Assembly (NCBI RefSeq): GCF_018555685.1
Contig: NZ_JAFLWW010000001.1
Location: 930,001 to 994,000 of the forward strand
Length of the DNA: 64,000 nucleotides
Source of the DNA: Aminobacter anthyllidis
Lineage (GTDB): Bacteria > Pseudomonadota > Alphaproteobacteria > Rhizobiales > Rhizobiaceae
Direction of reading: 5' to 3'
The notes beneath the pieces are model-generated. The model searched no databases. It was given only the letters and a program-made list of their open reading frames with translations, and was not told the DNA's origin. How positions within the stretch are numbered: the stretch's first letter is position 1; every line of letters starts with the position of its first letter. A program made the position numbers and the translations under genes. Shown here one piece after another: positions 1 to 64,000 of the stretch.

Positions 1-12
1 CCCGCTCCTGAT

Positions 13-1845
13 TTAGACGAGCCCTTTGGTGAGCTCCAGTGCCTGGCGTTCGAACAGGCGGCGGTAGATGCCGCCATCTCTGCGAACCAGCGCTTCGTGC
101 CGGCCTTCCTCAACTATCTCGCCGCGATCGAAAACGAGCAGCCGGTCGAGCGAACGCACAGTGGACAGACGGTGCGCGATGATCAGCGTCGTGCGCCCGA
201 CCATCAGCCGTTCCATCGCTTGCTGGATCAGCACCTCCGATTCCGAATCGAGGCTGGACGTCGCCTCGTCGAGAATCAGGATCGGCGCGTCGGCCAGGAA
301 CGCACGGGCGATGGCCACGCGCTGGCGCTCGCCGCCCGACAGCTTGACACCGCGTTCGCCCACCAGTGTGCCATAGCCCTTAGGCAGGCGCTGGATGAAG
401 TCGTGCGCGCTGGCGAGCTTTGCCGCGTGCTCGATCTCGGCCTGAGTCGCACCTGGCCGGGCATAGGCGATGTTCTCGGCCAGCGAACGGTGGAACAGGA
501 TCGGCTCCTGCTGGACGATCGCGATTTGCTGACGCAGCGACGACTGCGTCGCCTTGGCAATGTCCTGCCCGTCGATCGTGATCCGGCCGTCACCGACATC
601 GTAGAGCCGCTGGATCAGCTTGACGAAAGTCGTCTTGCCCGAGCCGGAGTGGCCGACAAGACCGACCCGCTCGCCCGGCTTGATCGACACCGAGAAGTCC
701 CGGTAGAGCGGCAGTGCATGCGTGCCGTAGTGGAACGTCACGTGATCGAACTCGATGCCGCCATCGCGGATCTGGATCGCCTTGGAGCCGGCACGATCAG
801 CGACGCCGAGCGGCTGGCCCTGGATGTCGACAAGCTCCTCCATGTCGTTGACCGAGCGCTGCAGGTTGCGGATGTGCATGCCGACATCGCGCAGATAGCC
901 CTGCAGCAGGAAGAACGAGGTCAGCACGAAGGCGATGTCGCCAGCACTTGCCTGCCCGCTCGACCACAGAAACAGGGCGAAACCGATGATCGCGGCACGC
1001 AGCAGCACCAGCGTGATGTTCTGCGACGTGCCATTGATCGTGCCGCGCATCCAGGTGCGCCCCGTGCGGTGACGCCACTTGGCGATCACCTTGGCTAGCC
1101 GGCCCTCCTCGCGCTCCTCGGCGCCAAAGGCCTTGACCACCGAGTTGCAGCTGACGGCGTCGGCCAAAGAACCGCCGAGCCGCGTGTCCCAGCTATTGGC
1201 GAGACTTGCCGCCGGCGCAACGAAGCCGAGCGACATCAGCACCGTCTGGCCGATGAAGATGATGGAGCCTGCGGCAATGATCAGCCCCATCATCGGCCAG
1301 TGCCAGCCGAGCAGGATCGTCGAGCCGAGCAGCATCACGAAGGAAGGCAGCAGCGCCACGAGCAGCGTGTCGTTGAGCAGGTCGAGCGCCCACATGCCAC
1401 GCGTCACCTTGCGCACCGTCGAGCCGGCGAAGCTGTTGGCGTGCCAGTCGGTGGAGAAGCGCTGGACGCGATGGAACGCATCCTGGGCGATATCGGACAT
1501 CATCTTGAGCGTCAGCTCGATGATGCCGACAAAAGCGATGTGGCGGAACACCAGCGAGCCCGTGGCCAGCGCGAGCAAGGTGAAGAACGCGGCAAGTGCG
1601 GCGTTCCAGGCCACTTCGTTTGTCGCGGCGCCACTGGCCACGGCGTCGATCAGCCGACCCGAATAGAGCGGTGTCAAGACGTCAGCCATCGTTGAGACGA
1701 GCACGGCCGCCGAGATGATGACGAGCCTAACTGGCTGCCGCTGCCAGTGTCTGAAAGTGAAACCCAGAACGCTGCGGAAAGCACCGCCGCGCAGATCGAT
1801 ACGAAAACGAGCCATGATGCCATGAGGCGCCGGAATCGACGCCAT
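13..1845 (-). CDS. ABC exporter, fused permease-ATPase (MsbA/multidrug type)
   Basis: Half-size ABC exporter of the inner membrane, expected to work as a homodimer moving a lipid, drug or peptide outward. The N-terminal half (about residues 40-330) has the six hydrophobic segments of an ABC_membrane domain. The C-terminal half is the nucleotide-binding domain, with Walker A GHSGSGKTT near residue 400, signature LSGGERQRVAIARA near 505 and Walker B ILILDEATSSLD near 525, so all ATPase motifs are intact. At about 610 residues the length is normal for the family. A TTG lies two codons upstream of the ATG used here and another ATG (MARFRIDL) lies 10 codons downstream; none has a strong ribosome site. 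The substrate cannot be read from the sequence. Confidence 0.88.
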   Translation of the reverse strand: MASIPAPHGIMARFRIDLRGGAFRSVLGFTFRHWQRQPVRLVIISAAVLVSTMADVLTPLYSGRLIDAVASGAATNEVAWNAALAAFFTLLALATGSLVFRHIAFVGIIELTLKMMSDIAQDAFHRVQRFSTDWHANSFAGSTVRKVTRGMWALDLLNDTLLVALLPSFVMLLGSTILLGWHWPMMGLIIAAGSIIFIGQTVLMSLGFVAPAASLANSWDTRLGGSLADAVSCNSVVKAFGAEEREEGRLAKVIAKWRHRTGRTWMRGTINGTSQNITLVLLRAAIIGFALFLWSSGQASAGDIAFVLTSFFLLQGYLRDVGMHIRNLQRSVNDMEELVDIQGQPLGVADRAGSKAIQIRDGGIEFDHVTFHYGTHALPLYRDFSVSIKPGERVGLVGHSGSGKTTFVKLIQRLYDVGDGRITIDGQDIAKATQSSLRQQIAIVQQEPILFHRSLAENIAYARPGATQAEIEHAAKLASAHDFIQRLPKGYGTLVGERGVKLSGGERQRVAIARAFLADAPILILDEATSSLDSESEVLIQQAMERLMVGRTTLIIAHRLSTVRSLDRLLVFDRGEIVEEGRHEALVRRDGGIYRRLFERQALELTKGLV

Positions 1846-2154
1846 CCTCAAAGAAAGATGTTCAAAGGCGCGACGAATAATTCTTGCTGAATCAGGAAGT
1901 CGCGGAACGGCAGCGTCAGAAATACGGGACGCCGAAGGCGGATCGCCGGGTCAATGACCCCGGTTCGAACCTCGGGAGGACATGTCATATTCTGGCATTC
2001 AGACCTCCCTGTTAGTGGCCGCGAAGAATTTGCTTATAACCGAGCATTTTTGCTTAGCCAACCCCCGCTCTGGACCGAAGCCTGTTGTGCCAGAACAAGC
2101 TCTAAATCGGAGAGCCACTTGCACGATAGATAAGTCCATGCTTATCTCAAACCC
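1846..2154. other. Intergenic region between ABC exporter and ArsR gene
   Basis: About 300 bases between two divergent genes. No convincing gene was found; the overlapping open frames are antisense shadows of the ArsR gene. It must hold both promoters. The only clear signal is the inverted repeat just before the ArsR start, listed separately. Confidence 0.6.
2128..2147. promoter_or_regulatory. Putative ArsR operator
   Basis: Inverted repeat with 7-base arms, AGATAAG and CTTATCT, separated by 6 bases, ending 7 bases before the ArsR start codon. ArsR-family repressors usually bind such dyads over their own promoter, so autoregulation is the simplest reading. The symmetry is seen; the function is inferred. 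Confidence 0.5.
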
Positions 2155-2469
2155 ATGAACGAATCCGACATATTCCGCGCCCTCTCCGATCCCACCCGTC
2201 GTGCCGTTCTCGATCGCCTGACCGCGGGAGAGAAAAACGCGACGGAGCTGCGCCAAGGGCTGGAGATTTCGCAACCAGCGATTTCGCAGCACATCGCTGT
2301 GCTGCGCGGCGCCGGACTGATCAACGAAGCGCGTGCCGGCAGGCATGTGAACTACAGCGTGAACCCCGACGGGCTGCGTCCGCTGTTCGACTGGCTCACC
2401 CGTTATCGCAGCTTCTGGCCGGATCGTGTCGAGAGGCTGAAGGTGCTGCTCAAGGAGATGGACCAATGA
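2155..2469 (+). CDS. ArsR-family transcriptional regulator
   Basis: Small winged-helix regulator of 104 residues. The N-terminus MNESDIFRALSDPTRRAVLD is the classic ArsR opening (LSDPTRR), followed by a recognition helix in the stretch LEISQPAISQHIAVLRGAGL and a basic wing. No cysteine metal site of the ArsR/SmtB type is visible, so it probably does not sense metal. The stop overlaps the start of the following SRPBCC gene by four bases, which implies translational coupling. ArsR-SRPBCC (AHSA1) pairs are common in Rhizobiales; what they sense is generally unknown. A dyad just upstream suggests self-repression. Confidence 0.9.
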   Translation: MNESDIFRALSDPTRRAVLDRLTAGEKNATELRQGLEISQPAISQHIAVLRGAGLINEARAGRHVNYSVNPDGLRPLFDWLTRYRSFWPDRVERLKVLLKEMDQ

Positions 2470-2849
2470 CGGACGCCCAACGGCAGGAAACGAACGAGGA
2501 CACCATCGTCGTCGAATGCGAACTGGAAGCCGCGCCGGAAAAGGTCTGGCGCGCGCTGACGGTGCCGGAATTTGTCGCAACCTGGCTCGATATACCGGCG
2601 GCGGACAAGGTGGCGGCGGATACGACCGGCCCTGCCTATCGCATCATCGAGGCCCTGCCCTTCTCGCGCGTTCGCTACGCCTGGAACGACGCCACGGTGA
2701 ACGAGCCCGAAACCTTCGTGACCTTCGATCTCGAAGCACAGCCGGACGGCGGCACCTGGTTCCGCCTGACCCATAGCGTCGAGCCAGTGAGAACCATCGC
2801 CGCGCCGGCGAATTCGAACAGTCCGCCGCTGATGCGCGCCGCGGCCTAA
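2466..2849 (+). CDS. SRPBCC (AHSA1-like) domain protein
   Basis: A 127-residue protein of the START/SRPBCC fold that typically binds a hydrophobic ligand in a deep pocket. It opens with a beta strand and the typical helix [20 protein letters not shown] and later has the FRLTHS strand. The C-terminal tail is rich in Pro and Ala and ends [12 protein letters not shown]. It overlaps the ArsR gene by four bases (ATGA), so the two are co-expressed. The natural ligand and any enzymatic role are not known for this subgroup. It may provide the ligand-handling half of an ArsR-controlled response, but that is inference. Confidence 0.82.
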
Positions 2850-2884
2850 GCTCAAACACTCCATCGATGAAAGGATTTTCGCGC

Positions 2885-3505
2885 ATGCGCGACACGATGC
2901 AGCTCGTCCCTATGGTCGTCGAACAATCGCCGCGCGGCGAACGCTCCTTCGACATCTTTTCCCGCCTGCTGCGCGAGCGGATCGTCTTCCTGAACGGCGA
3001 GGTCGACGACAATTCGGCGTCGCTCATCTGCGCGCAGTTGCTGTTTCTCGAATCCGAAAACCCGACCCGCGAAATCTCGTTCTACATCAACTCGCCCGGC
3101 GGCGTGGTCACCAGCGGCTTTGCGATCTACGACACGATGCAGTTCATCCGCTGCCCCGTGTCGACGCTGTGCATGGGCACGGCGGGCTCGATGGGCTCGT
3201 TCCTGCTGATGGCCGGCGCGCCTGGCCGGCGCATCGCCCTGCCCAATGCAAGCGTGATCCTGCACCAGCCCTCCGGCGGTTTCCGTGGCCAGGCCTCCGA
3301 CATCGAGCGCCATGCCGAAGACATCATCAAGCTCAAGCGGCGCATGACCAGGCTTTACGCCGAACATTGCGGGCGTACCGAGGAGGAAGTGGCGCGCGTG
3401 CTCGACCGCGATTTCTTCTTTACGGCGGAAGAAGCCAAGGATTGGGGCATCGTCGACCACGTCTATGATCGCCGCGAAACCGTCGAAGGCATTTCGGGCA
3501 AATAA
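2885..3505 (+). CDS. clpP: ClpP-family serine protease, paralogue
   Basis: Cytoplasmic serine peptidase expected to form a barrel with ClpX or ClpA and degrade unfolded substrates. From the ATG used here the protein is 206 residues, close to E. coli ClpP. The triad is visible: Ser102 in GTAGSMGSF, His127 in [10 protein letters not shown] and an Asp near 176 in LDRDFFF. An upstream ATG at 2867 gives six more residues, but AAGGA at 2871-2875 is well spaced for 2885. It is not next to tig, clpX or lon, the usual setting of the main clpP, so it is likely one of the extra ClpP copies common in rhizobia. Which unfoldase it uses is unknown. Confidence 0.87.
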
Positions 3506-3509
3506 CTCG

Positions 3510-4751
3510 CTACACTCGAGCAACAGCAGGCACGGCCTGGACATGGCTTCGCGCGCGCAGTCGGCGCGAAGCCAGCAGCAGCACGAATGAAATGGCGAAG
3601 CAGTAGACCCCCATTGCCACGATCTGGCCGGGGTAGCTGACGCCTGCATCGATCAGATATCCGGTCAGGCCCGGCCCGATGGCGGAAGCGAGTACCCCGG
3701 CGGAAACGATCAATGCCCTGATCGAACCAAGGTGCTTCAGGCCATAGACCTCGGGCCAGACGGCGCCGAACAGCGTCGTCGACAGACCGTTCGAAATGCC
3801 GAGCAGCGCCATGAAGCCGAAAGCGCTCCACTGCGCGTCGACGAGGCCCAGCAACAGGCAGGCGAGCCCCAGCGGCAACAACACGAAAGGCAGCAGCGAC
3901 ACGCCGGAAAAGCGGTCGATGAGTTGGCCGACGACCAGCGTGAAGGCGGCATTGACCACGGCCGTCACCAGAAACGACGACGCAAAGACCTCAAGCGACC
4001 AGCCGCGCAGTTCCACCAGATAGACCTGATGGAAAAACAGGGTCGTCACGATCAGGCCTGGTGCCATGACGCCAAGCAGCAACACGTAGAAGATCGGATC
4101 GCGGACAACCTCGGCCCGTGTCCAGTCGCGCGCGTCGATCTGGCGTGCCACGGGATCCGACGAGCGCGGCTTTCGGTCCGCGGCAACCAGAAGCGCGATT
4201 GCCGGCACGGCGATGAACGCTAGTGCCGCCGCCGCAAGCAGCCAGCCATTGCGCCAGCCAACCGAAGTGGCGAGCAGCACAAAACCCATCGGGATGATGG
4301 CGTCGCCGGCGTTGTGGCCAAGAATGACTGTCGAAAGCGCCCGCCCCCTTTGCGCCGAAAACCAGCGCGCGGTCGCGGTGTAGGCCGTGTGCACCATCAT
4401 GCCCTGGCCAAACAGGCGCAGGACGTAGATGGTCACGAACAAGACGACGAGATGCTGCGACAGCGCCATCGCTGCGCTTGCCATGGCCAGCATCGGCACG
4501 ACGAACAGCGCCACTTTCTGCACGCTGTAGCGGTCGACGATCTGACCGAGCCGCGGCAGGCTCAATGCGCTGGCGAGCGTTGCGAACATGTACAGCGTGC
4601 CGAACTCGCCATGCGACAGCCCATAGTCGCGGCGGATGTCGCCAGCCGACAGGGCGATGAACGATGTCATGCCGAAGGTCGAAAAGAAGGTGAGCAAGAA
4701 CCCGCCGGCCAGCCAGCGCGGATTGTCGCGAACGAAGGCTATGTAAGACAC
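3510..4751 (-). CDS. Major facilitator superfamily transporter
   Basis: A 413-residue inner-membrane transporter with about 12 hydrophobic segments and the MFS loop motif after TM2 (RLGQIVDRYS). It starts with GTG two bases after the stop of the GNAT gene, so the two genes are probably one transcript. It ends four bases from the convergent clpP gene, leaving no room for a terminator between them. Members of this broad family export drugs or take up organic acids and sugars; nothing here fixes the substrate. Pairing with an acetyltransferase is sometimes seen for detoxification modules, but this is only suggestive. Confidence 0.85.
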   Translation of the reverse strand: MSYIAFVRDNPRWLAGGFLLTFFSTFGMTSFIALSAGDIRRDYGLSHGEFGTLYMFATLASALSLPRLGQIVDRYSVQKVALFVVPMLAMASAAMALSQHLVVLFVTIYVLRLFGQGMMVHTAYTATARWFSAQRGRALSTVILGHNAGDAIIPMGFVLLATSVGWRNGWLLAAAALAFIAVPAIALLVAADRKPRSSDPVARQIDARDWTRAEVVRDPIFYVLLLGVMAPGLIVTTLFFHQVYLVELRGWSLEVFASSFLVTAVVNAAFTLVVGQLIDRFSGVSLLPFVLLPLGLACLLLGLVDAQWSAFGFMALLGISNGLSTTLFGAVWPEVYGLKHLGSIRALIVSAGVLASAIGPGLTGYLIDAGVSYPGQIVAMGVYCFAISFVLLLASRRLRARSHVQAVPAVARV

Positions 4752-4753
4752 GC

Positions 4754-5179
4754 CTAGGTCTGTTCGCGAGCGGCCGGCTGCCGCGCCAGCCGCATGTACA
4801 TGCCATCAGTCGAAGTCACAAAGCCGAATTGTTCGTAGAGGCTATGCGCGTCAGAGGTCCGCAGCGAGAAGCCGGTCACGGTCGCAAGCTCCGGATGGTC
4901 GAGCAATGCCCGGATCAGTTTCTTGCCGATACCGAGGCCGCGCCGCTCGGGCCAGACGATGACGTCGGCAACGTAGGCGAAGCAGGCAAAATCGCTGACA
5001 ACGCGGGCGAACCCTACCTGCTCGTCGTCGACAAAGGCACCAACGCAAAGCGAGTTGGCGAAGGCCCGGCGATGGATGTCGTCGGTCCGGCCTTCACCCC
5101 AGTAGCTCGCCTTGATGACATCCGACGTCTTGTCGAAGTCGATCCGCGAGACGTCGAAGCTGATTTCGACCTCGGCCAT
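4754..5179 (-). CDS. GNAT-family N-acetyltransferase
   Basis: A 141-residue acetyl-CoA-dependent acyltransferase. It contains the GNAT core, with the acetyl-CoA binding loop in VWPERRGLGIGKKLI (Q/RxxGxG/A) and a late beta strand FSLRTSDAHSLYEQFGF typical of the fold. The frame is open a further 10 codons upstream, but the ATG at 5179 has GGAGGGG just upstream and matches family starts. It is translationally close to the MFS gene that follows. The acceptor substrate is unknown. Confidence 0.85.
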   Translation of the reverse strand: MAEVEISFDVSRIDFDKTSDVIKASYWGEGRTDDIHRRAFANSLCVGAFVDDEQVGFARVVSDFACFAYVADVIVWPERRGLGIGKKLIRALLDHPELATVTGFSLRTSDAHSLYEQFGFVTSTDGMYMRLARQPAAREQT

Positions 5180-5224
5180 GAACCCCTCCGGTCTGCTGTC
5201 GGTTTTCAATTCAATTGCAGTGGC

Positions 5225-6907
5225 TTAGCCGCGATCCCTGAATCTGTTGGTGATCGGATAGCGGCGGTCGCGGCCAAAGTTCTTCTTGGTGATCTTCACG
5301 CCTGGTGCTGCCTGCCGCCGCTTGTATTCGGCAATGTAGAGCAGGTGTTCGATCCGGTGCACCGTATCGCGGTCGTGGCCACGCGCGACGATGTCGTCGA
5401 CGCCCATCTCGTTCTCGACCAGGCATTCCAGGATGTCGTCGAGCACCGGATAGGGCGGCAGCGAATCCTGGTCGGTCTGGTTGGGCCGGAGCTCGGCCGA
5501 CGGCGCCTTGTCGATGATGTTCTTCGGAATGACCTCGCCCGATGGGCCGAGCGCACCTGGCGGCACATGCGTGTTGCGCCAGCGCGACAGCGCATAGACC
5601 TGCATCTTGTAGAGGTCCTTGATCGGATTGAAGCCGCCATTCATGTCGCCATAAAGCGTGGCGTAACCGACCGACATCTCGCTCTTGTTGCCCGTCGTCA
5701 CCACCATCGAGCCGAATTTGTTCGACACAGCCATCAGGATCGTGCCGCGGGCGCGGCTCTGCAGGTTTTCCTCGGTAATGCCTTCCTTGGTGCCCTCGAA
5801 CAGCTGTGTCAGCGCATGCGAGAAGCCGTCAACGGGCTCGTGGATCGGCACGATGTCATAGCGGCAGCCGAGCGCGCGGGCGCAATCCTCGGCGTCCTTG
5901 AGCGAGTCGCTCGAGGTATAGCGATAGGGCATCATAATCGCGCGGAGCCGCTCCTCGCCGAGCGCATCGACGGCGAGTGCCGCGCAGATCGCCGAATCGA
6001 TGCCGCCGGACAGGCCGAGCACGACGTTCTTGAAGCCGTTCTTGTTGACGTAGTCGCGCAGGCCCAGCAGGCAGGCGCGATAGTCCGCCTCCTCGCGCTC
6101 GGGGATCTTCGACATCGGCCCTTCGACGCAGGCCCAGCCCTCCTCGCCGCGCCGCCACATGGTCATCGCCACAGTTTCTTCGAACTGGCTCATCTGGAAG
6201 GCCAGCGAATGGTCGGCATTGATCGCGAAGGAGGCGCCGTCGAAGACCAGTTCGTCCTGTCCGCCAAGCTGGTTGGCGTAAAGCAGCGGCAGGCCGCTCT
6301 CGATCACCTGCTTGATCGCCACCTGGTGACGGACGTCCATCTTGGCGCGGTAATAGGGCGAACCGTTCGGCACGAGCAGGATTTCAGCGCCGCTCTCGGC
6401 GAGCGTCTCGCAGACACCAAGCTCGCCCCAGATGTCCTCGCAGATCGGGATGCCAATACGCACGCCACGGAAATTGACCGGCCCAGGCATGTCGGGACCA
6501 GGCTGGAACACGCGCTTTTCGTCAAACTCGCCATAGTTGGGCAAATCGACCTTGAAACGTTCGCCAATGATCTTGCCGCCGTCCGCGATGATGATCGCAT
6601 TGTGCACACCGCTCTTGCGCTTGAGCGGCACGCCAATGATGACCCCGGGACCATTGTCTGATGTATCCTTGGCGAAGTCTTCCGCCGCGCGCTCGCAGGC
6701 AGCCAGGAAAGCCGGCTTGAGCACCAGATCCTCCGGCGGATAGCCGGCAAGAAACAGTTCGGTGAACAACACCAGATCGGCACCCTGGCGCGCCGCATCC
6801 GCGCGCGCCTCGCGCGCCTTGGCGAGATTGCCAGCGATGTCGCCAACAGTCGGATTGAGCTGGGCGACGGCGATGCGGAGGACGTCGGGGATTGATTTTT
6901 TCGTCAT
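5225..6907 (-). CDS. nadE: Glutamine-dependent NAD+ synthetase
   Basis: Last step of NAD biosynthesis: converts nicotinate adenine dinucleotide to NAD+ with ATP and ammonia from glutamine. The 560-residue length fits the two-domain form. The N-terminal nitrilase-type glutaminase has Glu50 (FTELFLAGYP), Lys119 (KVDLPNYGEF) and Cys156 (GIPICEDIWG). The C-terminal synthetase has the PP-loop LGLSGGIDSA at residues 297-306 and the late motif PSAELRPNQTDQDSLPPY. All catalytic residues are present. Upstream of it on the same strand lies the Tag-like glycosylase gene; the gap of about 50 bases permits but does not prove co-transcription. Confidence 0.97.
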   Translation of the reverse strand: MTKKSIPDVLRIAVAQLNPTVGDIAGNLAKAREARADAARQGADLVLFTELFLAGYPPEDLVLKPAFLAACERAAEDFAKDTSDNGPGVIIGVPLKRKSGVHNAIIIADGGKIIGERFKVDLPNYGEFDEKRVFQPGPDMPGPVNFRGVRIGIPICEDIWGELGVCETLAESGAEILLVPNGSPYYRAKMDVRHQVAIKQVIESGLPLLYANQLGGQDELVFDGASFAINADHSLAFQMSQFEETVAMTMWRRGEEGWACVEGPMSKIPEREEADYRACLLGLRDYVNKNGFKNVVLGLSGGIDSAICAALAVDALGEERLRAIMMPYRYTSSDSLKDAEDCARALGCRYDIVPIHEPVDGFSHALTQLFEGTKEGITEENLQSRARGTILMAVSNKFGSMVVTTGNKSEMSVGYATLYGDMNGGFNPIKDLYKMQVYALSRWRNTHVPPGALGPSGEVIPKNIIDKAPSAELRPNQTDQDSLPPYPVLDDILECLVENEMGVDDIVARGHDRDTVHRIEHLLYIAEYKRRQAAPGVKITKKNFGRDRRYPITNRFRDRG

Positions 6908-6960
6908 GTCAGCGATTTAGCCTGCGTATTCGTGTCGGGCAATGCCGTTCGATTGGACCA

Positions 6961-7674
6961 TCATTCGTCCATGTAGGAGCGCAGTTCGTCGGCCGGGCGG
7001 TTGACGCCGATCGACATCGACAGGATGCGAGAGATATGCGCCCTCGGCAGCTTTGTCGCCTTTGCCCATTCGTTGATCTGAGCCTGCACCTTGGCCTGAT
7101 CCTTCTTGGCCGTCGCCGCCTCGCCAATGTCGAGACCGGCGTCGCGCAGCGCCAGGATCATGTCCTGCGACATGATGAAGGTATCCCAACCGAGCCAGCG
7201 CAGCAGATACTGGCCTGTGTTGCCGCCCAGCCGGCTGCCATGCTTGCCGAGATAGGCTGTTAGCCCGACCTGGTCGTCGGCCGGCCAGGCCGCCAGGAAT
7301 TTGCCGAAGCTGCCATGCTCTTTCGAGACGAGCTCGACAAAAGCGGCGTTGTCGCGCACCGACCTGATCTTTTGCGGATTGCGCACGATGCGCTTGTCGG
7401 AGGCGAGATCGTGCCAGAAGTCGTCGGGTTGAAACAACAGACGCTTCGGTTCGAAGCCAAGGAAAGCCTCTTCGAATCCTGGCCATTTCTGCTCGATGAC
7501 CCGCCAGACGAAGCCGGCGGCAAACACCCGTTCGGCCATGGTCGACAGCACGCGGTCATCGCTGACCTTGGCCAGCGTCGCATTGTCGGACGCGGGACCC
7601 AGCAGCGACTTCAGCACCGCCTCGCCGCCCTTGCGCTCGGCCGCGCGCGCCTTGATCCTTGCGAAGTCAGCCAT
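6961..7674 (-). CDS. DNA-3-methyladenine glycosylase I-like protein
   Basis: A 237-residue helical protein resembling the HhH/Tag superfamily: AAGFVWRVIEQKWPGFEEAF matches the Tag motif in which an aromatic residue precedes the base pocket and F/AGFEP follows. The later GLDIGEAATAKKDQAKVQ replaces the usual zinc-binding C-terminus, and the Cys/His zinc ligands of classical Tag are not visible. It may thus be a diverged base-excision enzyme removing alkylated adenine, or an inactive relative. It lies upstream of nadE and diverges from the DUF1003 gene. Confidence 0.65.
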   Translation of the reverse strand: MADFARIKARAAERKGGEAVLKSLLGPASDNATLAKVSDDRVLSTMAERVFAAGFVWRVIEQKWPGFEEAFLGFEPKRLLFQPDDFWHDLASDKRIVRNPQKIRSVRDNAAFVELVSKEHGSFGKFLAAWPADDQVGLTAYLGKHGSRLGGNTGQYLLRWLGWDTFIMSQDMILALRDAGLDIGEAATAKKDQAKVQAQINEWAKATKLPRAHISRILSMSIGVNRPADELRSYMDE

Positions 7675-7771
7675 GGAAGTTTCCTTATCGCCGCATCATT
7701 TCGCGGTGTGCCATTATCTTCGTATATGGATATGCGGCTGCCAAGCAGGCGCTGTCACTGCGGAGTGGACA

Positions 7772-8335
7772 ATGAACAAGACCGTAGCTGATCTGGCGAG
7801 CCGCTGGCTGACCCGGAAACCCGAAACCCTGAGCGAAGTCGAGCACAAGGTGCTGCAAAGCGCCATCGACAGGAAGGCCGTTTCTCGCAACGTGAACGAA
7901 AGCGTGGAACTGCACGAGAGCACGGGCGACCGCCTCGCCGACGGCATTGCGCGTGTCGGTGGTTCCTGGAGGTTCATCCTGGCCTTTCTGGCCTTTCTTG
8001 TTGTTTGGACCGGCCTGAATGCCTGGTTGCTCGGGCGCGATTCCTTCGATCCCTACCCATTCATCTTCCTCAACCTTATCTTGTCGATGCTCGCGGCCAT
8101 CCAGGCACCAATCATCATGATGTCGCAGAACCGCCAGGCCGAGCGCGACCGCATCGACGCCGCGCACGACTATGCGGTGAACCTAAAGGCTGAGATCGAG
8201 ATCATGGCGCTGCACGAAAAGCTCGACGAGATCCGCTTCCAGGAAATCATCCTGCTGCGCGATCAGCTCCGCGAGCTCACCGAGCAGGTTGGCCGCCTCG
8301 CCGCCCCCGCCTCAGGCTCTGCGCCGGCCCGATGA
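7772..8335 (+). CDS. DUF1003 membrane protein
   Basis: A 187-residue protein of the DUF1003 family, function unknown. It has a soluble N-terminus, two closely spaced membrane segments (about residues 70-90 and 100-120; FILAFLAFLVVWTGLNAWLL and NLILSMLAAIQAPIIMM), the conserved SQNRQAERDRIDAAHDY motif, and a C-terminal coiled coil of about 50 residues. The frame is open far upstream, but the ATG at 7772 has GGAG six bases before it and fits the family start. Its stop overlaps the DedA gene by four bases, so the two membrane proteins are likely made together. Confidence 0.87.
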   Translation: MNKTVADLASRWLTRKPETLSEVEHKVLQSAIDRKAVSRNVNESVELHESTGDRLADGIARVGGSWRFILAFLAFLVVWTGLNAWLLGRDSFDPYPFIFLNLILSMLAAIQAPIIMMSQNRQAERDRIDAAHDYAVNLKAEIEIMALHEKLDEIRFQEIILLRDQLRELTEQVGRLAAPASGSAPAR

Positions 8336-8913
8336 TCGAAACGGTCCATCACCTCGTCGAACGCTTCGGGCTGCTGGCCGTGTTCATCGGCTGCTTGGCC
8401 GAAGGCGAAAGCGTGGCGATCCTTGGCGGCTTCTTTGCTCATCAGCAAGTATTCGCGCCGTGGCAGGCATTTGCCGTCGCTGCTACCGGTGCCTTTTTGG
8501 GCGACACGCTGTTTTTTGTCCTTGGCCGCCGCTTCTCTGGTCACAAATGGGTACGCCTGCTCCGGCGAAGGCCGGGATTCAGCCATGCCTACAGGATGGT
8601 GCAGGCACACCCCAATCTGTTCGTGCTTGCCAACCGCTACATCTACGGCATGCGCCTGGCCGGTGGCATCGCCGCAGGTCTGTCGAACATTCCGATCCCG
8701 GTGTTCGTAGCGCTGAACGCGCTGTCAGCACTCGTTTGGGCTGCACTCTTCGTCAGCCTGGGCTATGTGTTCGGCCTCGGCGCCGAACATATTATCGGTG
8801 ACACGCTGAAAGGCCATCAGCGCTTGCTGATCGGCTTGGCCATTGGGCTGGTAGTTGCGATCGCAGCATGGCTGCTTGCCCGCCACGTCGCCAGGAAAGA
8901 GCCGCTGGAATAG
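8332..8913 (+). CDS. DedA-family membrane protein
   Basis: A 193-residue integral membrane protein of the DedA/SNARE-associated family, linked to lipid (undecaprenyl or phospholipid) flipping and envelope homeostasis. It shows the DedA motifs: the conserved glutamate segment GCLAEGESVAILGGFFA, the GAFLGDTLFFVLGRRF stretch, and RYIYGMRLAGGIAAGLSN, where the arginine and glycines are diagnostic. It is translationally coupled to DUF1003 through an ATGA overlap. The convergent hemerythrin-type gene starts only four bases after its stop. Confidence 0.9.
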   Translation: MIETVHHLVERFGLLAVFIGCLAEGESVAILGGFFAHQQVFAPWQAFAVAATGAFLGDTLFFVLGRRFSGHKWVRLLRRRPGFSHAYRMVQAHPNLFVLANRYIYGMRLAGGIAAGLSNIPIPVFVALNALSALVWAALFVSLGYVFGLGAEHIIGDTLKGHQRLLIGLAIGLVVAIAAWLLARHVARKEPLE

Positions 8914-8916
8914 TCG

Positions 8917-9507
8917 TCAGCCGATCTCCAGCGCCCGGTCGCCGCGATCGAGAATGAGCGGGATGATCAGGTCTTCCTCGTCGTCGAGATGCCGTGTCAG
9001 CATGGCGACCAGCCGCGCATTCTCGTCGGCATAGGCGTCGGCGGCAAAGCGCTGCTTGTCCATGCTTTCCGAAAGCGTGCGCAGAAAGGCATTGGCCGTC
9101 TCGGCGTTGCGCTCGAGCGCCTCGTGGATGAGGTGATGGTCGGCGTCGAGGATGTCGAAGCCCCGCTTCAGCCTGCTTTCCGCCTTGGCGAACGCGGGGA
9201 AGTAATGCTGGTCCTCGACATTGTGGTGACCGTCGAGATTGCCGAGGAAATGGTTCAGCCTTGGCGCAAACCAGCGGGCGAACTGCTGGGCGTCCATGCG
9301 GCCCTCGCGATAATCGCCGATACCGGTGGTCAGCATGCCGCCCAGTTCGCGGAACATGTCGTGGCGCTGCAGCCACATCGACGCCATGCCATGGACGTTG
9401 TCATGGGCGCGCCAGTCTTCGCGTGGATATTTGTCGACCAGCCAGCGCAGGTCCTCCGGCAAGCCCGCGCGCGTCTCGAGGTGATGGGTATCGGCCTTGT
9501 CAGTCAT
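8917..9507 (-). CDS. Hemerythrin HHE-domain protein
   Basis: A 196-residue four-helix protein expected to bind a di-iron centre. Histidines and acidic ligands sit at hemerythrin-like spacing: HDMFREL, DGHHNVEDQHYFPAF, DADHHLIHE and LTRHLDDEEDLIIPLI. Such proteins bind or sense oxygen or nitric oxide, or store iron; the specific role is not shown. Monocistronic by position, between dgkA upstream and the convergent DedA gene. Confidence 0.85.
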   Translation of the reverse strand: MTDKADTHHLETRAGLPEDLRWLVDKYPREDWRAHDNVHGMASMWLQRHDMFRELGGMLTTGIGDYREGRMDAQQFARWFAPRLNHFLGNLDGHHNVEDQHYFPAFAKAESRLKRGFDILDADHHLIHEALERNAETANAFLRTLSESMDKQRFAADAYADENARLVAMLTRHLDDEEDLIIPLILDRGDRALEIG

Positions 9508-9546
9508 GTCGGTCTCCTTTGGTAACCGACATATGGGTATGCCCCC

Positions 9547-9906
9547 TTAGATCGGAAACCCGAGCATTCGCTCGACGATCGCAAAGCCCCAGATGCCCAG
9601 CACGATGACAATCGAAATCAGCACTGCAAGCGAGCCGCAGTCCTTGGCAAGCTGGATGTCGATATTGAACTCGCGGCTGACGGCATCGCAGGCCGCCTCG
9701 ATGCCAGTGTTCAGCACCTCGACAGTAATCAGGAACAGGATCGAGCCGATCAGCAGCGCGTAACCGCCCCAGGTACCAGCCACGAACCAGCCGAGCGGCA
9801 ACGCCACGACAAGCAGCATGACCTCCTGCTGGAATGCCGCTTCGGTGCGGATCAGCCGCGAGAATGCCCGCACCGAGTTCTGGAAAGCCTTGACCAGCCG
9901 CTCCAT
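9547..9906 (-). CDS. dgkA: Diacylglycerol kinase (DgkA type)
   Basis: Small integral-membrane lipid kinase, 119 residues, that returns diacylglycerol to phosphatidic acid. In rhizobia diacylglycerol arises from periplasmic glucan decoration and from membrane-lipid remodelling. Three membrane segments are visible, together with the catalytic signature EVLNTGIEAACDAVS, where the Glu and Asn bind Mg-ATP and the substrate. The start at 9906 has AAGGG six bases upstream; the frame extends five codons to a TTG, which is less likely. An LTA-synthase-like phosphoglycerol transferase at 20147 in this window is a possible diacylglycerol source, but that link is inference. Confidence 0.93.
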   Translation of the reverse strand: MERLVKAFQNSVRAFSRLIRTEAAFQQEVMLLVVALPLGWFVAGTWGGYALLIGSILFLITVEVLNTGIEAACDAVSREFNIDIQLAKDCGSLAVLISIVIVLGIWGFAIVERMLGFPI

Positions 9907-9956
9907 AAAATGCCCTTTCAATTCAATCGAAGCGGCATCATTTAGCGGCTCGACGC

Positions 9957-10754
9957 TCAGTCGAACAGATATGAATCGTTGGCAAAGAAGCCGTGATCGA
10001 CCGAATCGTGCACGCGGCGGCCCTTTGCACCCTCGCCCGCCGCTCCAAGAGCAAAGAAGATCGGCATCAGGTGCTCATCGGTTGGATGGTTTTCCCTCGC
10101 GTGAGGCGCCTTGTCCTTCCAGTGCAGCAGCGCATCGGTATCGCCGCTTGCCATCCTGTCGGCGAACCATTCCGTGAACTCGTGCACCTTGCCGGCCAGC
10201 GCAGGATCCGGTTCGGCCCCCTTGCGCAATCTGCTGAAATAGGCGCGCAGATTGTGGGTGATATGGCCTGAGCCGATCAGCAGCACGCCTTCGCCGCGCA
10301 ACGGCGCCAGCGCCTTGCCGATGGCATGGTGCCAGGCGGCATCGCGGCTTGGGTCGATCGACACCTGAACCACGGGAATGTCGGCGTCGGGGAATGCGAG
10401 CTTGAGCGGCGTCCAGGTGCCATGGTCATAGCCACGCTTCTCATAGGTGTGCGGCTTGAGCCCGGCCTGGTCAAGCATCGCAAAAACCTTGGCCGCGAGC
10501 GCCGGCTCGCCCAACGCGGGATAGACCATCTTGTAGAGCTCCGGCGCAAAACCGCCGAAGTCATAGATCATGCCCGGCTTCGGATCGGTCACGACAGCCA
10601 CGCCGTCGGTCTCGAAATGCGCCGACACGATGACGATGGCCTTGGGCTTCTCAACCAGGTCGGAAAGAGCTTCGAGATAGTGGCGCGCCGGCGTATCGGC
10701 CAAAACGATGTCGGGGCCGCCATGCGAAATGAAAACTGTAGGCAACGAGGTCAT
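9957..10754 (-). CDS. LigB-type extradiol dioxygenase (DODA-like)
   Basis: A 265-residue class III extradiol ring-cleavage dioxygenase, related to plant and bacterial 4,5-DOPA dioxygenase (YgiD). Motifs include the N-terminal FISHGGPDIVL, whose histidine is an iron ligand, the central IVIVSAHFET with a second histidine, and LLIGSGHITHNL with the catalytic histidine pair. The C-terminal HDSVDHGFFANDSYLFD is typical of the family. It is likely cytoplasmic. The physiological catechol substrate is unknown. No aromatic-degradation genes flank it, so a broad-specificity or detoxifying role is possible. Confidence 0.87.
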   Translation of the reverse strand: MTSLPTVFISHGGPDIVLADTPARHYLEALSDLVEKPKAIVIVSAHFETDGVAVVTDPKPGMIYDFGGFAPELYKMVYPALGEPALAAKVFAMLDQAGLKPHTYEKRGYDHGTWTPLKLAFPDADIPVVQVSIDPSRDAAWHHAIGKALAPLRGEGVLLIGSGHITHNLRAYFSRLRKGAEPDPALAGKVHEFTEWFADRMASGDTDALLHWKDKAPHARENHPTDEHLMPIFFALGAAGEGAKGRRVHDSVDHGFFANDSYLFD

Positions 10755-10858
10755 GTCATTTCTCCTTGCCTGGAATATACGCCCTCGCCACTGTTTCGAG
10801 CAGAGCGCCCAAACACGACGAAGCGTTCAACAAATGAGAACGATCGTCGGCATCCCCA

Positions 10859-11278
10859 TCAATCCTCTAGCACCTTAAGCGATGGTGAGGACCGTTCGTA
10901 TCGCGGCAGGTTGTCATCGATCTCATAATACGACCCCTTGTCGGCGACGAATATGTGATAGCCGCCGGCCAGCGACGACGGCTCCTCGAACGATCCGGCC
11001 ATGATCGAGATGTAGTCATCGTCGTTCGGCTTCCAGAACATCACCGACCCGCAACGGCTGCAGAACCCCCGGCGGGCGAAGTCCGACGCAGCAAACCACG
11101 TGACATTGGCGCCGCCCTCGATGTCCACCATGTCGTCGCCGACATTGGTCGCGGCATAGTAGTGGCCGCTCTGTTTCCGGCACATGTTGCAATGGCAATA
11201 GATGACTTCGCGCAGCGCGCCTCGTGCCACAAAGCGCACCGCCCCACACAAACATGACCCCTTGTGCAAATTATCCAT
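10859..11278 (-). CDS. GFA-family (glutathione-dependent formaldehyde-activating/CENP-V) protein
   Basis: A 139-residue zinc-binding beta protein of the GFA (PF04828) family. The cysteine pattern is complete: CLCGAVRF, YCHCNMCRKQSG and FCSRCGSVMFW. These cysteines bind two zinc ions in Gfa. Most relatives with this short form have no proven glutathione-formaldehyde activity, so the function is uncertain. The start at 11278 is chosen because AGGAG precedes it at good spacing; the frame is open a further 36 codons but that part is unlike the family. Confidence 0.85.
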   Translation of the reverse strand: MDNLHKGSCLCGAVRFVARGALREVIYCHCNMCRKQSGHYYAATNVGDDMVDIEGGANVTWFAASDFARRGFCSRCGSVMFWKPNDDDYISIMAGSFEEPSSLAGGYHIFVADKGSYYEIDDNLPRYERSSPSLKVLED

Positions 11279-11610
11279 TGCATTCTCCTCTATTGACCCG
11301 GGGCCATATTGATCTTGATCGGTGCACAGGACATGAGGGATTGCGACATTGCCTATGCTGGCCAGTGTTGAAGCATCATCTGGCACAGCGGAAATTACAC
11401 CCTGTGGTAGAAAAATTACCGCGACAAGGCCGCAAATTAAGGAAACCTTAGCCAGCCTAAATTAGAGCTGAATACAAGTGATGGGCGCAGAGGGGACCTG
11501 CGCCGCCGCAAGCATTCTATCTCACGCCGCTCGCGCCCCCGACCGGTTTGCACGCCAGCCTTCCTGCTGGCAGTACAGCCGGCCATCTGGCCAACTGAAA
11601 CGGGACATAC
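11279..11610. other. Intergenic region upstream of the GGDEF gene, with a hairpin
   Basis: About 330 bases between divergent genes. No gene was recognised. A perfect hairpin with 7-base arms (GGCGCAG and CTGCGCC, 7-base loop) lies at 11484-11504, about 105 bases before the GGDEF start. It has no U-tract, so it is more likely a leader structure than a terminator. Just upstream, 11430-11470 is AT-rich and could hold the promoter. Confidence 0.45.
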
Positions 11611-12681
11611 ATGCAATCTGCAGCCGCCCCGACAGAACGAGGCAACGATATTGCGAGTACTGTCGTGGCGACGATGAGCCAGATGGGCGTCATCGGCCTG
11701 CCGCGCAATTACGAGATATTCTATGAGGCGCTGACCGGCGCCAACGCGGCACTCAGCCTGGAGGTCATTGCGCTCGGCAATCGTCCGACGCAGGAGCAGC
11801 TGGATCTGGTTGGTCAGAAGTTCTTTGCCCACAACCATGGCCAGGGCATCGTCGAGCATGCGCGCGAGGTTCTCGCCCGCGAGTTGGAAGGTGTCGCCAG
11901 CCTGCTGCGCAACGAGCAGACCTATCTGGAACGCTACGGCAAGGTGCTTGACGAGACCTCGAGCGGGCTCAACAGCCGCACCGCCATGTCGCAGGAACTG
12001 CTGCAGAAGATCGCCAGTGTGATGGCCGTGGCCACAGCCTCAACCATCGATCACGGCAAGCACGTGGCAACGACGCTGAGCGACAAGTCGAGCGAACTCG
12101 AAAGCGTCAAGTCGAAGCTTGAAGAGTACAAGAAGCTCGCCGATACCGACCCGCTCACCCACATCTGGAACCGGAGGGCCTTCGACCGGCGGATCGCCAA
12201 GATCTACAACGACAACAGGGGCGTGCTGTTCAGTGCACTGATCCTGGCCGACATCGACCGCTTCAAGGACATCAACGACCGCCACGGCCATCCCGTGGGC
12301 GACAAGATCCTGCGGATCATCGCCAGTATCTTCCAGTCCAGCGTCCACCGCGACATGTTCGTGGCACGCACCGGTGGCGAAGAGTTTGCGCTGATCGTCG
12401 AGGGTACGACAGAGGAAGCGACGTTCGAGATCGCAGACCGCGTTCGCCTTTTGGTTGCGCAGACGCAATTCAAGGAAATCCAGCCGGGCGTGAACTGCGG
12501 CCAGGTCACCGTCTCCATGGGCGTGTGCATGGCATCGGACGCCGATGGCGCTGAAGACCTCTACGCCAAGGCAGACCGCGCTCTCTATCGCTCCAAGCTG
12601 ATCGGCCGCAACCGCGTCACGCGCTACTCGACCATAGCCGAACGCCAGGGCAAGAACTGGATGCTGTACAAGAAGGATTGA
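11611..12681 (+). CDS. GGDEF-domain diguanylate cyclase
   Basis: A 356-residue cytoplasmic protein that likely makes cyclic di-GMP. The C-terminal domain (from about 180) has DPLTHIWNRRAF, the metal-binding DIDRF and an intact active site ARTGGEEFAL. The position equivalent to the inhibitory RxxD site, five residues before GGEEF, reads HRDM, so product inhibition through the classical I-site is not expected. The N-terminal 150 residues are predicted helical (coiled-coil-like) with no recognised sensor domain and no membrane segment; they may mediate dimerisation or partner binding. It is monocistronic, and the toxin-antitoxin pair follows after about 80 bases. Confidence 0.93.
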   Translation: MQSAAAPTERGNDIASTVVATMSQMGVIGLPRNYEIFYEALTGANAALSLEVIALGNRPTQEQLDLVGQKFFAHNHGQGIVEHAREVLARELEGVASLLRNEQTYLERYGKVLDETSSGLNSRTAMSQELLQKIASVMAVATASTIDHGKHVATTLSDKSSELESVKSKLEEYKKLADTDPLTHIWNRRAFDRRIAKIYNDNRGVLFSALILADIDRFKDINDRHGHPVGDKILRIIASIFQSSVHRDMFVARTGGEEFALIVEGTTEEATFEIADRVRLLVAQTQFKEIQPGVNCGQVTVSMGVCMASDADGAEDLYAKADRALYRSKLIGRNRVTRYSTIAERQGKNWMLYKKD

Positions 12682-12711
12682 GGCCAAGCCTGACTCATCG
12701 AAACACCTCCC

Positions 12712-12751
12712 TTTCCATGGAAATATTTCTGGGCTATATTTTCTAGAGAAA
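12712..12751. promoter_or_regulatory. Palindromic cluster: putative antitoxin operators
   Basis: Three overlapping or adjacent dyads precede the antitoxin: TTTCCATGGAAA (perfect, 12712-12723), GAAATATTTC (perfect, 12720-12729) and TTTCT-AG-AGAAA (12740-12751). They share the half-site TTTC/GAAA. Xre-type antitoxins of ParS-RES modules repress their own operon, and these are the natural candidate sites. Function is inferred. Confidence 0.5.
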
Positions 12752-12762
12752 TGGAGAGTTCG

Positions 12763-13143
12763 ATGCGAAGTCATCCAGATTCGGAGTCGGCAGCCGCACC
12801 AGGCCCTGTCATCACCAAGGCGACGCTGCGCGCAGCGGACCTGCTTGGCGTCACCGCCAAGGTGCTGTCGGCCATCATCGGCGTATCCGAAGCCACTGTA
12901 TCGCGCATGCGCAAGCAGGAGTTCGCACTCGAAACCGGCAGCAAGCCGTTTGAACTCGCCGTTCTGTTCGTGCGTATGTTCCGGTCGCTCGACGCCATAG
13001 TCGGCGGCGATGCACCGATCGCCCAAGCATGGCTGCGCAACGAAAACACGGCAATCGGTGCTGTGCCGCTCGAAAAGATCGTGACCATAGCCGGGCTTGT
13101 CGATGTCATTGCCTATCTGGACGCCCGCCGCGCTCTCGTCTGA
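12763..13143 (+). CDS. Xre/MbcA/ParS-type antitoxin
   Basis: A 126-residue antitoxin with an N-terminal Xre-like helix-turn-helix (LLGVTAKVLSAIIGVSEATV) and a C-terminal ParS/MbcA toxin-binding domain (DUF2384; RMFRSLDAIVGGDAPIAQAW and LEKIVTIAGLVDVIAYLDA). The C-terminal domain blocks the partner RES toxin and the N-terminus binds DNA. An ATG four codons upstream lies inside the GGAG ribosome site of this start, so 12763 is preferred. The gene overlaps the toxin gene by about 40 bases, which couples their translation. Confidence 0.9.
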   Translation: MRSHPDSESAAAPGPVITKATLRAADLLGVTAKVLSAIIGVSEATVSRMRKQEFALETGSKPFELAVLFVRMFRSLDAIVGGDAPIAQAWLRNENTAIGAVPLEKIVTIAGLVDVIAYLDARRALV

Positions 13144-13873
13144 GGCGCGCACCCTTTCCGGCCACTGCTGGCGGCTGGTTGAGGCACAACACCGCGTCTC
13201 GAGCTTGAAGCTCGTCGACGATCTCGATGAGCAGGCAGTTCTGGAACAATTGATAGAAACGACCAAGCCGGTCATTCCGCTCGAATGCCGGCATCTGCAC
13301 TATCTCCTGGCGACGCCGTTCCGCTATGGCTCGAACTATCCGACCGGTTCGCGGTTCCGCCGCTCAGGCAAGACGCTCGGCGTCTATTACGCGGCGGAAA
13401 AGGTGGAAACGGCCGTCGCGGAGATGGCTTTTTACCGGCTGCTGTTCTTCTCGGAGTCGCCGGATACGCCCTGGCCGAGTGATGCCGCCGAATACACCGC
13501 GTTTTCGGCAGCCATCAAGACGGCACGCGGCACCGACCTGACCGTGCCGCCACTGGCGCGGGACGCGGAAGCCTGGACAGATCCGACCGACTATGCCGCC
13601 TGCCAGCAACTGGCCGATACGGCCCGGGATGCCGGCACCGAGGCAATCCGCTATCGCTCGGTGCGCGACCCTGCCGGCGGTACCAATCTTGCCTTGCTCA
13701 CCTGCCGGGTTTTTGCAAAGCCGGCACCAGCGGAGCGCCAGACCTGGCGCATTCGTCTCGGCCCTTCGGGGGTCCAGGCTATCTGCGAGTTTCCCGAAAT
13801 CCGCATCGGCTTCGACCGAACATCCTTCGCGAGCGATCCACGCCTTCGCGAGATACGCTGGAACCGCAAATGA
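13103..13873 (+). CDS. RES-domain toxin (NAD+-degrading family)
   Basis: Toxin partner of the preceding antitoxin, 256 residues. RES toxins attack NAD+ (hydrolysis or phosphorolysis) or ADP-ribosylate a target. The naming residues are visible: an arginine in GHCWRLVEAQ or TPFRYGSNYPTGSRF, glutamate in VETAVAEMAF, and serine in the later RYRSVRDP segment. A TTG two codons upstream is an alternative start. The gene begins inside the antitoxin gene, the usual arrangement for these pairs, and ends at a strong bidirectional terminator. Both partners look intact, so the module is likely functional. Confidence 0.9.
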   Translation: MSLPIWTPAALSSEARTLSGHCWRLVEAQHRVSSLKLVDDLDEQAVLEQLIETTKPVIPLECRHLHYLLATPFRYGSNYPTGSRFRRSGKTLGVYYAAEKVETAVAEMAFYRLLFFSESPDTPWPSDAAEYTAFSAAIKTARGTDLTVPPLARDAEAWTDPTDYAACQQLADTARDAGTEAIRYRSVRDPAGGTNLALLTCRVFAKPAPAERQTWRIRLGPSGVQAICEFPEIRIGFDRTSFASDPRLREIRWNRK

Positions 13874-13910
13874 AAAAGGCGCCGGTCAAACCGGCGCCCT
13901 TTTGATTTTT
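13873..13910. terminator. Bidirectional intrinsic terminator
   Basis: Stem GGCGCCGGT/ACCGGCGCC at 13878-13886 and 13890-13898 with a 3-base loop, flanked by AAAAA on the left and CTTTTGATTTTT on the right. It lies between the convergent toxin and DAHP synthase genes and should end transcription from both sides. Confidence 0.88.
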
Positions 13911-13926
13911 GCAAACAGCGACAGGA

Positions 13927-15300
13927 TCAGGCGTTGACGGCCTTCTTCGCCGGTGTCGGCGCGCTCTTGCGGAGCAGTTCCGAAACCAGGAAAGCGAGCT
14001 CGATCGCCTGGTCGGCGTTGAGACGCGGGTCGCAATGGGTGTGGTAGCGATCCTGCAGTTCCTCGGCGGTGATGGCGCGGGCGCCACCGGTGCATTCGGT
14101 CACGTTGTTGCCGGTCATCTCGACATGGATGCCGCCCGGGTGCGTGCCCTCGGAGCGATGGATGTCGAAGAAGCTCTGCACTTCGCTCAGGATGCGGTCG
14201 AACGGACGCGTCTTGTAGCCGGCAGCGGTGATCGTGTTGCCATGCATCGGGTCGCACGACCAGACGACCTTGCGGCCTTCCTTCTCGACTGCGCGGATCA
14301 GCTTCGGCAGGTGGTCACCGACCTTGTCGTGGCCAAAGCGCGCGATCAGGGTTAGGCGGCCAGCCTCGTTCTCCGGATTGAGCGCGTCGATCAGCTTGAG
14401 CAGGTTGTCAGGCGTGATCGACGGACCGCACTTGAGGCCGAGCGGGTTCTTCACGCCACGGCAGTACTCGACATGGGCGTGGTCGAGCTGACGCGTGCGG
14501 TCGCCGATCCAAATCATGTGGCCCGAGGTCGCGTACCAGTCGCCCGACGTCGAGTCGATGCGAGTCAGCGCCTGCTCGTAGCCGAGCAGCAGCGCCTCAT
14601 GGCTGGTGTAGAAGTCGGTCTCGCGCAGCGCGTAGTTGGTCTCCGACGTGATGCCCACCGCACGCATGAAATCCATCGTCTCGGTGATGCGGTTGGCCAG
14701 GGCCTCGTAACGCTCGCCCTGCGGGCTGTTCGACACGAAGCCGAGCATCCAGCGCTGCACGTTCTCGAGACTGGCATAGCCGCCTTGGGCGAATGCGCGC
14801 AGAAGGTTCAGCGTCGCCGCCGACTGACGGTAGGCCATTTCCTGGCGTGCCGGATCGGGAATACGCGACTTCTCGTCGAAGGCCGGGCCATTGATGATGT
14901 CGCCGCGATAGCTCGGCAGCGTCACGTCGCCCTTGGTCTCGTTGTCGGCCGAGCGCGGCTTGGCGAACTGACCGGCGATACGGCCGACCTTCACCACCGG
15001 CTGCGCGCCGGCGAAGGTCAGCACGACCGACATCTGCAGGAACACGCGGAAGAAGTCGCGGATGTTGTCCGCACCATGTTCCAGGAAGCTTTCGGCGCAG
15101 TCGCCGCCCTGCAGCAGGAAGGCTTCGCCATTGGCAACGGCAGCAAGCTGCTTCTTCAGCTTGCGCGCCTCACCTGCAAAAACCAAGGGGGGAAAGGTTG
15201 CGAGACGGGCTTCCGTTTCCGCGAGCGCCGCAAAGTCCGGATAAGCCGGGACTTGCTGGATCGGCATGCTTCTCCAGGAATTCGGGGACCATTTCGTCAT
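13927..15300 (-). CDS. aroG: Class II 3-deoxy-D-arabino-heptulosonate-7-phosphate synthase
   Basis: First step of the shikimate pathway: phosphoenolpyruvate plus erythrose-4-phosphate gives DAHP. The protein is 457 residues and of the plant-like class II type. It has the metal-binding GGDCAESF with Cys68, [26 protein letters not shown] and CDPMHGNT, with His and Glu/Asp ligands further on (VEMTG). The frame is open 15 codons beyond the ATG used, but [10 protein letters not shown] is the family start. In many Hyphomicrobiales this enzyme lies near gor and rpiA, as here. Feedback control cannot be read from the sequence. Confidence 0.96.
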
Positions 15301-15458
15301 GTTCGCACCTAAAAAGTTCGCTAACGGGCACCTCACCCGCGCCATAGCCCGCCAATGCGGGAACGCGGCTCTTTACACGATGAGGAGCCCCTAATCTACC
15401 CCGGAACGCGCCCGGGATCGAACGTTTCCCTGCGGAAGCTTCCGGGGTCGCCGTAACG

Positions 15459-16853
15459 TCAGTTTTCGACTTGCGCGCCGTCCTTCACCAAATAGGTTGG
15501 CTTGTACATCGTTACCAGTTCCTCGGCCGCAGTAGGATGAACCGCCATGGTACGATCGAAGTCGTCCTTGGTCAGCCCGGCCTTGAGCGTGATGCCCAGC
15601 AGTTGCGCCATTTCGCCGGCGTCGGGACCCAACACGTGGGCGCCCAGCACCAGCCGCGTATCCCCATCGACGACGAGCTTCATCAGCATCTTTTCCTGCC
15701 TGCCCGACAGCGTATGGCGCATCGGCCGGAAGCTGGTGCGGTAGATCTCGAGATGCTTGAAACGCTTGGCCGCGTCGTCCTCGGACAGACCAACCGTGCC
15801 GATCTCCGGCTGCGAGAACACGGCCGTCGGGATGCAGTCGTGGTCAGGCTCGGTCGGGTTGTCCTTGAACGCGGTCTCGACGAAGCACATTGCCTCGTGG
15901 ATGGCGACGGGGGTCAGCTGAACGCGGTTGGTGACGTCGCCGACAGCCCAGATATTGCCGGCGCTGGTGCGCGAGTAGCTGTCGACGACAATCGCGCCCT
16001 GCTTGTCCATCTCGACGCCCGCGGCCTCAAGGCCAAGATTCTCAGTGTTGGGCGTGCGGCCAATGGCGAGCAGCACCTGGTCGACGGTCAGCATCTGGCC
16101 AGTGTTCAGCGTAACGTCGAGGCGACCATCAGCGCGCTTGCTGACGTCCTGTGAAACCGAATGCAGCAGGATCTTGATGCCCTTCTGCTCCATCGTCTCA
16201 TGCAGGGTGCGCCGCAGGTCCATGTCGAAGCGGCTGAGGATTTCCTTGCCGCGATAGACGAGTGTGGTCTCGACGCCAAGACCATGGAAGATGTTGGCGA
16301 ACTCGACGGCGATATAGCCGCCACCCTCGATCATGATCGCCTTGGGCAGTTCGGGAAGGTCAAACACCTCGTTCGAATAGATGCAGTGCTCATGGCCCGG
16401 CAGTGCGGGATGCACCGCGGCCCGTCCACCTGTTGCAATCAGGATTTGATCCGCGGTGACAGTGCGGTTTTCATCGACGATCCGGATGGTATGGTTGTCG
16501 ACGAGCACGGCACGCGAATGGATCGTCTCGCCGCCGGAACCTTCGACATTGCGCTTGTAGATCGCCTCGAGCCGCGAAATCTCGCGCTCCTTGTTGGCCA
16601 CCAGCGTCTTCCAGTCGAACTTCGCCTCGCCGACGGTCCAGCCATAGCCGGCGGCATCCTCGAAATGCTCCGGAAACTGCGAGGCATAGACGTAGAGCTT
16701 CTTGGGCACGCAGCCGCGGATGACGCAGGTGCCGCCGAAGCGGAATTCTTCCGCCAATGCGACGCGCTTGCCGAGTGCCGCCGCGACCCGTGCTGCGCGC
16801 ACACCGCCCGAGCCGCCACCGATGACGAAGAGATCGTAGTCATACTGGGTCAT
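15459..16853 (-). CDS. gor: Glutathione-disulfide reductase
   Basis: Cytoplasmic flavoenzyme that reduces oxidised glutathione with NADPH. It has 464 residues, with an N-terminal FAD site (DLFVIGGGSGGVRAAR), the redox pair Cys43/Cys48 in GGTCVIRGCVPKK, a central NAD(P)H-binding fold (MIEGGGYIAVEFAN) and the C-terminal active-site His in MAVHPTAAEELVT. The CVIRGC motif is the plant/cyanobacterial form rather than the CVNVGC of E. coli and is typical for rhizobia. The long frame continues 46 codons upstream, but the ATG at 16853 has AGGAAGG before it. A terminator separates it from the DUF2059 gene upstream, so gor probably has its own promoter. Confidence 0.96.
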   Translation of the reverse strand: MTQYDYDLFVIGGGSGGVRAARVAAALGKRVALAEEFRFGGTCVIRGCVPKKLYVYASQFPEHFEDAAGYGWTVGEAKFDWKTLVANKEREISRLEAIYKRNVEGSGGETIHSRAVLVDNHTIRIVDENRTVTADQILIATGGRAAVHPALPGHEHCIYSNEVFDLPELPKAIMIEGGGYIAVEFANIFHGLGVETTLVYRGKEILSRFDMDLRRTLHETMEQKGIKILLHSVSQDVSKRADGRLDVTLNTGQMLTVDQVLLAIGRTPNTENLGLEAAGVEMDKQGAIVVDSYSRTSAGNIWAVGDVTNRVQLTPVAIHEAMCFVETAFKDNPTEPDHDCIPTAVFSQPEIGTVGLSEDDAAKRFKHLEIYRTSFRPMRHTLSGRQEKMLMKLVVDGDTRLVLGAHVLGPDAGEMAQLLGITLKAGLTKDDFDRTMAVHPTAAEELVTMYKPTYLVKDGAQVEN

Positions 16854-16975
16854 GGGTGTCCTTCCTGCGGAGAGCAGCGTGCGCGCGGCGCGCAACGGTC
16901 GCTCTAAGTCCTTGAAACTGCGCACCGCATCCGATGCGCCTGTGATGCGGTCACAGGTAGTGGCAGCGGGCCCAA

Positions 16976-17004
16976 AAGAAAAGCCCGGCAAATGCCGGGC
17001 TTTT
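16976..17004 (-). terminator. Intrinsic terminator after the DUF2059 gene
   Basis: Stem AAGCCCGGCA/TGCCGGGCTT at 16981-16990 and 16993-17002 with a tiny loop. On the minus strand it is followed by TTTTCTTTT. It lies 27 bases after the stop of the DUF2059 gene and before gor. Confidence 0.88.
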
Positions 17005-17030
17005 GCATCGTGACCGTTGGTCGCGGCGGA

Positions 17031-17597
17031 TCAATTAGCAGGCGCGACCGGTGCGGCGCCTTCGGCAGGGGCAGCCCCTTCGGCAGGAGCCTTGGTGCCA
17101 ATGACCGCCTTGAGCTTTTCGCCGACCTGCTCGGCAAGATCGCGGGCGACGCCGTTCTGCCAGATCTCGGCGGCCTTGACCAATTCACGCGAAGCGATCG
17201 GGCCATTCTCGATCAGCTTCTTGCCGGCTTCCGAATTGTAGAAGGCGGCAATCTCGTTGAGGTTCTGCTCCGAGAAGGACTTAGCGTAGGCGATCGCCGA
17301 TTCCTTTTCGAGGTCGGCACGACGTGCGGCGAGCGCCAGCGTCTTTTCGTCCACCGTCTGGGTGATTACTTCCTGCATGTCGGGGTTCTGCTGGATCAGC
17401 TGCTGCTTCAGGGCGGCAGCTGCCTGCGGCAGGATCGAATCGAAGGAATCGGTCGCGTGGATCGCGGAGATGGCGGCGTGCGCTGCCTTCAGGTGGGATT
17501 CCGCGATTTCCTGCGCCTGGGCCGAGAATGCGACGGCCGCGAATGCCGAAGCCGCCACCATGACGGAGAAGCGGCGAAGCCGGTTTGTCAAAATCAT
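17031..17597 (-). CDS. DUF2059 periplasmic protein
   Basis: A 188-residue exported protein of unknown function. Residues 1-28 form a Sec signal peptide ending AFSAQA-QE. The mature part is a helical DUF2059 domain (YAKSFSEQNLNEIAAFYNSE, then GKKLIENG), followed by a low-complexity Ala/Pro/Glu tail (APAEGAAPAEGAAP) with a small tandem repeat. It starts 18 bases after the stop of rpiA, so the two are probably co-transcribed, and a strong terminator follows it. DUF2059 next to rpiA is a recurring arrangement in Hyphomicrobiales, by general knowledge. Confidence 0.88.
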   Translation of the reverse strand: MILTNRLRRFSVMVAASAFAAVAFSAQAQEIAESHLKAAHAAISAIHATDSFDSILPQAAAALKQQLIQQNPDMQEVITQTVDEKTLALAARRADLEKESAIAYAKSFSEQNLNEIAAFYNSEAGKKLIENGPIASRELVKAAEIWQNGVARDLAEQVGEKLKAVIGTKAPAEGAAPAEGAAPVAPAN

Positions 17598-17615
17598 GAT
17601 GAATAGAACTCCTGT

Positions 17616-18314
17616 TTAGCGTGCCGGATGAACGGTTCTGACCCCGTCCGAGCCGGCGATGACGGCAACGGTGGCCAAACCCAAGAAGAGACCGTGCTCC
17701 ACGACGCCGGGAATGGCGTGCAGGGCATCTGAAAGCGCTCTTGTATCTGGAATGCGGCCAAAAGATGCATCGATAATGAAATGTCCACCGTCGGTTACGA
17801 AGGTCTCGCCGGCTGCTTTGCGCAGCACCAGAGGCCCGGAAAGCCCGAGCTTGTCGGCAGCTTTTGCTATGGCGATTTCGGTGGCCTTGAGACCGAACGG
17901 ATTGACCTCGATCGGCAGCGGGAAGCGCCCGAGCGTGTCGACAAGCTTGGTCTGGTCGGCGATGACGACCATGCGCGTCGAGGCCACGGCGACGATCTTT
18001 TCGCGCAGCAGCGCACCGCCGCCGCCCTTGACCAGGGTCAGGTCAGGGTCGATCTCGTCGGCGCCGTCGATGGTGAGATCGAGCTCGGGTGTCTCGTCGA
18101 GCGTCGACAGCGGAACCGACAGCTCGCGGCAAAGGGCCGCTGTGCGTTCCGAGGTCGGCACGCCGATGATCTGCATGCCGGCCGCGACCTTCTCGGCCAG
18201 CAGCCTGACGAATTCCTCGGCCGTCGAACCGGTACCGATGCCAAGGCGCATTCCGCTCTCGACATACCCCAAGGCAGCGCGCGCCGCCTCGATCTTCAAA
18301 GCCTTGGCATCCAT
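17616..18314 (-). CDS. rpiA: Ribose-5-phosphate isomerase A
   Basis: Pentose-phosphate enzyme interconverting ribose-5-phosphate and ribulose-5-phosphate. The protein is 232 residues, from the ATG at 18314 ([11 protein letters not shown]); the open frame continues far upstream only because it runs antisense to gph. Family motifs are intact: the phosphate loop [21 protein letters not shown], the catalytic loop [14 protein letters not shown], and KVE-type end residues in PLPIEVNPF. It is divergent from gph and probably forms an operon with DUF2059. Confidence 0.96.
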
Positions 18315-18458
18315 GACTTGTTCGCAAAATCCTCGAATATCAGGCTTGGCTCCTAGCATTTTTGCCCGTTGGGTCAAAGGCTTTATGGCCCGGGCTTGCG
18401 TCGTGCCGGGTCCGGGGCTATCGGCTCTTGCAACGCAAAACTCCACAAAGGCGGAGCC

Positions 18459-19142
18459 ATGTCCAAGCCGATCATCGTTTTCGACCTCGACGGGACGCTC
18501 GTCGACACCGCTCCTGACCTGCTGGACAGCCTCAATCACACGCTCGTCGCCGGCGGCCTTGCACAAGTCGACGACAGGGCATTCCGCCGCTTCGTCGGCC
18601 AGGGTGGGCGCATCATGATCGAGCGTGCCTACACCGCCCAGCAAAAGCAGCTGGCCGCCGTCGAGCACGACCGCCTGCACGACATTTTCCTCGATCACTA
18701 CACGGTCAACATTCCGGGCCGCTCGCTGCCCTATCCCGGCGTGGTCGCCGCGATGGACCGCTTCACTGAAGCCGGCTACCTGCTCGCCGTCTGCACCAAC
18801 AAGTACGAAACCCTTGCCCAGGGTCTCATCCAGGCGCTCGGTCTTTCCAACCGCTTCGCGGCCATCACCGGCCCGGAAACCTTCGGCATCCGCAAACCCG
18901 ACCCGCGACACCTCACCGAAACCATCGCCAAGGCCGGCGGCGACGTGTCCCGCGCCGTCATGGTCGGCGATTCGGTCACCGACATCGACACGGCCAAGGC
19001 CGCCGGCATTCCGGTGGTTGCCGTCGATTTCGGCTACACCGACCGCCATGTCAGCGAATACGAGCCCTCCGTGGTCATCTCGCACTATGACGAACTGACG
19101 CTTGGCATGGCCCAGAAGCTGATTGACGCGGCAAGTCGCTAA
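18459..19142 (+). CDS. gph: Phosphoglycolate phosphatase (HAD family)
   Basis: HAD-superfamily phosphatase, 227 residues, that removes 2-phosphoglycolate, a by-product of DNA 3'-end repair and of oxygenase reactions. Motif I is [10 protein letters not shown] (nucleophile Asp9, acid/base Asp11), motif II is in VCTNKYE, motif III is the Lys in [10 protein letters not shown], and motif IV is VGDSVTDI. The start at 18459 is preceded by AAGG and GGAG. Phosphatase substrate range in this family is broad, but gph next to rpiA is the usual rhizobial setting. Confidence 0.9.
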
Positions 19143-19149
19143 AGCCGCC

Positions 19150-19179
19150 TTGACACCACTCCCGCCCCTCCCCTATATC
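19150..19179 (+). promoter_or_regulatory. Sigma-70-type promoter of tRNA-Val
   Basis: TTGACA at 19150-19155 and TATATC at 19174-19179 with an 18-base spacer, or CTATAT with 17. It sits about 30 bases before the mature tRNA start and just after gph. The -35 element is a perfect consensus. Confidence 0.7.
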
Positions 19180-19209
19180 GCCGTCACGTTCGGCCCTCGG
19201 GCCTCGGAC

Positions 19210-19284
19210 GGGCGATTAGCTCAGCGGGAGAGCACACCCTTCACACGGGTGGGGTCATAGGTTCAATCCCTATATCGCCCACCA
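19210..19284 (+). tRNA. tRNA-Val (anticodon CAC)
   Basis: The cloverleaf folds completely: acceptor GGGCGAT/ATCGCCC, D-stem GCTC/GAGC, anticodon stem CACCC/GGGTG with loop TTCACAC, T-stem ATAGG/CCTAT with loop TTCAATC, discriminator A and encoded CCA. The anticodon CAC reads the valine codon GUG. Length is 75 bases including CCA. Confidence 0.97.
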
Positions 19285-19413
19285 TTCTCCTCGCCGCAAA
19301 TCTCAGGTTTTGTCGCAAGCATCCAGTTCGCCCAAGCCCGTGATCAATCTGGTACAGCTGTTGTCCGCACCTACCGCCTCGCAAGGCGGATTGGGGGCTG
19401 AACTTAACTGGCG

Positions 19414-19647
19414 CTACGGAAAAACCGGCCCCTCTGGTTCGGGCTCAGTCGGCGTAACAGGCTTTTGCCTGACCTGCCTCTCCGGACGATCGCTGCCTTC
19501 TGTCGGCTTAGCCGAAAGCCCGCAGCGATCGCTCTTTCGATAGGCAGGGGCGCCCGTTTCGGTTTCGCATCGCTGCGTTTCGGTCTGGCAGGCCGTCAAC
19601 AGCGCAAGCGACGCAAGAACGAGAGTAATGTTCCGCACTGCAGGCAT
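19414..19647 (-). CDS. Small lipoprotein, function unknown
   Basis: A 77-residue lipoprotein. MPAVRNITLVLASLALLTAC is a lipoprotein signal peptide with lipobox LTAC, so the mature protein begins with a lipidated Cys20 and stays at the membrane. The rest is polar and ends in a Pro/Glu-rich tail (TPTEPEPEGPVFP). Two further cysteines (RCETE, RCGLS) could form a disulfide. The ATG at 19647 has a very strong ribosome site, GGAGGAATTC. No family was recognised. It lies alone between tRNA-Val and the LTA-synthase-like gene. Confidence 0.72.
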   Translation of the reverse strand: MPAVRNITLVLASLALLTACQTETQRCETETGAPAYRKSDRCGLSAKPTEGSDRPERQVRQKPVTPTEPEPEGPVFP

Positions 19648-20146
19648 GAATTCCTCCGGATTTACCGCGAACCCCGCCTGGCAAACTAGGCACAACAAAA
19701 TTATATCAAGGTTACACTTTCAAATAATATTCAAACAACTTTAGATAATAGATATAACAACGCTTGCCAACCTGCTTCGATCCATCTCGAAGACGAGAAG
19801 GCAAACTTGATCTATCGAACAGACGCAACGCACCTGTAGTTACGGATCACTGAAGGCAGCGAAAACGTGCAACAGCAGCCCTGGTCAATACGGATAGCGA
19901 GGTCGATCGACGCCATCACGTCGCCGTCGCAGCCATCATGACTGGCTACGCCGCCAGATTGCCTTCACCACCGCCCCGCCCGTGAAACGGCCTGAAAGAC
20001 TGCATCGAAGTTCGCTGTACTCTCACGTGACGACAACAAATGCAGGAATGTGTGGACTAAATATCGCCAACCGCCAATACGTTGCCAGGTCGCGATTCGA
20101 TTACCTTAACGCGCCTCCTTTGTTTGATGTGATTTTGCTTAGAAGT
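19648..20146. other. AT-rich intergenic region
   Basis: About 500 bases between the divergent lipoprotein and LTA-synthase-like genes. Positions 19685-19760 are clearly AT-rich compared with the surroundings. No RNA gene or conserved protein was recognised. It must contain the promoters of both flanking genes. The open frame of the downstream gene extends back to a GTG at 19982 through a stretch without protein-like features. Confidence 0.5.
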
Positions 20147-22042
20147 ATGAAACTGACAGAGAGCCTTTTGAAGCGAAGCTACGCGCTGTATTTCGTGGCC
20201 ATTTATGCCTTCTATCTCGCCCTCCTGCTGCTTGCCCTGCGCGAGCGGAATCCGGCGTTTACGCTCGACATCACCACAATCGTGCTGCCGGCGATCGAGA
20301 TCGCGTTCTTTTGCGTGCTCGGGCTTATTGCCTGGCATATCCAGCGCAGCAGTTGGCTGGCCTTCCCGTCATTGCTCGCATTTCTCGCCCTGCCCCTGCT
20401 GGTGATGCTGGTCTACATGGTGCAGGGTTTCTCGGCTTATCTGTCAGGGCATTACATCTCCGTTCTCGCATTGGAGAACTACACTGACGGCAGCCAGTAT
20501 GCGGCAAAGCCGCTGTTCTTCGTCATCGCAGCCCTTGGCTTCGGAAGCTGGATCGGCCTTGCTCTGGCCACGCTCCAGGCACGCGAGCAGGCGGCATTCC
20601 GCTGGCCCGGGAAGAGCTCCGTTTTCGCCGCCACAATTGTCTGTCTGCTTTTCGTCGGCATGATCGGCAGTTCTTCCCTGACGGAAAGAACCCTGCAGCT
20701 TCGTCCAGATATGGCTCCGATCACATCGCTCGCCCGCGCGTTTCGCGACCTGCGCAAGGCCCGAAACAGCACCGTCGACATGGCCGAAACACTGGATCGG
20801 CAAGGCATTAGCCTGCCGATCAATGAGCGCTACCCTTTGTTGCGGGACCAGGCCTATTCCAGCCCGCCGCCATTTGGCCTGATACAATCCGCCTCAGACA
20901 AACCAAATGTCATCGTGATCTTCGCCGAAGGGTTGTCTGCTCGCTTCCTGGAGACCTATGGCGGCAAGCATCAGGGATTGATGCCCAACATCGACCGCTT
21001 TGCCGCGCGTTCAATGACTGTCTACAACTACTTCAGCCACACCGCCGCAACCTATCGAGGAATCCAAGGACAGTTGGTCTCCGGATATCCGAGGAACGGC
21101 GGCGCCGAAAGCGGCGGCTGGGAAGCCGAAGGTGAAAACAACACCGCGCTGCTCACCAGCATCAACTACCGGACGATACCAGATATCCTGCTCGATCGGG
21201 GCTACAAGACAGCATTTCTGTCCTCCAGTTCTCAGGGCGCCAGTTTCAACGCCATGCTGCGATCGCTCGGCTTTGACACCGTCTACGCCGTGGAGACGCT
21301 CCCTGAACTGTTGGGTGGCAGACCCGCAGCGCTCAGTTCCGGCACGTTTGACGCAGCCGACGCGGAGATATTTTCCGGCCTGAAGGGTTTCCTCGAGAAA
21401 CAAACCTCAAGCGGCGACAAGCGGCCGTTCTTCGTCGCAACCTACAATGTCGGCACCCATGCCTTCCTGGATTCCGACAGCGCCGGCATAACCTATGGCA
21501 CGGGGGATAACCCTGCTCTGAACCGGATGCACAATTTCGATGCGCAGCTCGGAAAATTCCTGGACTACTTTCAGAACTCGAGTTTTTCCGACAACACGAT
21601 CCTGATCATCACGGCCGACCATGCGACCTATCCTGAGCCCGCCGTGGTCAAGGCCTTGCGGGGTGAGGACTACAAAGCCTACTTCGTCGACCGTATCCCT
21701 TTGATCGTTCATCATCAGGGATTGGCGCTACCGGCGGCCTTCGACGCCAACTATCGCACATCAGTCGATTTCGCCCCGACGCTGCTGCATCTGCTGTCAT
21801 TTCAGAAAGTCAAAAACGCCTTCATGGGATTTTCGATTTTTGAGCAGGCACCCGCGCACCATGTGCCGTTGGCCGCGATGGGAGAGGAGTTTTACTACAT
21901 CGGCCCGCATGGGATTTCGAAGGCGGCAGGGGCGAGGGACGAGGATGCGAAGCACGTGGCCTATCAAAACTACGTAAGGATGTACTACTGGCTCGAAAGC
22001 CAGAACCGGGTGTTTCCGGCCAGGGAAACCATATCGAATTGA
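20147..22042 (+). CDS. LTA synthase/MdoB-like membrane phosphotransferase (sulfatase fold)
   Basis: A 631-residue inner-membrane enzyme with an extracytoplasmic catalytic domain. Five N-terminal membrane segments lie within about residues 10-190. From about 270 comes the sulfatase-like domain: the metal-binding Glu in VIVIFAEGLSARF, a likely nucleophile Thr in HTAATYRGIQGQL, and metal ligands Asp/His in ILIITADHATYPEP. Relatives move phosphoglycerol or phosphoethanolamine from phospholipid onto glucans or lipids. In rhizobia, decoration of periplasmic cyclic glucans with phosphoglycerol is a known use. The ATG at 20147 is chosen because the upstream 55 codons are unlike the family; its ribosome site is weak. 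Confidence 0.8.
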   Translation: MKLTESLLKRSYALYFVAIYAFYLALLLLALRERNPAFTLDITTIVLPAIEIAFFCVLGLIAWHIQRSSWLAFPSLLAFLALPLLVMLVYMVQGFSAYLSGHYISVLALENYTDGSQYAAKPLFFVIAALGFGSWIGLALATLQAREQAAFRWPGKSSVFAATIVCLLFVGMIGSSSLTERTLQLRPDMAPITSLARAFRDLRKARNSTVDMAETLDRQGISLPINERYPLLRDQAYSSPPPFGLIQSASDKPNVIVIFAEGLSARFLETYGGKHQGLMPNIDRFAARSMTVYNYFSHTAATYRGIQGQLVSGYPRNGGAESGGWEAEGENNTALLTSINYRTIPDILLDRGYKTAFLSSSSQGASFNAMLRSLGFDTVYAVETLPELLGGRPAALSSGTFDAADAEIFSGLKGFLEKQTSSGDKRPFFVATYNVGTHAFLDSDSAGITYGTGDNPALNRMHNFDAQLGKFLDYFQNSSFSDNTILIITADHATYPEPAVVKALRGEDYKAYFVDRIPLIVHHQGLALPAAFDANYRTSVDFAPTLLHLLSFQKVKNAFMGFSIFEQAPAHHVPLAAMGEEFYYIGPHGISKAAGARDEDAKHVAYQNYVRMYYWLESQNRVFPARETISN

Positions 22043-22093
22043 CCGGAGCGCAGTTTACTATGGCCGTCTTATCGTCGAAACAGCGCCTGCCTA

Positions 22094-23959
22094 TCAGATG
22101 CTGGGTGCCCTCGCAGCGTCGGTGCGGATCATCGCGTCCTTCATTTTCGCATCGCGATCATAAACATCGCCGAAATACTCGACCTTGCCATCAAGGTCGG
22201 GCCAGGCGGTGAAATAGGCGACGTAGACAGGGATCTTGCGCGTTACCTTCTCGAAGGAATGGCCCTGCTTCAGCTTGGCTGCGATGTGATCGACGTCGGT
22301 GCCAAGCACCGCGGCCGCCATGCCGCGCGGATCGGCCAGGCGGATGCAGCCGTGGCTGAAGGCGCGGCTGTCACGGTCGAACAGCGCCTTTTGCGGCGTG
22401 TCGTGCATGTAGATGGCGTGCTTGTTGGGGAACAGAATCTTGAGTTCGCCCAGCGCATTGGCCTCGCTCGGCGCCTGGCGCACGCTGTAGGGCACCTTCG
22501 AGCCATACTGGCCCCAATTGATCGCCGACGACGGAATGCGCTGGCCGCGCGAATCGGTGACTTCGTAGCCGGCGCGGTCGAGATAGCTGGGGTCGTTGCG
22601 CAGGCGCGGCAGCATCTCGTTGACGATGATCGACTGCGGCACGCCCCAGTAGGGATTGTAGTCGACCTGCTCGATCTCGTCTTGGAAGAAGCTGGTCTGG
22701 TTGGTGGTCTTGCCGATCACCGTGCGCATCTTGAGCTTCTCTGTGCCGCCGTCGATGTAGCTCGCGGTGTAAGCCGGCTGGTTGATGAAGACGCGCGGAC
22801 TGCCGAGGTCGGATGGCAGCCAGCGCAGCTGTTCGAGCGCGACAACGACCTTGTCCAGGCGGTCGGCCTTCGACGTACCGGCAAGCGTTGCCACCGTGCG
22901 CGGGCCGACGACGCCGTCAGCCTTGAGCCCGGCACGCTTCTGCACCGCCTGGATGACCGGCACCAGTTCGGGCGAGTAGGTTTCGCTATTGCCGAGCCTG
23001 GCCAGCGTTTCGCCGAATTCGCCGCCCATCTCGTCGTCGAGGTCGCGGGCGATGAGATGCAAAAGCTTGGGCAGCTCCGGGCTGGTCTCGCCGGGCTTCA
23101 GCAAAAGCTTGGCGTCAACGACGATGTCGTTTTCCTCGCTCGCCTTGAGCGCCTCGAGTTCGACGCGCAGCGCCTTGTACTCAGGGTTCTGCGGATGGAA
23201 TGCCTCAAGCAAGGACCGCGCGTCATTCGACTGGCTGAGGCTCTTCAGCACGCCAGCCATGTCGAGCGGCTTGGCCGCGAAATCGTAATAGCCGGAGATG
23301 CGGTTCGGATCGATCCGGCCGCCTTGCGCATCATGCACGTAGCGCAACACGCGCGCCGACATTGCCATCTCGAAACGGATGAGCGTCTTCATCCGGCCGA
23401 CGGTGTCGTCAAGCGCATAGGCTGCCGGCGGCACGGAGACCGCATAGTCGGCCGGCATCAGCCCGTGGCTGGCGGCGTCGCTCAACGTCCTGATCGCATC
23501 TTCGGCACGGCTGTTGGCAGTCTGGCCGGTGACCCAGATGAAATCGGGATTGGCCGTATAGTAGTCGAGCAGCCCCTTGGCGATGTCCTTTTCGGCAACG
23601 AGGTCGAACGCATCGAGCCCGGCCAGCGCTTCACGGAACGCCGTACCGGCGAGCGACGGCTCCAGCGACACCGACTGCGTGCCGGCGATCAGCTTGGCGA
23701 AGTCGACCGTCACCATCGCGTCGGTCTTGTAGGTGTAATAGGACGGCGCGCTGATCTTGGCCGCTGCCACCGGCGCCCGCTTCTTCTGGACCGGCGCAGG
23801 CGGAAACTCGCCCTGCTGCTGGCGCGGGGCGCGGTTGCCGCCACCGAAGAGGATATCGAAGAAGTTCTGCGCACCGGCCTGCGGCGCGCCAAGCGCCACT
23901 GTCGCAGCAAGTGCAGCCAGCGGAAGCGAGATCGGCCTGCTCAGGAGAGAAAATTTCAT
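22094..23959 (-). CDS. L,D-transpeptidase, YcbB/LdtD type
   Basis: A 621-residue periplasmic enzyme that cross-links peptidoglycan through 3-3 bonds. Rhizobiales rely heavily on such cross-links. A signal peptide (MKFSLLSRPIS... ending APQAGAQ) is followed by a scaffold domain, a peptidoglycan-binding repeat (VIQAVQKRAGLKADGVVG) and a YkuD catalytic domain with His in YMHDTPQK and the nucleophile Cys in FSHGCIRLADP. The QVDYNPYWGVP stretch is typical of the YcbB group. The frame continues 14 codons upstream. It is convergent with the LTA-synthase-like gene. Confidence 0.93.
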   Translation of the reverse strand: MKFSLLSRPISLPLAALAATVALGAPQAGAQNFFDILFGGGNRAPRQQQGEFPPAPVQKKRAPVAAAKISAPSYYTYKTDAMVTVDFAKLIAGTQSVSLEPSLAGTAFREALAGLDAFDLVAEKDIAKGLLDYYTANPDFIWVTGQTANSRAEDAIRTLSDAASHGLMPADYAVSVPPAAYALDDTVGRMKTLIRFEMAMSARVLRYVHDAQGGRIDPNRISGYYDFAAKPLDMAGVLKSLSQSNDARSLLEAFHPQNPEYKALRVELEALKASEENDIVVDAKLLLKPGETSPELPKLLHLIARDLDDEMGGEFGETLARLGNSETYSPELVPVIQAVQKRAGLKADGVVGPRTVATLAGTSKADRLDKVVVALEQLRWLPSDLGSPRVFINQPAYTASYIDGGTEKLKMRTVIGKTTNQTSFFQDEIEQVDYNPYWGVPQSIIVNEMLPRLRNDPSYLDRAGYEVTDSRGQRIPSSAINWGQYGSKVPYSVRQAPSEANALGELKILFPNKHAIYMHDTPQKALFDRDSRAFSHGCIRLADPRGMAAAVLGTDVDHIAAKLKQGHSFEKVTRKIPVYVAYFTAWPDLDGKVEYFGDVYDRDAKMKDAMIRTDAARAPSI

Positions 23960-24235
23960 AAAGACACCATCCCTGCCCGGAAACTGCTCTGGAATCGCCA
24001 TGCGCCGGTGGAAGAATTCCTGTCCACAAATGGCTGATGTAAGGCGCTGCTCTCTCGATTCATACCGATAACGTTAAGCTTTCATAAATTTCCCGACAGC
24101 TGTTGCCGAACAGTTTCACATCATCGTGAGACAAGCCGGCAGGTGGCACAATTCATCGGCGATGACAGCCTCGCCGCTTCATGCGATCACTTGGCCTTGC
24201 AAGCTGAACTTGGGCCGAATTGACGCGAGGGCAAG

Positions 24236-24631
24236 GTGAAGAAGGGCCACAGGGAACTGCTCGACGAGGCCAATGCGGTGGTCGAGGTGGTGTCGCCCGA
24301 GGAAGCGGCAACCCTGCTCGACGACACCGAAACCATCTTCGTCGACCTGCGTGATCCGCGCGAGGTCGAGCGCGAAGGCAGGATTTCAGGTGCCCAGCAT
24401 TGCCCGCGTGGCATGCTCGAATTCTGGATCGACCCGGACAGCCCCTATCACAAGCCGTTCTTTGCCAGCGGCAAGAACTTCGTCTTCTTTTGCGCCGGCG
24501 GGTGGCGCTCGGCGCTCGCCGCCAAGACGGCGCAGGAGATGGGGCTGGAGCCGGTCCGGCACATTCTTGGTGGGTTCACTGCGTGGCGCGCGGCGGGCCT
24601 GCCTGTAGAGCCAGGCAACAAGAAAGGCTGA
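24236..24631 (+). CDS. Rhodanese-domain protein
   Basis: A 131-residue single-domain rhodanese, likely a cytoplasmic sulfur carrier or thiosulfate:cyanide sulfurtransferase. It has the CH2A-type motif VDLRDPREVEREGRISGA, the active-site loop FFCAGGWRS with the catalytic Cys, and the closing GGFTAWRAAGLPV. The start is GTG. It is followed by the MerR gene, which has its own promoter. Confidence 0.9.
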   Translation: MKKGHRELLDEANAVVEVVSPEEAATLLDDTETIFVDLRDPREVEREGRISGAQHCPRGMLEFWIDPDSPYHKPFFASGKNFVFFCAGGWRSALAAKTAQEMGLEPVRHILGGFTAWRAAGLPVEPGNKKG

Positions 24632-24664
24632 TCGGCGGGGCAGCGACGACAGCAAATCGCGCGC

Positions 24665-24695
24665 TTGACCTCGCCCCTGGGGCCAGCCCTAGACA
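24665..24695 (+). promoter_or_regulatory. MerR-type promoter with 19-base spacer and dyad
   Basis: TTGACC at 24665-24670 and TAGACA at 24690-24695 are separated by 19 bases, the over-long spacer characteristic of MerR-controlled promoters. The spacer holds the perfect odd dyad GCCCC-T-GGGGC (24673-24683). Expected transcription start is close to 24702, next to the ATG at 24703, so the mRNA would be nearly leaderless. Confidence 0.65.
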
Positions 24696-24702
24696 CGACG
24701 TC

Positions 24703-25506
24703 ATGACCGATTCCTATCTCCTCGCCGGCCGTTTCGGGGCCGCCACGCGACTGTCGCCAAAGGCACTGCGGCTCTATGCCGAGCAAGGCCTGCTTGTGCC
24801 GGTCCACATCGATCCGCAGACCGGTTATCGCTACTATGCCTCCTCGCAGGCACCACGGGCGCGTCTGATCTCGCGGCTGCGCCGGCTGGGGCTGCCGATC
24901 GCCCGTGTCACGCAGTTGCTGGAACTCACGCCGGAAGCACGCGTCGTCGAACTGCAAAGCTGGCTGAGCGCGCAGAACGACAGGCTTGCCGATCAGGCCG
25001 AACTCGTGCGCGCCCTCTCCCGGCAAGCCGAAGGCGGCGAACCGGCATTGACGGCGACGATCGGCCTGCGCGAGGTATCGGCCACAAAAGTCGTCTCACG
25101 ACAGCGCCAGATCGGCGTCGAAGGGCTGGACGATTTCATCACCGAAGCCGAAACCGACATCCGTACGCACCTGCGCGCCTCGGGATTGCCTGACGGCGGC
25201 TTGATGAGCGTGCATTTTCACGACTTCATCAGCCGCGACAGCGAAGGCCTCATCGAGATCGCCGTCGCCTGTGAGGGAAGCCTCGAGCCTGCAGGTGACC
25301 TGCTCATCAGGCTCCAGCCGGCGCGGCGCGAGGTCTATCTGCCGGTGCCCAGGACCGATGAGGATTTTCCCCGCGTCATGCACGTCTACGACGCCCTTGA
25401 AGCGTGGCTCGACGCGCGGCGCGACCTGAGCTGCACCGGCAGCCCCTGCGAAACTTATCCCGGAACCCAAGGCGCACGTTTCGACGTCGCCTACCCGATC
25501 ACCTGA
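24703..25506 (+). CDS. MerR-family regulator with effector-binding domain
   Basis: A 267-residue activator. The N-terminal winged helix reads FGAATRLSPKALRLYAEQGL then QTGYRYYA, the MerR signature. A dimerisation helix follows, and residues from about 115 form a GyrI/BmrR-like ligand-binding domain. It lacks the cysteines of metal-sensing MerR proteins, so it should sense an organic compound, as BmrR does. The long upstream open frame lies over the rhodanese gene in another phase and is not real. A MerR-type promoter precedes it and the C39-like gene follows 14 bases after its stop, so it probably regulates itself and that gene. Confidence 0.87.
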   Translation: MTDSYLLAGRFGAATRLSPKALRLYAEQGLLVPVHIDPQTGYRYYASSQAPRARLISRLRRLGLPIARVTQLLELTPEARVVELQSWLSAQNDRLADQAELVRALSRQAEGGEPALTATIGLREVSATKVVSRQRQIGVEGLDDFITEAETDIRTHLRASGLPDGGLMSVHFHDFISRDSEGLIEIAVACEGSLEPAGDLLIRLQPARREVYLPVPRTDEDFPRVMHVYDALEAWLDARRDLSCTGSPCETYPGTQGARFDVAYPIT

Positions 25507-25520
25507 CAAGAGGTTAAGAC

Positions 25521-26450
25521 ATGACGCACTTTGCCTACACGGGCTCGGGCCCGTATTGCTATGCTAATTCCTTCGCCATGATGTTCGGAGCCGATGCGCC
25601 GTCGACCGCCGTCATCGAGGTGGCCATTGGCGGCCCGTTCGGCATGCAGCTGATCGGCGGCTCCCTGCCCTTCTTCGACCCCTATGGCTGGGACCCGGAA
25701 AAAGGGTTTGAAGACGCGCTTGCAGCGCTTGGCTGGACATCTGATGTCACGCAAGGGGGCGAAGCCGAAGAGGCCCTGGCGCGCCTCAAGGAGGCATTGG
25801 CCGCTGGCCCGGTCTGGATCGGTCCGGTCGAAATGGGGCATCTCCGGCACCAGCCCCGCATGCGCGGCCCGATAAAGGCCGATCATTATGTCGTGGCGCT
25901 CGAAGTCGACGACGAGAGCATCTTGATGCACGATCCGCAGGGCTATCCCTACGCCCGCCTGCCGCTCGCCGACTTCATGGCCGCATGGAGCGCCAGGACG
26001 CTGATCTATGGCACGCCCTACACGATGCGCACCGCCTTCAGGCGGATCGCTGACATTGCCGATGTGGACATGATCAAGGCGTCGATCCCCAGCGCGATCC
26101 GCTGGCTGGCGATGACGGGTGAGCACGACATGCCGGCGGGAAGCTCGGGCAACGCCGCGGCCGCCGAAGCGCTGGCGCGCCTGATCGAGCGCGGCTGCGA
26201 GGACGACCTGCGTGGCCACATGATCCACTTCGCCGTCCGCACAGGAGCCCGCCGCGCGGCGGACGCCGCAACCTGCCTGGAACGTGCCGGATACACCGAA
26301 GCGGCGAGGATTGCTGGCAAGCAGGCCCGGCTCATAGGCTCGCTGCAATACCCGCTCATCGTCGGAAAAGACGTCGAGGCGGCGGCATCGCTTCGCGAAC
26401 TGGCGCCGACCTACGACATGCTGAGGGCGGCGCTGGAGAGCCGAGGCTGA
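25521..26450 (+). CDS. C39-peptidase-like/BtrH-N-like protein
   Basis: A 309-residue protein with a papain-like layout at its N-terminus: Cys in SGPYCYANSFAMM, His in IKADHYVVALEV and Asp in ILMHDPQGYPY, the order Cys-His-Asp expected for C39-like peptidases and BtrH-type acyltransferases. Residues from about 165 form a helical domain of unknown function. It has no signal peptide or membrane segment. It is co-transcribed with the MerR regulator, so its substrate may be related to the ligand sensed there. Peptidase versus acyl-transfer activity cannot be decided from sequence. Confidence 0.6.
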   Translation: MTHFAYTGSGPYCYANSFAMMFGADAPSTAVIEVAIGGPFGMQLIGGSLPFFDPYGWDPEKGFEDALAALGWTSDVTQGGEAEEALARLKEALAAGPVWIGPVEMGHLRHQPRMRGPIKADHYVVALEVDDESILMHDPQGYPYARLPLADFMAAWSARTLIYGTPYTMRTAFRRIADIADVDMIKASIPSAIRWLAMTGEHDMPAGSSGNAAAAEALARLIERGCEDDLRGHMIHFAVRTGARRAADAATCLERAGYTEAARIAGKQARLIGSLQYPLIVGKDVEAAASLRELAPTYDMLRAALESRG

Positions 26451-26483
26451 GCCTTGCACGGTGCCCGCGGAGCCAAGGGCCGG

Positions 26484-27389
26484 CTAGTGAACCGTGTCGA
26501 GTTCCCGCGCAGTCGTGAGAAATCCGACTGCCTCAGCCACCACCTTGGCGCTCGAAAGGATGCGCCGATGGCCGAGGCCGTCGGCCCAGAACAGCCTGAC
26601 ATGACCACCGGCTCCGGCCATGGCGCGCGCTTCGTTGGCCGACACTTCCCTGTCGTCGGGGGCGTGGATCACAAGCGTCGGGGTAGCCAGGCGCATCAGC
26701 AGCCTGGAACCGACGAACTGGCCGATCGGGGTGCCGGTCACGCGCTGCACCTGCCCCGAGATCGCGCGCTGCGTCTTGGGGCCAAGGTTCAGATAACGGC
26801 CGAAATCGTCGAACAGCTTGGGCATCGAATCAGGCGCGGCCACCAGCACCAGCCGCTTGGCTGGAAGCGGTTCAAACCCCTTGACCGTTCCGGCGGCAGC
26901 GTTGACGGCAACCGCACCGCCAAAGGAATGGCCGACGATCGCCTCGAACGGTCCGAACCACTGACCGGCAAGCGTGGCCGCCTCGACGGCCTTGGCCATG
27001 TCGAGCGCGCGGCCGAGCGAGCCACCATGGCCCGGCAGGTCGAGCGAGATCACCCTCAGGCCGGCATCCCTGTAGCCTTCGATCAGCGCTTGCATGTACT
27101 CGGTCCGCGAACGCCAGCCATGGATGACAAGCACGGTGCCATTGCCTGGCCCTTCGGGGCGAAACTCATGCATTGCCACGCAGCCGCGTTGCGTCTTGAT
27201 TCGGTGGTGGCGAGCCTCGGCCATGAAGCCAGACGCGTTGCCGATGGCACGCCTTTCACCTGCACTCAGGGAGCGCTGGCTTGGCGTTCGGCGGAATAGC
27301 TCGAATGCCGCGCGGCCGGCGAGACGTGGCGAAACCAGTTCGGCCGCACCGAACAGCCGCCGGATGACCTTCAGTCCGATTGATGCCAT
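26484..27389 (-). CDS. Alpha/beta hydrolase
   Basis: A 301-residue serine hydrolase. The oxyanion region is VLVIHGWRSRTEYM, the nucleophile elbow is VGHSFGGAVA, the acid lies near HAPDDREVSANEA and the catalytic His in DGLGHRRIL. The substrate is unknown; length and motifs fit carboxylesterase or lipase-like members. It is divergent from the MarR gene with only 27 bases between, so a MarR dimer bound at the two dyads there would control both genes. Confidence 0.88.
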   Translation of the reverse strand: MASIGLKVIRRLFGAAELVSPRLAGRAAFELFRRTPSQRSLSAGERRAIGNASGFMAEARHHRIKTQRGCVAMHEFRPEGPGNGTVLVIHGWRSRTEYMQALIEGYRDAGLRVISLDLPGHGGSLGRALDMAKAVEAATLAGQWFGPFEAIVGHSFGGAVAVNAAAGTVKGFEPLPAKRLVLVAAPDSMPKLFDDFGRYLNLGPKTQRAISGQVQRVTGTPIGQFVGSRLLMRLATPTLVIHAPDDREVSANEARAMAGAGGHVRLFWADGLGHRRILSSAKVVAEAVGFLTTARELDTVH

Positions 27390-27408
27390 AGTGGTCGTCC
27401 ATCCATAA

Positions 27409-27443
27409 GTTCAATCATGAACAATAATAGTTCAACAATGAAC
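27409..27443. promoter_or_regulatory. Paired MarR operators
   Basis: Two 14-base near-identical dyads, GTTCAATCATGAAC (27409-27422) and GTTCAACAATGAAC (27430-27443), start 21 bases apart, which is two helical turns. Arms are GTTCA/TGAAC. They overlap the first codons of the MarR gene and lie 20 bases from the divergent hydrolase start, the right place for autorepression and hydrolase control. Confidence 0.68.
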
Positions 27444-27887
27444 AATAAACAAGATTTGCCGTGGGATAACCCGCGGTTCAGAAACTGGGTTGCCGTGGCC
27501 AAGGCGTGCCACTCCATGGAGCGTGCCCTGGCGAGCGCGTTGCAGCCGCACGACCTCAAGCCGGCGCAGCTCGATGTCCTGATGAATCTCTATCGCCACC
27601 CCGGCATTTCGCAGCACGACCTGGCACGCAAGCTGCTGGTCGGGCGCTCGAACATCACCATGCTGCTGCCGCAGCTGGAAAAGCGCGCGCTGGTGCGGCG
27701 GGAAGCCGACGCCAAGGACCGCCGGGTCATGCGGCTGACGCTGACGGAAGAGGGCGGGATGCTGCTGATGCGGGCGCTGAAGACCTATGGCGCGTTGATC
27801 GAAAAGGCGATGAGCTCGTCAACGCCCGAACAATGCGACCTCATCGGCGCGCACATGCTGCGCGTCGCCGACGCCTTGAAGGAATAG
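27417..27887 (+). CDS. MarR-family transcriptional regulator
   Basis: A 156-residue winged-helix repressor. Core motifs are LDVLMNLYRHPGISQHDLARKL (helix-turn-helix) and the wing DAKDRRVMRLTLTEEG with the DRR signature. The start is uncertain: the ATG at 27417 and another at 27438 both lie inside the repeated dyads and neither has a ribosome site, so translation may be leaderless or start at the second ATG. It likely represses itself and the divergent hydrolase in response to a small phenolic or lipid-like ligand, as is usual in the family. Confidence 0.9.
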   Translation: MNNNSSTMNNKQDLPWDNPRFRNWVAVAKACHSMERALASALQPHDLKPAQLDVLMNLYRHPGISQHDLARKLLVGRSNITMLLPQLEKRALVRREADAKDRRVMRLTLTEEGGMLLMRALKTYGALIEKAMSSSTPEQCDLIGAHMLRVADALKE

Positions 27888-27891
27888 TCGC

Positions 27892-28776
27892 TCAGGCGGC
27901 TGCCCTGGCGGCCCGCCTGCCCCGCGGCGCTTCCACCTTTCCCATCGACCTGACGAAGCCGACTGCCGCGACCGCAAGGCCTGTCGCCAGTATCCACCAG
28001 CCCGGCCGGATCGTGTAGGAAAACTGCAAATTGGCCCACAGCACGCGGCTCGGCGGCACGCCGGTCGCCAGACCGTACCAGGCCGCCTCGACAATCACCG
28101 TCGACAGCGCCGCCAAAACTGCGATCGCGATGAGCACCAGCGGCGATGTCAGGCCGAAGCCACGCCAGTGTGCCACCCGGTAAAACATCAGGAGCATGAA
28201 GAAGCCCGCCATCAGCGTCGGCTCATAGACATCGGCCTTGGACTGTATGAAGAAGTGCAGCGCAGCCAGGATGGCGATGCCATAGACGATCTTGTGAAGC
28301 CGGTTCCAGTTGCGACCCAACTTCTTGATCGCCGCGTCGGTCGACGTCGCGCCAAGGGCGACAAGCCCGAGCAGCGCGACGAAGCCGATGGTCAGATAGA
28401 TGCGCAGCGCGATCTCGCTGACGACGCGGACCACATCCCAGTTCTGGTCGAAGAAGTAGAGCACGAGATGGCCGAGCGCGTAGGCGAGCGCGGCGATGCC
28501 GAGCATGCGCCGGATGAGAATCAGCTTCGGCCACTGCCCGATGCGGCGCAGCGGAGTCACGGCCAATGACATCAGCAGAAAGCGGATCGCCCAATCGCCG
28601 GTTTCATGGATGGCGGCGGTGAATGGCCGCGGACCGAGCAGCATGCTGGCGCCGGCGCCTTGCGGAAAGCCCTTCATCGCGTAGTAGCCAAGCAGCAGTG
28701 CCGGCACCAGCGTTCCGGCAAATGCCACAGCCTTCAGCGGCGATAGATTTCCGGCGCGGTCTGTCCAAGGCGTCAT
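27892..28776 (-). CDS. msrQ: MsrQ/YedZ heme-binding membrane subunit
   Basis: A 294-residue membrane protein with about six helices and the ferric-reductase-like fold. It passes quinone electrons to periplasmic MsrP, which repairs oxidised methionines. Diagnostic stretches are LAVTPLRRIG, RRMLGIAALAYALGHLVLYF and NWNRLHKIVYGIAILAALHF, with the heme histidines. No msrP gene lies on either side; the neighbours are MarR and a flavin oxidase-like gene, so it is an orphan here. Its stop is five bases from the convergent marR stop. Confidence 0.9.
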   Translation of the reverse strand: MTPWTDRAGNLSPLKAVAFAGTLVPALLLGYYAMKGFPQGAGASMLLGPRPFTAAIHETGDWAIRFLLMSLAVTPLRRIGQWPKLILIRRMLGIAALAYALGHLVLYFFDQNWDVVRVVSEIALRIYLTIGFVALLGLVALGATSTDAAIKKLGRNWNRLHKIVYGIAILAALHFFIQSKADVYEPTLMAGFFMLLMFYRVAHWRGFGLTSPLVLIAIAVLAALSTVIVEAAWYGLATGVPPSRVLWANLQFSYTIRPGWWILATGLAVAAVGFVRSMGKVEAPRGRRAARAAA

Positions 28777-28919
28777 TCAGGATAACTCCAGCAATTTTGC
28801 CGGTATACGTCGCGAAAGCCGTCGGAGTTACGCTGACTGCGATCACTTTGTTTTGAGGCCTGGAAGCCTGCTTTTCCTCATTCTTCCTGACTTCGCAGGA
28901 TTTTCCTACCGCAGGTCGC

Positions 28920-29531
28920 CTACCACATCGACTTCCTGGCGCGCTCCGGCCATTCGCGGTCATAGGTTTCGCCGTCGATGCTGGCGCGGCTGGTGACGGC
29001 AAGGATCTGTCCCGGCGTCGGCAGCGACTTGGGATCGACATGGCGCTCGGGATTCCACAGTTCCGAGCGGACGATCGCTCGCGCGCACTGGAAGTAGACG
29101 GCATCGACATCGATGACGGTCACCGAACGCGCTGGCTTGCCTTCGACGGTGAAGGAAGCACACAGTTCGGCATCGACGCTGATATGGGCACGGCCATTGA
29201 CGCGTAGTGTCGTCCCCGAGCCCGGCACCAGGAACAGCAGCGCGACGCGCGGATCGCGGATGATGTTCCTCAGCGAATCCGCACGGTTGTTGCCGCGGCG
29301 GTCCGGCATCATCAGCGTGCGCGGATCGTGGATGCGGACGAAGCCCGCAAGGTCGCCGCGCGGCGAGCAATCGAGCCCCTCGGGACCGCAGGTCGCCAGC
29401 GAGACGAAGGGCGAAGCTTCGATAAAGGCGGCATATTCGGGAATGACGTGATCGAGCTCCTTCACCAGCGAGGTTTCGCCGGCAACGCCATAGAGCGCCT
29501 CAAGCTGTTCCACCGTGGAAATGACCGACAT
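28920..29531 (-). CDS. Pyridoxamine-5'-phosphate oxidase-like FMN protein
   Basis: A 203-residue flavin-binding split-barrel protein of the PPOX family (the group known from DR2398/MSMEG_1061). Residues FVSLATCGPEGLDCSPRGD and DRRGNNRADSLRNIIRDPRV form the FMN site. It is not the PdxH of vitamin B6 synthesis, which has a different C-terminus. The reaction is unknown; relatives reduce F420 or flavin-linked substrates or bind heme. It lies downstream of the DUF971 gene on the same strand. Confidence 0.83.
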   Translation of the reverse strand: MSVISTVEQLEALYGVAGETSLVKELDHVIPEYAAFIEASPFVSLATCGPEGLDCSPRGDLAGFVRIHDPRTLMMPDRRGNNRADSLRNIIRDPRVALLFLVPGSGTTLRVNGRAHISVDAELCASFTVEGKPARSVTVIDVDAVYFQCARAIVRSELWNPERHVDPKSLPTPGQILAVTSRASIDGETYDREWPERARKSMW

Positions 29532-29596
29532 GTCCGTCCCCTCTTCGTGCTTCGATGCGATGCGCTTAGCCGGCCAATGTGAACGGCCAACGACAA

Positions 29597-29950
29597 TCAG
29601 CGTTCGCGGCTCATCCCCTTTTGCGCCAGCTCGTCAATATATTCCTGCCAGCGCTTGTCCTTGTCGTGGCCAAGCGTGTGCAGGTAGTTCCAGGTGAAGA
29701 TGCCGGTGTCGTGGAAATCGTCGAAGGTGATGCGCACGGCATAATTGCCGACCGGCTCGATCTTGAGGATGGCAACTTCCTTCTTTCCCGGCACGGTCAC
29801 GCGCTGCTCCGGCGAATGGCCCTGCACTTCGGCAGATGGAGAAAGCACACGCAGCAGTTCCGCCGAAAGCTCGAACGGGCGGTGGTCCGGAAACGTCACC
29901 GTCAACAGCTTGCGGTCCTTGGAGACCCTCAATTCCTTCGGTGCCGTCAT
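29597..29950 (-). CDS. DUF971 (GBBH-like N-terminal) protein
   Basis: A 117-residue protein of the DUF971 family, which matches the N-terminal domain of gamma-butyrobetaine hydroxylase. Typical stretches are LTVTFPDHRPFELSAELLR and the closing TGIFTWNYLHTLG. Family members are often fused or adjacent to Fe-S assembly proteins of the Mrp/ApbC type, so a role with iron-sulfur proteins is possible. It is divergent from moaA, itself an Fe-S enzyme. Confidence 0.82.
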   Translation of the reverse strand: MTAPKELRVSKDRKLLTVTFPDHRPFELSAELLRVLSPSAEVQGHSPEQRVTVPGKKEVAILKIEPVGNYAVRITFDDFHDTGIFTWNYLHTLGHDKDKRWQEYIDELAQKGMSRER

Positions 29951-30158
29951 GATCCGTCCTGCAGTTGTGAACCGCCTTTCACTACTGCGCTTCGAACGTT
30001 GCGGAAAGTGCTAAGACAGCGCCAAGACGGCAAAGCTGGCAGAGTCACTCCAAGGCAACAAACTTTCATCTTGATTGACATGCACAAGCGTACAACATAG
30101 CCATAATATGACAGGCGCTGGCCAAGGCGCCACGCAACGGGAAACGGAAGCGCAGACC

Positions 30159-31154
30159 ATGGATATGATCGATCCTTTCGGTCGCTCGATCAGTTATCTG
30201 CGCGTGTCGGTTACCGACCGCTGCGACTTCCGTTGCACCTATTGCATGGCCGAAGACATGGCCTTCCTGCCCAAGAAGGACCTGCTGTCGCTCGAGGAGC
30301 TCGACAGGCTTTGCACGGTTTTCATCGAGAAGGGTGTCAAGAAGCTGCGTCTGACCGGCGGCGAACCGCTGGTGCGCAAGAATGTCATGCATCTCATCCG
30401 CCAGCTGTCGCGCCATCTCGACAGCGGCGCGCTGGAAGAACTGACGCTTACGACCAACGGCTCGCAGCTGTCGCGCTTCGCAGCTGAACTGGCCGATTGT
30501 GGCGTCAAGCGCATCAATGTTTCGCTCGACACGCTCGACCCCGACAAGTTCCACGCCATCACCCGCTGGGGCCATCTCGCCAAGGTGATGGAAGGCATCG
30601 ACGCCGCCCAGGCGGCCGGCCTGCACATCAAGATCAATGCGGTTGCGCTCAAGGGCTTCAACGATGCCGAGATCCCCGAGATTCTGCGCTGGGCCAATGG
30701 CCGCGGCATGGACCTGACGGTCATCGAGACGATGCCGATGGGCGAGATCGATGCCGACCGCACCGACCAGTACCTGCCACTGTCGCTACTGAGGGCCAAT
30801 CTCGAGCGCCAGTTCACGCTGACCGACATCCCGTTCAAGACAGGCGGGCCGGCACGTTACGTCAATGTCGCCGAAACCGGCGGCAAGCTCGGCTTCATCA
30901 CGCCGATGACGCATAATTTCTGCGAGAGCTGCAATCGCGTACGCCTGACCTGCACCGGCACGCTCTACATGTGCCTCGGCCAGGAGGACGCAGCCGACCT
31001 CAGGGCGCCACTGCGCGCGTCCGAAGGCAACGAACTCTTGGCGAACGCCATCGACGAGGCGATCGGACGCAAGCCGAAGGGCCACGATTTCGTCATCGAC
31101 CGCCGCACCAATCGCCCATCCGTCTCGCGCCACATGAGCGTGACCGGCGGCTGA
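30159..31154 (+). CDS. moaA: GTP 3',8-cyclase (molybdenum cofactor)
   Basis: Radical-SAM enzyme that starts molybdenum cofactor synthesis by cyclising GTP with MoaC. The protein is 331 residues. The SAM cluster is in CDFRCTYC (Cx3Cx2C), the C-terminal cluster in [15 protein letters not shown], and the last two residues are the required Gly-Gly (MSVTGG). A second in-frame ATG follows two codons later, and 28 upstream codons are also open. mobA and mobB lie 1.5 kb downstream on the same strand, so this is a partial cofactor cluster; moaC, moaD and moaE are not in the window. Confidence 0.97.
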
Positions 31155-31211
31155 GCGGCGCGGCATCCACTCGCCACGCGTGACTGCTTTTGTCGAAGGG
31201 GTACTGGTGGC

Positions 31212-31682
31212 ATGGCTTACCGGCTCGCAAAGACGCTGTCCGCAATGACGCTGGCGATGGTGATCGCACTACCTGCTCTGGCCAAGCCGTTCATCTACAC
31301 CAATGCGCGCTTCGGAACCTCGGTGACGTTTCCGCTCGAAGTCTTCCCCGAGCGGGCCGAGCCGCCGGAGAACGGCGACGGCATAACTTTCCTGGCGGCG
31401 GATGGGGCGAGCCTCGCCATCTACGGCTCCAACAATGCGCTCGAGCAGACACCAAAGCAGCTCGCCGACATGAGCTCCGAGGGTCTCGAGGTCACTTACC
31501 GAAAGCTGGGCAAGGATTGGGTGGTGCTTTCGGGCAATGACGGCACCGACATTTTCTACCACCGCCTCGAATTCGGCCGCGCCGGCGTCATCCATGCCTT
31601 CCTGCTCAAATACCCCGCGTCGGCCAAGGCCAGATACGACCCGCTGGTCAGCGCCATCGCCGAAAGCCTCAACGGCCCGTGA
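31212..31682 (+). CDS. Exported protein, function unknown
   Basis: A 156-residue protein with a Sec signal peptide (TLAMVIALPALA-KPF). The mature part starts FIYTNARFGTSVTFPLEVFP and continues as an alpha/beta fold without cysteines; the DGTDIFYHRLEF stretch is the most conserved-looking. Not assigned to a named family by eye. It sits between moaA and the EamA transporter, with gaps of 57 and 91 bases, so operon membership is unclear. It is likely periplasmic. Confidence 0.75.
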   Translation: MAYRLAKTLSAMTLAMVIALPALAKPFIYTNARFGTSVTFPLEVFPERAEPPENGDGITFLAADGASLAIYGSNNALEQTPKQLADMSSEGLEVTYRKLGKDWVVLSGNDGTDIFYHRLEFGRAGVIHAFLLKYPASAKARYDPLVSAIAESLNGP

Positions 31683-31773
31683 GGCCGAATGAACCCTGGT
31701 CCATCTGATTGGCATTGCTGTTTCGCGCACCGGTGCTAAAGCCGTAGGCAACAGCAGCAACCGGAAAGCCGAA

Positions 31774-32694
31774 GTGCCACTTTCCTCTAATGTTCGCGGC
31801 GCCACGTTCATGGTTGTCGCGATGGCAGCCTTCACCTTCAACGACACGCTGAGCAAGCTCGCCGCCCAGACGATCAATCCGGGCCAGCTGATGCTGGTGC
31901 GTGGGCTGTTCGCCACAACGCTGATCAGCCTTCTCGCCTGGCAGCAGGGAGCCTTGAAGGGCTACCGCGACTACTGGCATCCGATGGTATTCCTGCGCCT
32001 TGTCAGCGAGGTTGGCGGCACCGTGTGTTTTCTCGCCGCCCTGCCCCATCTGCCGCTCGCCAACATTTCCGCAGTGCTCCAGGCGCTGCCATTGGCCGTG
32101 ACGATGGGCGCGGCACTGTTTCTGGGCGAGAGCGTCGGCTGGCGCCGCTGGCTGGCCATCGCCGCCGGCTTTGGCGGCGTGCTGATCATCGTCCGGCCAG
32201 GCTTCGAAGGCTTCAACGCGTTTTCGTTGCTGGCCCTGCTTTCGGTCGCCTTCTGCGCCGTGCGGGACCTGGCAACACGAAAGATCCCCGGGCACATCCC
32301 CTCCTTGTTCGTCTCGACCACCACCACCATCATCATCACCATCACCGGGGCCCTGACGATCGTGCCTTTCGGCGGCTGGGTTCCGATGACGCTCAACCTC
32401 GTCGGGTTTCTGGCGGGTGCAGCGGTGCTGGTGCTGTTCGGCTACCAGTTCGTCATCATGGCAATGCGTGAAGGCGAAATCTCCTTCATCGCGCCGTTCC
32501 GCTACACCGCCCTGATCTGGGCGCTCTCGCTCAGCGTCTTCGTGTTCGGCGACATCCCCGACTTCGCGATGATATCCGGTGCTGCCGTGATCGTTGCCTC
32601 CGGCCTCTATTCGCTCTATCGCGAACGCGTCGTCGGCAAAGGCCGGCCGGCAGCCGAAAGCACCAGCGCCTCTATGGCGCCCGACGGGATCTAG
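31774..32694 (+). CDS. DMT-superfamily (EamA) transporter
   Basis: A 306-residue inner-membrane protein with ten hydrophobic segments arranged as two EamA repeats. It starts with GTG after GGAAAGCC. It ends two bases before mobA, so the genes are translationally close. EamA proteins export amino acids, purines or other metabolites; no substrate can be assigned. A Thr/Ile-rich stretch (STTTTIIITITGA) forms the start of one helix. Confidence 0.88.
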   Translation: MPLSSNVRGATFMVVAMAAFTFNDTLSKLAAQTINPGQLMLVRGLFATTLISLLAWQQGALKGYRDYWHPMVFLRLVSEVGGTVCFLAALPHLPLANISAVLQALPLAVTMGAALFLGESVGWRRWLAIAAGFGGVLIIVRPGFEGFNAFSLLALLSVAFCAVRDLATRKIPGHIPSLFVSTTTTIIITITGALTIVPFGGWVPMTLNLVGFLAGAAVLVLFGYQFVIMAMREGEISFIAPFRYTALIWALSLSVFVFGDIPDFAMISGAAVIVASGLYSLYRERVVGKGRPAAESTSASMAPDGI

Positions 32695-32696
32695 GC

Positions 32697-33320
32697 ATGG
32701 CAGGGCACATCGCAGGGCTCATCCTCGCCGGCGGCCGATCGAGCCGGATGGGCGGCACCGACAAGACGCTTCTGGAACTTGGCGGTCGTCCCCTGACTGG
32801 TCTGGTGCTGGATCGCCTTCAGCCGCAGGTCGGTCAGATCGTCATTAACACCAATGCCGACCACGCGCTTTTCGCCGACTTCGGCGTCGACGTCATCAGC
32901 GACACGATATCGGGTTATCAGGGACCGCTGGCCGGAATCCTGGCTGGGCTGGAGTGGGCAGCCGACAAGCCTGACGTCACCCATCTCCTTAGTGTTGCCG
33001 GCGACACGCCTTTCTTCCCGGACGATCTTGCCCGGCGACTGGCCGCGCATTCTGGCGCTAGTCGTGGCGCCGTAGCCACCTCGCGCGGACGCGTGCATCC
33101 CACTTTCGCGCTATGGCCGGTTTCGCTTCGCGACGCGCTTGCGACCTTTCTGGAAAGCGGCGATACCCGAAGGGTAATGACGTTCATCGAGCAGGCAGGC
33201 TTAAACGTGGTGGATTTCCCGGTCGAACAGCGTGGCGCAACGACAGTCGACCCATTCTTCAACATCAATACGCCCGAAGACCTCGCCGACGCCAAGCGCC
33301 TTTTCGGTGGAGCGTATTGA
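32697..33320 (+). CDS. mobA: Molybdenum cofactor guanylyltransferase
   Basis: Transfers GMP from GTP to molybdopterin to give the bis-MGD form used by DMSO-reductase-type enzymes. The protein is 207 residues. The nucleotide loop LILAGGRSSRMGGTDK is diagnostic, followed by GPLAGILAGLEWA and the Mg-binding SVAGDTPFFP. It starts two bases after the EamA gene and its TGA stop overlaps the ATG of mobB by one base, so both cofactor genes are coupled. Confidence 0.95.
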   Translation: MAGHIAGLILAGGRSSRMGGTDKTLLELGGRPLTGLVLDRLQPQVGQIVINTNADHALFADFGVDVISDTISGYQGPLAGILAGLEWAADKPDVTHLLSVAGDTPFFPDDLARRLAAHSGASRGAVATSRGRVHPTFALWPVSLRDALATFLESGDTRRVMTFIEQAGLNVVDFPVEQRGATTVDPFFNINTPEDLADAKRLFGGAY

Positions 33321-33832
33321 TGGCGCATCGGGTTTTCGGCATCACCGGCTGGAAGAACTCCGGCAAGACGACATTGACCGAACGCCTGGTGACGGAACTG
33401 GTCGGACGCGGCTGGAGGGTGTCGACCATCAAGCATGCCCACCACGACTTCGACATCGACAAGCCGGGTGCCGACAGCTTTCGCCATCGCCAGGCCGGTG
33501 CCACCGAAGTTGCCATCGTGTCGGGGCGCCGCTGGGCGTTGATGCATGAGCTGCGAAACGAAAACGAGCCCACACTCGACGAGGTCCTGGCAAGGATCGC
33601 GCCTTGCGATCTCGTTCTTGTCGAAGGCTACAAGCGCGAGCACCATCTCAAGATCGAGGCACGCCGGCTCGAGGCCAAGGACCGCTCGCCGCTGACATCG
33701 AACGACCCCTCGATCGTCGCCATTGCCTCCGACCATGCGGTCGAGGGCGAGCAGGTTCCGGTGTTCGGCATCGACGACATCAAGGCGATCGCCGACTTTG
33801 TCGAAGCGCGGACCGGACTTGCCGCGCACTGA
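33320..33832 (+). CDS. mobB: Molybdopterin-guanine dinucleotide adapter GTPase
   Basis: P-loop protein of 170 residues that binds GTP and helps MobA. The N-terminal Walker A is GITGWKNSGKTT and it has the family motif TIKHAHHDFDIDKPGADSFR, then LVLVEGYKRE. The ATG shares its A with the mobA stop (TGATG). The frame is open far upstream inside mobA but that part is a shadow. mobB is absent from many genomes that have mobA and is usually non-essential. Confidence 0.94.
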   Translation: MAHRVFGITGWKNSGKTTLTERLVTELVGRGWRVSTIKHAHHDFDIDKPGADSFRHRQAGATEVAIVSGRRWALMHELRNENEPTLDEVLARIAPCDLVLVEGYKREHHLKIEARRLEAKDRSPLTSNDPSIVAIASDHAVEGEQVPVFGIDDIKAIADFVEARTGLAAH

Positions 33833-33992
33833 CGCAACGTCACCACGCTTGCCCGATGCCGGCGGCGCAAAACCCCTTTTCATGATTGATTTTTAACTGA
33901 AAACAGTGGGAGTATCGCCGCCAGCGGCGGAGTTCATCCGCTCAACGGCCGCCATGGACGGGAACCGGCCGAAGCGAAGAGAGAGGAACATC

Positions 33993-34769
33993 ATGGGTAT
34001 TTCCAAGCGTATTGCCCTGGCTGCGACTGCGGCCCTGGCGCTCACCATCGGTATGGCGCAGGCGCAGGAAAAGACAATCAAGATCGCCACAGAAGGCGCA
34101 TACCCTCCCTACAACAGCTTGACCTCCGACGGTAAGCTCGTCGGCTTCGACGTCGACATCGCCAACGCGCTTTGCGAAGAGATGAAGGCCAAGTGCGAAA
34201 TCGTCGCCCAGGAATGGGACGGCATGATCCCCGCGCTCCAGGCCGGCAAGTTCGACGCCATCATCGCCCAGATGTCGATCACGCCCGAGCGCAAGGAGAA
34301 GATCGACTTCTCCAAGAAGTACATCAACACCCCAGCCGTCATCGCCGTCGCCAAGGACAGCGACATCAAGGGCGTAACCAAGGAAGACCTCGCCGGCAAG
34401 AAGATCGGCGTCCAAGGCTCGACCATTCATTACAACTATGCCGAGAAGGTCTTCACCGACAGCGAGATCAAGTCGTACCCGACCGCTGAGGAGTACAAGC
34501 TCGATATGGCGAACGGCCGTCTCGATGCGGTCGGCGACGACGCCGTGACCATGGGTGCCTGGCTGGAGACGCCGGACGGCGCATGCTGCAAGATCGTCGG
34601 CACGATCCCGAACATGCCTGAGATCCACGGCGACGGCGCCGGTGTCGGCGTGCGCAAGGGAGATGCGCTCGCGGATCAGTTCTCCGCAGCCATCGAGGCC
34701 ATCCGCGCCAACGGAAAGTACAAGGAAATCAACGACAAGTACTTCAAGTTCGACGCATACGGCAGCTAA
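33993..34769 (+). CDS. Polar amino-acid ABC transporter, substrate-binding protein
   Basis: Periplasmic binding protein of family 3, 258 residues. A signal peptide ends GMAQAQ-EK and the mature part starts KTIKIATEGAYPPYNS, then GFDVDIANAL and the SIT-type signature FDAIIAQMSITPERKE. Two cysteines (CEEMKAKC) form the loop disulfide seen in lysine/arginine/ornithine and octopine/nopaline binders. GAGAGGAAC gives the start a strong ribosome site. Two permease genes follow after a stem-loop. The exact ligand is unknown; a basic amino acid or opine is likely. Confidence 0.92.
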   Translation: MGISKRIALAATAALALTIGMAQAQEKTIKIATEGAYPPYNSLTSDGKLVGFDVDIANALCEEMKAKCEIVAQEWDGMIPALQAGKFDAIIAQMSITPERKEKIDFSKKYINTPAVIAVAKDSDIKGVTKEDLAGKKIGVQGSTIHYNYAEKVFTDSEIKSYPTAEEYKLDMANGRLDAVGDDAVTMGAWLETPDGACCKIVGTIPNMPEIHGDGAGVGVRKGDALADQFSAAIEAIRANGKYKEINDKYFKFDAYGS

Positions 34770-34797
34770 GACGTCAATGCTGTGAAAACTGAACAAG

Positions 34798-34818
34798 CGG
34801 CGGGACAAGTTCCCGCCG
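34798..34818 (+). terminator. Intercistronic stem-loop between binding-protein and permease genes
   Basis: Stem CGGCGGGA/TCCCGCCG (34798-34805 and 34811-34818) with a 5-base loop, followed only by TTTGG. It lies 29 bases after the binding-protein stop. Such structures let the binding protein be made in excess over the permease by partial termination or mRNA protection. Confidence 0.6.
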
Positions 34819-34902
34819 TTTGGCTATCATAAGCACAACGACAAGCCGTCATCAAAGGCGGCGGCACTCCTGCAAGGGGAGGCCAACGGGGACAGCATAC
34901 CG

Positions 34903-35616
34903 ATGCAAAGCGTGTGGGCGCTTCTGAGTTTCGGGCCTGACGGATGGGGTGACGATATCGCCTATGGCGTGCTCGTCACAGTTTCGCTTGCCCTGGTGAC
35001 ATTGCCGCTCGGCCTGCTGATCGGCTTTCTGGTCGCGCTCGCCAAGCAGTCGAGCGAACCGGCCATGCGGCTGGCCGGCAACATCTACACCACCATTTTC
35101 CGCGGCCTGCCGGAACTGCTGACGCTGTTCCTGGTGTTCTACGGCGCACAGATCGGCATCCAGCAGGCGGTGCGGCTGGTGCGCCCGGAGGCCGTTGTCG
35201 AGATCAACAGCTTCGTCGCCGGCATGGTTGCTCTTGGCGTCGTCTTTTCGTCCTACGCCAGCGAGGTTTTCCTCTCGGCCTTCCGCGCCATCCCGCGCGG
35301 CCAGTATGAGGGCGGCTTTTCGATCGGCCTGTCGCCGCGCCAGACGATGCGGCTGGTGATCCTGCCGCAGCTTGTGCGCATCGCCCTGCCCGGCCTGTCC
35401 AACCTCTGGCTCATTCTGCTCAAGGACACTGCCCTGGTCTCGGCCGTCGGGCTGACCGACATCGTCCGCCAGAGCAGCATCGCCGCGCGCGTTACCAAGC
35501 ACGCATTCCTGTTCTTCGGCGTCGCCTGCCTGATCTATCTCGCGCTCGCCATCATCTCGTCCTTCGGCATCCACGCCATCGAGCGCTGGGTCGGCAAGCG
35601 GGAGGCACAGCGATGA
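34903..35616 (+). CDS. Polar amino-acid ABC transporter permease (HisQ type)
   Basis: A 237-residue inner-membrane permease of the HisQ/ArtQ group, with five hydrophobic segments and the EAA loop region around GGFSIGLSPRQTMRLVILPQ that contacts the ATPase. RGLPELLTLFLVFYG is the family signature. Its stop overlaps the next permease gene by four bases. The ATP-binding subunit that should follow is missing from this cluster. Confidence 0.92.
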   Translation: MQSVWALLSFGPDGWGDDIAYGVLVTVSLALVTLPLGLLIGFLVALAKQSSEPAMRLAGNIYTTIFRGLPELLTLFLVFYGAQIGIQQAVRLVRPEAVVEINSFVAGMVALGVVFSSYASEVFLSAFRAIPRGQYEGGFSIGLSPRQTMRLVILPQLVRIALPGLSNLWLILLKDTALVSAVGLTDIVRQSSIAARVTKHAFLFFGVACLIYLALAIISSFGIHAIERWVGKREAQR

Positions 35617-36443
35617 GTGCTACCAGTGAGCCAACGGCAAAGGTACTGCGACCGGCAGCACCGCCACGCGGATGGTCGCGCGAACGCGTCTTGGGCTGGG
35701 TCTTTGTCATCGGCTGGATAGCGCTCGGCGCCGGCCTGGTCACCTATCTGTTCAGCGTATGGAATCCCGAACTTTTCGCCAAATATGCGCCGTCCTATCT
35801 CTCGGGCCTGCGTGTGACGCTTGTCCTGGTAGCGATTTCCATCGTGCTCGGCGCAATCCTGTCGGTTCCTATCTGCTACGCACGCATGTCGAAGAACCGC
35901 GTGCTGAACGCGATTTCCTACGGCTATGTCTATTTCTTCCGCGGCACGCCGCTGCTCGCCCAGACCTTCCTGATCTACTACGGCTTTGGCTCGTTCCGGC
36001 CCCAACTCGAGGCCGTCGGCCTATGGGGCTTCTTCCGCGAGGCCTGGTATTGTGCCGTCTTTGCCTTCGCCCTCAATACAGCCGCCTATCAGGCCGAAAT
36101 CCTGCGCGGGGCGATCGAGAGCGTCGGCAAGGGCCAGTGGGAAGCTGCGTCCGCGCTTGGCCTGTCGAAACTGCAGACGCTCTACAAGGTCATCCTGCCG
36201 CAGGCATTGATCGTAGCGCTCAGGCCTTACGGCAACGAAATCATCCTGATGATCAAGGGCTCGGCCATCGTCGCCATCATCACCGTCTACGACCTGATGG
36301 GCGAGACGCGTCGCGCCTTCTCGCGCACCTTCGACTTCCAGACCTACCTTTGGGCTGCCCTGCTCTATCTGTCACTGGTCGAAACCTTGCGCCATCTGGT
36401 GGACTGGATCGAAAGGCGCATCACCCGCCATTTGCATCGCTGA
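35613..36443 (+). CDS. Polar amino-acid ABC transporter permease (HisM type)
   Basis: Second permease, 276 residues, with a soluble N-terminal stretch of about 30 residues and five or six hydrophobic segments. The RGTPLLAQTFLIYYGFG signature and the EAA-type loop EAASALGLSKLQTLYKVILPQ are clear. It overlaps the first permease by four bases. The following gene is a dehydrogenase, not the expected HisP-type ATPase, so the transporter must borrow an ATPase coded elsewhere. Confidence 0.92.
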   Translation: MSATSEPTAKVLRPAAPPRGWSRERVLGWVFVIGWIALGAGLVTYLFSVWNPELFAKYAPSYLSGLRVTLVLVAISIVLGAILSVPICYARMSKNRVLNAISYGYVYFFRGTPLLAQTFLIYYGFGSFRPQLEAVGLWGFFREAWYCAVFAFALNTAAYQAEILRGAIESVGKGQWEAASALGLSKLQTLYKVILPQALIVALRPYGNEIILMIKGSAIVAIITVYDLMGETRRAFSRTFDFQTYLWAALLYLSLVETLRHLVDWIERRITRHLHR

Positions 36444-36545
36444 GCGCTGCCCTCGGCGCTGGTCCAACCATCATCGTCTTGACGAATTCGTCCGATCGCA
36501 TAGACCACGGACACCAGAGCATTTTGCACTTCGAAAGGGTGAGCC

Positions 36546-37415
36546 ATGGCATCGGTCGCGTTCCTTGGTCTTGGCGTCATGGGCTATCCCATGGCCGGGC
36601 ATCTCAAGAACAAGGGCGGGCACGACGTCACCGTCTACAACCGCACCACCGAGAAAGCCCAAAAGTGGGCGGCCCAGCATGGTGGCGCTTTCGCTCCGAC
36701 GCCGGCTGAGGCCGCCGAGGGCAAGGATTTCGTATTCGCATGCGTCGGCAATGACGACGACCTGCGTGAAGTCACGACAGGCGCCAAGGGCGCATTCAGC
36801 TCGATGAAGAAGGGCGCCATCTTCATCGACAACACCACTGCCTCGGCCGAAGTGGCGCGCGAGCTCGATGCCGCCGCAAAGGCAGGCGGTTTCCATTTCC
36901 TCGACGCCCCGGTCTCGGGCGGCCAGGCAGGCGCCGAAAACGGCATCCTCACTGTCATGGTCGGCGGTGAACAAGATGCCTTCGAGCGCGCCCGGCCGGT
37001 GATTGATTCCTTTGCCCGCATGGTCGGCCTGATGGGTCCGGCAGGTGCTGGCCAGCTGACCAAGATGATCAACCAGATCTGCATAGCCGGCCTCGTTCAG
37101 GGGCTCGCCGAAGGCATCCACTTCGGCAAGCAGGCAGGCCTCGACATCGAAAAGGTCGTCGATGTCATTTCCAAAGGTGCCGCCGGCTCCTGGCAGATGG
37201 AAAACCGCCACAAGACAATGAATGCCGGCAAGTATGATTTCGGCTTTGCCGTCGACTGGATGCGCAAGGATCTCGGCATCTGCCTGGAAGAAGCCGACCG
37301 CAACGGCGCCAAGCTGCCGGTGACCGCCCTTGTCGACCAGTTCTACAAGGATGTGCAGGGCATGGGCGGCAAGCGCTGGGACACTTCGTCCCTGCTCGCC
37401 CGCCTCGAGAAATAG
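36546..37415 (+). CDS. 3-hydroxyisobutyrate dehydrogenase-like NAD(P) oxidoreductase
   Basis: A 289-residue beta-hydroxyacid dehydrogenase. The N-terminal nucleotide fold opens with SVAFLGLGVMGYPMAGHL. The substrate motif FLDAPVSGGQAGAENG and the catalytic Lys in GAGQLTKMINQI follow, and KDLGICLEEA closes the active site. It may act on 3-hydroxyisobutyrate, tartronate semialdehyde, gamma-hydroxybutyrate or imine substrates; sequence alone does not decide. AlkD-like follows 9 bases after its stop and may be co-transcribed. Confidence 0.88.
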   Translation: MASVAFLGLGVMGYPMAGHLKNKGGHDVTVYNRTTEKAQKWAAQHGGAFAPTPAEAAEGKDFVFACVGNDDDLREVTTGAKGAFSSMKKGAIFIDNTTASAEVARELDAAAKAGGFHFLDAPVSGGQAGAENGILTVMVGGEQDAFERARPVIDSFARMVGLMGPAGAGQLTKMINQICIAGLVQGLAEGIHFGKQAGLDIEKVVDVISKGAAGSWQMENRHKTMNAGKYDFGFAVDWMRKDLGICLEEADRNGAKLPVTALVDQFYKDVQGMGGKRWDTSSLLARLEK

Positions 37416-37424
37416 AGCGGCAAC

Positions 37425-38123
37425 ATGGCGCTGTCGTCGGCATCCACGGTCGATGAGATCATCGCGCATCTGCGCACGCTGGCCTCGGACGAGAACCGGG
37501 CCGGCATGGCCCGCTTCGGCATCGCCACTGACCGCGCCCTCGGTATCCCGAATGCCGTGATCAATCCCATCGCGCGGCTGATCAAGCGCGACCACGACCG
37601 CGCTCTGGCCCTATGGGCCACAGGCATTCGTGAAGCCCGCATCCTGGCAACCGCGACTGACGAGCCGGCAAAAGTGACGCGCTCGCAGATCGACGCCATG
37701 GCCGCCGAGTTCGATAGCTGGGAGATCGTCGATCACGCGGCCCATCTCATCTGCGCTGCGAAGCTCGCCCAGGAGACCATTCCGGCCTATGCCGCCGATG
37801 AGCGCGAATTCGTCCGCCGCACCGCCTTTTCGACGATCGCCACGGCCGCGGTGCATCTGAAGAAGGAGCCGGACGAAACCTTCATCGCCTGGCTCAGGCT
37901 TGTCGATACGCACGCCTCAGACGACAGGAACTTCGTCAGGAAAGCGGTCAACTGGGCACTCAGGCAGGTCGGCAAGCGCTCGCCTGCCCTCCACCTACCC
38001 GCCTTGGAGCTCGCAGAAAAACTGGCGGCGTCATCGGACAAGACTGCTAGATGGATCGGCAAGGACGCCGTACGCGAACTCACCGATCCCAAGATAGTCG
38101 AACGATTGAACGCGAAGCGCTGA
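37425..38123 (+). CDS. DNA alkylation repair protein (AlkD-like, HEAT repeats)
   Basis: A 232-residue all-helical protein of the AlkD family, glycosylases that remove bulky or positively charged alkyl bases without flipping. Helical HEAT-like repeats span most of the chain, with FVRRTAFSTIATAAVHLK and FVRKAVNWALRQVGKRSP, the latter matching the DNA-contacting AlkD motif. A final helix (KTARWIGKDAVRELTDP) is typical. It ends exactly where the convergent Lrp-type gene ends. Confidence 0.87.
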   Translation: MALSSASTVDEIIAHLRTLASDENRAGMARFGIATDRALGIPNAVINPIARLIKRDHDRALALWATGIREARILATATDEPAKVTRSQIDAMAAEFDSWEIVDHAAHLICAAKLAQETIPAYAADEREFVRRTAFSTIATAAVHLKKEPDETFIAWLRLVDTHASDDRNFVRKAVNWALRQVGKRSPALHLPALELAEKLAASSDKTARWIGKDAVRELTDPKIVERLNAKR

Positions 38124-38615
38124 TCAGGCCGCCGACGCGCCGCTTTCCTTGTCGAGGCTCATGTAGTCGAGCGGCATTTCGGTCGTGTACTTGATCTGCT
38201 CCATGGCGAAGGACGACGACACGTCGCGGATCTCGATCTTGGCGATGAGGCGCTTGTAGAAGGCGTCATAGGCCGCGATGTCGGGCACGACGACGCGCAG
38301 GAGGTAATCGACGTCGCCGCTCATGCGGTAGAACTCGATGACCTCCTGGAACTCCTGGATCACCTCTGAGAAACGACGCAGCCATTCATGGCTGTGCGAA
38401 TTGGTGCGGATCGCGACGAACACCGTGACGCGCGCATTGATCTTCTCCGGGTCAAGCAGCGCCACGCGGCGCTTGATGACGCCCTCTTCCTCGAGCTTCT
38501 GGATGCGGCGCCAGCACGGGGTGGTGGACAGGCCGACTTTCTTGGCAACGTCGGCCACGGCCAAGGTCGCGTCCTCCTGGAGGAGGCGAAGGATTTTCCG
38601 GTCGAGGCGGTCCAT
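38124..38615 (-). CDS. Lrp/AsnC-family regulator
   Basis: A 163-residue feast/famine regulator. The N-terminal helix-turn-helix is LDRKILRLLQEDATLAVADV then GLSTTPCWRRIQKLEEEGVI. The C-terminal RAM ligand domain contains MSGDVDYLLRVVVPD, the usual GxxDYLL signature. It binds amino acids and changes oligomeric state. No obvious target gene is divergent from it except the UDG-GST group upstream, which runs the same way. It ends head-to-head, with no gap, against the AlkD-like gene. Confidence 0.92.
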   Translation of the reverse strand: MDRLDRKILRLLQEDATLAVADVAKKVGLSTTPCWRRIQKLEEEGVIKRRVALLDPEKINARVTVFVAIRTNSHSHEWLRRFSEVIQEFQEVIEFYRMSGDVDYLLRVVVPDIAAYDAFYKRLIAKIEIRDVSSSFAMEQIKYTTEMPLDYMSLDKESGASAA

Positions 38616-38723
38616 ATGCGGGCTCCGTTAGAAAAGGTTCGCCATAATCCTGTGATTTAGCCCATCATACAAGAAAGGAATTCTCCGCACACCCTGTATC
38701 TTCGGTATCGATTTCCACATCGC

Positions 38724-39341
38724 CTAGGAAAGGCGACGCTGGATTTCCGCCTGGAGAAAAGGCAGCAATTCCATTTCGAACCACGGATTGCGTTTGATCC
38801 AGCCGGTATTGCGCCAGGACGGATGCGGCAAAGGCAGCACATGCGGCAAGGACGAACGCGCCCAGACCGACCGCCAGTCGGCAACGGTGTCGGTGAGAGA
38901 TGCTGATCGCTCCGCGCCCATGTGCCAGCGCTGCGCGTACTGGCCGATCGCCAGCACGAGGTCGATCTGCGGCATCAGCTGCATCAGCCGGGCCCGCCAG
39001 GCCAGCGCGCATTCCCTCCGTGGCGGCAGGTCGCCGCCCTTGGCATCCTGCCCCGGGAAGCAAAAGCCCATCGGCACGATGGCAAAGGCGTCAGGATCGT
39101 AGAAAGTTTCCGACGGCACGCCCAGCCAATCGCGCAGGCGATCGCCGGAGGCATCTGTGAAAGGCGCACCGCTCAGATGCACCTTGGTGCCAGGCGCCTG
39201 CCCGGCGATGAGGATACGCGCGCTCGACGACGGCACAAACACCGGCCGCGGCTCGTGTGGCAAAGGTTTGCCCGATGGCCGCTCGACGCAGATGCGGCAC
39301 GCCTTGATCTCGGCAACAAGGCTGTCGAGTTCAACGGACAT
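38724..39341 (-). CDS. Uracil-DNA glycosylase family protein
   Basis: A 205-residue base-excision repair glycosylase of the UDG superfamily. The uracil-pocket motif is ILIAGQAPGTKVHLSG, and the DNA-intercalation motif is PLPHPSWRNTGW. Two N-terminal cysteines (KACRICVE) could be part of an Fe-S cluster, as in family 4/5, but the other two ligands are not obvious. It starts two bases after the stop of the GST gene, so the two are probably one transcript. Confidence 0.87.
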   Translation of the reverse strand: MSVELDSLVAEIKACRICVERPSGKPLPHEPRPVFVPSSSARILIAGQAPGTKVHLSGAPFTDASGDRLRDWLGVPSETFYDPDAFAIVPMGFCFPGQDAKGGDLPPRRECALAWRARLMQLMPQIDLVLAIGQYAQRWHMGAERSASLTDTVADWRSVWARSSLPHVLPLPHPSWRNTGWIKRNPWFEMELLPFLQAEIQRRLS

Positions 39342-39343
39342 TG

Positions 39344-39955
39344 TCAGGCCGAGGCACTCGGGCGGGTTGCCAGTGCCTGATGCCAGCGTCGGACGTTGGA
39401 GAACTCATCCGGCATCACGATCTTCGCCGGTTTCATGAAGTCGAGAGCGCAAAGCCCGGTGATGTCAGCGATGGAATACTCGTCTCCGGCGGCGAATTCA
39501 CGCAAGGCAAGTTCCGTGTCGAGCAGAGCCAGGAACTCGATGGCCTTTGGTTTGTTTGCCTCGCCCCATTCGGGCACCTGCGGAATTTCCCATTCCCTCA
39601 TCGCCGGGTGGATATGACGGAAGGCGAAGGATACCGGCTGGAACAGGTTTTGCTCGATCCGCCGCTGCCACATCTCGACCTTGGCCTTGCCGAGCGCGCC
39701 GCGTCCGAACAAAGCCGGCTCGGGCTGAAGCTCTTCGAAATACCGGCAGATTGCGACGGTTTCGGTGAGGATGGTGCCGTCGTCGAGCTCCAGCACCGGC
39801 AGCCGCTGCAGCGGATTACGCGAGGAAACGTCCGCCTTCTTGTGCTCCATCGCGCCCATGTCGACGGAAACCTTGGGAACATCGATGCCTTTTTCGGCCA
39901 GGAATACGCGCACGCGCCTCGGGTTCGGCGCCCGCCCCCCGTCAAACAGCTTCAT
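39344..39955 (-). CDS. Glutathione S-transferase
   Basis: A 203-residue cytosolic GST. The N-terminal thioredoxin-like domain has LFDGGRAPNPRRVRVFLAEK, the cis-Pro turn LQRLPVLELDDG and TETVAICRYFEE. The all-helical C-terminal domain includes YSIADITGLCALDF. The ATG at 39955 has GAGGAGG at ideal distance; 11 codons before it are also open. The substrate is unknown. It is co-oriented with, and two bases before, the UDG gene. Confidence 0.92.
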   Translation of the reverse strand: MKLFDGGRAPNPRRVRVFLAEKGIDVPKVSVDMGAMEHKKADVSSRNPLQRLPVLELDDGTILTETVAICRYFEELQPEPALFGRGALGKAKVEMWQRRIEQNLFQPVSFAFRHIHPAMREWEIPQVPEWGEANKPKAIEFLALLDTELALREFAAGDEYSIADITGLCALDFMKPAKIVMPDEFSNVRRWHQALATRPSASA

Positions 39956-40002
39956 TTCTGCCTCCTCAGACTTGTCCCGACTTTGCAAGCATAAGCCGCA
40001 AG

Positions 40003-40620
40003 CTACGAGAATCGAAAGATTTCCCGCAACCAGTTGAGTATGCGCCCATAGCCGCCGTGTTCGATTTCAGCCATGTCGCCATGCATGTTGCGCCAGTCGC
40101 GGGGACGGTCGAAATCGCCGGCCCAAAGACCTTTTCGGCCGAGGCGCGCGGCAGCTTCCTCGGCTTCGTAGCCGCCATAGGCAACCGCCCAGCCGGCCTC
40201 CACCTGCGAACGGTTGAGATCGGTTCCGGCAGCCGTGCATTCGCCAAGAAACCGGCCGTACTTGTCCCGCTCCCAGCCAGCGCAGGTCACCTGGCGCCCG
40301 GCGACAAGTTTCGACAGCGCCTCACGCGAGCGGCGGCCGCAGGGGTACTCAACGCCGTCTTTCCTGCAAATCTGGGAATATTCCGGCGCGTCAATGCCGC
40401 GCAGGCGGATGCGCTCGGTGCCCAGCGTGATCGAATCACCGTCGTTGACGACGGCCACGCCCTCAGTCTTGCGCGTTTCCACCCTGTCGAGACGCGCCGA
40501 AACGAGGATCAGCAGTCCGAGCACGGCAGCTGCCAACGCATAGTCGAGAAACTTGCGCCAACGGCTGCGCGGGCGCCTGAAATACCGCTGTCGCGGCCTG
40601 CCCGACCACGAACGGCTCAT
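40003..40620 (-). CDS. Membrane-anchored thermonuclease (SNase-like)
   Basis: A 205-residue protein with a basic N-terminus, one membrane helix (about residues 26-43) and an external staphylococcal-nuclease domain. Active-site motifs are VNDGDSITLG (metal Asp), IRLRGIDAPEYSQ (Arg and Asp) and YGRFLGECT with a second Arg nearby. Two cysteines (QICRKDGVEYPCG) probably form a disulfide. It likely degrades DNA or RNA on the periplasmic side. The following histidine kinase is divergent. Confidence 0.87.
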   Translation of the reverse strand: MSRSWSGRPRQRYFRRPRSRWRKFLDYALAAAVLGLLILVSARLDRVETRKTEGVAVVNDGDSITLGTERIRLRGIDAPEYSQICRKDGVEYPCGRRSREALSKLVAGRQVTCAGWERDKYGRFLGECTAAGTDLNRSQVEAGWAVAYGGYEAEEAAARLGRKGLWAGDFDRPRDWRNMHGDMAEIEHGGYGRILNWLREIFRFS

Positions 40621-40697
40621 ATGGCAAACAATCCCTTAATCATTCGGACGTAGCGTGCAGACTTGAGATTAAGCGCGCGCGAAAACTGAATTATCAC

Positions 40698-42215
40698 ATG
40701 CCGTTGCAACGCTCTAACACGGCGGACAAGATCATTGTGGACCGCAGGAAACGCCATCGCAACAGCGATGTCGCTCGTGCTGTGCGCAAGACACGCGATC
40801 AATTGGCCCAGCAGCCGGGCGGGTTGGCGTTCGACCGCGAGTTGCTGAAGCTGCACGCCCGCTCGATCAGGGCCAATTCTGTTACCCTGCCGCTTCTGGT
40901 CGTCATCTTCGCCGGCATCGGCCTTTTGCTCGGCGCAGACGATGCCATCCTCAAATGGTCGCTTGTCGCCATGATGGGTTATGTCGGGCTGGCGCTGCTT
41001 GCCCGTCGCGCCGACGAGGCAGCGCCTGCGGCGATGACGCCATCGGCCATCCGGCGCAATTTCCTCATTGGCCATTTCGTCACCGGCCTCGCCTGGGCCT
41101 ATCTGGCCGCCATGACCTGTGCCGCCTGCGAACCCGGCCTGCTGTCCATCGTCAAAGGCGCCTTCCTGCTCGTTGCCATGGCCGCGACCGCGATCGTGGC
41201 ATCGTCGCTGCGCGGTGCACTGGCCGCGACCTTCGTCGTTCCCGTCGCCGCCTATGCCGCCTTCGGCGTCAAGCTGTCCGAGCCGCTTGGCATGGTCATG
41301 GTCGCGCTGTTGGTCGCCGCCTTGCCGTTCTTTTCGCTCGTCGCCGGGATCAAGAAGCGGTCGGCGCTGCTGCTGATGGCCGCCCGGTCAGAAATGGACG
41401 CGCTGATTGCCGAACTGGAAACGGCAAAGTCAATGTCGGACGAGGCCCGCCGCCGCGCCGAAGACGCCAATCTCGCCAAGTCGCGCTTCCTGGCCACGAT
41501 GAGCCATGAACTGCGCACCCCGCTCAACGCCATCCTGGGCTTTTCGGAAGTCATGGCCAGCGAGGTGCTTGGCCCGATCAACAGCCCGACCTATCGGGAA
41601 TACTCCCGCGACATCCACCAGTCCGGTCAACATTTGCTCGACCTCATCAACGAGATCCTCGACCTGTCGCGCATCGAGGCCGGCCGCTACCAGCTCAACG
41701 AGGAGCCGTTGATGCTACTCTCGGTGGTCGAGGATTGTTGCCACATGATGGAGCTCAAGGCGCGCAACAAGGATCTCAAGATCGTCGAGCAGTTCGAGCC
41801 GTCGCTGCCACGCCTTCTCGGCGACGAGCGCGCCATCCGCCAGGTAACGCTCAACCTTTTGTCCAACGCCATCAAGTTTTCGCCGACGGGCAGCGAAATC
41901 CGCGTCCGCGTCGGCTGGACCGCCGGCGGCGGTCAGTACATCTCGGTCAAGGACAAGGGTCCGGGCATTCCCGCCGACGAAATACCCGTCGTGCTGTCGG
42001 CTTTTGGCCAGGGCTCGATTGCCATCAAGAGCGCCGAACAGGGAACCGGCCTTGGCCTGCCTATCGTCCAGGGCCTTCTTGCCCTTCATGGCGGCGAGTT
42101 CGAACTGCGCTCGAAGTTGCGCGAGGGCACCGAGGCAATTGCGATCTTCCCCGCTGCCCGCGTGCTCGACGACCTGCCTTCGGCGACGCCGCGCAGTGCC
42201 GCCGGCCGTCGCTAG
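40698..42215 (+). CDS. PleC/PdhS-type sensor histidine kinase
   Basis: A 505-residue inner-membrane kinase. About six hydrophobic segments fill residues 60-230. A short coiled coil leads to the HisKA domain with phospho-acceptor His in ATMSHELRTPLNAILGFSE. The stretch SEVMASEVLGPINS then HQSGQHLLDLINEILDLSR is diagnostic of the PleC/DivJ/PdhS family, which controls DivK and polarity in Alphaproteobacteria. The ATPase domain has LLSNAIKFSPTG, DKGPGIP and GTGLGLPIVQGL. No response regulator gene is adjacent, consistent with a DivK/PleD-type partner elsewhere. It ends just before the convergent cobT gene. Confidence 0.9.
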   Translation: MPLQRSNTADKIIVDRRKRHRNSDVARAVRKTRDQLAQQPGGLAFDRELLKLHARSIRANSVTLPLLVVIFAGIGLLLGADDAILKWSLVAMMGYVGLALLARRADEAAPAAMTPSAIRRNFLIGHFVTGLAWAYLAAMTCAACEPGLLSIVKGAFLLVAMAATAIVASSLRGALAATFVVPVAAYAAFGVKLSEPLGMVMVALLVAALPFFSLVAGIKKRSALLLMAARSEMDALIAELETAKSMSDEARRRAEDANLAKSRFLATMSHELRTPLNAILGFSEVMASEVLGPINSPTYREYSRDIHQSGQHLLDLINEILDLSRIEAGRYQLNEEPLMLLSVVEDCCHMMELKARNKDLKIVEQFEPSLPRLLGDERAIRQVTLNLLSNAIKFSPTGSEIRVRVGWTAGGGQYISVKDKGPGIPADEIPVVLSAFGQGSIAIKSAEQGTGLGLPIVQGLLALHGGEFELRSKLREGTEAIAIFPAARVLDDLPSATPRSAAGRR

Positions 42216-42216
42216 A

Positions 42217-43212
42217 TCAGCGGATCGCCGCCGCCATTCCCGAACTGATCTGCGCTGCGGTCTTGACCAATCCAGCGGCAAGCCCGGCGCCAACCGCCTC
42301 GCCGTGATCGATTCCAAGCCCGAGCAAGGGCCGCGCGCCGAGCTTGGCCAGCAAGCGGGCATGGCCCGGCTCGGTCGAGACGTGCGAGAACATGCAATGG
42401 TCGAGTGCGGTCCGGTCGACGGCGTAAAGCACGGCAGCGGCTGCGGTCGTTGCGAAGCCGTCGAGCAGCACCGGGATTTTTTCCATGCGCGCCGCAAGGA
42501 TGGCACCCGCGATGGCGGCGAATTCGCGCCCGCCGACCCGGCGCAAGGCTTCGAACGGGTCCTTGATATGAGGGCCATGCAGCGCCAGCGCCCGGTCGAC
42601 CACTGCAGCCTTGCGGGCCTGCATGGCAGCGTCAGCGCCGGAACCCGGCCCCACCCAGTCGGCGCCCTTGCCGCCGAACAGTGCCGCGCAAAGAGCGGCG
42701 GCAATGGTGGTGTTGGCGACGCCGAGGTCGCCGATGCAGAACAAATCGCTGCCGCCGGCGATCGCTTCCATGCCGAAGGCCATGGTGGCAGCGCAGCCGC
42801 GCTCGTCGAGCGCCGGCTCGATGGTAATGTCTGATGTCGGCAGGTGCAGCGCCAGATCGAGCACTTTCAGGCCAAGGTCGTTGGCAAGGCAGATCTGGTT
42901 GATCGCAGCGCCGCCTGCGGCGCACAGCTCGACCCGCTGGGCCGTGGCCTCCATTGCCCGTGGCGACACACCCTGTGCCGCGACACCGTGATTCCCGGCG
43001 AAGATGGCGACCATCGGCTTGAGCACGGAGGGCGGCGCGCGGCCCGTCCAGCGGGCAAGCCAGGCTGCGATATCCTCGATGCGACCGAGCGAGCCTTTCG
43101 GCTTGTCGGCCTTGGCAAACAGCGCCCAAACCTTGCCTGCCTGGGCGACATCGCCCTCGGGCAGATGCGCAAACAGGTTGCGGAAATCGTCAAAGGGGGA
43201 AGCGCTGGTCAT
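42217..43212 (-). CDS. cobT: Nicotinate-nucleotide--dimethylbenzimidazole phosphoribosyltransferase
   Basis: Activates the lower ligand of cobalamin (alpha-ribazole phosphate). The protein is 331 residues. It opens KPKGSLGRIEDIAAWLARW, has FAGNHGVAAQGVSP and LFCIGDLGVANTTIAAALCA, and ends GLGIDHGEAVGAGLAAGLVK with the catalytic Glu. In many rhizobia cobS lies beside it; here it does not, and the upstream neighbour is the DUF1289 gene in the other direction. No cobalamin riboswitch was seen upstream. Rhizobial literature also calls this gene cobU. Confidence 0.95.
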   Translation of the reverse strand: MTSASPFDDFRNLFAHLPEGDVAQAGKVWALFAKADKPKGSLGRIEDIAAWLARWTGRAPPSVLKPMVAIFAGNHGVAAQGVSPRAMEATAQRVELCAAGGAAINQICLANDLGLKVLDLALHLPTSDITIEPALDERGCAATMAFGMEAIAGGSDLFCIGDLGVANTTIAAALCAALFGGKGADWVGPGSGADAAMQARKAAVVDRALALHGPHIKDPFEALRRVGGREFAAIAGAILAARMEKIPVLLDGFATTAAAAVLYAVDRTALDHCMFSHVSTEPGHARLLAKLGARPLLGLGIDHGEAVGAGLAAGLVKTAAQISSGMAAAIR

Positions 43213-43393
43213 CGGGGAGGCCTGCCGTTCATCATCGTCATGCGCGGCATAGCCGCCTCAACGAGCGAAAACAATCGTGAGATGGCGATGAGGCGGCGAG
43301 ACGTGACGTCGCGGGATAGCGCTTGCAATGACGCGCAGGCTACATCATCTGTGGCTGGCGCAGTGTATACATCAGCGCAAAAGCTTATCCGCC

Positions 43394-43636
43394 ATGGACG
43401 ACGCGATGACCGCTATTGAATCCCCTTGCATCATGCTGTGCTCGATCGACGATACGACCGGCTATTGCTTCGGCTGCGGCCGCACCCGTGACGAGGTCGG
43501 CGCCTGGCTTAGCATGACACCCGAGACGCGCCGCGCCGTCATGGCAACCTTGCCCGCCCGCCTCGCAACCATCGAGCGCAAGCCCCGCCGCGAGACCCGC
43601 CGTTCGCGCATGTCCCGCGAAAACGCATCCAACTGA
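43394..43636 (+). CDS. DUF1289 zinc-ribbon-like protein
   Basis: An 80-residue protein of the DUF1289 family. The four cysteines sit as SPCIMLC and GYCFGCG, a likely metal site. The tail is very basic (RKPRRETRRSRMSREN). Another in-frame ATG lies four codons later. Function is unknown. It is followed after 15 bases by the aspartic protease gene, a pairing often seen in Rhizobiales by general knowledge. Confidence 0.85.
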   Translation: MDDAMTAIESPCIMLCSIDDTTGYCFGCGRTRDEVGAWLSMTPETRRAVMATLPARLATIERKPRRETRRSRMSRENASN

Positions 43637-43651
43637 GGATACCAGACAGAC

Positions 43652-44353
43652 ATGAGCCGGCTTTATTGGGTCGCCATTGCCGTGCTCGGCGGCGGACTGC
43701 TTCTTTTGCTGTTCAACCATTCGTCCGGCGAAACGCTTGGTCTCAACAATGACAGCTTTGGCCAGCTGATCTACATCGGCGCGCTCTTGCTGGTCATCGG
43801 TGCCGGCATCCTGCGGCGCGGCACGCGCCTCGGCGACACGGTGCGCAGCCTCGCCCTTTGGGTGGTGATCGTGCTGGTGTTTGTCGCGGGCTATCAGTAT
43901 CGCTACGAACTGCAGGATGTCGCCAGCCGCATCTCCGCCGGCCTCGTGCCCGGAAGCCCGATGTCGGCACTGGATGGCGACGGCCGCGCGACAGTCACCT
44001 TGGACAAACTGACCAACGGACATTTTGGCGCGCGCATGCAGGTCAACGGCCAGACCATCGATGTCATGGTCGACACGGGCGCCACCACCACCGTGCTGAC
44101 GGTGGCCGATGCCCGCCGCGCCGGTTTCGATCTTGAAAGCCTGAGCTTCACAATGCCTGTCTCGACCGCCAATGGCATTGCGCATGCGGCGCGGGTCACG
44201 GCTGCCACCGTTCAGCTCGGCGCCATCGAACGCAAGAACCTGCCGATGCTCGTCGCCGACCAGGGGCTCGAGCAAAGCCTGCTCGGCATGAATTTCATCG
44301 GCTCGCTGTCGGGCTTCGACGTGCGCGGCGACAGGATGATCCTGCGCGACTAG
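43652..44353 (+). CDS. Retropepsin-like aspartic protease, TIGR02281 family
   Basis: A 233-residue membrane-anchored protease of clan AA. Three hydrophobic segments occupy about residues 1-90. The single pepsin-like lobe has the catalytic VDTGATTTVL and a later flap region, ending LLGMNFIGSLSGFD, the hallmark of the family (LLGMSFL-type). It should act as a dimer on the periplasmic side. The substrate is unknown. It forms a likely operon with the DUF1289 gene. Confidence 0.9.
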   Translation: MSRLYWVAIAVLGGGLLLLLFNHSSGETLGLNNDSFGQLIYIGALLLVIGAGILRRGTRLGDTVRSLALWVVIVLVFVAGYQYRYELQDVASRISAGLVPGSPMSALDGDGRATVTLDKLTNGHFGARMQVNGQTIDVMVDTGATTTVLTVADARRAGFDLESLSFTMPVSTANGIAHAARVTAATVQLGAIERKNLPMLVADQGLEQSLLGMNFIGSLSGFDVRGDRMILRD

Positions 44354-44361
44354 GTTCTCCC

Positions 44362-44661
44362 CTAGTGGCCGATCGACCATTTCTTGCGGGTCGGCGTCGG
44401 CTTGTTGCCGATCTTGCACAGGGCGCAACCGCAACCATTGAGGTGCGCCTTCTTCACCACTTTCGGTTCGGTGCCGCTGGCCTCTGAACGCGCCAGTGCA
44501 CGGCGCAATTTGCCGTTCATCAGGCTGAGGCGCGGAGCTGCAACGTCCCGGTTGCTCTGTTCCTCGCATTGCGGACATGCGCACGCGCTGAGTGCGTCCT
44601 GCATCGACACCCATTCTTCAAACGGTCCGCAATCGTCGCAAACATAGTTGTAGAGCGGCAT
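44362..44661 (-). CDS. fmdB: FmdB-family zinc-ribbon protein
   Basis: A 99-residue protein with an N-terminal zinc ribbon: MPLYNYVCDDCGPFEEW then CACPQC, four cysteines at FmdB spacing. A second cysteine cluster (NGCGCALC) lies near residue 77. FmdB was named as a regulator of formamidase in Methylophilus and is encoded with fmdA; the mechanism is not known. GGAGG gives the ATG a clear ribosome site. It follows fmdA and the amide channel on the same strand and is the last gene of that operon. Confidence 0.88.
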   Translation of the reverse strand: MPLYNYVCDDCGPFEEWVSMQDALSACACPQCEEQSNRDVAAPRLSLMNGKLRRALARSEASGTEPKVVKKAHLNGCGCALCKIGNKPTPTRKKWSIGH

Positions 44662-44767
44662 AAACAGCCTCCAAAAAGCATCAGGAGAAATAATCTGGCG
44701 GGCAAAACAACCCTCGCCCGCCCGCAAGCGGCCACGCCGGGCTACAGCCCGACCAGGCGCGCCGGCA

Positions 44768-45280
44768 TCACAGCTTGCCGTCCAGCAGAAGAAATCCGGG
44801 CAGCCAGCCGGTGACGATACCTGCAAGCAGTGTCACGATCGCCGTCAGCCGCAGGATCGGCCGCTGCAGCGCCAGAAGCAGAAAATACAGGAACCACAGC
44901 ACGCCCCAGATCACCCAGTTGGACGCCAGCCAGAAATCGGTCGACGTCTGGGCGGTGGAAAGCCCCTGTACCGCGACAGGAACCGTGGTGATGGCGACGA
45001 ACAGGCTGAACCAGCCGAGACCGCGTCCGTCCACCTTCACCACCCTATTATAGGCCACCCAAAAATAGGTCGTCGAAAACAGGATCGTCAGCGCCGCACC
45101 CTTGATGGACGCAGCGTCGGCATTGGGTCCGAACGCCCAGGCGAGTGACGCGCACAGCGTCACGACGCCGGAGACGACGTTGATGACGACGATTTCCCGG
45201 TCCTCGATTTTCCCGAGCAGCCAAAGCCCGTTCAGGAACAGGACGGCGCCGACATAAAGCAATGCAAATCCGAGCAGCAT
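44768..45280 (-). CDS. AmiS/UreI-family amide or urea channel
   Basis: A 170-residue inner-membrane protein with six hydrophobic segments, typical for AmiS/UreI channels, which pass urea or short amides. It starts MLLGFALLYVGAVLFLNG, the family opening. GGGAGGGG before the ATG is a strong ribosome site; the longer open frame upstream is not real. It lies between fmdA and fmdB, so it most likely lets formamide in. It is closer to AmiS than to the acid-gated UreI of Helicobacter because the long periplasmic loops are missing. Confidence 0.9.
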   Translation of the reverse strand: MLLGFALLYVGAVLFLNGLWLLGKIEDREIVVINVVSGVVTLCASLAWAFGPNADAASIKGAALTILFSTTYFWVAYNRVVKVDGRGLGWFSLFVAITTVPVAVQGLSTAQTSTDFWLASNWVIWGVLWFLYFLLLALQRPILRLTAIVTLLAGIVTGWLPGFLLLDGKL

Positions 45281-45353
45281 GAAATCCCCTCCCAGGAAAG
45301 CGCCGGCCAGGAATGCTCCTGACCGTCGCCTTGGTTGTTCTGTTGCAGCCTGA

Positions 45354-46580
45354 TCAGGTCGTCTTGGCGACGTCGGCCTTGAAGTCCTGCTTCTTGGGTC
45401 CATGGGCGTTGGGATTGATGTCGAAGTCGAAGATCGCCGTCGGAATGGCCAAGGTGGCGCAGACATTGGGTATGTCGACGATGCCGGCAATCCGTCCTTC
45501 GACAGGAGCGGTGCCCAGGATCATGTAGGCCTGCTCGCCGGAGTAGCCGAACTTCTTGAGGTACTCGATGGCGTTGAGACAGGCCCGGCGATAAGCGACA
45601 TGGGCGTCGAGGTAATACTGCTCGCCCGTGTGCTCATCGACCGAGATGCCCTCGAAGATGAGGTAGTCGTCAAAATGCGGGTCGATCGGGCTTGGCTTGA
45701 AGATCGGGTTGATGACACCGTATTTCGCCATGCCGCCCTTGATGACGTCGACGCTGATGTCGACCCAACCGGCCATCTCGATGGCGCCGCAGAAGGTGAT
45801 TTCGCCATCGCCCTGCGAGAAGTGGATGTCGCCCATCGAGAGACCGCCACCCTTCACATAGACCGGGAAGTAGACCTTCGAACCACGCGACAGGTTCTTG
45901 ATGTCGCAGTTGCCGCCATGTTCGCGCGGCGGAACCGTGCGCCAGGCCTCCGCTGCGGCTTTCCTCGCCGCATCACCCTTCATCTGGCCCATCAGCGCCG
46001 TATCGGAATAGGGCAAGGCTGCCAGCGGCGGCACGCGGCCGGGATCGGTCGCCACCAGCTCGGCTTCACGACGGTTGGCTTCGGCAAGCAGCTTGTGGTC
46101 CGGCAGGCAGCCGATCAGGCCGGGATGGATGATGCCGGGGTAACGCACGCCAGGGATGTGACGCGACGTCGTGTAGATGCCATGGAAATCCCAGCAGGAT
46201 TTGCTGGCCTCGGGGTAATGCTCGGTCAGGAAGCCGCCGCCGTTTTCCTTGGCGAACAGGCCGTTGAAGCCCCATTCCGAGTCGGGCTTGGCGCCGAGAT
46301 CGAGGATATCGACAACCAGCAGGTCGCCTGGCTCCGCTCCATCGACGCCGAACGGGCCGCTGAGATAGTGGACACGCGTCAGGTCGACGTCGCGGACGTC
46401 GTTGGCGCTGTTGTTGTTGCCGATCTGGCCTCCCGTCCAGTCGTGGCATTCCACCCGGTAAGTGTGTCCCGGCTTGAGGTGGTCCACCATCGGAATGTCC
46501 GGGTGCCACCGGTTGTGCGTCTTGATGGCATGATCTTCCGGCGCTTTGTTCAAATCGACTGAAAATACTGTCTGTGGCAT
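45354..46580 (-). CDS. fmdA: Formamidase
   Basis: Hydrolyses formamide to formate and ammonia and can act on acetamide weakly. The protein is 408 residues of the acetamidase/formamidase (FmdA_AmdA) family, distinct from nitrilase-type amidases. It has MPQTVFSVDLNKAPEDHA at the start, YRVECHDWTGGQIGN, GDLLVVDILDLGA and GGNCDIKNLSRGS with the metal-binding His/Asp. GAGGAGG precedes the ATG at 46580. It is the first gene of an operon with the amide channel and fmdB. Three TGTAA boxes lie about 120-180 bases upstream in the region shared with the OmpR-type regulator. Confidence 0.95.
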   Translation of the reverse strand: MPQTVFSVDLNKAPEDHAIKTHNRWHPDIPMVDHLKPGHTYRVECHDWTGGQIGNNNSANDVRDVDLTRVHYLSGPFGVDGAEPGDLLVVDILDLGAKPDSEWGFNGLFAKENGGGFLTEHYPEASKSCWDFHGIYTTSRHIPGVRYPGIIHPGLIGCLPDHKLLAEANRREAELVATDPGRVPPLAALPYSDTALMGQMKGDAARKAAAEAWRTVPPREHGGNCDIKNLSRGSKVYFPVYVKGGGLSMGDIHFSQGDGEITFCGAIEMAGWVDISVDVIKGGMAKYGVINPIFKPSPIDPHFDDYLIFEGISVDEHTGEQYYLDAHVAYRRACLNAIEYLKKFGYSGEQAYMILGTAPVEGRIAGIVDIPNVCATLAIPTAIFDFDINPNAHGPKKQDFKADVAKTT

Positions 46581-46946
46581 TGGGCTGTTCCTCCTCAATT
46601 GCCGGCTTTGTAGGAGGGTTGGCTTGCGCGCCTTCCTCGTCCTTGCGCCGAGTAACGCGATGCAACCCGACACAGCCGTGCGAGGCCAAGCTAGGTGCGG
46701 CTTGTAATCGCCATGCATCGGAAACCTGCCTGCCATGTAATTTTTTGTAACCAAACGGCTTGTGTCAGTGCCCGCCAAACGCAACAACCCCGAAATTTTA
46801 GATATAACTTTCAGATTGTTAGAGAGACCCACCGACAGGCGGCTGATGCCAGCCGCCGTCCGCGCGCGGACAAGCGACGCTGACCGCGACCAATGGCCAC
46901 CTTCCCGTCTCGACCGGGCCCACGAATTGCGATTATCGTAGCGGCC
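46581..46946. other. Divergent control region, fmdA versus response regulator
   Basis: About 365 bases between fmdA and the OmpR-type regulator. No gene was recognised. Positions 46735-46830 are AT-rich compared with the coding flanks. The TGTAA boxes listed separately lie here and it should hold both promoters. Confidence 0.6.
46703..46750. promoter_or_regulatory. TGTAA box array, putative OmpR-type regulator site
   Basis: TGTAA occurs at 46703-46707, 46736-46740 and 46746-46750. The last two start 10 bases apart, the direct-repeat spacing bound by OmpR/PhoB-type dimers, and the first is 33 bases (three turns) upstream. They lie between fmdA and the OmpR-type gene. Binding is inferred from the pattern and position. 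Confidence 0.42.
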
Positions 46947-47684
46947 ATGACAGTTGCCGACCCCAAATCACGCATTCTCATTGTCGATGACGATCGTCGG
47001 CTGTGCAGCTTTCTGGAAAAATTCCTGACGAGCGAAAGTTACGCCATCGTCAGTGCCCATGACGGGCGTTCGATGCGGCGCGCGCTGGCCGATGAGGCGT
47101 TCGATCTCGTCATCCTCGATCTCGGTTTTCCTGTCGGTGAGGACGGCGTAACCCTGGCACGCAGTATGCGCTCGCAATACGACCTGCCGCTGATCATGCT
47201 TTCGGGCAAGAACACTACAATCGACAAGGTCGTCTGCCTCGAATTGGGAGCCGACGACTACATCACCAAGCCTTTCGAGCCGCGCGAGCTTCTGGCGCGC
47301 GTGCGGACGGTGATGCGACGCTTTGCCAAGCGCATCAACCTGCCCGAACCGGCTGAGGCCGATCGCTCGGCTGCCGTCTGTTTCGATGGTTGGCGGCTCG
47401 ATCCAGCGCGTTACAAGCTGTCGTCGCCGAACGGCGAAAACGTGCGGCTTACCAGCCAGGAATTCCAGATCCTGTCTGCGCTGGTCGAACGGCGCGGCCG
47501 CATACTGTCGCGCGAGCAGATCCTCGACATCGTCGCCAACCGCAACTGGACGCCCTATGACCGCAGCATCGACGTGCTGATCGGCAAGATACGCCGCAAG
47601 TTGCACGACAATGCGCGCGACACGCAGCTCATCAAGACCATTCGCGGCGTCGGCTACATGTTCGCCCCTCAGGGCCGGGACTAA
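46947..47684 (+). CDS. OmpR-family response regulator
   Basis: A 245-residue DNA-binding regulator. The receiver domain has ILIVDDDRRLCSFL, phospho-acceptor Asp58 in VILDLGFP, and the Lys in DDYITKPFEPREL. The C-terminal winged helix ends DVLIGKIRRKL and IKTIRGVGYMF, the OmpR/PhoB type. An ATG 18 codons upstream is an alternative start; MTVADPKSRILI looks more natural. It is divergent from fmdA and its stop overlaps the stop of the REC-kinase gene by a few bases. By position it is the likely output of the permease-kinase and REC-kinase beside it. Confidence 0.92.
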   Translation: MTVADPKSRILIVDDDRRLCSFLEKFLTSESYAIVSAHDGRSMRRALADEAFDLVILDLGFPVGEDGVTLARSMRSQYDLPLIMLSGKNTTIDKVVCLELGADDYITKPFEPRELLARVRTVMRRFAKRINLPEPAEADRSAAVCFDGWRLDPARYKLSSPNGENVRLTSQEFQILSALVERRGRILSREQILDIVANRNWTPYDRSIDVLIGKIRRKLHDNARDTQLIKTIRGVGYMFAPQGRD

Positions 47685-48871
47685 GGCGCGCGCGGCAGAT
47701 AGAGGTTGATCCGGGTGCCCTCGTCCGGCTTGCTGGAAATGCCGAGGCGGCCGCCTGACTGGCGCACGAACCCATCGACCATCGGCAGGCCGAGACCACT
47801 GCCTTTCCCCGCAGGCTTGGTGCTGAACAGCGGTTCGAGCGCCCGGCGGCGCACCGCAACCGGCATGCCGTGTCCGGTGTCGATGACCGAAATGACGACA
47901 TACTGACCGGGCAACAGGCCCGAGGCGACGCGGGCGTCGTCGGGCCGGACGACAAAGTTGCAGGCCTCGAACCGAAGCTTGCCGCCGTCGGGCATCGCAT
48001 CGCGTGCGTTGAGCGCAAGATTGAGCAGGCTGGTTTCCAACTGGGTCGGATGAACCTCCACCTCATGCAGGTCGTCCGCCAATTCCAGCGAGAGGCTGAC
48101 CTTGTCGTCCAGCGTCCGGCCCAATACGCGCATCAGGTCCGGCAGCGCTTTGCCCAGGTCGACGCGGACCGTATCGCCTCCCTCCTGCCGGCCGAAATTG
48201 AGCAGGCGCGTCGTCAGATCCGTACCCGCCTTCACCGCATCCAGCGCATCGTCGACCATCTGCGCCAGCTGGGGCTCGGTCCGCACATGCTCCTGCAGCC
48301 AGCGCAGATTGCCCAGCAGGACAGCCAGGATGTTGTTGAAATCGTGTGCGATGCCACCGGTCAGCTGCCCCATCGCCTCGATGCGCTGCATCTGGCCAAG
48401 TCGCTCGGCGACCAGGCGCTTTTCTTCCATCAGGCGGGTGCGCTCGAAGCAGCGCTCCAGGGTCGCCAACAGGTCGGCGCTGTAGAAAGGCTTGCACAAA
48501 TAGTCATAGGCGCCGGCCTGCAACGCCTCCACCGCCGTCTCGACCGAGGCATAGGCCGTGACCATGAGACAAACGAGATCGGGGCTTTGCTGACGAAAAG
48601 CCCGGACCAGTTCGACGCCATTGCCGACACCCAACCGCACGTCGACAAGGGCAACCGCCGGCTGGTGCAAGGCCAGCGCGCGCTGCGCCGACAACGGATC
48701 ATGCGCGATGATCGCCTGGTAGCCTTCAAGTTCAAGCAATCCGGCGAGGCTCGCGGCAAAGTCCTCGTCATCGTCGACGATGAGGACCCTCTTCTTCTCG
48801 ACCGGGTCCGCTCCGTGCGGGACGACATCGTCGCCGATGAAATCAGTCTGCAGGTCTGTCTGGTCGGTCAT
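47681..48871 (-). CDS. REC-domain histidine kinase
   Basis: A 396-residue soluble hybrid with the receiver in front: RVLIVDDDEDFAASLAGL, phospho-acceptor Asp77 in VALVDVRLG, Lys127 in YLCKPF. A linker helix leads to the kinase domain with His176 in QLTGGIAHDFNNILAVLLGN, then NLALNARDAMPDGG, DTGHGMP and GKGSGLGLPMVDGF. It has no membrane segment, so it probably receives phosphate or a protein cue from the permease-kinase, whose stop codon overlaps its start (ATGA). It may then pass phosphate to, or remove it from, the OmpR-type regulator. Confidence 0.92.
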   Translation of the reverse strand: MTDQTDLQTDFIGDDVVPHGADPVEKKRVLIVDDDEDFAASLAGLLELEGYQAIIAHDPLSAQRALALHQPAVALVDVRLGVGNGVELVRAFRQQSPDLVCLMVTAYASVETAVEALQAGAYDYLCKPFYSADLLATLERCFERTRLMEEKRLVAERLGQMQRIEAMGQLTGGIAHDFNNILAVLLGNLRWLQEHVRTEPQLAQMVDDALDAVKAGTDLTTRLLNFGRQEGGDTVRVDLGKALPDLMRVLGRTLDDKVSLSLELADDLHEVEVHPTQLETSLLNLALNARDAMPDGGKLRFEACNFVVRPDDARVASGLLPGQYVVISVIDTGHGMPVAVRRRALEPLFSTKPAGKGSGLGLPMVDGFVRQSGGRLGISSKPDEGTRINLYLPRAP

Positions 48872-51501
48872 GACGAACCAGCGCCTGCCCGCGGCAGCAC
48901 GATAGATACGCGCGTGCCAGCGCCTTGCTCGCTGTCGATCAGCACCGAGCCGCCATGTTGCTCGACGATGCGCTTGACCAGCGGCATGCCCAATCCGACG
49001 CCGAACGCCTTGGTGCTGAACAGCGGCTCGAACACCCGTGCCGCCGTCTCGCGCGACATGCCGGCGCCATTGTCGGCAACGCAGATGATGGCGTTATCGC
49101 CTTCGCAACGCGTGGAGACAACAATCGCCGCGTCATCCGCCGTCTCGCAAGCCTGCAGCGCATTGGCCAGGACGTTGGAGAACGCCTGCCGCAACCGCTC
49201 GCCGTCGGCCGATACTCTGCATCCGGCGGCGAGATCCAGCTGTATCGGCCGCGTGGCGTCCTGCTCGGCGACATGCTGGGCCACCCATCGGTCGATCAGG
49301 ATCGGCGTGACGACCAAAGCGTGCTTGCGCGAGAAATCCAGCAGGTCCTCGATGATCCGCACGCAGCGCCAGGCGTTGCGCTGCAGCCGTTGCAACTCGT
49401 TGAGCACTGGTTCGTCGGCGTTCTTCAGCGAGCGGCGCAACACGTCGGCTGACGTTACCAACGTGCCCAGCGGGTTGCGCAGCTCGTGGCTGACGGTTGC
49501 CGTGATCTGGCCGATGGCGGCAAGGCGCTCGTTGCTCGCCAGGTCCCTTTGGGTCTGCCGCAACTTTTCCAGCGAGGCGACAAGATCGCGCTCGGCAAGT
49601 TCGCGGCTCTCCTGCGACAGCACGATCCACCATGCGCCGATACCCAGCAGCGGCAGCAGCGCGAGGAAGACCCGCAGGAGCAGCGGGCCGCTGGCCAGAT
49701 GTGGCTGTTCCGACCCCGGCTCGATGAGCCGAAAGGTAAGCAGGAACACGCCGCCCGTAATCACCGCCAAGGTAAACAAGACACCTACCACCTTGAGCAG
49801 ACGCTGTCCCATATGAGGGGCGATCTTGTCGCGTATGTGAGGCAGCGCCCGCCCGAAATACCGCGACCGCGATGTTTCCAGAACACCGACCGGTGCCTTG
49901 CACACGTCGTGACAATGGGAATCGAGGCTGCAGCACAACGAGCAGATCGGCTGCTCGTAGAAGGTGCAATGCACCATGTCGGAACGTTCGTAGGTGACGC
50001 CGCAGATAGCGCACAAATTGGCGTCCGGTATGGTTGCCGGCAACTGGACTGGTTGGCGCGCCAGATAGTATCGCCCCTTGGTCGCAACACCGATTGCCAC
50101 CGCACTTGTGAGTGCCGTGACAAAGGCGATCGGCGCGGCATAGGCCTGCGCCATGACGCCTGAGGTACCGGAGAAGCACAACAAGGCGACGAACGACGCC
50201 AACGCCATTGAACCGCAGCCGACGGGATTGAAATTGTAGAGATAGGCGCGCTTGAACTCGGGAAACGCCGGACTGACCCGAAGCGGCTTCAGGATGGCGA
50301 GGTCTGCGAAGATCGAGCCGATCCAGGCGGCTGCGATGATCGAATAGACCGCCAGCACCAGCTCCAGCGTCTGGAAGATGCCGAGCAGCATCAAGAGCAG
50401 CGAGATCAGGATGTTGAACACCAGCCAGACGACCCGCCCGGGATGGTAGTGGGTGACGCGCGAGAAGAAATTGGACCATGCCAGCGAGCCGGCATAGGCA
50501 TTGGTGACGTTGATCTTGACCTGCGAGATCAGCACGAAGATCGCGGCCAGGGCGAGCACGACGCGCGGATCGGCGCTCACATACTCGTAGGCGATGATGT
50601 ACATGTGGATGGGTTCGAGCGCAGTCGAGCGCGACAGGCCTGCCTGGATAGCGAGCACCGCCAGCAGGCTGCCGCACAAAATCTTGAAGCCGCCGACGAT
50701 GATCCAGCCCGGGCCTGCGGCAATCACCGCCGCCCACCAGCGGAAACGGTTCTCGCGGGTCTTGTCGGGCAGGAAGCGCAGATAGTCGACCTGCTCACCG
50801 ATCTGGATCGACAGCGCGCACAAAACGCCAATGGCCGAGCCGAATGCGAGGAAGTTGAACCCCTCACCCACGATATCGCTGCCAACGAAAGCCGCCCATT
50901 CGTCGAGCGTGTCGGGATGAGCAAACAGGATGTAGGCGAACGGCGCCAGATGCATGGCGATCCAGATCGGCTGCGACAGGAGCTGGAGCTTGCTGATCAG
51001 TGTCACGCCCATGAACGTGATCGGGATGATGACCACCGAGGAGATGACATAGCCCAACACCAGCGGCACATCGGCAAACAGGTTGAGCGCCTGCGCCATG
51101 ATCACCCCTTCGAGGGCGAAGAATATGAAGGTGAATGTAGCGTAGATCAGCGAGGTGATGGTCGAGCCGACATAACCAAAACCCGCACCTCGGGTAAGCA
51201 GGTCCATGTCGATGTTGTAGCGGCTGGAATAATAGGCAATCGGCAGGCTTGTCAGGAAAATAAACAGGCAGGTCACAAGGATGGCGGGAAAGGCATTGGC
51301 GAAGCCATAGCTGAGCGTGATCGCGCCGCCGATTGCTTCCAGGGCCAGAAACGAGATTCCGCCAAGCGCCGTGTTGGCAATGACGAAGGGAGACCAGCGG
51401 CGAAACGACCGCGCCGCATAGCGCAGCGAATAATCTTCCAGCGTCTCGTTGGCGATCCAGGAGTGATAGGATCGCAAAGCCGGCAATTGCGGCGTTTCCA
51501 T
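48868..51501 (-). CDS. NCS1-type permease fused to cysteine-rich segment and histidine kinase
   Basis: An 877-residue three-part sensor. Residues 1-475 are a complete-looking NCS1 (nucleobase:cation symporter) permease with about 12 helices, opening ANETLEDYSLRYAARSFRRW. Residues 497-534 form a Cys/His-rich segment (C497, C500, H511, C512, C520, C523, C524, C530, C534), a likely zinc site. Two further helices (570-592, 605-627) lead to a HisKA domain with His672 in TATVSHELRNPLGT and an ATPase domain (VLANALQACE, ADNGAGMS, GVGLGMPLVK). NCS1 proteins move purines, pyrimidines, hydantoins or allantoin. It is coupled to the REC-kinase by a four-base overlap and lies near the formamidase operon. 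The start at 51501 matches NCS1 openings; 52 further codons are open upstream. Confidence 0.9.
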   Translation of the reverse strand: METPQLPALRSYHSWIANETLEDYSLRYAARSFRRWSPFVIANTALGGISFLALEAIGGAITLSYGFANAFPAILVTCLFIFLTSLPIAYYSSRYNIDMDLLTRGAGFGYVGSTITSLIYATFTFIFFALEGVIMAQALNLFADVPLVLGYVISSVVIIPITFMGVTLISKLQLLSQPIWIAMHLAPFAYILFAHPDTLDEWAAFVGSDIVGEGFNFLAFGSAIGVLCALSIQIGEQVDYLRFLPDKTRENRFRWWAAVIAAGPGWIIVGGFKILCGSLLAVLAIQAGLSRSTALEPIHMYIIAYEYVSADPRVVLALAAIFVLISQVKINVTNAYAGSLAWSNFFSRVTHYHPGRVVWLVFNILISLLLMLLGIFQTLELVLAVYSIIAAAWIGSIFADLAILKPLRVSPAFPEFKRAYLYNFNPVGCGSMALASFVALLCFSGTSGVMAQAYAAPIAFVTALTSAVAIGVATKGRYYLARQPVQLPATIPDANLCAICGVTYERSDMVHCTFYEQPICSLCCSLDSHCHDVCKAPVGVLETSRSRYFGRALPHIRDKIAPHMGQRLLKVVGVLFTLAVITGGVFLLTFRLIEPGSEQPHLASGPLLLRVFLALLPLLGIGAWWIVLSQESRELAERDLVASLEKLRQTQRDLASNERLAAIGQITATVSHELRNPLGTLVTSADVLRRSLKNADEPVLNELQRLQRNAWRCVRIIEDLLDFSRKHALVVTPILIDRWVAQHVAEQDATRPIQLDLAAGCRVSADGERLRQAFSNVLANALQACETADDAAIVVSTRCEGDNAIICVADNGAGMSRETAARVFEPLFSTKAFGVGLGMPLVKRIVEQHGGSVLIDSEQGAGTRVSIVLPRAGAGSS

Positions 51502-51789
51502 CAAGCGCTGCTCCCATGCGCGATGGCCCGACCAAGCAATCGGCACATGAAACCGCCCCTCCTCGAAAATGCTCCCGGCCAAATGATCACACAAACCAAA
51601 TGGCGAGGCCAGCCCGCAATGCCCGGTTGGAACGCGAGGACGTGCCCTTCGGCGCAACGACGCGTGGTCGTTCGGCGTCCCGGGCGCCCGCGCCCGGATT
51701 CGAATTCACCCGTCTGCGAGGGCGGCTGACCGCTGGTGTTGAATGTTGGACGCGCCCAGTGGCCGCGATCACAACATTGCTGGTCGAGC

Positions 51790-52785
51790 CTACGCTGCTT
51801 CGCTGCGGCTCGTGAGGTCGACGGCGGCGAAGGCATCGCGCAGCACCTGCGGCCCGGCACCCGGCTTGTTGGCGTCGGTCGACAGTATCTGGCGGTAGCG
51901 CCGCGCGCCGGCGAGGCCATGGAACAATCCGACCATGTGGCGGCTGACATGGCCAAGACGTCCGCCGGCGGCGATATGCCTGCCGGCATAATCGGCCATG
52001 ATCTCTATCAGCGCGGCGAAATCGAAATCTGGAGGCGTTGCCTCTTGCAGCGTCGCGTCGACACCGGTCAGAACGCCAGGTGTGTGGTAGGCCGCGCGGC
52101 CAAGCATCACACCATCGACATGCCGGAGATGCGCGCGCGTTTCCTCGAGCGTCAGGATGCCGCCATTGATGCCGATGAACTGGTCGGGAATCCTCGCCTT
52201 CAAGCGATAGACGCGCGCGTAGTCGAGCGGCGGGATATCACGGTTTTCCTTGGGGCTCAGCCCCTCGAGCCAGGCCTTGCGGGCATGCACCCACAACGCA
52301 TCGGCACCGGCTGCAAAGACGCCATCGGCAAGCACATCGAGCGCCGGCTCGGGATCCTGATCATCGACGCCGATGCGGCACTTGACCGTGACCGGGATTT
52401 TCACCGCATCCTTCATCGCCGCGACGCCTTCGGCGACGAGACCGGGCGTTTTCATCAGGCAGGCACCGAACGTACCCGACTGCACGCGGTCCGAAGGGCA
52501 GCCGACATTGAGGTTGATCTCGTCATAGCCAAACGCCTCGCCGATGCGCGCGGCCTCTGCCAGCTTGGCGGGATCGGAGCCGCCCAGTTGCAGGGCAACG
52601 GGATGCTCGCAGGCGTCGAAACCGAGCAGCCGCTCACGCGCGCCATGGATGACCGCGTCGGCTACGACCATTTCGGTGTAGAGCAGCGCCTTGCGCGTCA
52701 GCTGGCGATGGAAGAAACGGCAATGCCGGTCAGTCCAGTCCATCATGGGCGCAATGGCCAGTCTATGTTCTTGATATTCCATCAT
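51790..52785 (-). CDS. dusA: tRNA-dihydrouridine(20/20a) synthase
   Basis: FMN enzyme reducing uridine 20/20a in the tRNA D-loop. The protein is 331 residues. Motifs are APMMDWTDRHCRFFHRQ near the start, LQLGGSDPAKLAEAARIGE, NLNVGCPSDRVQ, and the active Cys in GTFGACLMK, with the FMN region GINGGILTLEE and DGVMLGRAAY. It is intact. The first ten codons are AT-rich compared with the rest. The integrase gene begins about 115 bases beyond its start, and dusA 5' ends are known target sites for a family of tyrosine recombinases. Confidence 0.96.
   Translation of the reverse strand: MMEYQEHRLAIAPMMDWTDRHCRFFHRQLTRKALLYTEMVVADAVIHGARERLLGFDACEHPVALQLGGSDPAKLAEAARIGEAFGYDEINLNVGCPSDRVQSGTFGACLMKTPGLVAEGVAAMKDAVKIPVTVKCRIGVDDQDPEPALDVLADGVFAAGADALWVHARKAWLEGLSPKENRDIPPLDYARVYRLKARIPDQFIGINGGILTLEETRAHLRHVDGVMLGRAAYHTPGVLTGVDATLQEATPPDFDFAALIEIMADYAGRHIAAGGRLGHVSRHMVGLFHGLAGARRYRQILSTDANKPGAGPQVLRDAFAAVDLTSRSEAA
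52714..52785. other. Likely attachment-site region at the dusA 5' end
   Basis: The conserved dusA segment encoding APMMDWTDRHC is the known insertion target of DusA integrases. Here it directly faces the integrase gene, and the codons beyond it towards the integrase are AT-rich, as expected if the element replaced the first codons of dusA. The matching second copy was not found by eye between the integrase and 56.3 kb, so the exact core is not proven. Confidence 0.4.
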
Positions 52786-52818
52786 TTTCTTAGTAGTCTC
52801 AGTTAGTTAGGTCGCACC

Positions 52819-52897
52819 GAGTGCACACGAATTTACGCCACATTGCGACGCTTTTCGCCACCGTTCGACGGCTGAGTGCACACGGAGCGCACACGAA
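52819..52897. repeat. Three direct repeats before the integrase gene
   Basis: Copies of GAGTGCACACGAA or close variants lie at 52819-52831, 52874-52886 (GAGTGCACACGGA) and 52885-52897 (GAGCGCACACGAA). The last two start 11 bases apart. Their place between attachment region and integrase start fits integrase arm-type or excisionase sites, or operators for the integrase gene. Confidence 0.55.
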
Positions 52898-52899
52898 AA

Positions 52900-53961
52900 A
52901 TGGCCAGTTTCACAAAACTCCATTCCGGCTCCTGGCGCGTTCAAGTTCGTCGCAAGGGCCGTTACGTCAGCGAGACCTTCTTGCGGCGAGACGATGCCCG
53001 ACGCTGGGCCCTTGAGGCGGAGCGCCAGATTGATCGTGGCGAAACGCCAAATCAGTCGCGCATCGCGCGCCTCAAAACCTTCGGCGATCTCATCGACCTT
53101 CATATCGACGACATGTGTGACGTCGGCAAGCCCCCTCGACGCTCGAAAGCTGCGACTCTGGATATGCTGAAGCGTCAGCTTGGAAAGTGCAACATGGCGG
53201 CGCTCGATCGCGAGCGGCTCATTCGGTTCGGCCGCGATCGAGCGGCAAAAGGTGCAGGCCCTGCTACCCTCGGCATCGACATTGGCACTATCAAGCTCAT
53301 TCTGTCTCACGCGGCCGCAGTTCACGGCCTACCCGTTACAATCGAGGCCGTAGACCTCGCCCGCATTGCTTTGAAACAGCTAGGTCTGGTTGGCAAAGGG
53401 CAGGAGCGCGACCGTCGTCCGACCCAGGATGAACTTGACCGGTTGATCTCGCATTTCGACGCAAACCCGCGTCAGATCGCGCCAATTGGCCGAATCATCC
53501 GCTTCGCTGTTGCTACCGCAATGCGCCAAGAGGAAATCTGCACGGTGCGTTGGTCGGATCTGGAATGTCGCACCCGGATGCTTCTCATCCGTGACCGGAA
53601 GGATCCCCGAAACAAGCAGGGAAACAACCAGCGCATTCCGCTTTTCGCTGCATGCGGATACGACGCATGGGCCATCGTGGAGGAGCAGCGCGCCTGCCGA
53701 AGTAACAACGATGATCGGATTTTCCCATTCAATGGCAGATCAGTCGGCACAGCTTTTCGTCGCGGATGCGCCGACCTGAGTATCCACGACCTTCACTTCC
53801 ACGACTTGCGACACGAAGGCACAAGCCGACTTTTCGAGGCCGGATTCACAATCGAGCAAGTTGCACTCGTTACCGGGCACAAGGACTGGAAGATGCTGAA
53901 GCGGTATACGCACCTAAAGCCAGAAGCCCTCCACGCTCTACTTGCAGCCCGCGCCGCATGA
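52900..53961 (+). CDS. Tyrosine recombinase (integrase) next to dusA
   Basis: A 353-residue site-specific recombinase. An N-terminal arm-binding region (SGSWRVQVRRKGRYVSETF) is followed by a core-binding domain and a catalytic domain with Arg209 (TAMRQEEIC), His301/Arg304 (HFHDLRHEG), His327 (VTGHKDWK) and nucleophile Tyr336 (KRYTHL). All catalytic residues are present. The ATG at 52900 has no strong ribosome site; another ATG lies eight codons earlier. It reads away from dusA into a region of gene fragments, so it is probably the only intact gene of a decayed integrated element. Confidence 0.93.
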   Translation: MASFTKLHSGSWRVQVRRKGRYVSETFLRRDDARRWALEAERQIDRGETPNQSRIARLKTFGDLIDLHIDDMCDVGKPPRRSKAATLDMLKRQLGKCNMAALDRERLIRFGRDRAAKGAGPATLGIDIGTIKLILSHAAAVHGLPVTIEAVDLARIALKQLGLVGKGQERDRRPTQDELDRLISHFDANPRQIAPIGRIIRFAVATAMRQEEICTVRWSDLECRTRMLLIRDRKDPRNKQGNNQRIPLFAACGYDAWAIVEEQRACRSNNDDRIFPFNGRSVGTAFRRGCADLSIHDLHFHDLRHEGTSRLFEAGFTIEQVALVTGHKDWKMLKRYTHLKPEALHALLAARAA

Positions 53962-54006
53962 GTTTGGGATCCGTTCAGGCGTGGGAGTGCGGTAGTTTCG
54001 CGGTCG

Positions 54007-54254
54007 ATGACACAGCAGCAAGTCCAGGCAATTCGCGTGCGGGGCTTGGAGAAGTCGTACGAACTGCATGTGTTGCGCGGCGTGGACTTCGACGTGGCAC
54101 GCGGCAGTATCTTTGCACTGCTCGGTTCGAACGGGGCGGGCAAGACAACGGCGGCGAAAATCCTGTCCACTCGGCTCAGGGCGGACGATGGCGCGGCCAG
54201 TATCGACGGCTTCGATGTCGCCCCGCAACCGGCGAACGTGCGAGAGGCCATCAG
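54007..54254 (+). pseudogene. 5' fragment of a DrrA-type ABC transporter ATPase
   Basis: About 82 codons beginning with ATG encode the start of a daunorubicin-resistance-type ATPase: AIRVRGLEKSYELHVLRGV, Walker A LLGSNGAGKTTAAKIL and DGFDVAPQPANVREAIS. After the last motif the similarity stops abruptly at a junction with phosphoketolase sequence in another reading frame. Signature and Walker B motifs are missing, so no working ATPase is made. Confidence 0.82.
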
Positions 54255-54389
54255 TACGATGCTGCTTTCGACAATCCCGATCTCGTCGTCGCCTGCGTCA
54301 TCGGCGACGGCGAGGCAGAAGCCGGCAAGCTCGCTGCCTCCTGGCATTCGAACAAGTTCCTGCACCCGGCACATGACGGCGTCGTGCTG
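54255..54389 (+). pseudogene. Internal fragment of phosphoketolase
   Basis: About 45 codons match the thiamine-diphosphate-binding region of xylulose-5-P/fructose-6-P phosphoketolase: AAFDNPDLVVACVIGDGEAE then KLAASWHSNKFLHPAHDG. It lies in a different frame from the ABC fragment before it and joins gluconokinase sequence directly after it. No start, and both ends of the gene are lost. Confidence 0.8.
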
Positions 54390-54685
54390 GCAACCGCAGA
54401 AACGGGGCAGCCGGCCGTGATCGCCTGCTCGGTCCTGAAGCGGAGTTACAGGGATTTCCTGATGCAGCTACTGGGAACGTCCAGTTTTTGTTCCTGCACG
54501 GGGCAAAAGACCTGATCAATTCAAGGCTGCTTGCCCGCAGAGATCACGTTGCGCCGGCCTCCCTTCTTGAAAGCCAATTCCAAGTCTTGGAACCTCTTGC
54601 CGCCGATGGGCAATCGATCCGGCTGGATACTGCCAAGGAACCAGCAGCGATCGTAGCCGAGGCAGTCGCTGCGCTCGGCCCGTAG
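54390..54685 (+). pseudogene. 3' fragment of gluconokinase with frameshift
   Basis: C-terminal half of a GntK-type kinase: ETGQPAVIACSVLKRSYRDF in one frame, then AATGNVQFLFLHGAKDLINS and RDHVAPASLLESQFQVLEPL in another, up to the stop. Loss of one base near 54463 explains the shift. The P-loop half is missing. It is fused without spacer to the phosphoketolase fragment. Confidence 0.8.
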
Positions 54686-55575
54686 CTTGTAGCACGCTCC
54701 GAAGCCTTACGATCTTAGGGCGTCGCTGGTATTCCCCTAGGCCGTCCACCCGAAAGCGTCTTCGATTTCGTGCAGGGCATCACCGCCGTCGCGCGTGACA
54801 AAACCCACTCTATTGTTTAAGCAGCATATAACTCACTGAAATCGCTAGCAAATACTTTCTGACGACGCTCAAACTCCGACGATCGAGCCGTCAAAAAGTT
54901 ACGCTATTGATTTTAAATAGAAAATCACCATAAAAACGGTCTCTCGCGCATAGCCCCGCAGCCGGGGCCTGGGAAAGTCCAACATGGAGGGATAGTCCAG
55001 TTCCTCGGCGCCAGGCTCCAGCGCATCACATGCCCCTCTCTGCGGGGATCAACTCCGAGATGCTGGCGGAAGCGAATTCCCCTCCCCTTTCCGTCAATAT
55101 CACAGGGCAGCTCCGAAAGATTGCTCGACGACGAAGCCGAACGCGGCATCAGAACCTGGGCATCGCCATCCGATATTGCCCGGCTTCTGCTAATGCGACG
55201 CGTTCCGAGATACCCCTCTCGCGATCTCGAACTTTGGCGCTTTAGGGTGCTTGTGTGATCATTAGGGATCTCGATGATATCCTTGCTGCAGAGCAGGAGA
55301 GCCTGCCTACGCCGGCACGTCCGATCGTATCACTCCACCTGCGCCCAGCCCTGCTGGCCGGGGTCGAGCATGAAGGTCCGGAGATTTTCCGAATGTTGCG
55401 CGGTCACATGATGTGCGGCAACAGAGAGCGCTTCAGTAGCCTTGCCGAGAAAATCTCTGCACAAGCAAACCGGAACCGAACGTTCTCCCAGATGCAGTTA
55501 ATTTTAGAATCTGACGCCCACGATTCTCACAATCAATGCGACGCTCGAACCAAACTAACACATTCTTACAATTAG
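54686..55575. other. Region without recognisable gene
   Basis: About 890 bases of mixed composition; 54830-54940 is AT-rich. A 27-codon protein-like run (PESVFDFVQGITAVARDKTH) ends at a stop at 54818, and open stretches at 55100-55255 (SDIARLLLMRRVPRYPSRDL) and 55255-55575 (106 codons) look partly coding, but none could be assigned. They are probably further gene remains. Confidence 0.5.
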
Positions 55576-55991
55576 ATGCCAAGCGACATGTGTTCTTGCG
55601 CAAATTTTCAGACGGCCGATAGACGAGAGCTCAGCGTGTTTCCGCCGGAAAAGATGAAAGCGGCCAAAGCAGCGCGCCTCACGTTACAACACCTCGACCG
55701 TCACCATTTGGGCGGCCTTCTTACCGTCGAAAGCGCCATTCCAGTGGGCATGGGTACGGATCCTCGACTGCCGATGTTGTTGCCTCGTTACGCGCTGTCG
55801 CTGATGCCTTCGAGATGCAGCTTCGGCCCTCGGTCGTCTGCCGCCTTGCGGTCGCTGCCGAGCGAGCCAGTGACGCCATAGCTTTTGAGGACCAAGCCGT
55901 TTTATTTGCGCAGCGCGAAGGCAGTTATTACTATTCATTTGAGGCGAGTAGAAGGATTAAGCCAGAGCATGCTGTCCTACGTTGCGAATAA
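55576..55991 (+). pseudogene. GHMP-kinase (threonine-kinase-like) fragment with frameshift
   Basis: Two frames together resemble PduX-type GHMP kinases. The first gives VFPPEKMKAAKAARLTLQHL and GGLLTVESAIPVGMG. After a shift near 55755 the second gives the ATP motif YGSSTADVVASLRAVADAFE, then ERASDAIAFEDQAVLFAQRE, ending at a stop at 55989. Restoring one base at the shift would give the expected G-x-G-x-x-S-S-T loop. The N-terminal substrate domain is missing. Confidence 0.62.
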
Positions 55992-56049
55992 TTTAAGCCA
56001 TGAGGCCACTTCGGTCTTGCATCATGGATACAGGTCCCGCGGAGCGAAC

Positions 56050-56314
56050 CTCGCTGGTGTTGGTCTCGATGGGCGCGCCGGCTGCGACGCGCAATATCTG
56101 TTTGCCGAGGATGTGCTCGGGCTCAATCGTGGCCTACCTACCCCATGCCAAGGTCTATCGCAACCTTGCCGCCGAGTATGATCGTATCCAGCAGGAGCGG
56201 ATTGCCGCGTTCAAGGGATATGCCGCCGACATCGCCAACGGCGCCTATCCGGCGGCCAGCCACATGGTCGGCATCGACGCTGACGAGATGCGTTTCCTGC
56301 GGCGGCAGGCGTAG
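56050..56314 (+). pseudogene. panB: 3' fragment of panB with frameshift
   Basis: C-terminal part of ketopantoate hydroxymethyltransferase (pantothenate pathway). One frame reads GCDAQYLFAEDVLGLNRG, the next HAKVYRNLAAEYDRIQQERI and then the end, with the shift near 56130. The catalytic N-terminal part is absent. panB is a known cargo of rhizobial symbiosis islands, which is consistent with this stretch being island debris. Confidence 0.72.
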
Positions 56315-56353
56315 CCGCCGGCCGCATTTGCCCTCGACCTTTTGATCAACCGC

Positions 56354-57994
56354 TTACAGCGCGCTGACAAGCTGTTGTGCCACCTTCGGCTGCGGGTTGA
56401 GCATGATGTAACTTGGCCGGGTTTCCCGCTTGACGCGCGCCAGCATCGCCCTGGCCTTGACCAGCAGTGTGTCGTCGCGCGACGCCGCTTCGAGTTTGTG
56501 TTGAAGCGCTTCCAGCGTGTCGATGGCTTCTTCGCTGCGGTCAAGCGCGGCGAGGCTCTTGGCCAGCGAGAACTCGGCGGCCGCGAAGTCTGGCGCAAGC
56601 GACAGCACTTTGCGGAACGCATCCGCTGCCTCGATGTGCCGAGACAATGCCTGCAGTTCCATTCCCATTCTGAGCCACGCCTTGGATGACGTCGGTACCG
56701 AGGTTGCAAGCGTTTGGAAGTGTGCCAACGCTTCGCGGTGGTCGCCCTTGGCCGCCAGCAACTGGCCGATGCCATAGAGCGCGCGGGAATGGTTGGAGTC
56801 GGTGGCAAGGATCTGGCGGTAACCGTTCTCCGCTCGCGCCAGTTGGCCCTGCTGGTGGAAGCGCGTGACCTCGGAGAAGATGCCGTGGAGCGAGCGGGGA
56901 TCGAGACGGTCACCGTTATTGCGGCCGCTCTTGGTATGGATCATCGCGCAGTTGATCTTGCTCTCGGTTACGCCGAAGGCGAACTTGTAGGGCTCGTCGC
57001 CGCGCAGGAAATCATAGGTCGTGAAGCCGTTTTCGATGGCCAGCTTGATGCAGTGGCCATGCAAGATCAGGCCGGCGGGGATGGAGGTCACCGCCTCGTC
57101 ACGGCCGGCCATGAAGAACAGCAAGGCCTTCTTGACCGGGTCGACGAAGATGGCAAGCGCGCCCAGCGGCCGGTCGCCTTGCCACAGGACCGGCAGGAAC
57201 AGCGTGCCAGCCCGGAAACTGTCTCGCAGCACGCGGCGATTGTTGTGCAGGATGGCCGCCAGCCGATCGCCCTTGCGGGCGCCCCATTTCACCCGCCAGA
57301 GCTCAAGCAGCGTGTCGATGTCGCGCTCGTAGGTGTCGGCGTCGGCGCGGGTGATGCGCAACTCGCCCGCATCGACCTTGCGCAGGAAGCGTCGAAGCTT
57401 CTGCCTGGTGTTGGTGCTGAGCACATTGTCGAGATAGCCGTCGAAGGTATCCGGCAGGGCGGCAGCAAAGCAGCGGCAGTTGTCGACATTGTCCGCCGCG
57501 TTGACGCGGCTGAACTCGCGCATCGCAAAGATGTCGCGGGAGAACTGACCGATGAAGGCGAATATGCGCTCGCGCGACATGCGCAGGTTTTCGAGGTTGA
57601 GCCGCGCCCAACCCATCTGGGCGACATGGCGGCCGAAGGCCTGCAGCGCCTTTTCGGCATGGACAGGATCGCAAATGGCGCCGGTGTAGTCGGCGGCATT
57701 GTTGCCGGCCATGTTGATCTCGTTGAAAAACAGGCCGGTCTTGCCGCTCATGCGGGTGCGCATGCGCATCGGCATCAGCGCCACATAGGGTGATCCGGGG
57801 CTGCCGAGGCGCGCGGCGAGCACGAACCAGGCGCCCTTGTAAAAGCGCATGTAAGGCACCAGCCAGTTCCACGAGGTGAAGAACTGCGCCTCCGGGTCAG
57901 CCTTGTAAAGGCGTTCCCAGTCCTGCTGCAGCTTCGCCAGCGTATCGAGATCGGTAATGACGTCGACCTGCATTTGTGTCCCCCTCATCGTCAT
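56354..57994 (-). CDS. BcsL/CelD-like acetyltransferase fused to TPR repeats
   Basis: A 546-residue soluble protein in two parts. Residues 1-380 resemble the GNAT-fold acyltransferases of the CelD/FemAB type: FFTSWNWLVPYMRFYKGAW, SFRAGTLFLPVLWQGDRPLG, FFMAGRDEAVTSIPAGLILH and TYDFLRGDEPYKFAFGV. Residues 390-510 are TPR repeats (HQQGQLARAENGYRQILATD, LYGIGQLLAAKGDHREALAH). It is the last gene of the secretion operon, 14 bases after the HlyD gene. A second start seven codons later also has a good ribosome site. By position it may modify or chaperone the secreted protein; this is inference. Confidence 0.8.
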   Translation of the reverse strand: MTMRGTQMQVDVITDLDTLAKLQQDWERLYKADPEAQFFTSWNWLVPYMRFYKGAWFVLAARLGSPGSPYVALMPMRMRTRMSGKTGLFFNEINMAGNNAADYTGAICDPVHAEKALQAFGRHVAQMGWARLNLENLRMSRERIFAFIGQFSRDIFAMREFSRVNAADNVDNCRCFAAALPDTFDGYLDNVLSTNTRQKLRRFLRKVDAGELRITRADADTYERDIDTLLELWRVKWGARKGDRLAAILHNNRRVLRDSFRAGTLFLPVLWQGDRPLGALAIFVDPVKKALLFFMAGRDEAVTSIPAGLILHGHCIKLAIENGFTTYDFLRGDEPYKFAFGVTESKINCAMIHTKSGRNNGDRLDPRSLHGIFSEVTRFHQQGQLARAENGYRQILATDSNHSRALYGIGQLLAAKGDHREALAHFQTLATSVPTSSKAWLRMGMELQALSRHIEAADAFRKVLSLAPDFAAAEFSLAKSLAALDRSEEAIDTLEALQHKLEAASRDDTLLVKARAMLARVKRETRPSYIMLNPQPKVAQQLVSAL

Positions 57995-58008
57995 GGCTTC
58001 CCCCTCGT

Positions 58009-59352
58009 TCAGCGCTCCATGAATGCGCGCGACATGCTGTCGGCGATCGGCTTGGTCAGATACCTGAAGAAAGTCCGCTCCTCGGTCTGGACCAGCACCT
58101 CCGCCGGCATCCCGGGCGTCGGCGTGAAGCCATGAACCCGCGCGATCTGGTCCGGCGCCAGGCTAACGCGAGCGACATAGACTTCGCGCGCCACTGGACC
58201 TGATGTGTCGGGCAGGGCGTCGGCGGACACATAGATCACCTGGCCCTCGAGCACCGGCGTGGTGCGGCGATTGAGAGCGGTGAGTTGCACCGTCGCGTTC
58301 TGGCCGACACGGACACTGTCGATGTCGGTGCGAGAGATCAGTGCCTCGATTACCAACGGCACGTCTGACGGCAGGATCTCGACGATGGGCTTACCGCTTT
58401 CGATGACGCCGCCGGCGGTGTGGTAATACATGCGCACGATGGTGCCAGCGACAGGCGCGTTGATGGTCACACGGCTGAGGATGCTCTTGGCCTGGCGAAG
58501 CTGCTCGCGGATCGTATCGAGGTCGCCTTCAAGGTTCTGCAACTGCTCGAGCGCGACCTGCTTGTAGGCTTCCTCTGTCTGCTTGATCTGCTGGTCGAGC
58601 TTGATGATCTCGGCGCCGATCTCGGAACCCTGGGCGGCGAGGCGACCGATCTGTCCCTCGGCATCGGCCATGGCGCGCTGGATCGCCTTTATTTCGGTGG
58701 CCCTGAGCAGGCCCTTGTCGAGCAGGGACTTCTTGCCGGTATATTCTTCCTTCATCAAAGCCAGCTGCCGTTGCACCGCATCGTGCTGTTGCTGATAGCC
58801 TTCGGCACGGTAGCGATAGGCGGCGATGTTTTGTTTCAACAGCCCGATCTCGCTCTGAAGCTTGCCGCGTGCGGCGGTGAAATTCAGCTGCTGACCGTCG
58901 ACGATCGGCTTGATCTCCGGATCCTGGATGTTGTCGCTGACGTTGCTGGGGAAGGAGATTTCAGGCGCGCCGCTGATCTCGGCATTCAACCGTGCGGCGA
59001 TGGCGTCGAGGCGTACCTGGCGCAGGAAGAGCTGGCGCTCGCTGGCTTGCGCCGCCGTTTCGTCAAGGCGGACCAGCGGCTGGTCGTAGCGTACGCGATC
59101 ACCTTCGCTGACCAGCAGTTCCTTGATGATGCCGCCTTCCAGATGCTGGACGATCTTGTTCTGGCCAGCGGCGGCGAACGAACCCTGTGCGATGATGGCT
59201 GCGGCGAGCGGAGCGGTGAGAGCCCAGGTGCCGAAACCGCCGAAGGTGAGCACGATGAGCAACAGGCCGATCTTAGTCTGCTTACCGATCGAGCGCGGCA
59301 CATCGGCGTACCATTCGAGATCGTGGACCTTTACGATTGCCGTGTCGCTCAT
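58009..59352 (-). CDS. HlyD-family type I secretion adaptor
   Basis: Membrane-fusion protein of 447 residues that links the inner-membrane ABC exporter to an outer-membrane TolC protein. One membrane helix lies near residues 28-50. Then come the lipoyl half (QHLEGGIIKELLVSEGDRV), a long coiled-coil hairpin (about 140-290) and the returning half (PVAGTIVRMYYHTAGGVIES), with the C-terminal region ERTFFRYLTKPIADSMSRAF typical of PrtE/HlyD adaptors. It starts 12 bases after the ABC gene. A TolC gene is not in the window. Confidence 0.95.
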   Translation of the reverse strand: MSDTAIVKVHDLEWYADVPRSIGKQTKIGLLLIVLTFGGFGTWALTAPLAAAIIAQGSFAAAGQNKIVQHLEGGIIKELLVSEGDRVRYDQPLVRLDETAAQASERQLFLRQVRLDAIAARLNAEISGAPEISFPSNVSDNIQDPEIKPIVDGQQLNFTAARGKLQSEIGLLKQNIAAYRYRAEGYQQQHDAVQRQLALMKEEYTGKKSLLDKGLLRATEIKAIQRAMADAEGQIGRLAAQGSEIGAEIIKLDQQIKQTEEAYKQVALEQLQNLEGDLDTIREQLRQAKSILSRVTINAPVAGTIVRMYYHTAGGVIESGKPIVEILPSDVPLVIEALISRTDIDSVRVGQNATVQLTALNRRTTPVLEGQVIYVSADALPDTSGPVAREVYVARVSLAPDQIARVHGFTPTPGMPAEVLVQTEERTFFRYLTKPIADSMSRAFMER

Positions 59353-59364
59353 GACATTGTCCCC

Positions 59365-61845
59365 TCAAGGAATCTGATGGCCGAACGAGCCGCCCTCGAT
59401 GCTCAACCCGCGTTGGGCAAGCGCCTGGAGTACGTCCTGTCGCTGACCGAACAAGGCCACCGTTCCGTTGACCAGCAGCAGGATCTTGTCGACGCTGTGC
59501 AGCAGTGCCGGCCGCTGCGTGATGGTGATGACGGTGATCTTGTTTTCCTTCGCGTGCTGAAGCGCACGGGCAAGCGCTGCGTCGCCGGCAGCGTCGAGAT
59601 TTGAATTCGGCTCGTCCAGTACCACCATGCGCGGATTGCCGAAGAAGGCGCGGGCGAGCGCGATGCGCTGCTTCTGGCCGCCCGATAGTGGTGCGCCATC
59701 GGCGGCGACGAAGGTTTCGTAGCCATGCGGCAAGGTGGCGATCATCTCGTGTACGTCCGCCAATTGGGCCGCCTCGTAGATCTGGGCGTCGGTCGCATCC
59801 TCGCGCATGCGGCCGATATTTGCCTTGATCGAGGCCGGGAACAGCTGGACGTCCTGGGGCAGGTAGCCGATGTTTTCGCCGAACTGGCGCTGGTCCCAGT
59901 TGCGCAGGTCCATCAGGTCGAGGCGCACATTGCCTGAAGTCGGCAGGATCGAACCAACCAGCATCTTGCCGAGCGTGGTCTTGCCGGCGCCTGAATTGCC
60001 GATGATGGCAAGAGAGTCGCCCGGAGCGAGTGCGAAGGTGATGCCGTTGAGCACGACACGCTTGGTGCCTTGCGGCACAAACAGCAGCCGCTCGACATCG
60101 AGCCGGCCTTCCGGGCGGGGAAGGTTGAGCCGCTCGAAATTGAGCGGCGACGTCTGCAGCAGGCTGGCGATGCGGCCATAGGCGGAGCGTGACTGCACAA
60201 CCTGGTTCCAGCCCTCGATGGCGCCTTCGATCGGGCCTAGCGCACGGCCGGCGATGATCGAGGCGGCGATCACCATGCCGCCACTCAGATGGCCATCGAG
60301 CGCGAGATACGCACCCCAGCCGAGCATGGTGACCTGGGTCAGCAGCCGGACTGCCTTGGACATCGCGGCGAAAGCGATGTTGCGGTCCTGTGCGAGGACC
60401 TGCGCCCTGAGCGAGCCGGCTGTGTCCTTGCCCCAGATGCGGACAGCCTCCGGGATCATGGCGAGTGCGTTGATGATCTGCGAATTCCGCGACATCGAGT
60501 CGAGATGCAGGTTGGCCTTGCTCTGGAACGAATTGGCTTCGCTGAACGAGGCAGCCGTCGAGCGCTGGTTGATGATGGTGATCACGAGCAACAGCAACGC
60601 CGATGTGACGACGATGAAGCCGAGATGCGGATGCACAAGAAACACGGCAAGCACGAACAATGGAGCAAGCGGCGCATCCAGCAGCGACAGCAAGGTGCCC
60701 GAGACAAGGAATGAGCGCAGTTGCCCCAGGTCGCCGAGCGTCTGGTATTCGCGGCCGTTGCTGTGGAGCGCGGCACGCGCCGCAGCACTCAGGATCGGCG
60801 CACCAAGCTGGGCGGCAACCTCGACGGCGGTCCGCATCAGGATGAAGCGACGGATTGCGTCGAACATCGCCTGGAGGATCACCGCGCCGACAATCACGAT
60901 CGTCAGCATGACCAGCGTGTCGACCGAGCGGCTGGTCAGTACTCGATCGGAGATCTGGAAGAGATAGAGCGGTATCGCGAGCACCAGCACGTTGCTGGCC
61001 AGCGTGAACAGCATGACGATCAACAGGTTGCGCTTGACGACACTGAGACCGGTCTTGAGCGAGGCGGAGAAATCCACCGGTCCGAGGCGCTTGTGGAAGA
61101 CGCCGCCACTGTCGATATCGCCGCCGTTCGGGCCCTTGGCCTCGGGCAGTTTTTCCCTTGCCCTGATCGGACCATTGTCGGCGTCGATCACCTTGCCGAC
61201 CGGCATCGACGTATCCTTCATTTCAGGCTTGGCCGGCCCTTGCGGCTCGCTTACCCGCATGTCGGGAGACACGGGCGCCGAAGCCGTGGCGGCTGTCGGG
61301 CGTGGCGGCTCATTCGATGCTGATCTGGCCTGAGGAGCCGCAGCCTGAGGAGCCGCAGCCTGAGGAGCCGCGGCCTCAGGTTGGGGCGCGGCAATGGGTG
61401 CCTCCGGAGTTGCACGCGCGGTCTGTTGAGGCCGCGTGCCCGGTGCTTCGGCGGGGGCAGACGCTGGGGGGCGTTGAGCCGTAGCGTTCCGCTCCGGAGG
61501 TATGATCGAAGGCTCAGTCGGCCTTCCGGATGGTTGTTGCGCATGCGCCGTTGAGGCGGCCGCGGGAGATGCAGGATTTGGAGCCGGAGCGCTGGTCGAT
61601 ACGCGCTCTACCGATGCAGCAGGCGTGTCACTGGCAGCGTCGTGCAGTTCACCGACGACGTTATCGATGTATCGCTCAAGCCGGTCGAGTGCCTGCTCCT
61701 GGGGAGCTACGGCATGCGACAATCTCGCTTGCGGGACGGGCTTGATTTCGGGCGAACGCGGACGCGCCGGCGAACTGTCCTGGCTGTCGCCGTCGTCCGG
61801 TACGTTCTGAAAGGCACTCCAGCCTTGATCGCGGTCGTCGTTCAT
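59365..61845 (-). CDS. Type I secretion ABC exporter with long Pro/Ala-rich N-terminus
   Basis: Inner-membrane ATPase of a type I secretion system, 826 residues against about 570-580 for PrtD relatives. Residues 1-270 are a disordered Pro/Ala/Gln-rich extension including three AAPQA units. Six membrane helices follow from about 275 (RNLLIVMLFTLASNVLVLAI). The ATPase domain has Walker A GNSGAGKTT at 616-624, signature LSGGQKQRIALARA from 720, and Walker B MVVLDEPNSNLD from 740. The H-switch position reads ITQRPALL, Gln instead of the usual His. It lacks the C39-like N-domain of RTX-toxin exporters. Confidence 0.93.
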   Translation of the reverse strand: MNDDRDQGWSAFQNVPDDGDSQDSSPARPRSPEIKPVPQARLSHAVAPQEQALDRLERYIDNVVGELHDAASDTPAASVERVSTSAPAPNPASPAAASTAHAQQPSGRPTEPSIIPPERNATAQRPPASAPAEAPGTRPQQTARATPEAPIAAPQPEAAAPQAAAPQAAAPQARSASNEPPRPTAATASAPVSPDMRVSEPQGPAKPEMKDTSMPVGKVIDADNGPIRAREKLPEAKGPNGGDIDSGGVFHKRLGPVDFSASLKTGLSVVKRNLLIVMLFTLASNVLVLAIPLYLFQISDRVLTSRSVDTLVMLTIVIVGAVILQAMFDAIRRFILMRTAVEVAAQLGAPILSAAARAALHSNGREYQTLGDLGQLRSFLVSGTLLSLLDAPLAPLFVLAVFLVHPHLGFIVVTSALLLLVITIINQRSTAASFSEANSFQSKANLHLDSMSRNSQIINALAMIPEAVRIWGKDTAGSLRAQVLAQDRNIAFAAMSKAVRLLTQVTMLGWGAYLALDGHLSGGMVIAASIIAGRALGPIEGAIEGWNQVVQSRSAYGRIASLLQTSPLNFERLNLPRPEGRLDVERLLFVPQGTKRVVLNGITFALAPGDSLAIIGNSGAGKTTLGKMLVGSILPTSGNVRLDLMDLRNWDQRQFGENIGYLPQDVQLFPASIKANIGRMREDATDAQIYEAAQLADVHEMIATLPHGYETFVAADGAPLSGGQKQRIALARAFFGNPRMVVLDEPNSNLDAAGDAALARALQHAKENKITVITITQRPALLHSVDKILLLVNGTVALFGQRQDVLQALAQRGLSIEGGSFGHQIP
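61331..61375. repeat. Three tandem 15-base repeats inside the exporter gene
   Basis: TGAGGAGCCGCAGCC occurs twice in a row, then once with a single change (TGAGGAGCCGCGGCC). On the coding strand each unit gives five residues of the Ala-Ala-Pro-Gln-Ala run. Unit number is likely to vary between strains by slippage without breaking the frame. Confidence 0.9.
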
Positions 61846-61866
61846 CCTGAGCCCCTCTAAAACTGC

Positions 61867-63912
61867 TTACCCCAGCATATGCTGCATGACGTCGGACGAT
61901 CCGGAATCTGCGGCTTGCGGTGTGATGTTGTTGCCTTGGGCAGCGTCGCCGGTGTCGTCGCCACTGCCGTCATCGAGGAAAGCGACGGCTTCGTTGACGA
62001 GTATGTCGGGGTCCTGCCCACCCAGGTCCGGTTCGCTCGAGACGAGGTTGGCCTGGATCAGGATCTCGTCGGAATAGGCGTCGCCGCCGACGTAAATCTT
62101 GGAAGCGCCGTCGACGTCGACGATCGTCGCGTCGTTGACCAGCTGGTTGCCGCCGGTCGTGATCGTCCATTCCGCGTCGGGGTTGGCGACCATCTGGTTC
62201 ATGGCAAGCGCAACCTGGTCGCTGTCGCCCATCACGGTTGTCTGCTTGATGTACTGCAGATTGTAGATATCGCCGGAGATGTAGAGCACGCGCAGTATGC
62301 CGATGCCGGCGAATGCGGCGTCCTGAAGAATTGAAGTCGGCAATTCCTTGTTGCCCGCCGCGAGATCGCCTGCCGCCGTGTCGTAGCCATCGGGCAACGG
62401 CTCGGTGGTGCCAGCACCGACATTGATGATGCTCGCCTGGTTCCACAGCAGGTTGCCGCCCGTCGAGGCGGAGCCTTGACCAGTCGTTTCGAAGCCGTCG
62501 ACGGCACCGATCATGTCGTTGTCAATCAACAGGTTGAGCTGGCTGATGATGCTGGCATCGTAGACGTTGCCGCCGACAATGATGAGGTCGTAGTAGTTGC
62601 CCAACTCGTACAGGCTAAGGCCGTTGAACGCGGTGTTGTCGCCGGTCGAAACGACCGACTGCACGCCGGATGACGAGGCGATGACAATGTCATTGTCCAT
62701 GACAAATGCATACTGCTCGATCCAATTCATCATGATGAGGTCGCCCGAAATTTCGGTGACCACGTAGTAGGCCGGAAAACCGGCAGGGGGAGGCGCGGCC
62801 TCGCCGCCGCTGTCGGCGGAGGGGTCGATGTGCTTGAACATCGCGATGTTGAAGCTCTGGTTTTCGCCACCAGGATCGAACGGCCAGCCGCCGACCGCCG
62901 AGCCGACGCTGTCGACATCGCACGTGCCGTTGATCTGGACGATCGCGTTGAGCGAGATATGGTCGCCCATGACGGCCATGACCTCTGCCGTGACCCACTC
63001 GTTGACCACCACGGCGTTGTTGATGACGGTGTTGCCGCCCGTGGTGATCTCGACGCTCGGGTTCACCGTGCCGTCGCCCCATCCGTCCATGAAATCGCTG
63101 GAATCAGGAGGAGTGTCGATGTCGAGCGGGCCATCCGGCCCTGCTTCTTCCTCATCGTCGTCCTGATCCTTCAGGAAATTGACGTAGTCCTCCATCTTGG
63201 GGACGTCGGCCTCGTCGACCAACTGGCCGTTGAGATAGGTGCCTTCCAGGGTTTCGCCCTTTGTGGTGAAAACGTCGGCATTGCCATGACCGTCGGCACT
63301 GAAGGCGTTGAGCCGCACTGAGGCAGTCGTCACGAAGGTGGCCATGTCTTCGGTCGTGCCTGGTAGTGTCAGGTCGTCGATCGGCGACAGGTCGGCTGCG
63401 GCCTGTTGCAACTCGTCCAGCGAGCTATTGTCCAGCGCTGCCGGCGTAAACTTCAGTCCGCTGCCGCCGAAACCGACATAGTCGTCGTCGGACAGTCGGA
63501 TTTCCTGATTGATGATGGCGGCCAAATCGCCTGGCGGCTCGATCTGAGGCAGGACGACGCCGCCCGACCCGACCGTCGTGCCGTCGGGAAGGCGGGTGAA
63601 ATTGTGGAGGAATGGTCCGTCGGGGACCGGTATGTCAGGAGCGGCGAAAGCAACCTTCGACCAGACCGTGATCTGCTCGATCTCGGGCCTCAGCCCCAGA
63701 TACGGCACATTCGGATCGAAATCCTTGAGGGTGTGGGACGCGTCGACCTTGATGGCGACGGTTTGCGGATCCGGAAGCTGCTCTTCGGCCTTTTGGGTCG
63801 CTCTGAACCCATCGTAGGCCTGCTTCTGTCGCGCTTCCTCGACGTTCGTCTCAAACAGCCCGACGAAATGGGCTATCGCTTCAGAGACCTTGTCCAAATA
63901 AACGGAATTCAT
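61867..63912 (-). CDS. Acidic repeat protein, candidate type I secretion substrate
   Basis: A 681-residue, strongly acidic protein without signal peptide. Residues 285-625 hold imperfect repeats of about 58-60 residues. Each has a strand-turn part like IVGGNVYDASIISQLN, then DNDMIGAV, then STGGNLLWNQASIINV; copies lie near 387-440, 444-500 and 543-602, with partial copies at 288-330 and 606-625. Asn/Gly ladders of this kind suggest a beta-helix or beta-roll. RTX nonapeptides (GGxGxD) are absent. It is the first gene of the operon, 21 bases before the exporter gene, with GGAGG before the ATG. Not assigned to a named family; the substrate role is inferred from position, lack of a Sec signal and acidity. 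Confidence 0.72.
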   Translation of the reverse strand: MNSVYLDKVSEAIAHFVGLFETNVEEARQKQAYDGFRATQKAEEQLPDPQTVAIKVDASHTLKDFDPNVPYLGLRPEIEQITVWSKVAFAAPDIPVPDGPFLHNFTRLPDGTTVGSGGVVLPQIEPPGDLAAIINQEIRLSDDDYVGFGGSGLKFTPAALDNSSLDELQQAAADLSPIDDLTLPGTTEDMATFVTTASVRLNAFSADGHGNADVFTTKGETLEGTYLNGQLVDEADVPKMEDYVNFLKDQDDDEEEAGPDGPLDIDTPPDSSDFMDGWGDGTVNPSVEITTGGNTVINNAVVVNEWVTAEVMAVMGDHISLNAIVQINGTCDVDSVGSAVGGWPFDPGGENQSFNIAMFKHIDPSADSGGEAAPPPAGFPAYYVVTEISGDLIMMNWIEQYAFVMDNDIVIASSSGVQSVVSTGDNTAFNGLSLYELGNYYDLIIVGGNVYDASIISQLNLLIDNDMIGAVDGFETTGQGSASTGGNLLWNQASIINVGAGTTEPLPDGYDTAAGDLAAGNKELPTSILQDAAFAGIGILRVLYISGDIYNLQYIKQTTVMGDSDQVALAMNQMVANPDAEWTITTGGNQLVNDATIVDVDGASKIYVGGDAYSDEILIQANLVSSEPDLGGQDPDILVNEAVAFLDDGSGDDTGDAAQGNNITPQAADSGSSDVMQHMLG

Positions 63913-64000
63913 CTGCCTAGCCTCCGCCCTTTGCGAACGGAACGGCAGCGCCTAGGCGCTCCCGCCGGTCGCATTTGAGGACTGCGCGGAGAACTCCGCG

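Follow-up and report, generated by a model that had tools for sequence, protein, structure and literature searches.

The window, the whole 64,000-nucleotide stretch of Aminobacter anthyllidis DNA analyzed here, carries on its minus strand a gene (48868..51501) encoding an 877-amino acid permease-kinase designated P0001. Residues 1–482 form a predicted NCS1-type module of 12 helices (50056..51501, minus strand) and are followed by an eight-Cys module (residues 494–538; 49888..50022, minus strand). Two additional helices, 13 and 14 (residues 564–631; 49609..49812, minus strand), run into the coiled coil of the kinase, which consists of a HisKA domain (residues 664–727; 49321..49512, minus strand; Pfam PF00512, 54.3 bits) with the phospho-acceptor His672 (49486-49488, minus strand) and a HATPase_c domain (residues 766–871; 48889..49206, minus strand; Pfam PF02518, 84.5 bits). 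The hallmarks of a two-component kinase lie in the same chain as a transporter domain and a linker module; the Pfam search found no PAS domain in P0001. His672 is invariant in 24 of 24 aligned permease-kinase sequences. The initial annotation had described a permease-kinase fusion with about 12 permease helices, two further helices, and intact HisKA and ATPase domains, and all of these elements were confirmed. It had also named an assembly or annotation error as grounds for abandoning the proposal. One relative (L035) does have an interrupted reading frame, but 34 full-length relatives from named genomes share the identical domain order, which refutes the error and leaves it with a negligible probability; the fusion is real because of these relatives. 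In addition, the permease-Cys part is present on 520 plasmid records at a coverage of at least 80%, the kinase part having been checked there for L179. Klebsiella plasmid records label the protein “ATP-binding protein,” “response regulator,” or “Aerobic respiration control sensor protein ArcB.”

The start of a gene for a 396-amino acid receiver-HisKA-HATPase protein (47681..48871, minus strand) overlaps the permease-kinase stop by 4 bases, and this protein occurs in all 28 class A loci (the window and 27 others). An OmpR-type response regulator of 263 amino acids (46893..47684, plus strand; Pfam Response_reg and Trans_reg_C) is found in 27 of the 28. Beyond it on the minus strand lie genes for the formamidase FmdA (45354..46580; NCBIfam NF045496, 750.5 bits against a cut-off of 500; ATG chosen from the match start), an AmiS/UreI-type small-amide or urea channel (44768..45280; Pfam PF02293, 199.4 bits), and the zinc-ribbon protein FmdB (44362..44661; TIGR02605, 46.6 bits against a cut-off of 31.3), with inferred start codons for the latter two. 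The region between the regulator gene and fmdA contains a candidate regulator binding site (46703..46750, minus strand) composed of a TTACA direct repeat (46736-46750) and a third TTACA (46703-46707). The pair upstream of fmdA, with five bases between copies, is conserved in all 28 class A intergenic regions and the third copy in 26 of them; the genome contains a single instance of the three-copy pattern. The 7 class B loci and the 58 class C loci lack the repeat.

Assignment of the membrane part to a transporter family required indirect evidence. The domain search suggested by the initial annotation gave a divided result: HisKA was detected, but neither P0001 nor any of 20 family members matched the NCS1 family PF02133 at E ≤ 10. 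Pfam assigns no family to the permease part. The A2 profile, on the other hand, finds a stand-alone permease, L130 (E 2.4e-45, over 18-486), that matches PF02133 at 36.4 bits (cut-off 23.5) and scores 59.4 bits with TIGR00800, under that model’s cut-off of 353.1. Searches of PDB sequences with a single family sequence or with profiles returned nothing useful (a Cys-rich PDZ-binding protein at E 1.7), and an AMP-ligase match to L130 (E 0.0099) was taken as chance. Three Mhp1 entries and CodB take the top four places among structure matches to the predicted fold of the permease part, the fourth match being tied with AgcS. When the permease was compared as a profile with nine NCS1 permeases, residues 31-470 were aligned at a low probability of 18%, which rose to 39% with L130 added; because these probabilities are low, the NCS1 assignment rests on the fold and on the L130 bridge. 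An SLC5 identity was rejected: a profile comparison with nine SLC5 proteins aligned only 18 columns, and PF00474 (SSF) had no match in P0001 or in 20 family members tested. The modeled fold, together with homology to L130, supports the view that the permease part of P0001 is an NCS1-type module. It differs from the NCS1 permeases CodB and Mhp1, to which it is 15–17% identical, in that a kinase is fused behind it and in that the hydroxyl residues of the Na2 site appear to be replaced by Lys-Ile.

The lysine of this pair, Lys329 (50515..50517, minus strand), aligns with Ser312 of Mhp1, one of the helix-8 Ser/Thr residues of the Na2 sodium site. Lys329-Ile330 is invariant in 24 of 24 permease-kinase sequences and, in an ungapped reading of TM8 that may be one residue out, appears to replace both Na2 hydroxyl residues of Mhp1. 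The initial annotation had named absence of the substrate and sodium residues from all homologues as a finding that would count against its proposal; of the two sets, the sodium residues were compared, and these appear to be lacking. Transport by the permease part of P0001 is doubtful because the Na2 residues appear lost and dedicated uptake genes lie alongside. It may be that the protein is nevertheless a true transceptor, as the initial annotation had proposed, in which the NCS1 module still imports an amide and transport drives the kinase. The permease core is under strong selection, since 136 of its 482 positions are invariant among 24 sequences, and CbrA, in whose SLC5 domain a Lys likewise occupies the Na2 site, as it appears to in P0001, is reported to take up histidine all the same (PMC13022988). 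The apparent Na2 loss and the dedicated uptake genes beside most permease-kinase copies weigh against this possibility, as does Ks-Amt5, described as a fused transporter domain able to bind without translocating (PMC5764959); we consider a transceptor unlikely, though deserving of some weight. The apparent Na2 loss, the neighboring uptake genes, and the joining of one cassette to three kinases point to a receptor.

The module that follows the permease has the motif CxxC-x11-C-x7-CSLCC-x5-CxDxCK. A strict form of the motif occurs in 28/28 class A, 7/7 class B, and 54/58 class C loci and a loose form in 93/93, and the eight Cys are invariant in 24/24 sequences. Structure prediction, which the initial annotation had suggested for residues 490-540, yields a model with a pLDDT of 83–86 in the core. 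The paired Cys and the strand/helix order resemble those of FYVE, RING, LIM, and ZZ treble-clef zinc fingers, and zinc domains are numerous among the weak fold matches; the module is probably cytoplasmic and zinc-holding. A reading of the module as a STAC linker was rejected, since P0001 lacks the motif LGPx(x)A, given for STAC domains in PMC4834066. Used as a lone query against 289 genomes, the module gave 20 matches; their frames are 945–1243 amino acids long, and the permease lies upstream in all 12 of those that were fetched. We attach little probability to the idea that the Cys module is the actual sensor, of metal, redox state, or nitric oxide, with the permease as a scaffold or second input. 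The invariance of its eight Cys, and a conservation about equal to that of the permease, would fit such a role, yet a tightly bound structural zinc would conserve the Cys equally well, the module never occurs without the permease in the 12 matches checked, and the gene context is that of amide and urea use.

This context is a consistent feature of the family: genes for formamidase, amidase, a urea transporter, or urease are present at 90 of 93 related loci, at bit-score thresholds of our own choice. FmdA and AmiS accompany 27 of 28 class A and all 7 class B loci, and AmiS/UreI is found in 34 of these 35. Among 58 class C loci, 56 have at least one of FmdA, AmiE, UrtA, UrtB, UrtC, and UreC, and 51 have at least one of UrtA, UrtB, and UrtC. 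The class C sample comprised 60 fetched stretches minus the stand-alone permeases L130 and L140, and its regulators were screened by position and coverage, since a 70-bit screen could count the kinase’s own receiver; the context counts do not take in the fragment G276, four places whose frame lengths put them in class C (G151, G293, G327, and G426), or two that fall into class A by the same measure (G237 and G131:C3). The closest stand-alone permease likewise adjoins a carbon-nitrogen hydrolase and a UrtA-like protein. Across 398 Pseudomonadota genomes, 39 of 40 with the close FmdA type also have the permease-kinase, compared with 14 of 358 without it (Fisher p = 5e-41, a value that takes no account of how closely the genomes are related). 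The 500-bit threshold for FmdA was chosen after a score gap (555 to 285 bits) had been seen; G234, a stand-alone permease, was left out of this test and G276, a 53-amino acid fragment, was kept. The formamidase context, of which the initial annotation made no use, is the strongest clue to the signal of the permease-kinase. Because relatives nearly always adjoin genes for formamide or urea use, the permease-kinase is probably a widespread but overlooked small-amide sensor.

Comparison of the classes separates a constant part of the protein from a variable one. The permease and Cys module are 52–62% identical between classes; the mean A–C identity is 52% for the permease and 53% for the Cys module, but 27% for the kinase and 19% for helices 13-14, which vary with kinase class. 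The permease-Cys cassette is joined to three distinct kinases, beside OmpR, LuxR-type, or EAL outputs: outside the OmpR loci it is accompanied either by a LuxR-type regulator, with urt, amidase, or urease genes alongside, or, in Burkholderiales, by a receiver-EAL protein. The best reading is that the permease and Cys module constitute a portable small-amide receptor cassette derived from an NCS1 transporter. Uptake systems are often the gene partners of the cassette, and it might instead read flux through the AmiS/UreI channel or the Urt transporter by protein contact, without binding an amide; BceS-BceAB is a known flux sensor (PMC8534201). The permease, however, is conserved across classes that differ in this partner (AmiS/UreI or Urt), and in 7 of the 58 class C loci none of UrtA, UrtB, and UrtC is seen, so that we judge flux sensing improbable.

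We favor, as likely, the view that P0001 senses a small amide, most probably formamide at this locus, as a membrane receptor kinase built from a former NCS1 transporter. The amide would bind in the LeuT-fold core of the permease part, and the resulting helix shift would pass via the eight-Cys module and helices 13-14 to the dimerization helix to set the activity of His672. Gene order suggests that the receiver-kinase encoded by the overlapping gene would then take up the phosphate on its receiver, from which it would reach the OmpR-type regulator. This regulator may bind the conserved TTACA repeats between its own gene and fmdA and switch on the formamidase, the AmiS/UreI channel, and FmdB.

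The initial annotation had remarked that an NCS1 version of such a sensor is little described; no NCS1 transporter-kinase was found in the literature searched, in which subscription journals were thinly covered. It is tempting to speculate, at what we regard as even chances, that P0001 represents an unrecognized NCS1-derived family of receptors that recognize small amides and urea and occur in about one-eighth of sampled Pseudomonadota genomes, in which a Lys in place of the sodium ion turns the transporter cycle into a ligand switch, a new eight-Cys module analogous to STAC provides coupling, and one cassette serves three kinases and three outputs (OmpR, LuxR, and c-di-GMP breakdown). A ligand class, a target gene, and a DNA site can all be predicted for the family, and it would supply a regulator for the urea/amide clusters on Klebsiella plasmids.

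Transporter-kinases are known, among them CbrA (PMC13022988) and Ks-Amt5 (PMC5764959). The comparison with CbrA drawn initially stands as an analogy between transporter-kinases but not as membership of the same family, given the absence of PF00474 and of LGPx(x)A. Like P0001, the SLC5/STAC kinases CbrA, CrbS, and RpuS join a LeuT-fold transporter domain to a histidine kinase in one chain by way of a small coupling module in the cytoplasm. They differ in that their core is SLC5 rather than NCS1-type, coupling occurs through a four-helix STAC bundle rather than an eight-Cys module, and the context is histidine, acetate, or pyruvate rather than amide and urea genes; the lack of a PAS match in P0001 is a further difference. 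In Ks-Amt5, as proposed for P0001, a transporter fold has turned receptor with a fused kinase; its fold, however, is Amt, its ligand is ammonium, and its kinase is coupled directly with no PAS, HAMP, or STAC domain (PMC5764959). AmiC/AmiR resembles our proposal in placing amidase genes under a ligand-binding sensor, but consists of a soluble binding protein and an antiterminator instead of a membrane kinase (PMC13209695). Which event in the transporter domain of CbrA triggers the kinase is stated to be an open question (PMC13022988). The permease-kinase family would provide a second, independent case of a transporter-kinase, with another transporter family and another coupling module, in many bacteria.

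The permease-kinase gene (51501 to 48868, minus strand) comprises 877 codons, the product of which (P0001) contains HisKA (residues 664–727) and HATPase_c (residues 766–871) domains recognized by Pfam; the first 490 residues gave no Pfam match, even at E ≤ 10. Hydropathy and an AlphaFold2 model agree on a membrane part of 12 helices (counted by eye) between residues ~38 and 473. Both place a Cys-rich stretch after helix 12, followed by helices at residues 564–592 and from 604 onward, the latter of which continues into the kinase. The nearest relatives, with 96% identity to A. carboxidus, place the genome in Aminobacter. In a Nitratireductor MAG (L035:8001-10623), the frame stops near residue 594, which may reflect a frameshift, an assembly error, or decay.

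Relatives of P0001 sort into three classes designated A, B, and C. Class A, to which the window belongs (28 loci), combines a HisKA kinase of the P0001 type with a separate receiver-kinase in 28/28 loci and an OmpR regulator in 27/28. The seven class B loci (Caballeronia, Burkholderia, and Variovorax) encode a kinase of a different type. A receiver-EAL protein lies directly 3' of the permease-kinase in all seven (L038:10727-12007, identified by Pfam; the others by tblastn), and because of this position the class B sensor probably controls c-di-GMP. Class C (58 loci; 50 from the phylum sample and 8 from relatives) contains a hybrid kinase, mostly about 1120–1250 amino acids in length. A single query protein detected a downstream receiver-LuxR type regulator as a one-piece, same-strand match within 6 kb in 55/58 loci and as two pieces in the remaining three; the LuxR label derives from NCBIfam, in which the C-terminal part weakly matches MctR and EpsA. 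In a comparison of 24 sequences, classes A and C share on average 52% identity over the permease, 53% over the Cys module, 19% over helices 13–14, and 27% over the kinase; the corresponding values for classes A and B are 62%, 56%, 39%, and 26%. Among the matches listed, the P0001 kinase is 30–35% identical to six other kinases of its own genome, a level that the class C kinase does not exceed, with the proviso that local alignments are set here against mean identities. The three classes are each separate in a tree of the permease plus Cys module and in a tree of the kinase. Judged from these comparisons, the conserved sensor is the permease and Cys module together, and helices 13–14 belong with the output.

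An ungapped reading of helix 8, made in two steps (P0001 against NCS1 members of the genus, and those against Mhp1), aligns Mhp1 Ser312-Thr313, which we take to be the numbering of the Na2 site, with Lys329-Ile330 of P0001; the HMMER alignment inserts one residue at this position and the assignment may be off by one. Lys329-Ile330 is invariant in 24/24 relatives, and the closest stand-alone permease found (L130) carries Arg-Ile at this position. If this reading of the sequences is right, a fixed positive charge takes the place of the sodium ion. Passages on CbrA likewise report a Lys in its Na2 site (PMC13022988).

The link between the permease-kinase and small-amide and urea use is well supported. 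Past the regulator gene, the window encodes FmdA (750.5 bits; cut-off 500), AmiS/UreI, and FmdB. All seven class B loci and 27/28 class A loci encode FmdA and AmiS; the exception, within its fetched stretch, is L017. In class C, 56/58 loci encode one or more of FmdA, AmiE, UrtA, UrtB, UrtC, and UreC (35, 16, 48, 47, 50, and 9 loci, respectively); none of the six was found in L129, a 4.8 kb contig, or L138. The bit-score thresholds behind these counts were of our choosing, and UrtA-like scores may cover UrtA relatives. One representative each of FmdA, UrtA, UrtB, UrtC, UrtE, and AmiE was named by NCBIfam, and UreC was presumptively named from gene order. Among 398 Pseudomonadota genomes, 53 (a count that omits G234) contain the permease-kinase, 40 contain FmdA above 500 bits, and 39 contain both (Fisher p = 5e-41, uncorrected for relatedness of the genomes). 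The stand-alone permease L130 has as neighbours a UrtA-like binding protein, scoring below the UrtA cut-off, and a double carbon-nitrogen hydrolase (L130:7949-12373); amides or nitriles may be the substrates of this permease, which would make a good transport control. For a urt-like cluster of Bradyrhizobium next to a PF03069 gene and an aliphatic amidase gene, acetamide or formamide, not urea, has been considered the probable cargo in passages of PMC3098086.

Alignment of the intergenic regions between fmdA and the regulator gene from the window and 27 class A loci revealed a single prominent block. TTACA-five bases-TTACA is present in 28/28 regions, and a third TTACA follows 32–34 bases further in 26/28. 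Direct repeats at ten-base spacing are compatible with an OmpR-type regulator. In the 6.7 Mb genome, the fmdA-regulator region is the sole place with all three copies in this pattern. In class A, each of the 27 loci with both genes has the pair exactly once, in this region; it was not found in the class A locus L017, in 7 class B loci (131 kb), or in 58 class C loci (1.02 Mb). Class B and class C loci are without the OmpR regulator.

The analysis directly shows the domain order, conservation, gene context, co-occurrence, and conserved site. In the most likely mechanism, an external small amide, the putative ligand, would occupy the LeuT-fold core of the permease domain, presumably without being transported. 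Helix movements would pass to the Cys module, a candidate metal site, and then through helices 13–14 and a coiled coil to change the state of the kinase. If signalling runs in this direction, a putative phosphorelay would supply both the receiver-kinase and the OmpR regulator with phosphate; the OmpR regulator would bind the TTACA repeats and turn on formamidase, channel, and FmdB.

The gene next to a phage-type integrase (52876-53961) encodes a dihydrouridine synthase (51790-52785); genes of this kind are known integration sites. The formamide cluster is on the opposite side. Behind the integrase, a phosphoketolase N-terminal domain and an ABC ATPase, both fragmentary and overlapping (53766-54515), look like gene debris. 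Further on, a GNAT-TPR protein (56354-57994) and an HlyD-type adaptor (58009-59352) adjoin a large ABC protein (59365-61845) whose sequence reads as type I secretion.

Full-text literature searches, the matches of which were mostly seen as listings, found no report of an NCS1 transporter-kinase fusion. A genome paper describes a second urtABCDE operon accompanied by a hybrid kinase and a LuxR-family regulator, and its passages on this kinase make no remark on the domains (PMC13296017); we infer that it is a member of the permease-kinase family. The permease-Cys part matched 527 plasmid records, 342 of them from Klebsiella and many near-identical; those among the matches listed bear generic names, and some records say ArcB. 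On a K. pneumoniae plasmid (L179; CP024516.1 62731-82323), amiF-urtEDCBA and the genes of the hybrid kinase and its regulator are divergently oriented. Given these many records and the absence of a report in our searches, the family has been sequenced often and, as far as we have seen, gone unrecognized. Two transporter-kinase fusions are described in passages of earlier work: CbrA, which contains SLC5 and STAC domains (PMC13022988, PMC4834066), and Ks-Amt5, in which ammonium is bound, not translocated (PMC5764959). We conclude that the permease-kinase is probably a transporter-derived receptor kinase in which the transporter family and the coupling module are both new.
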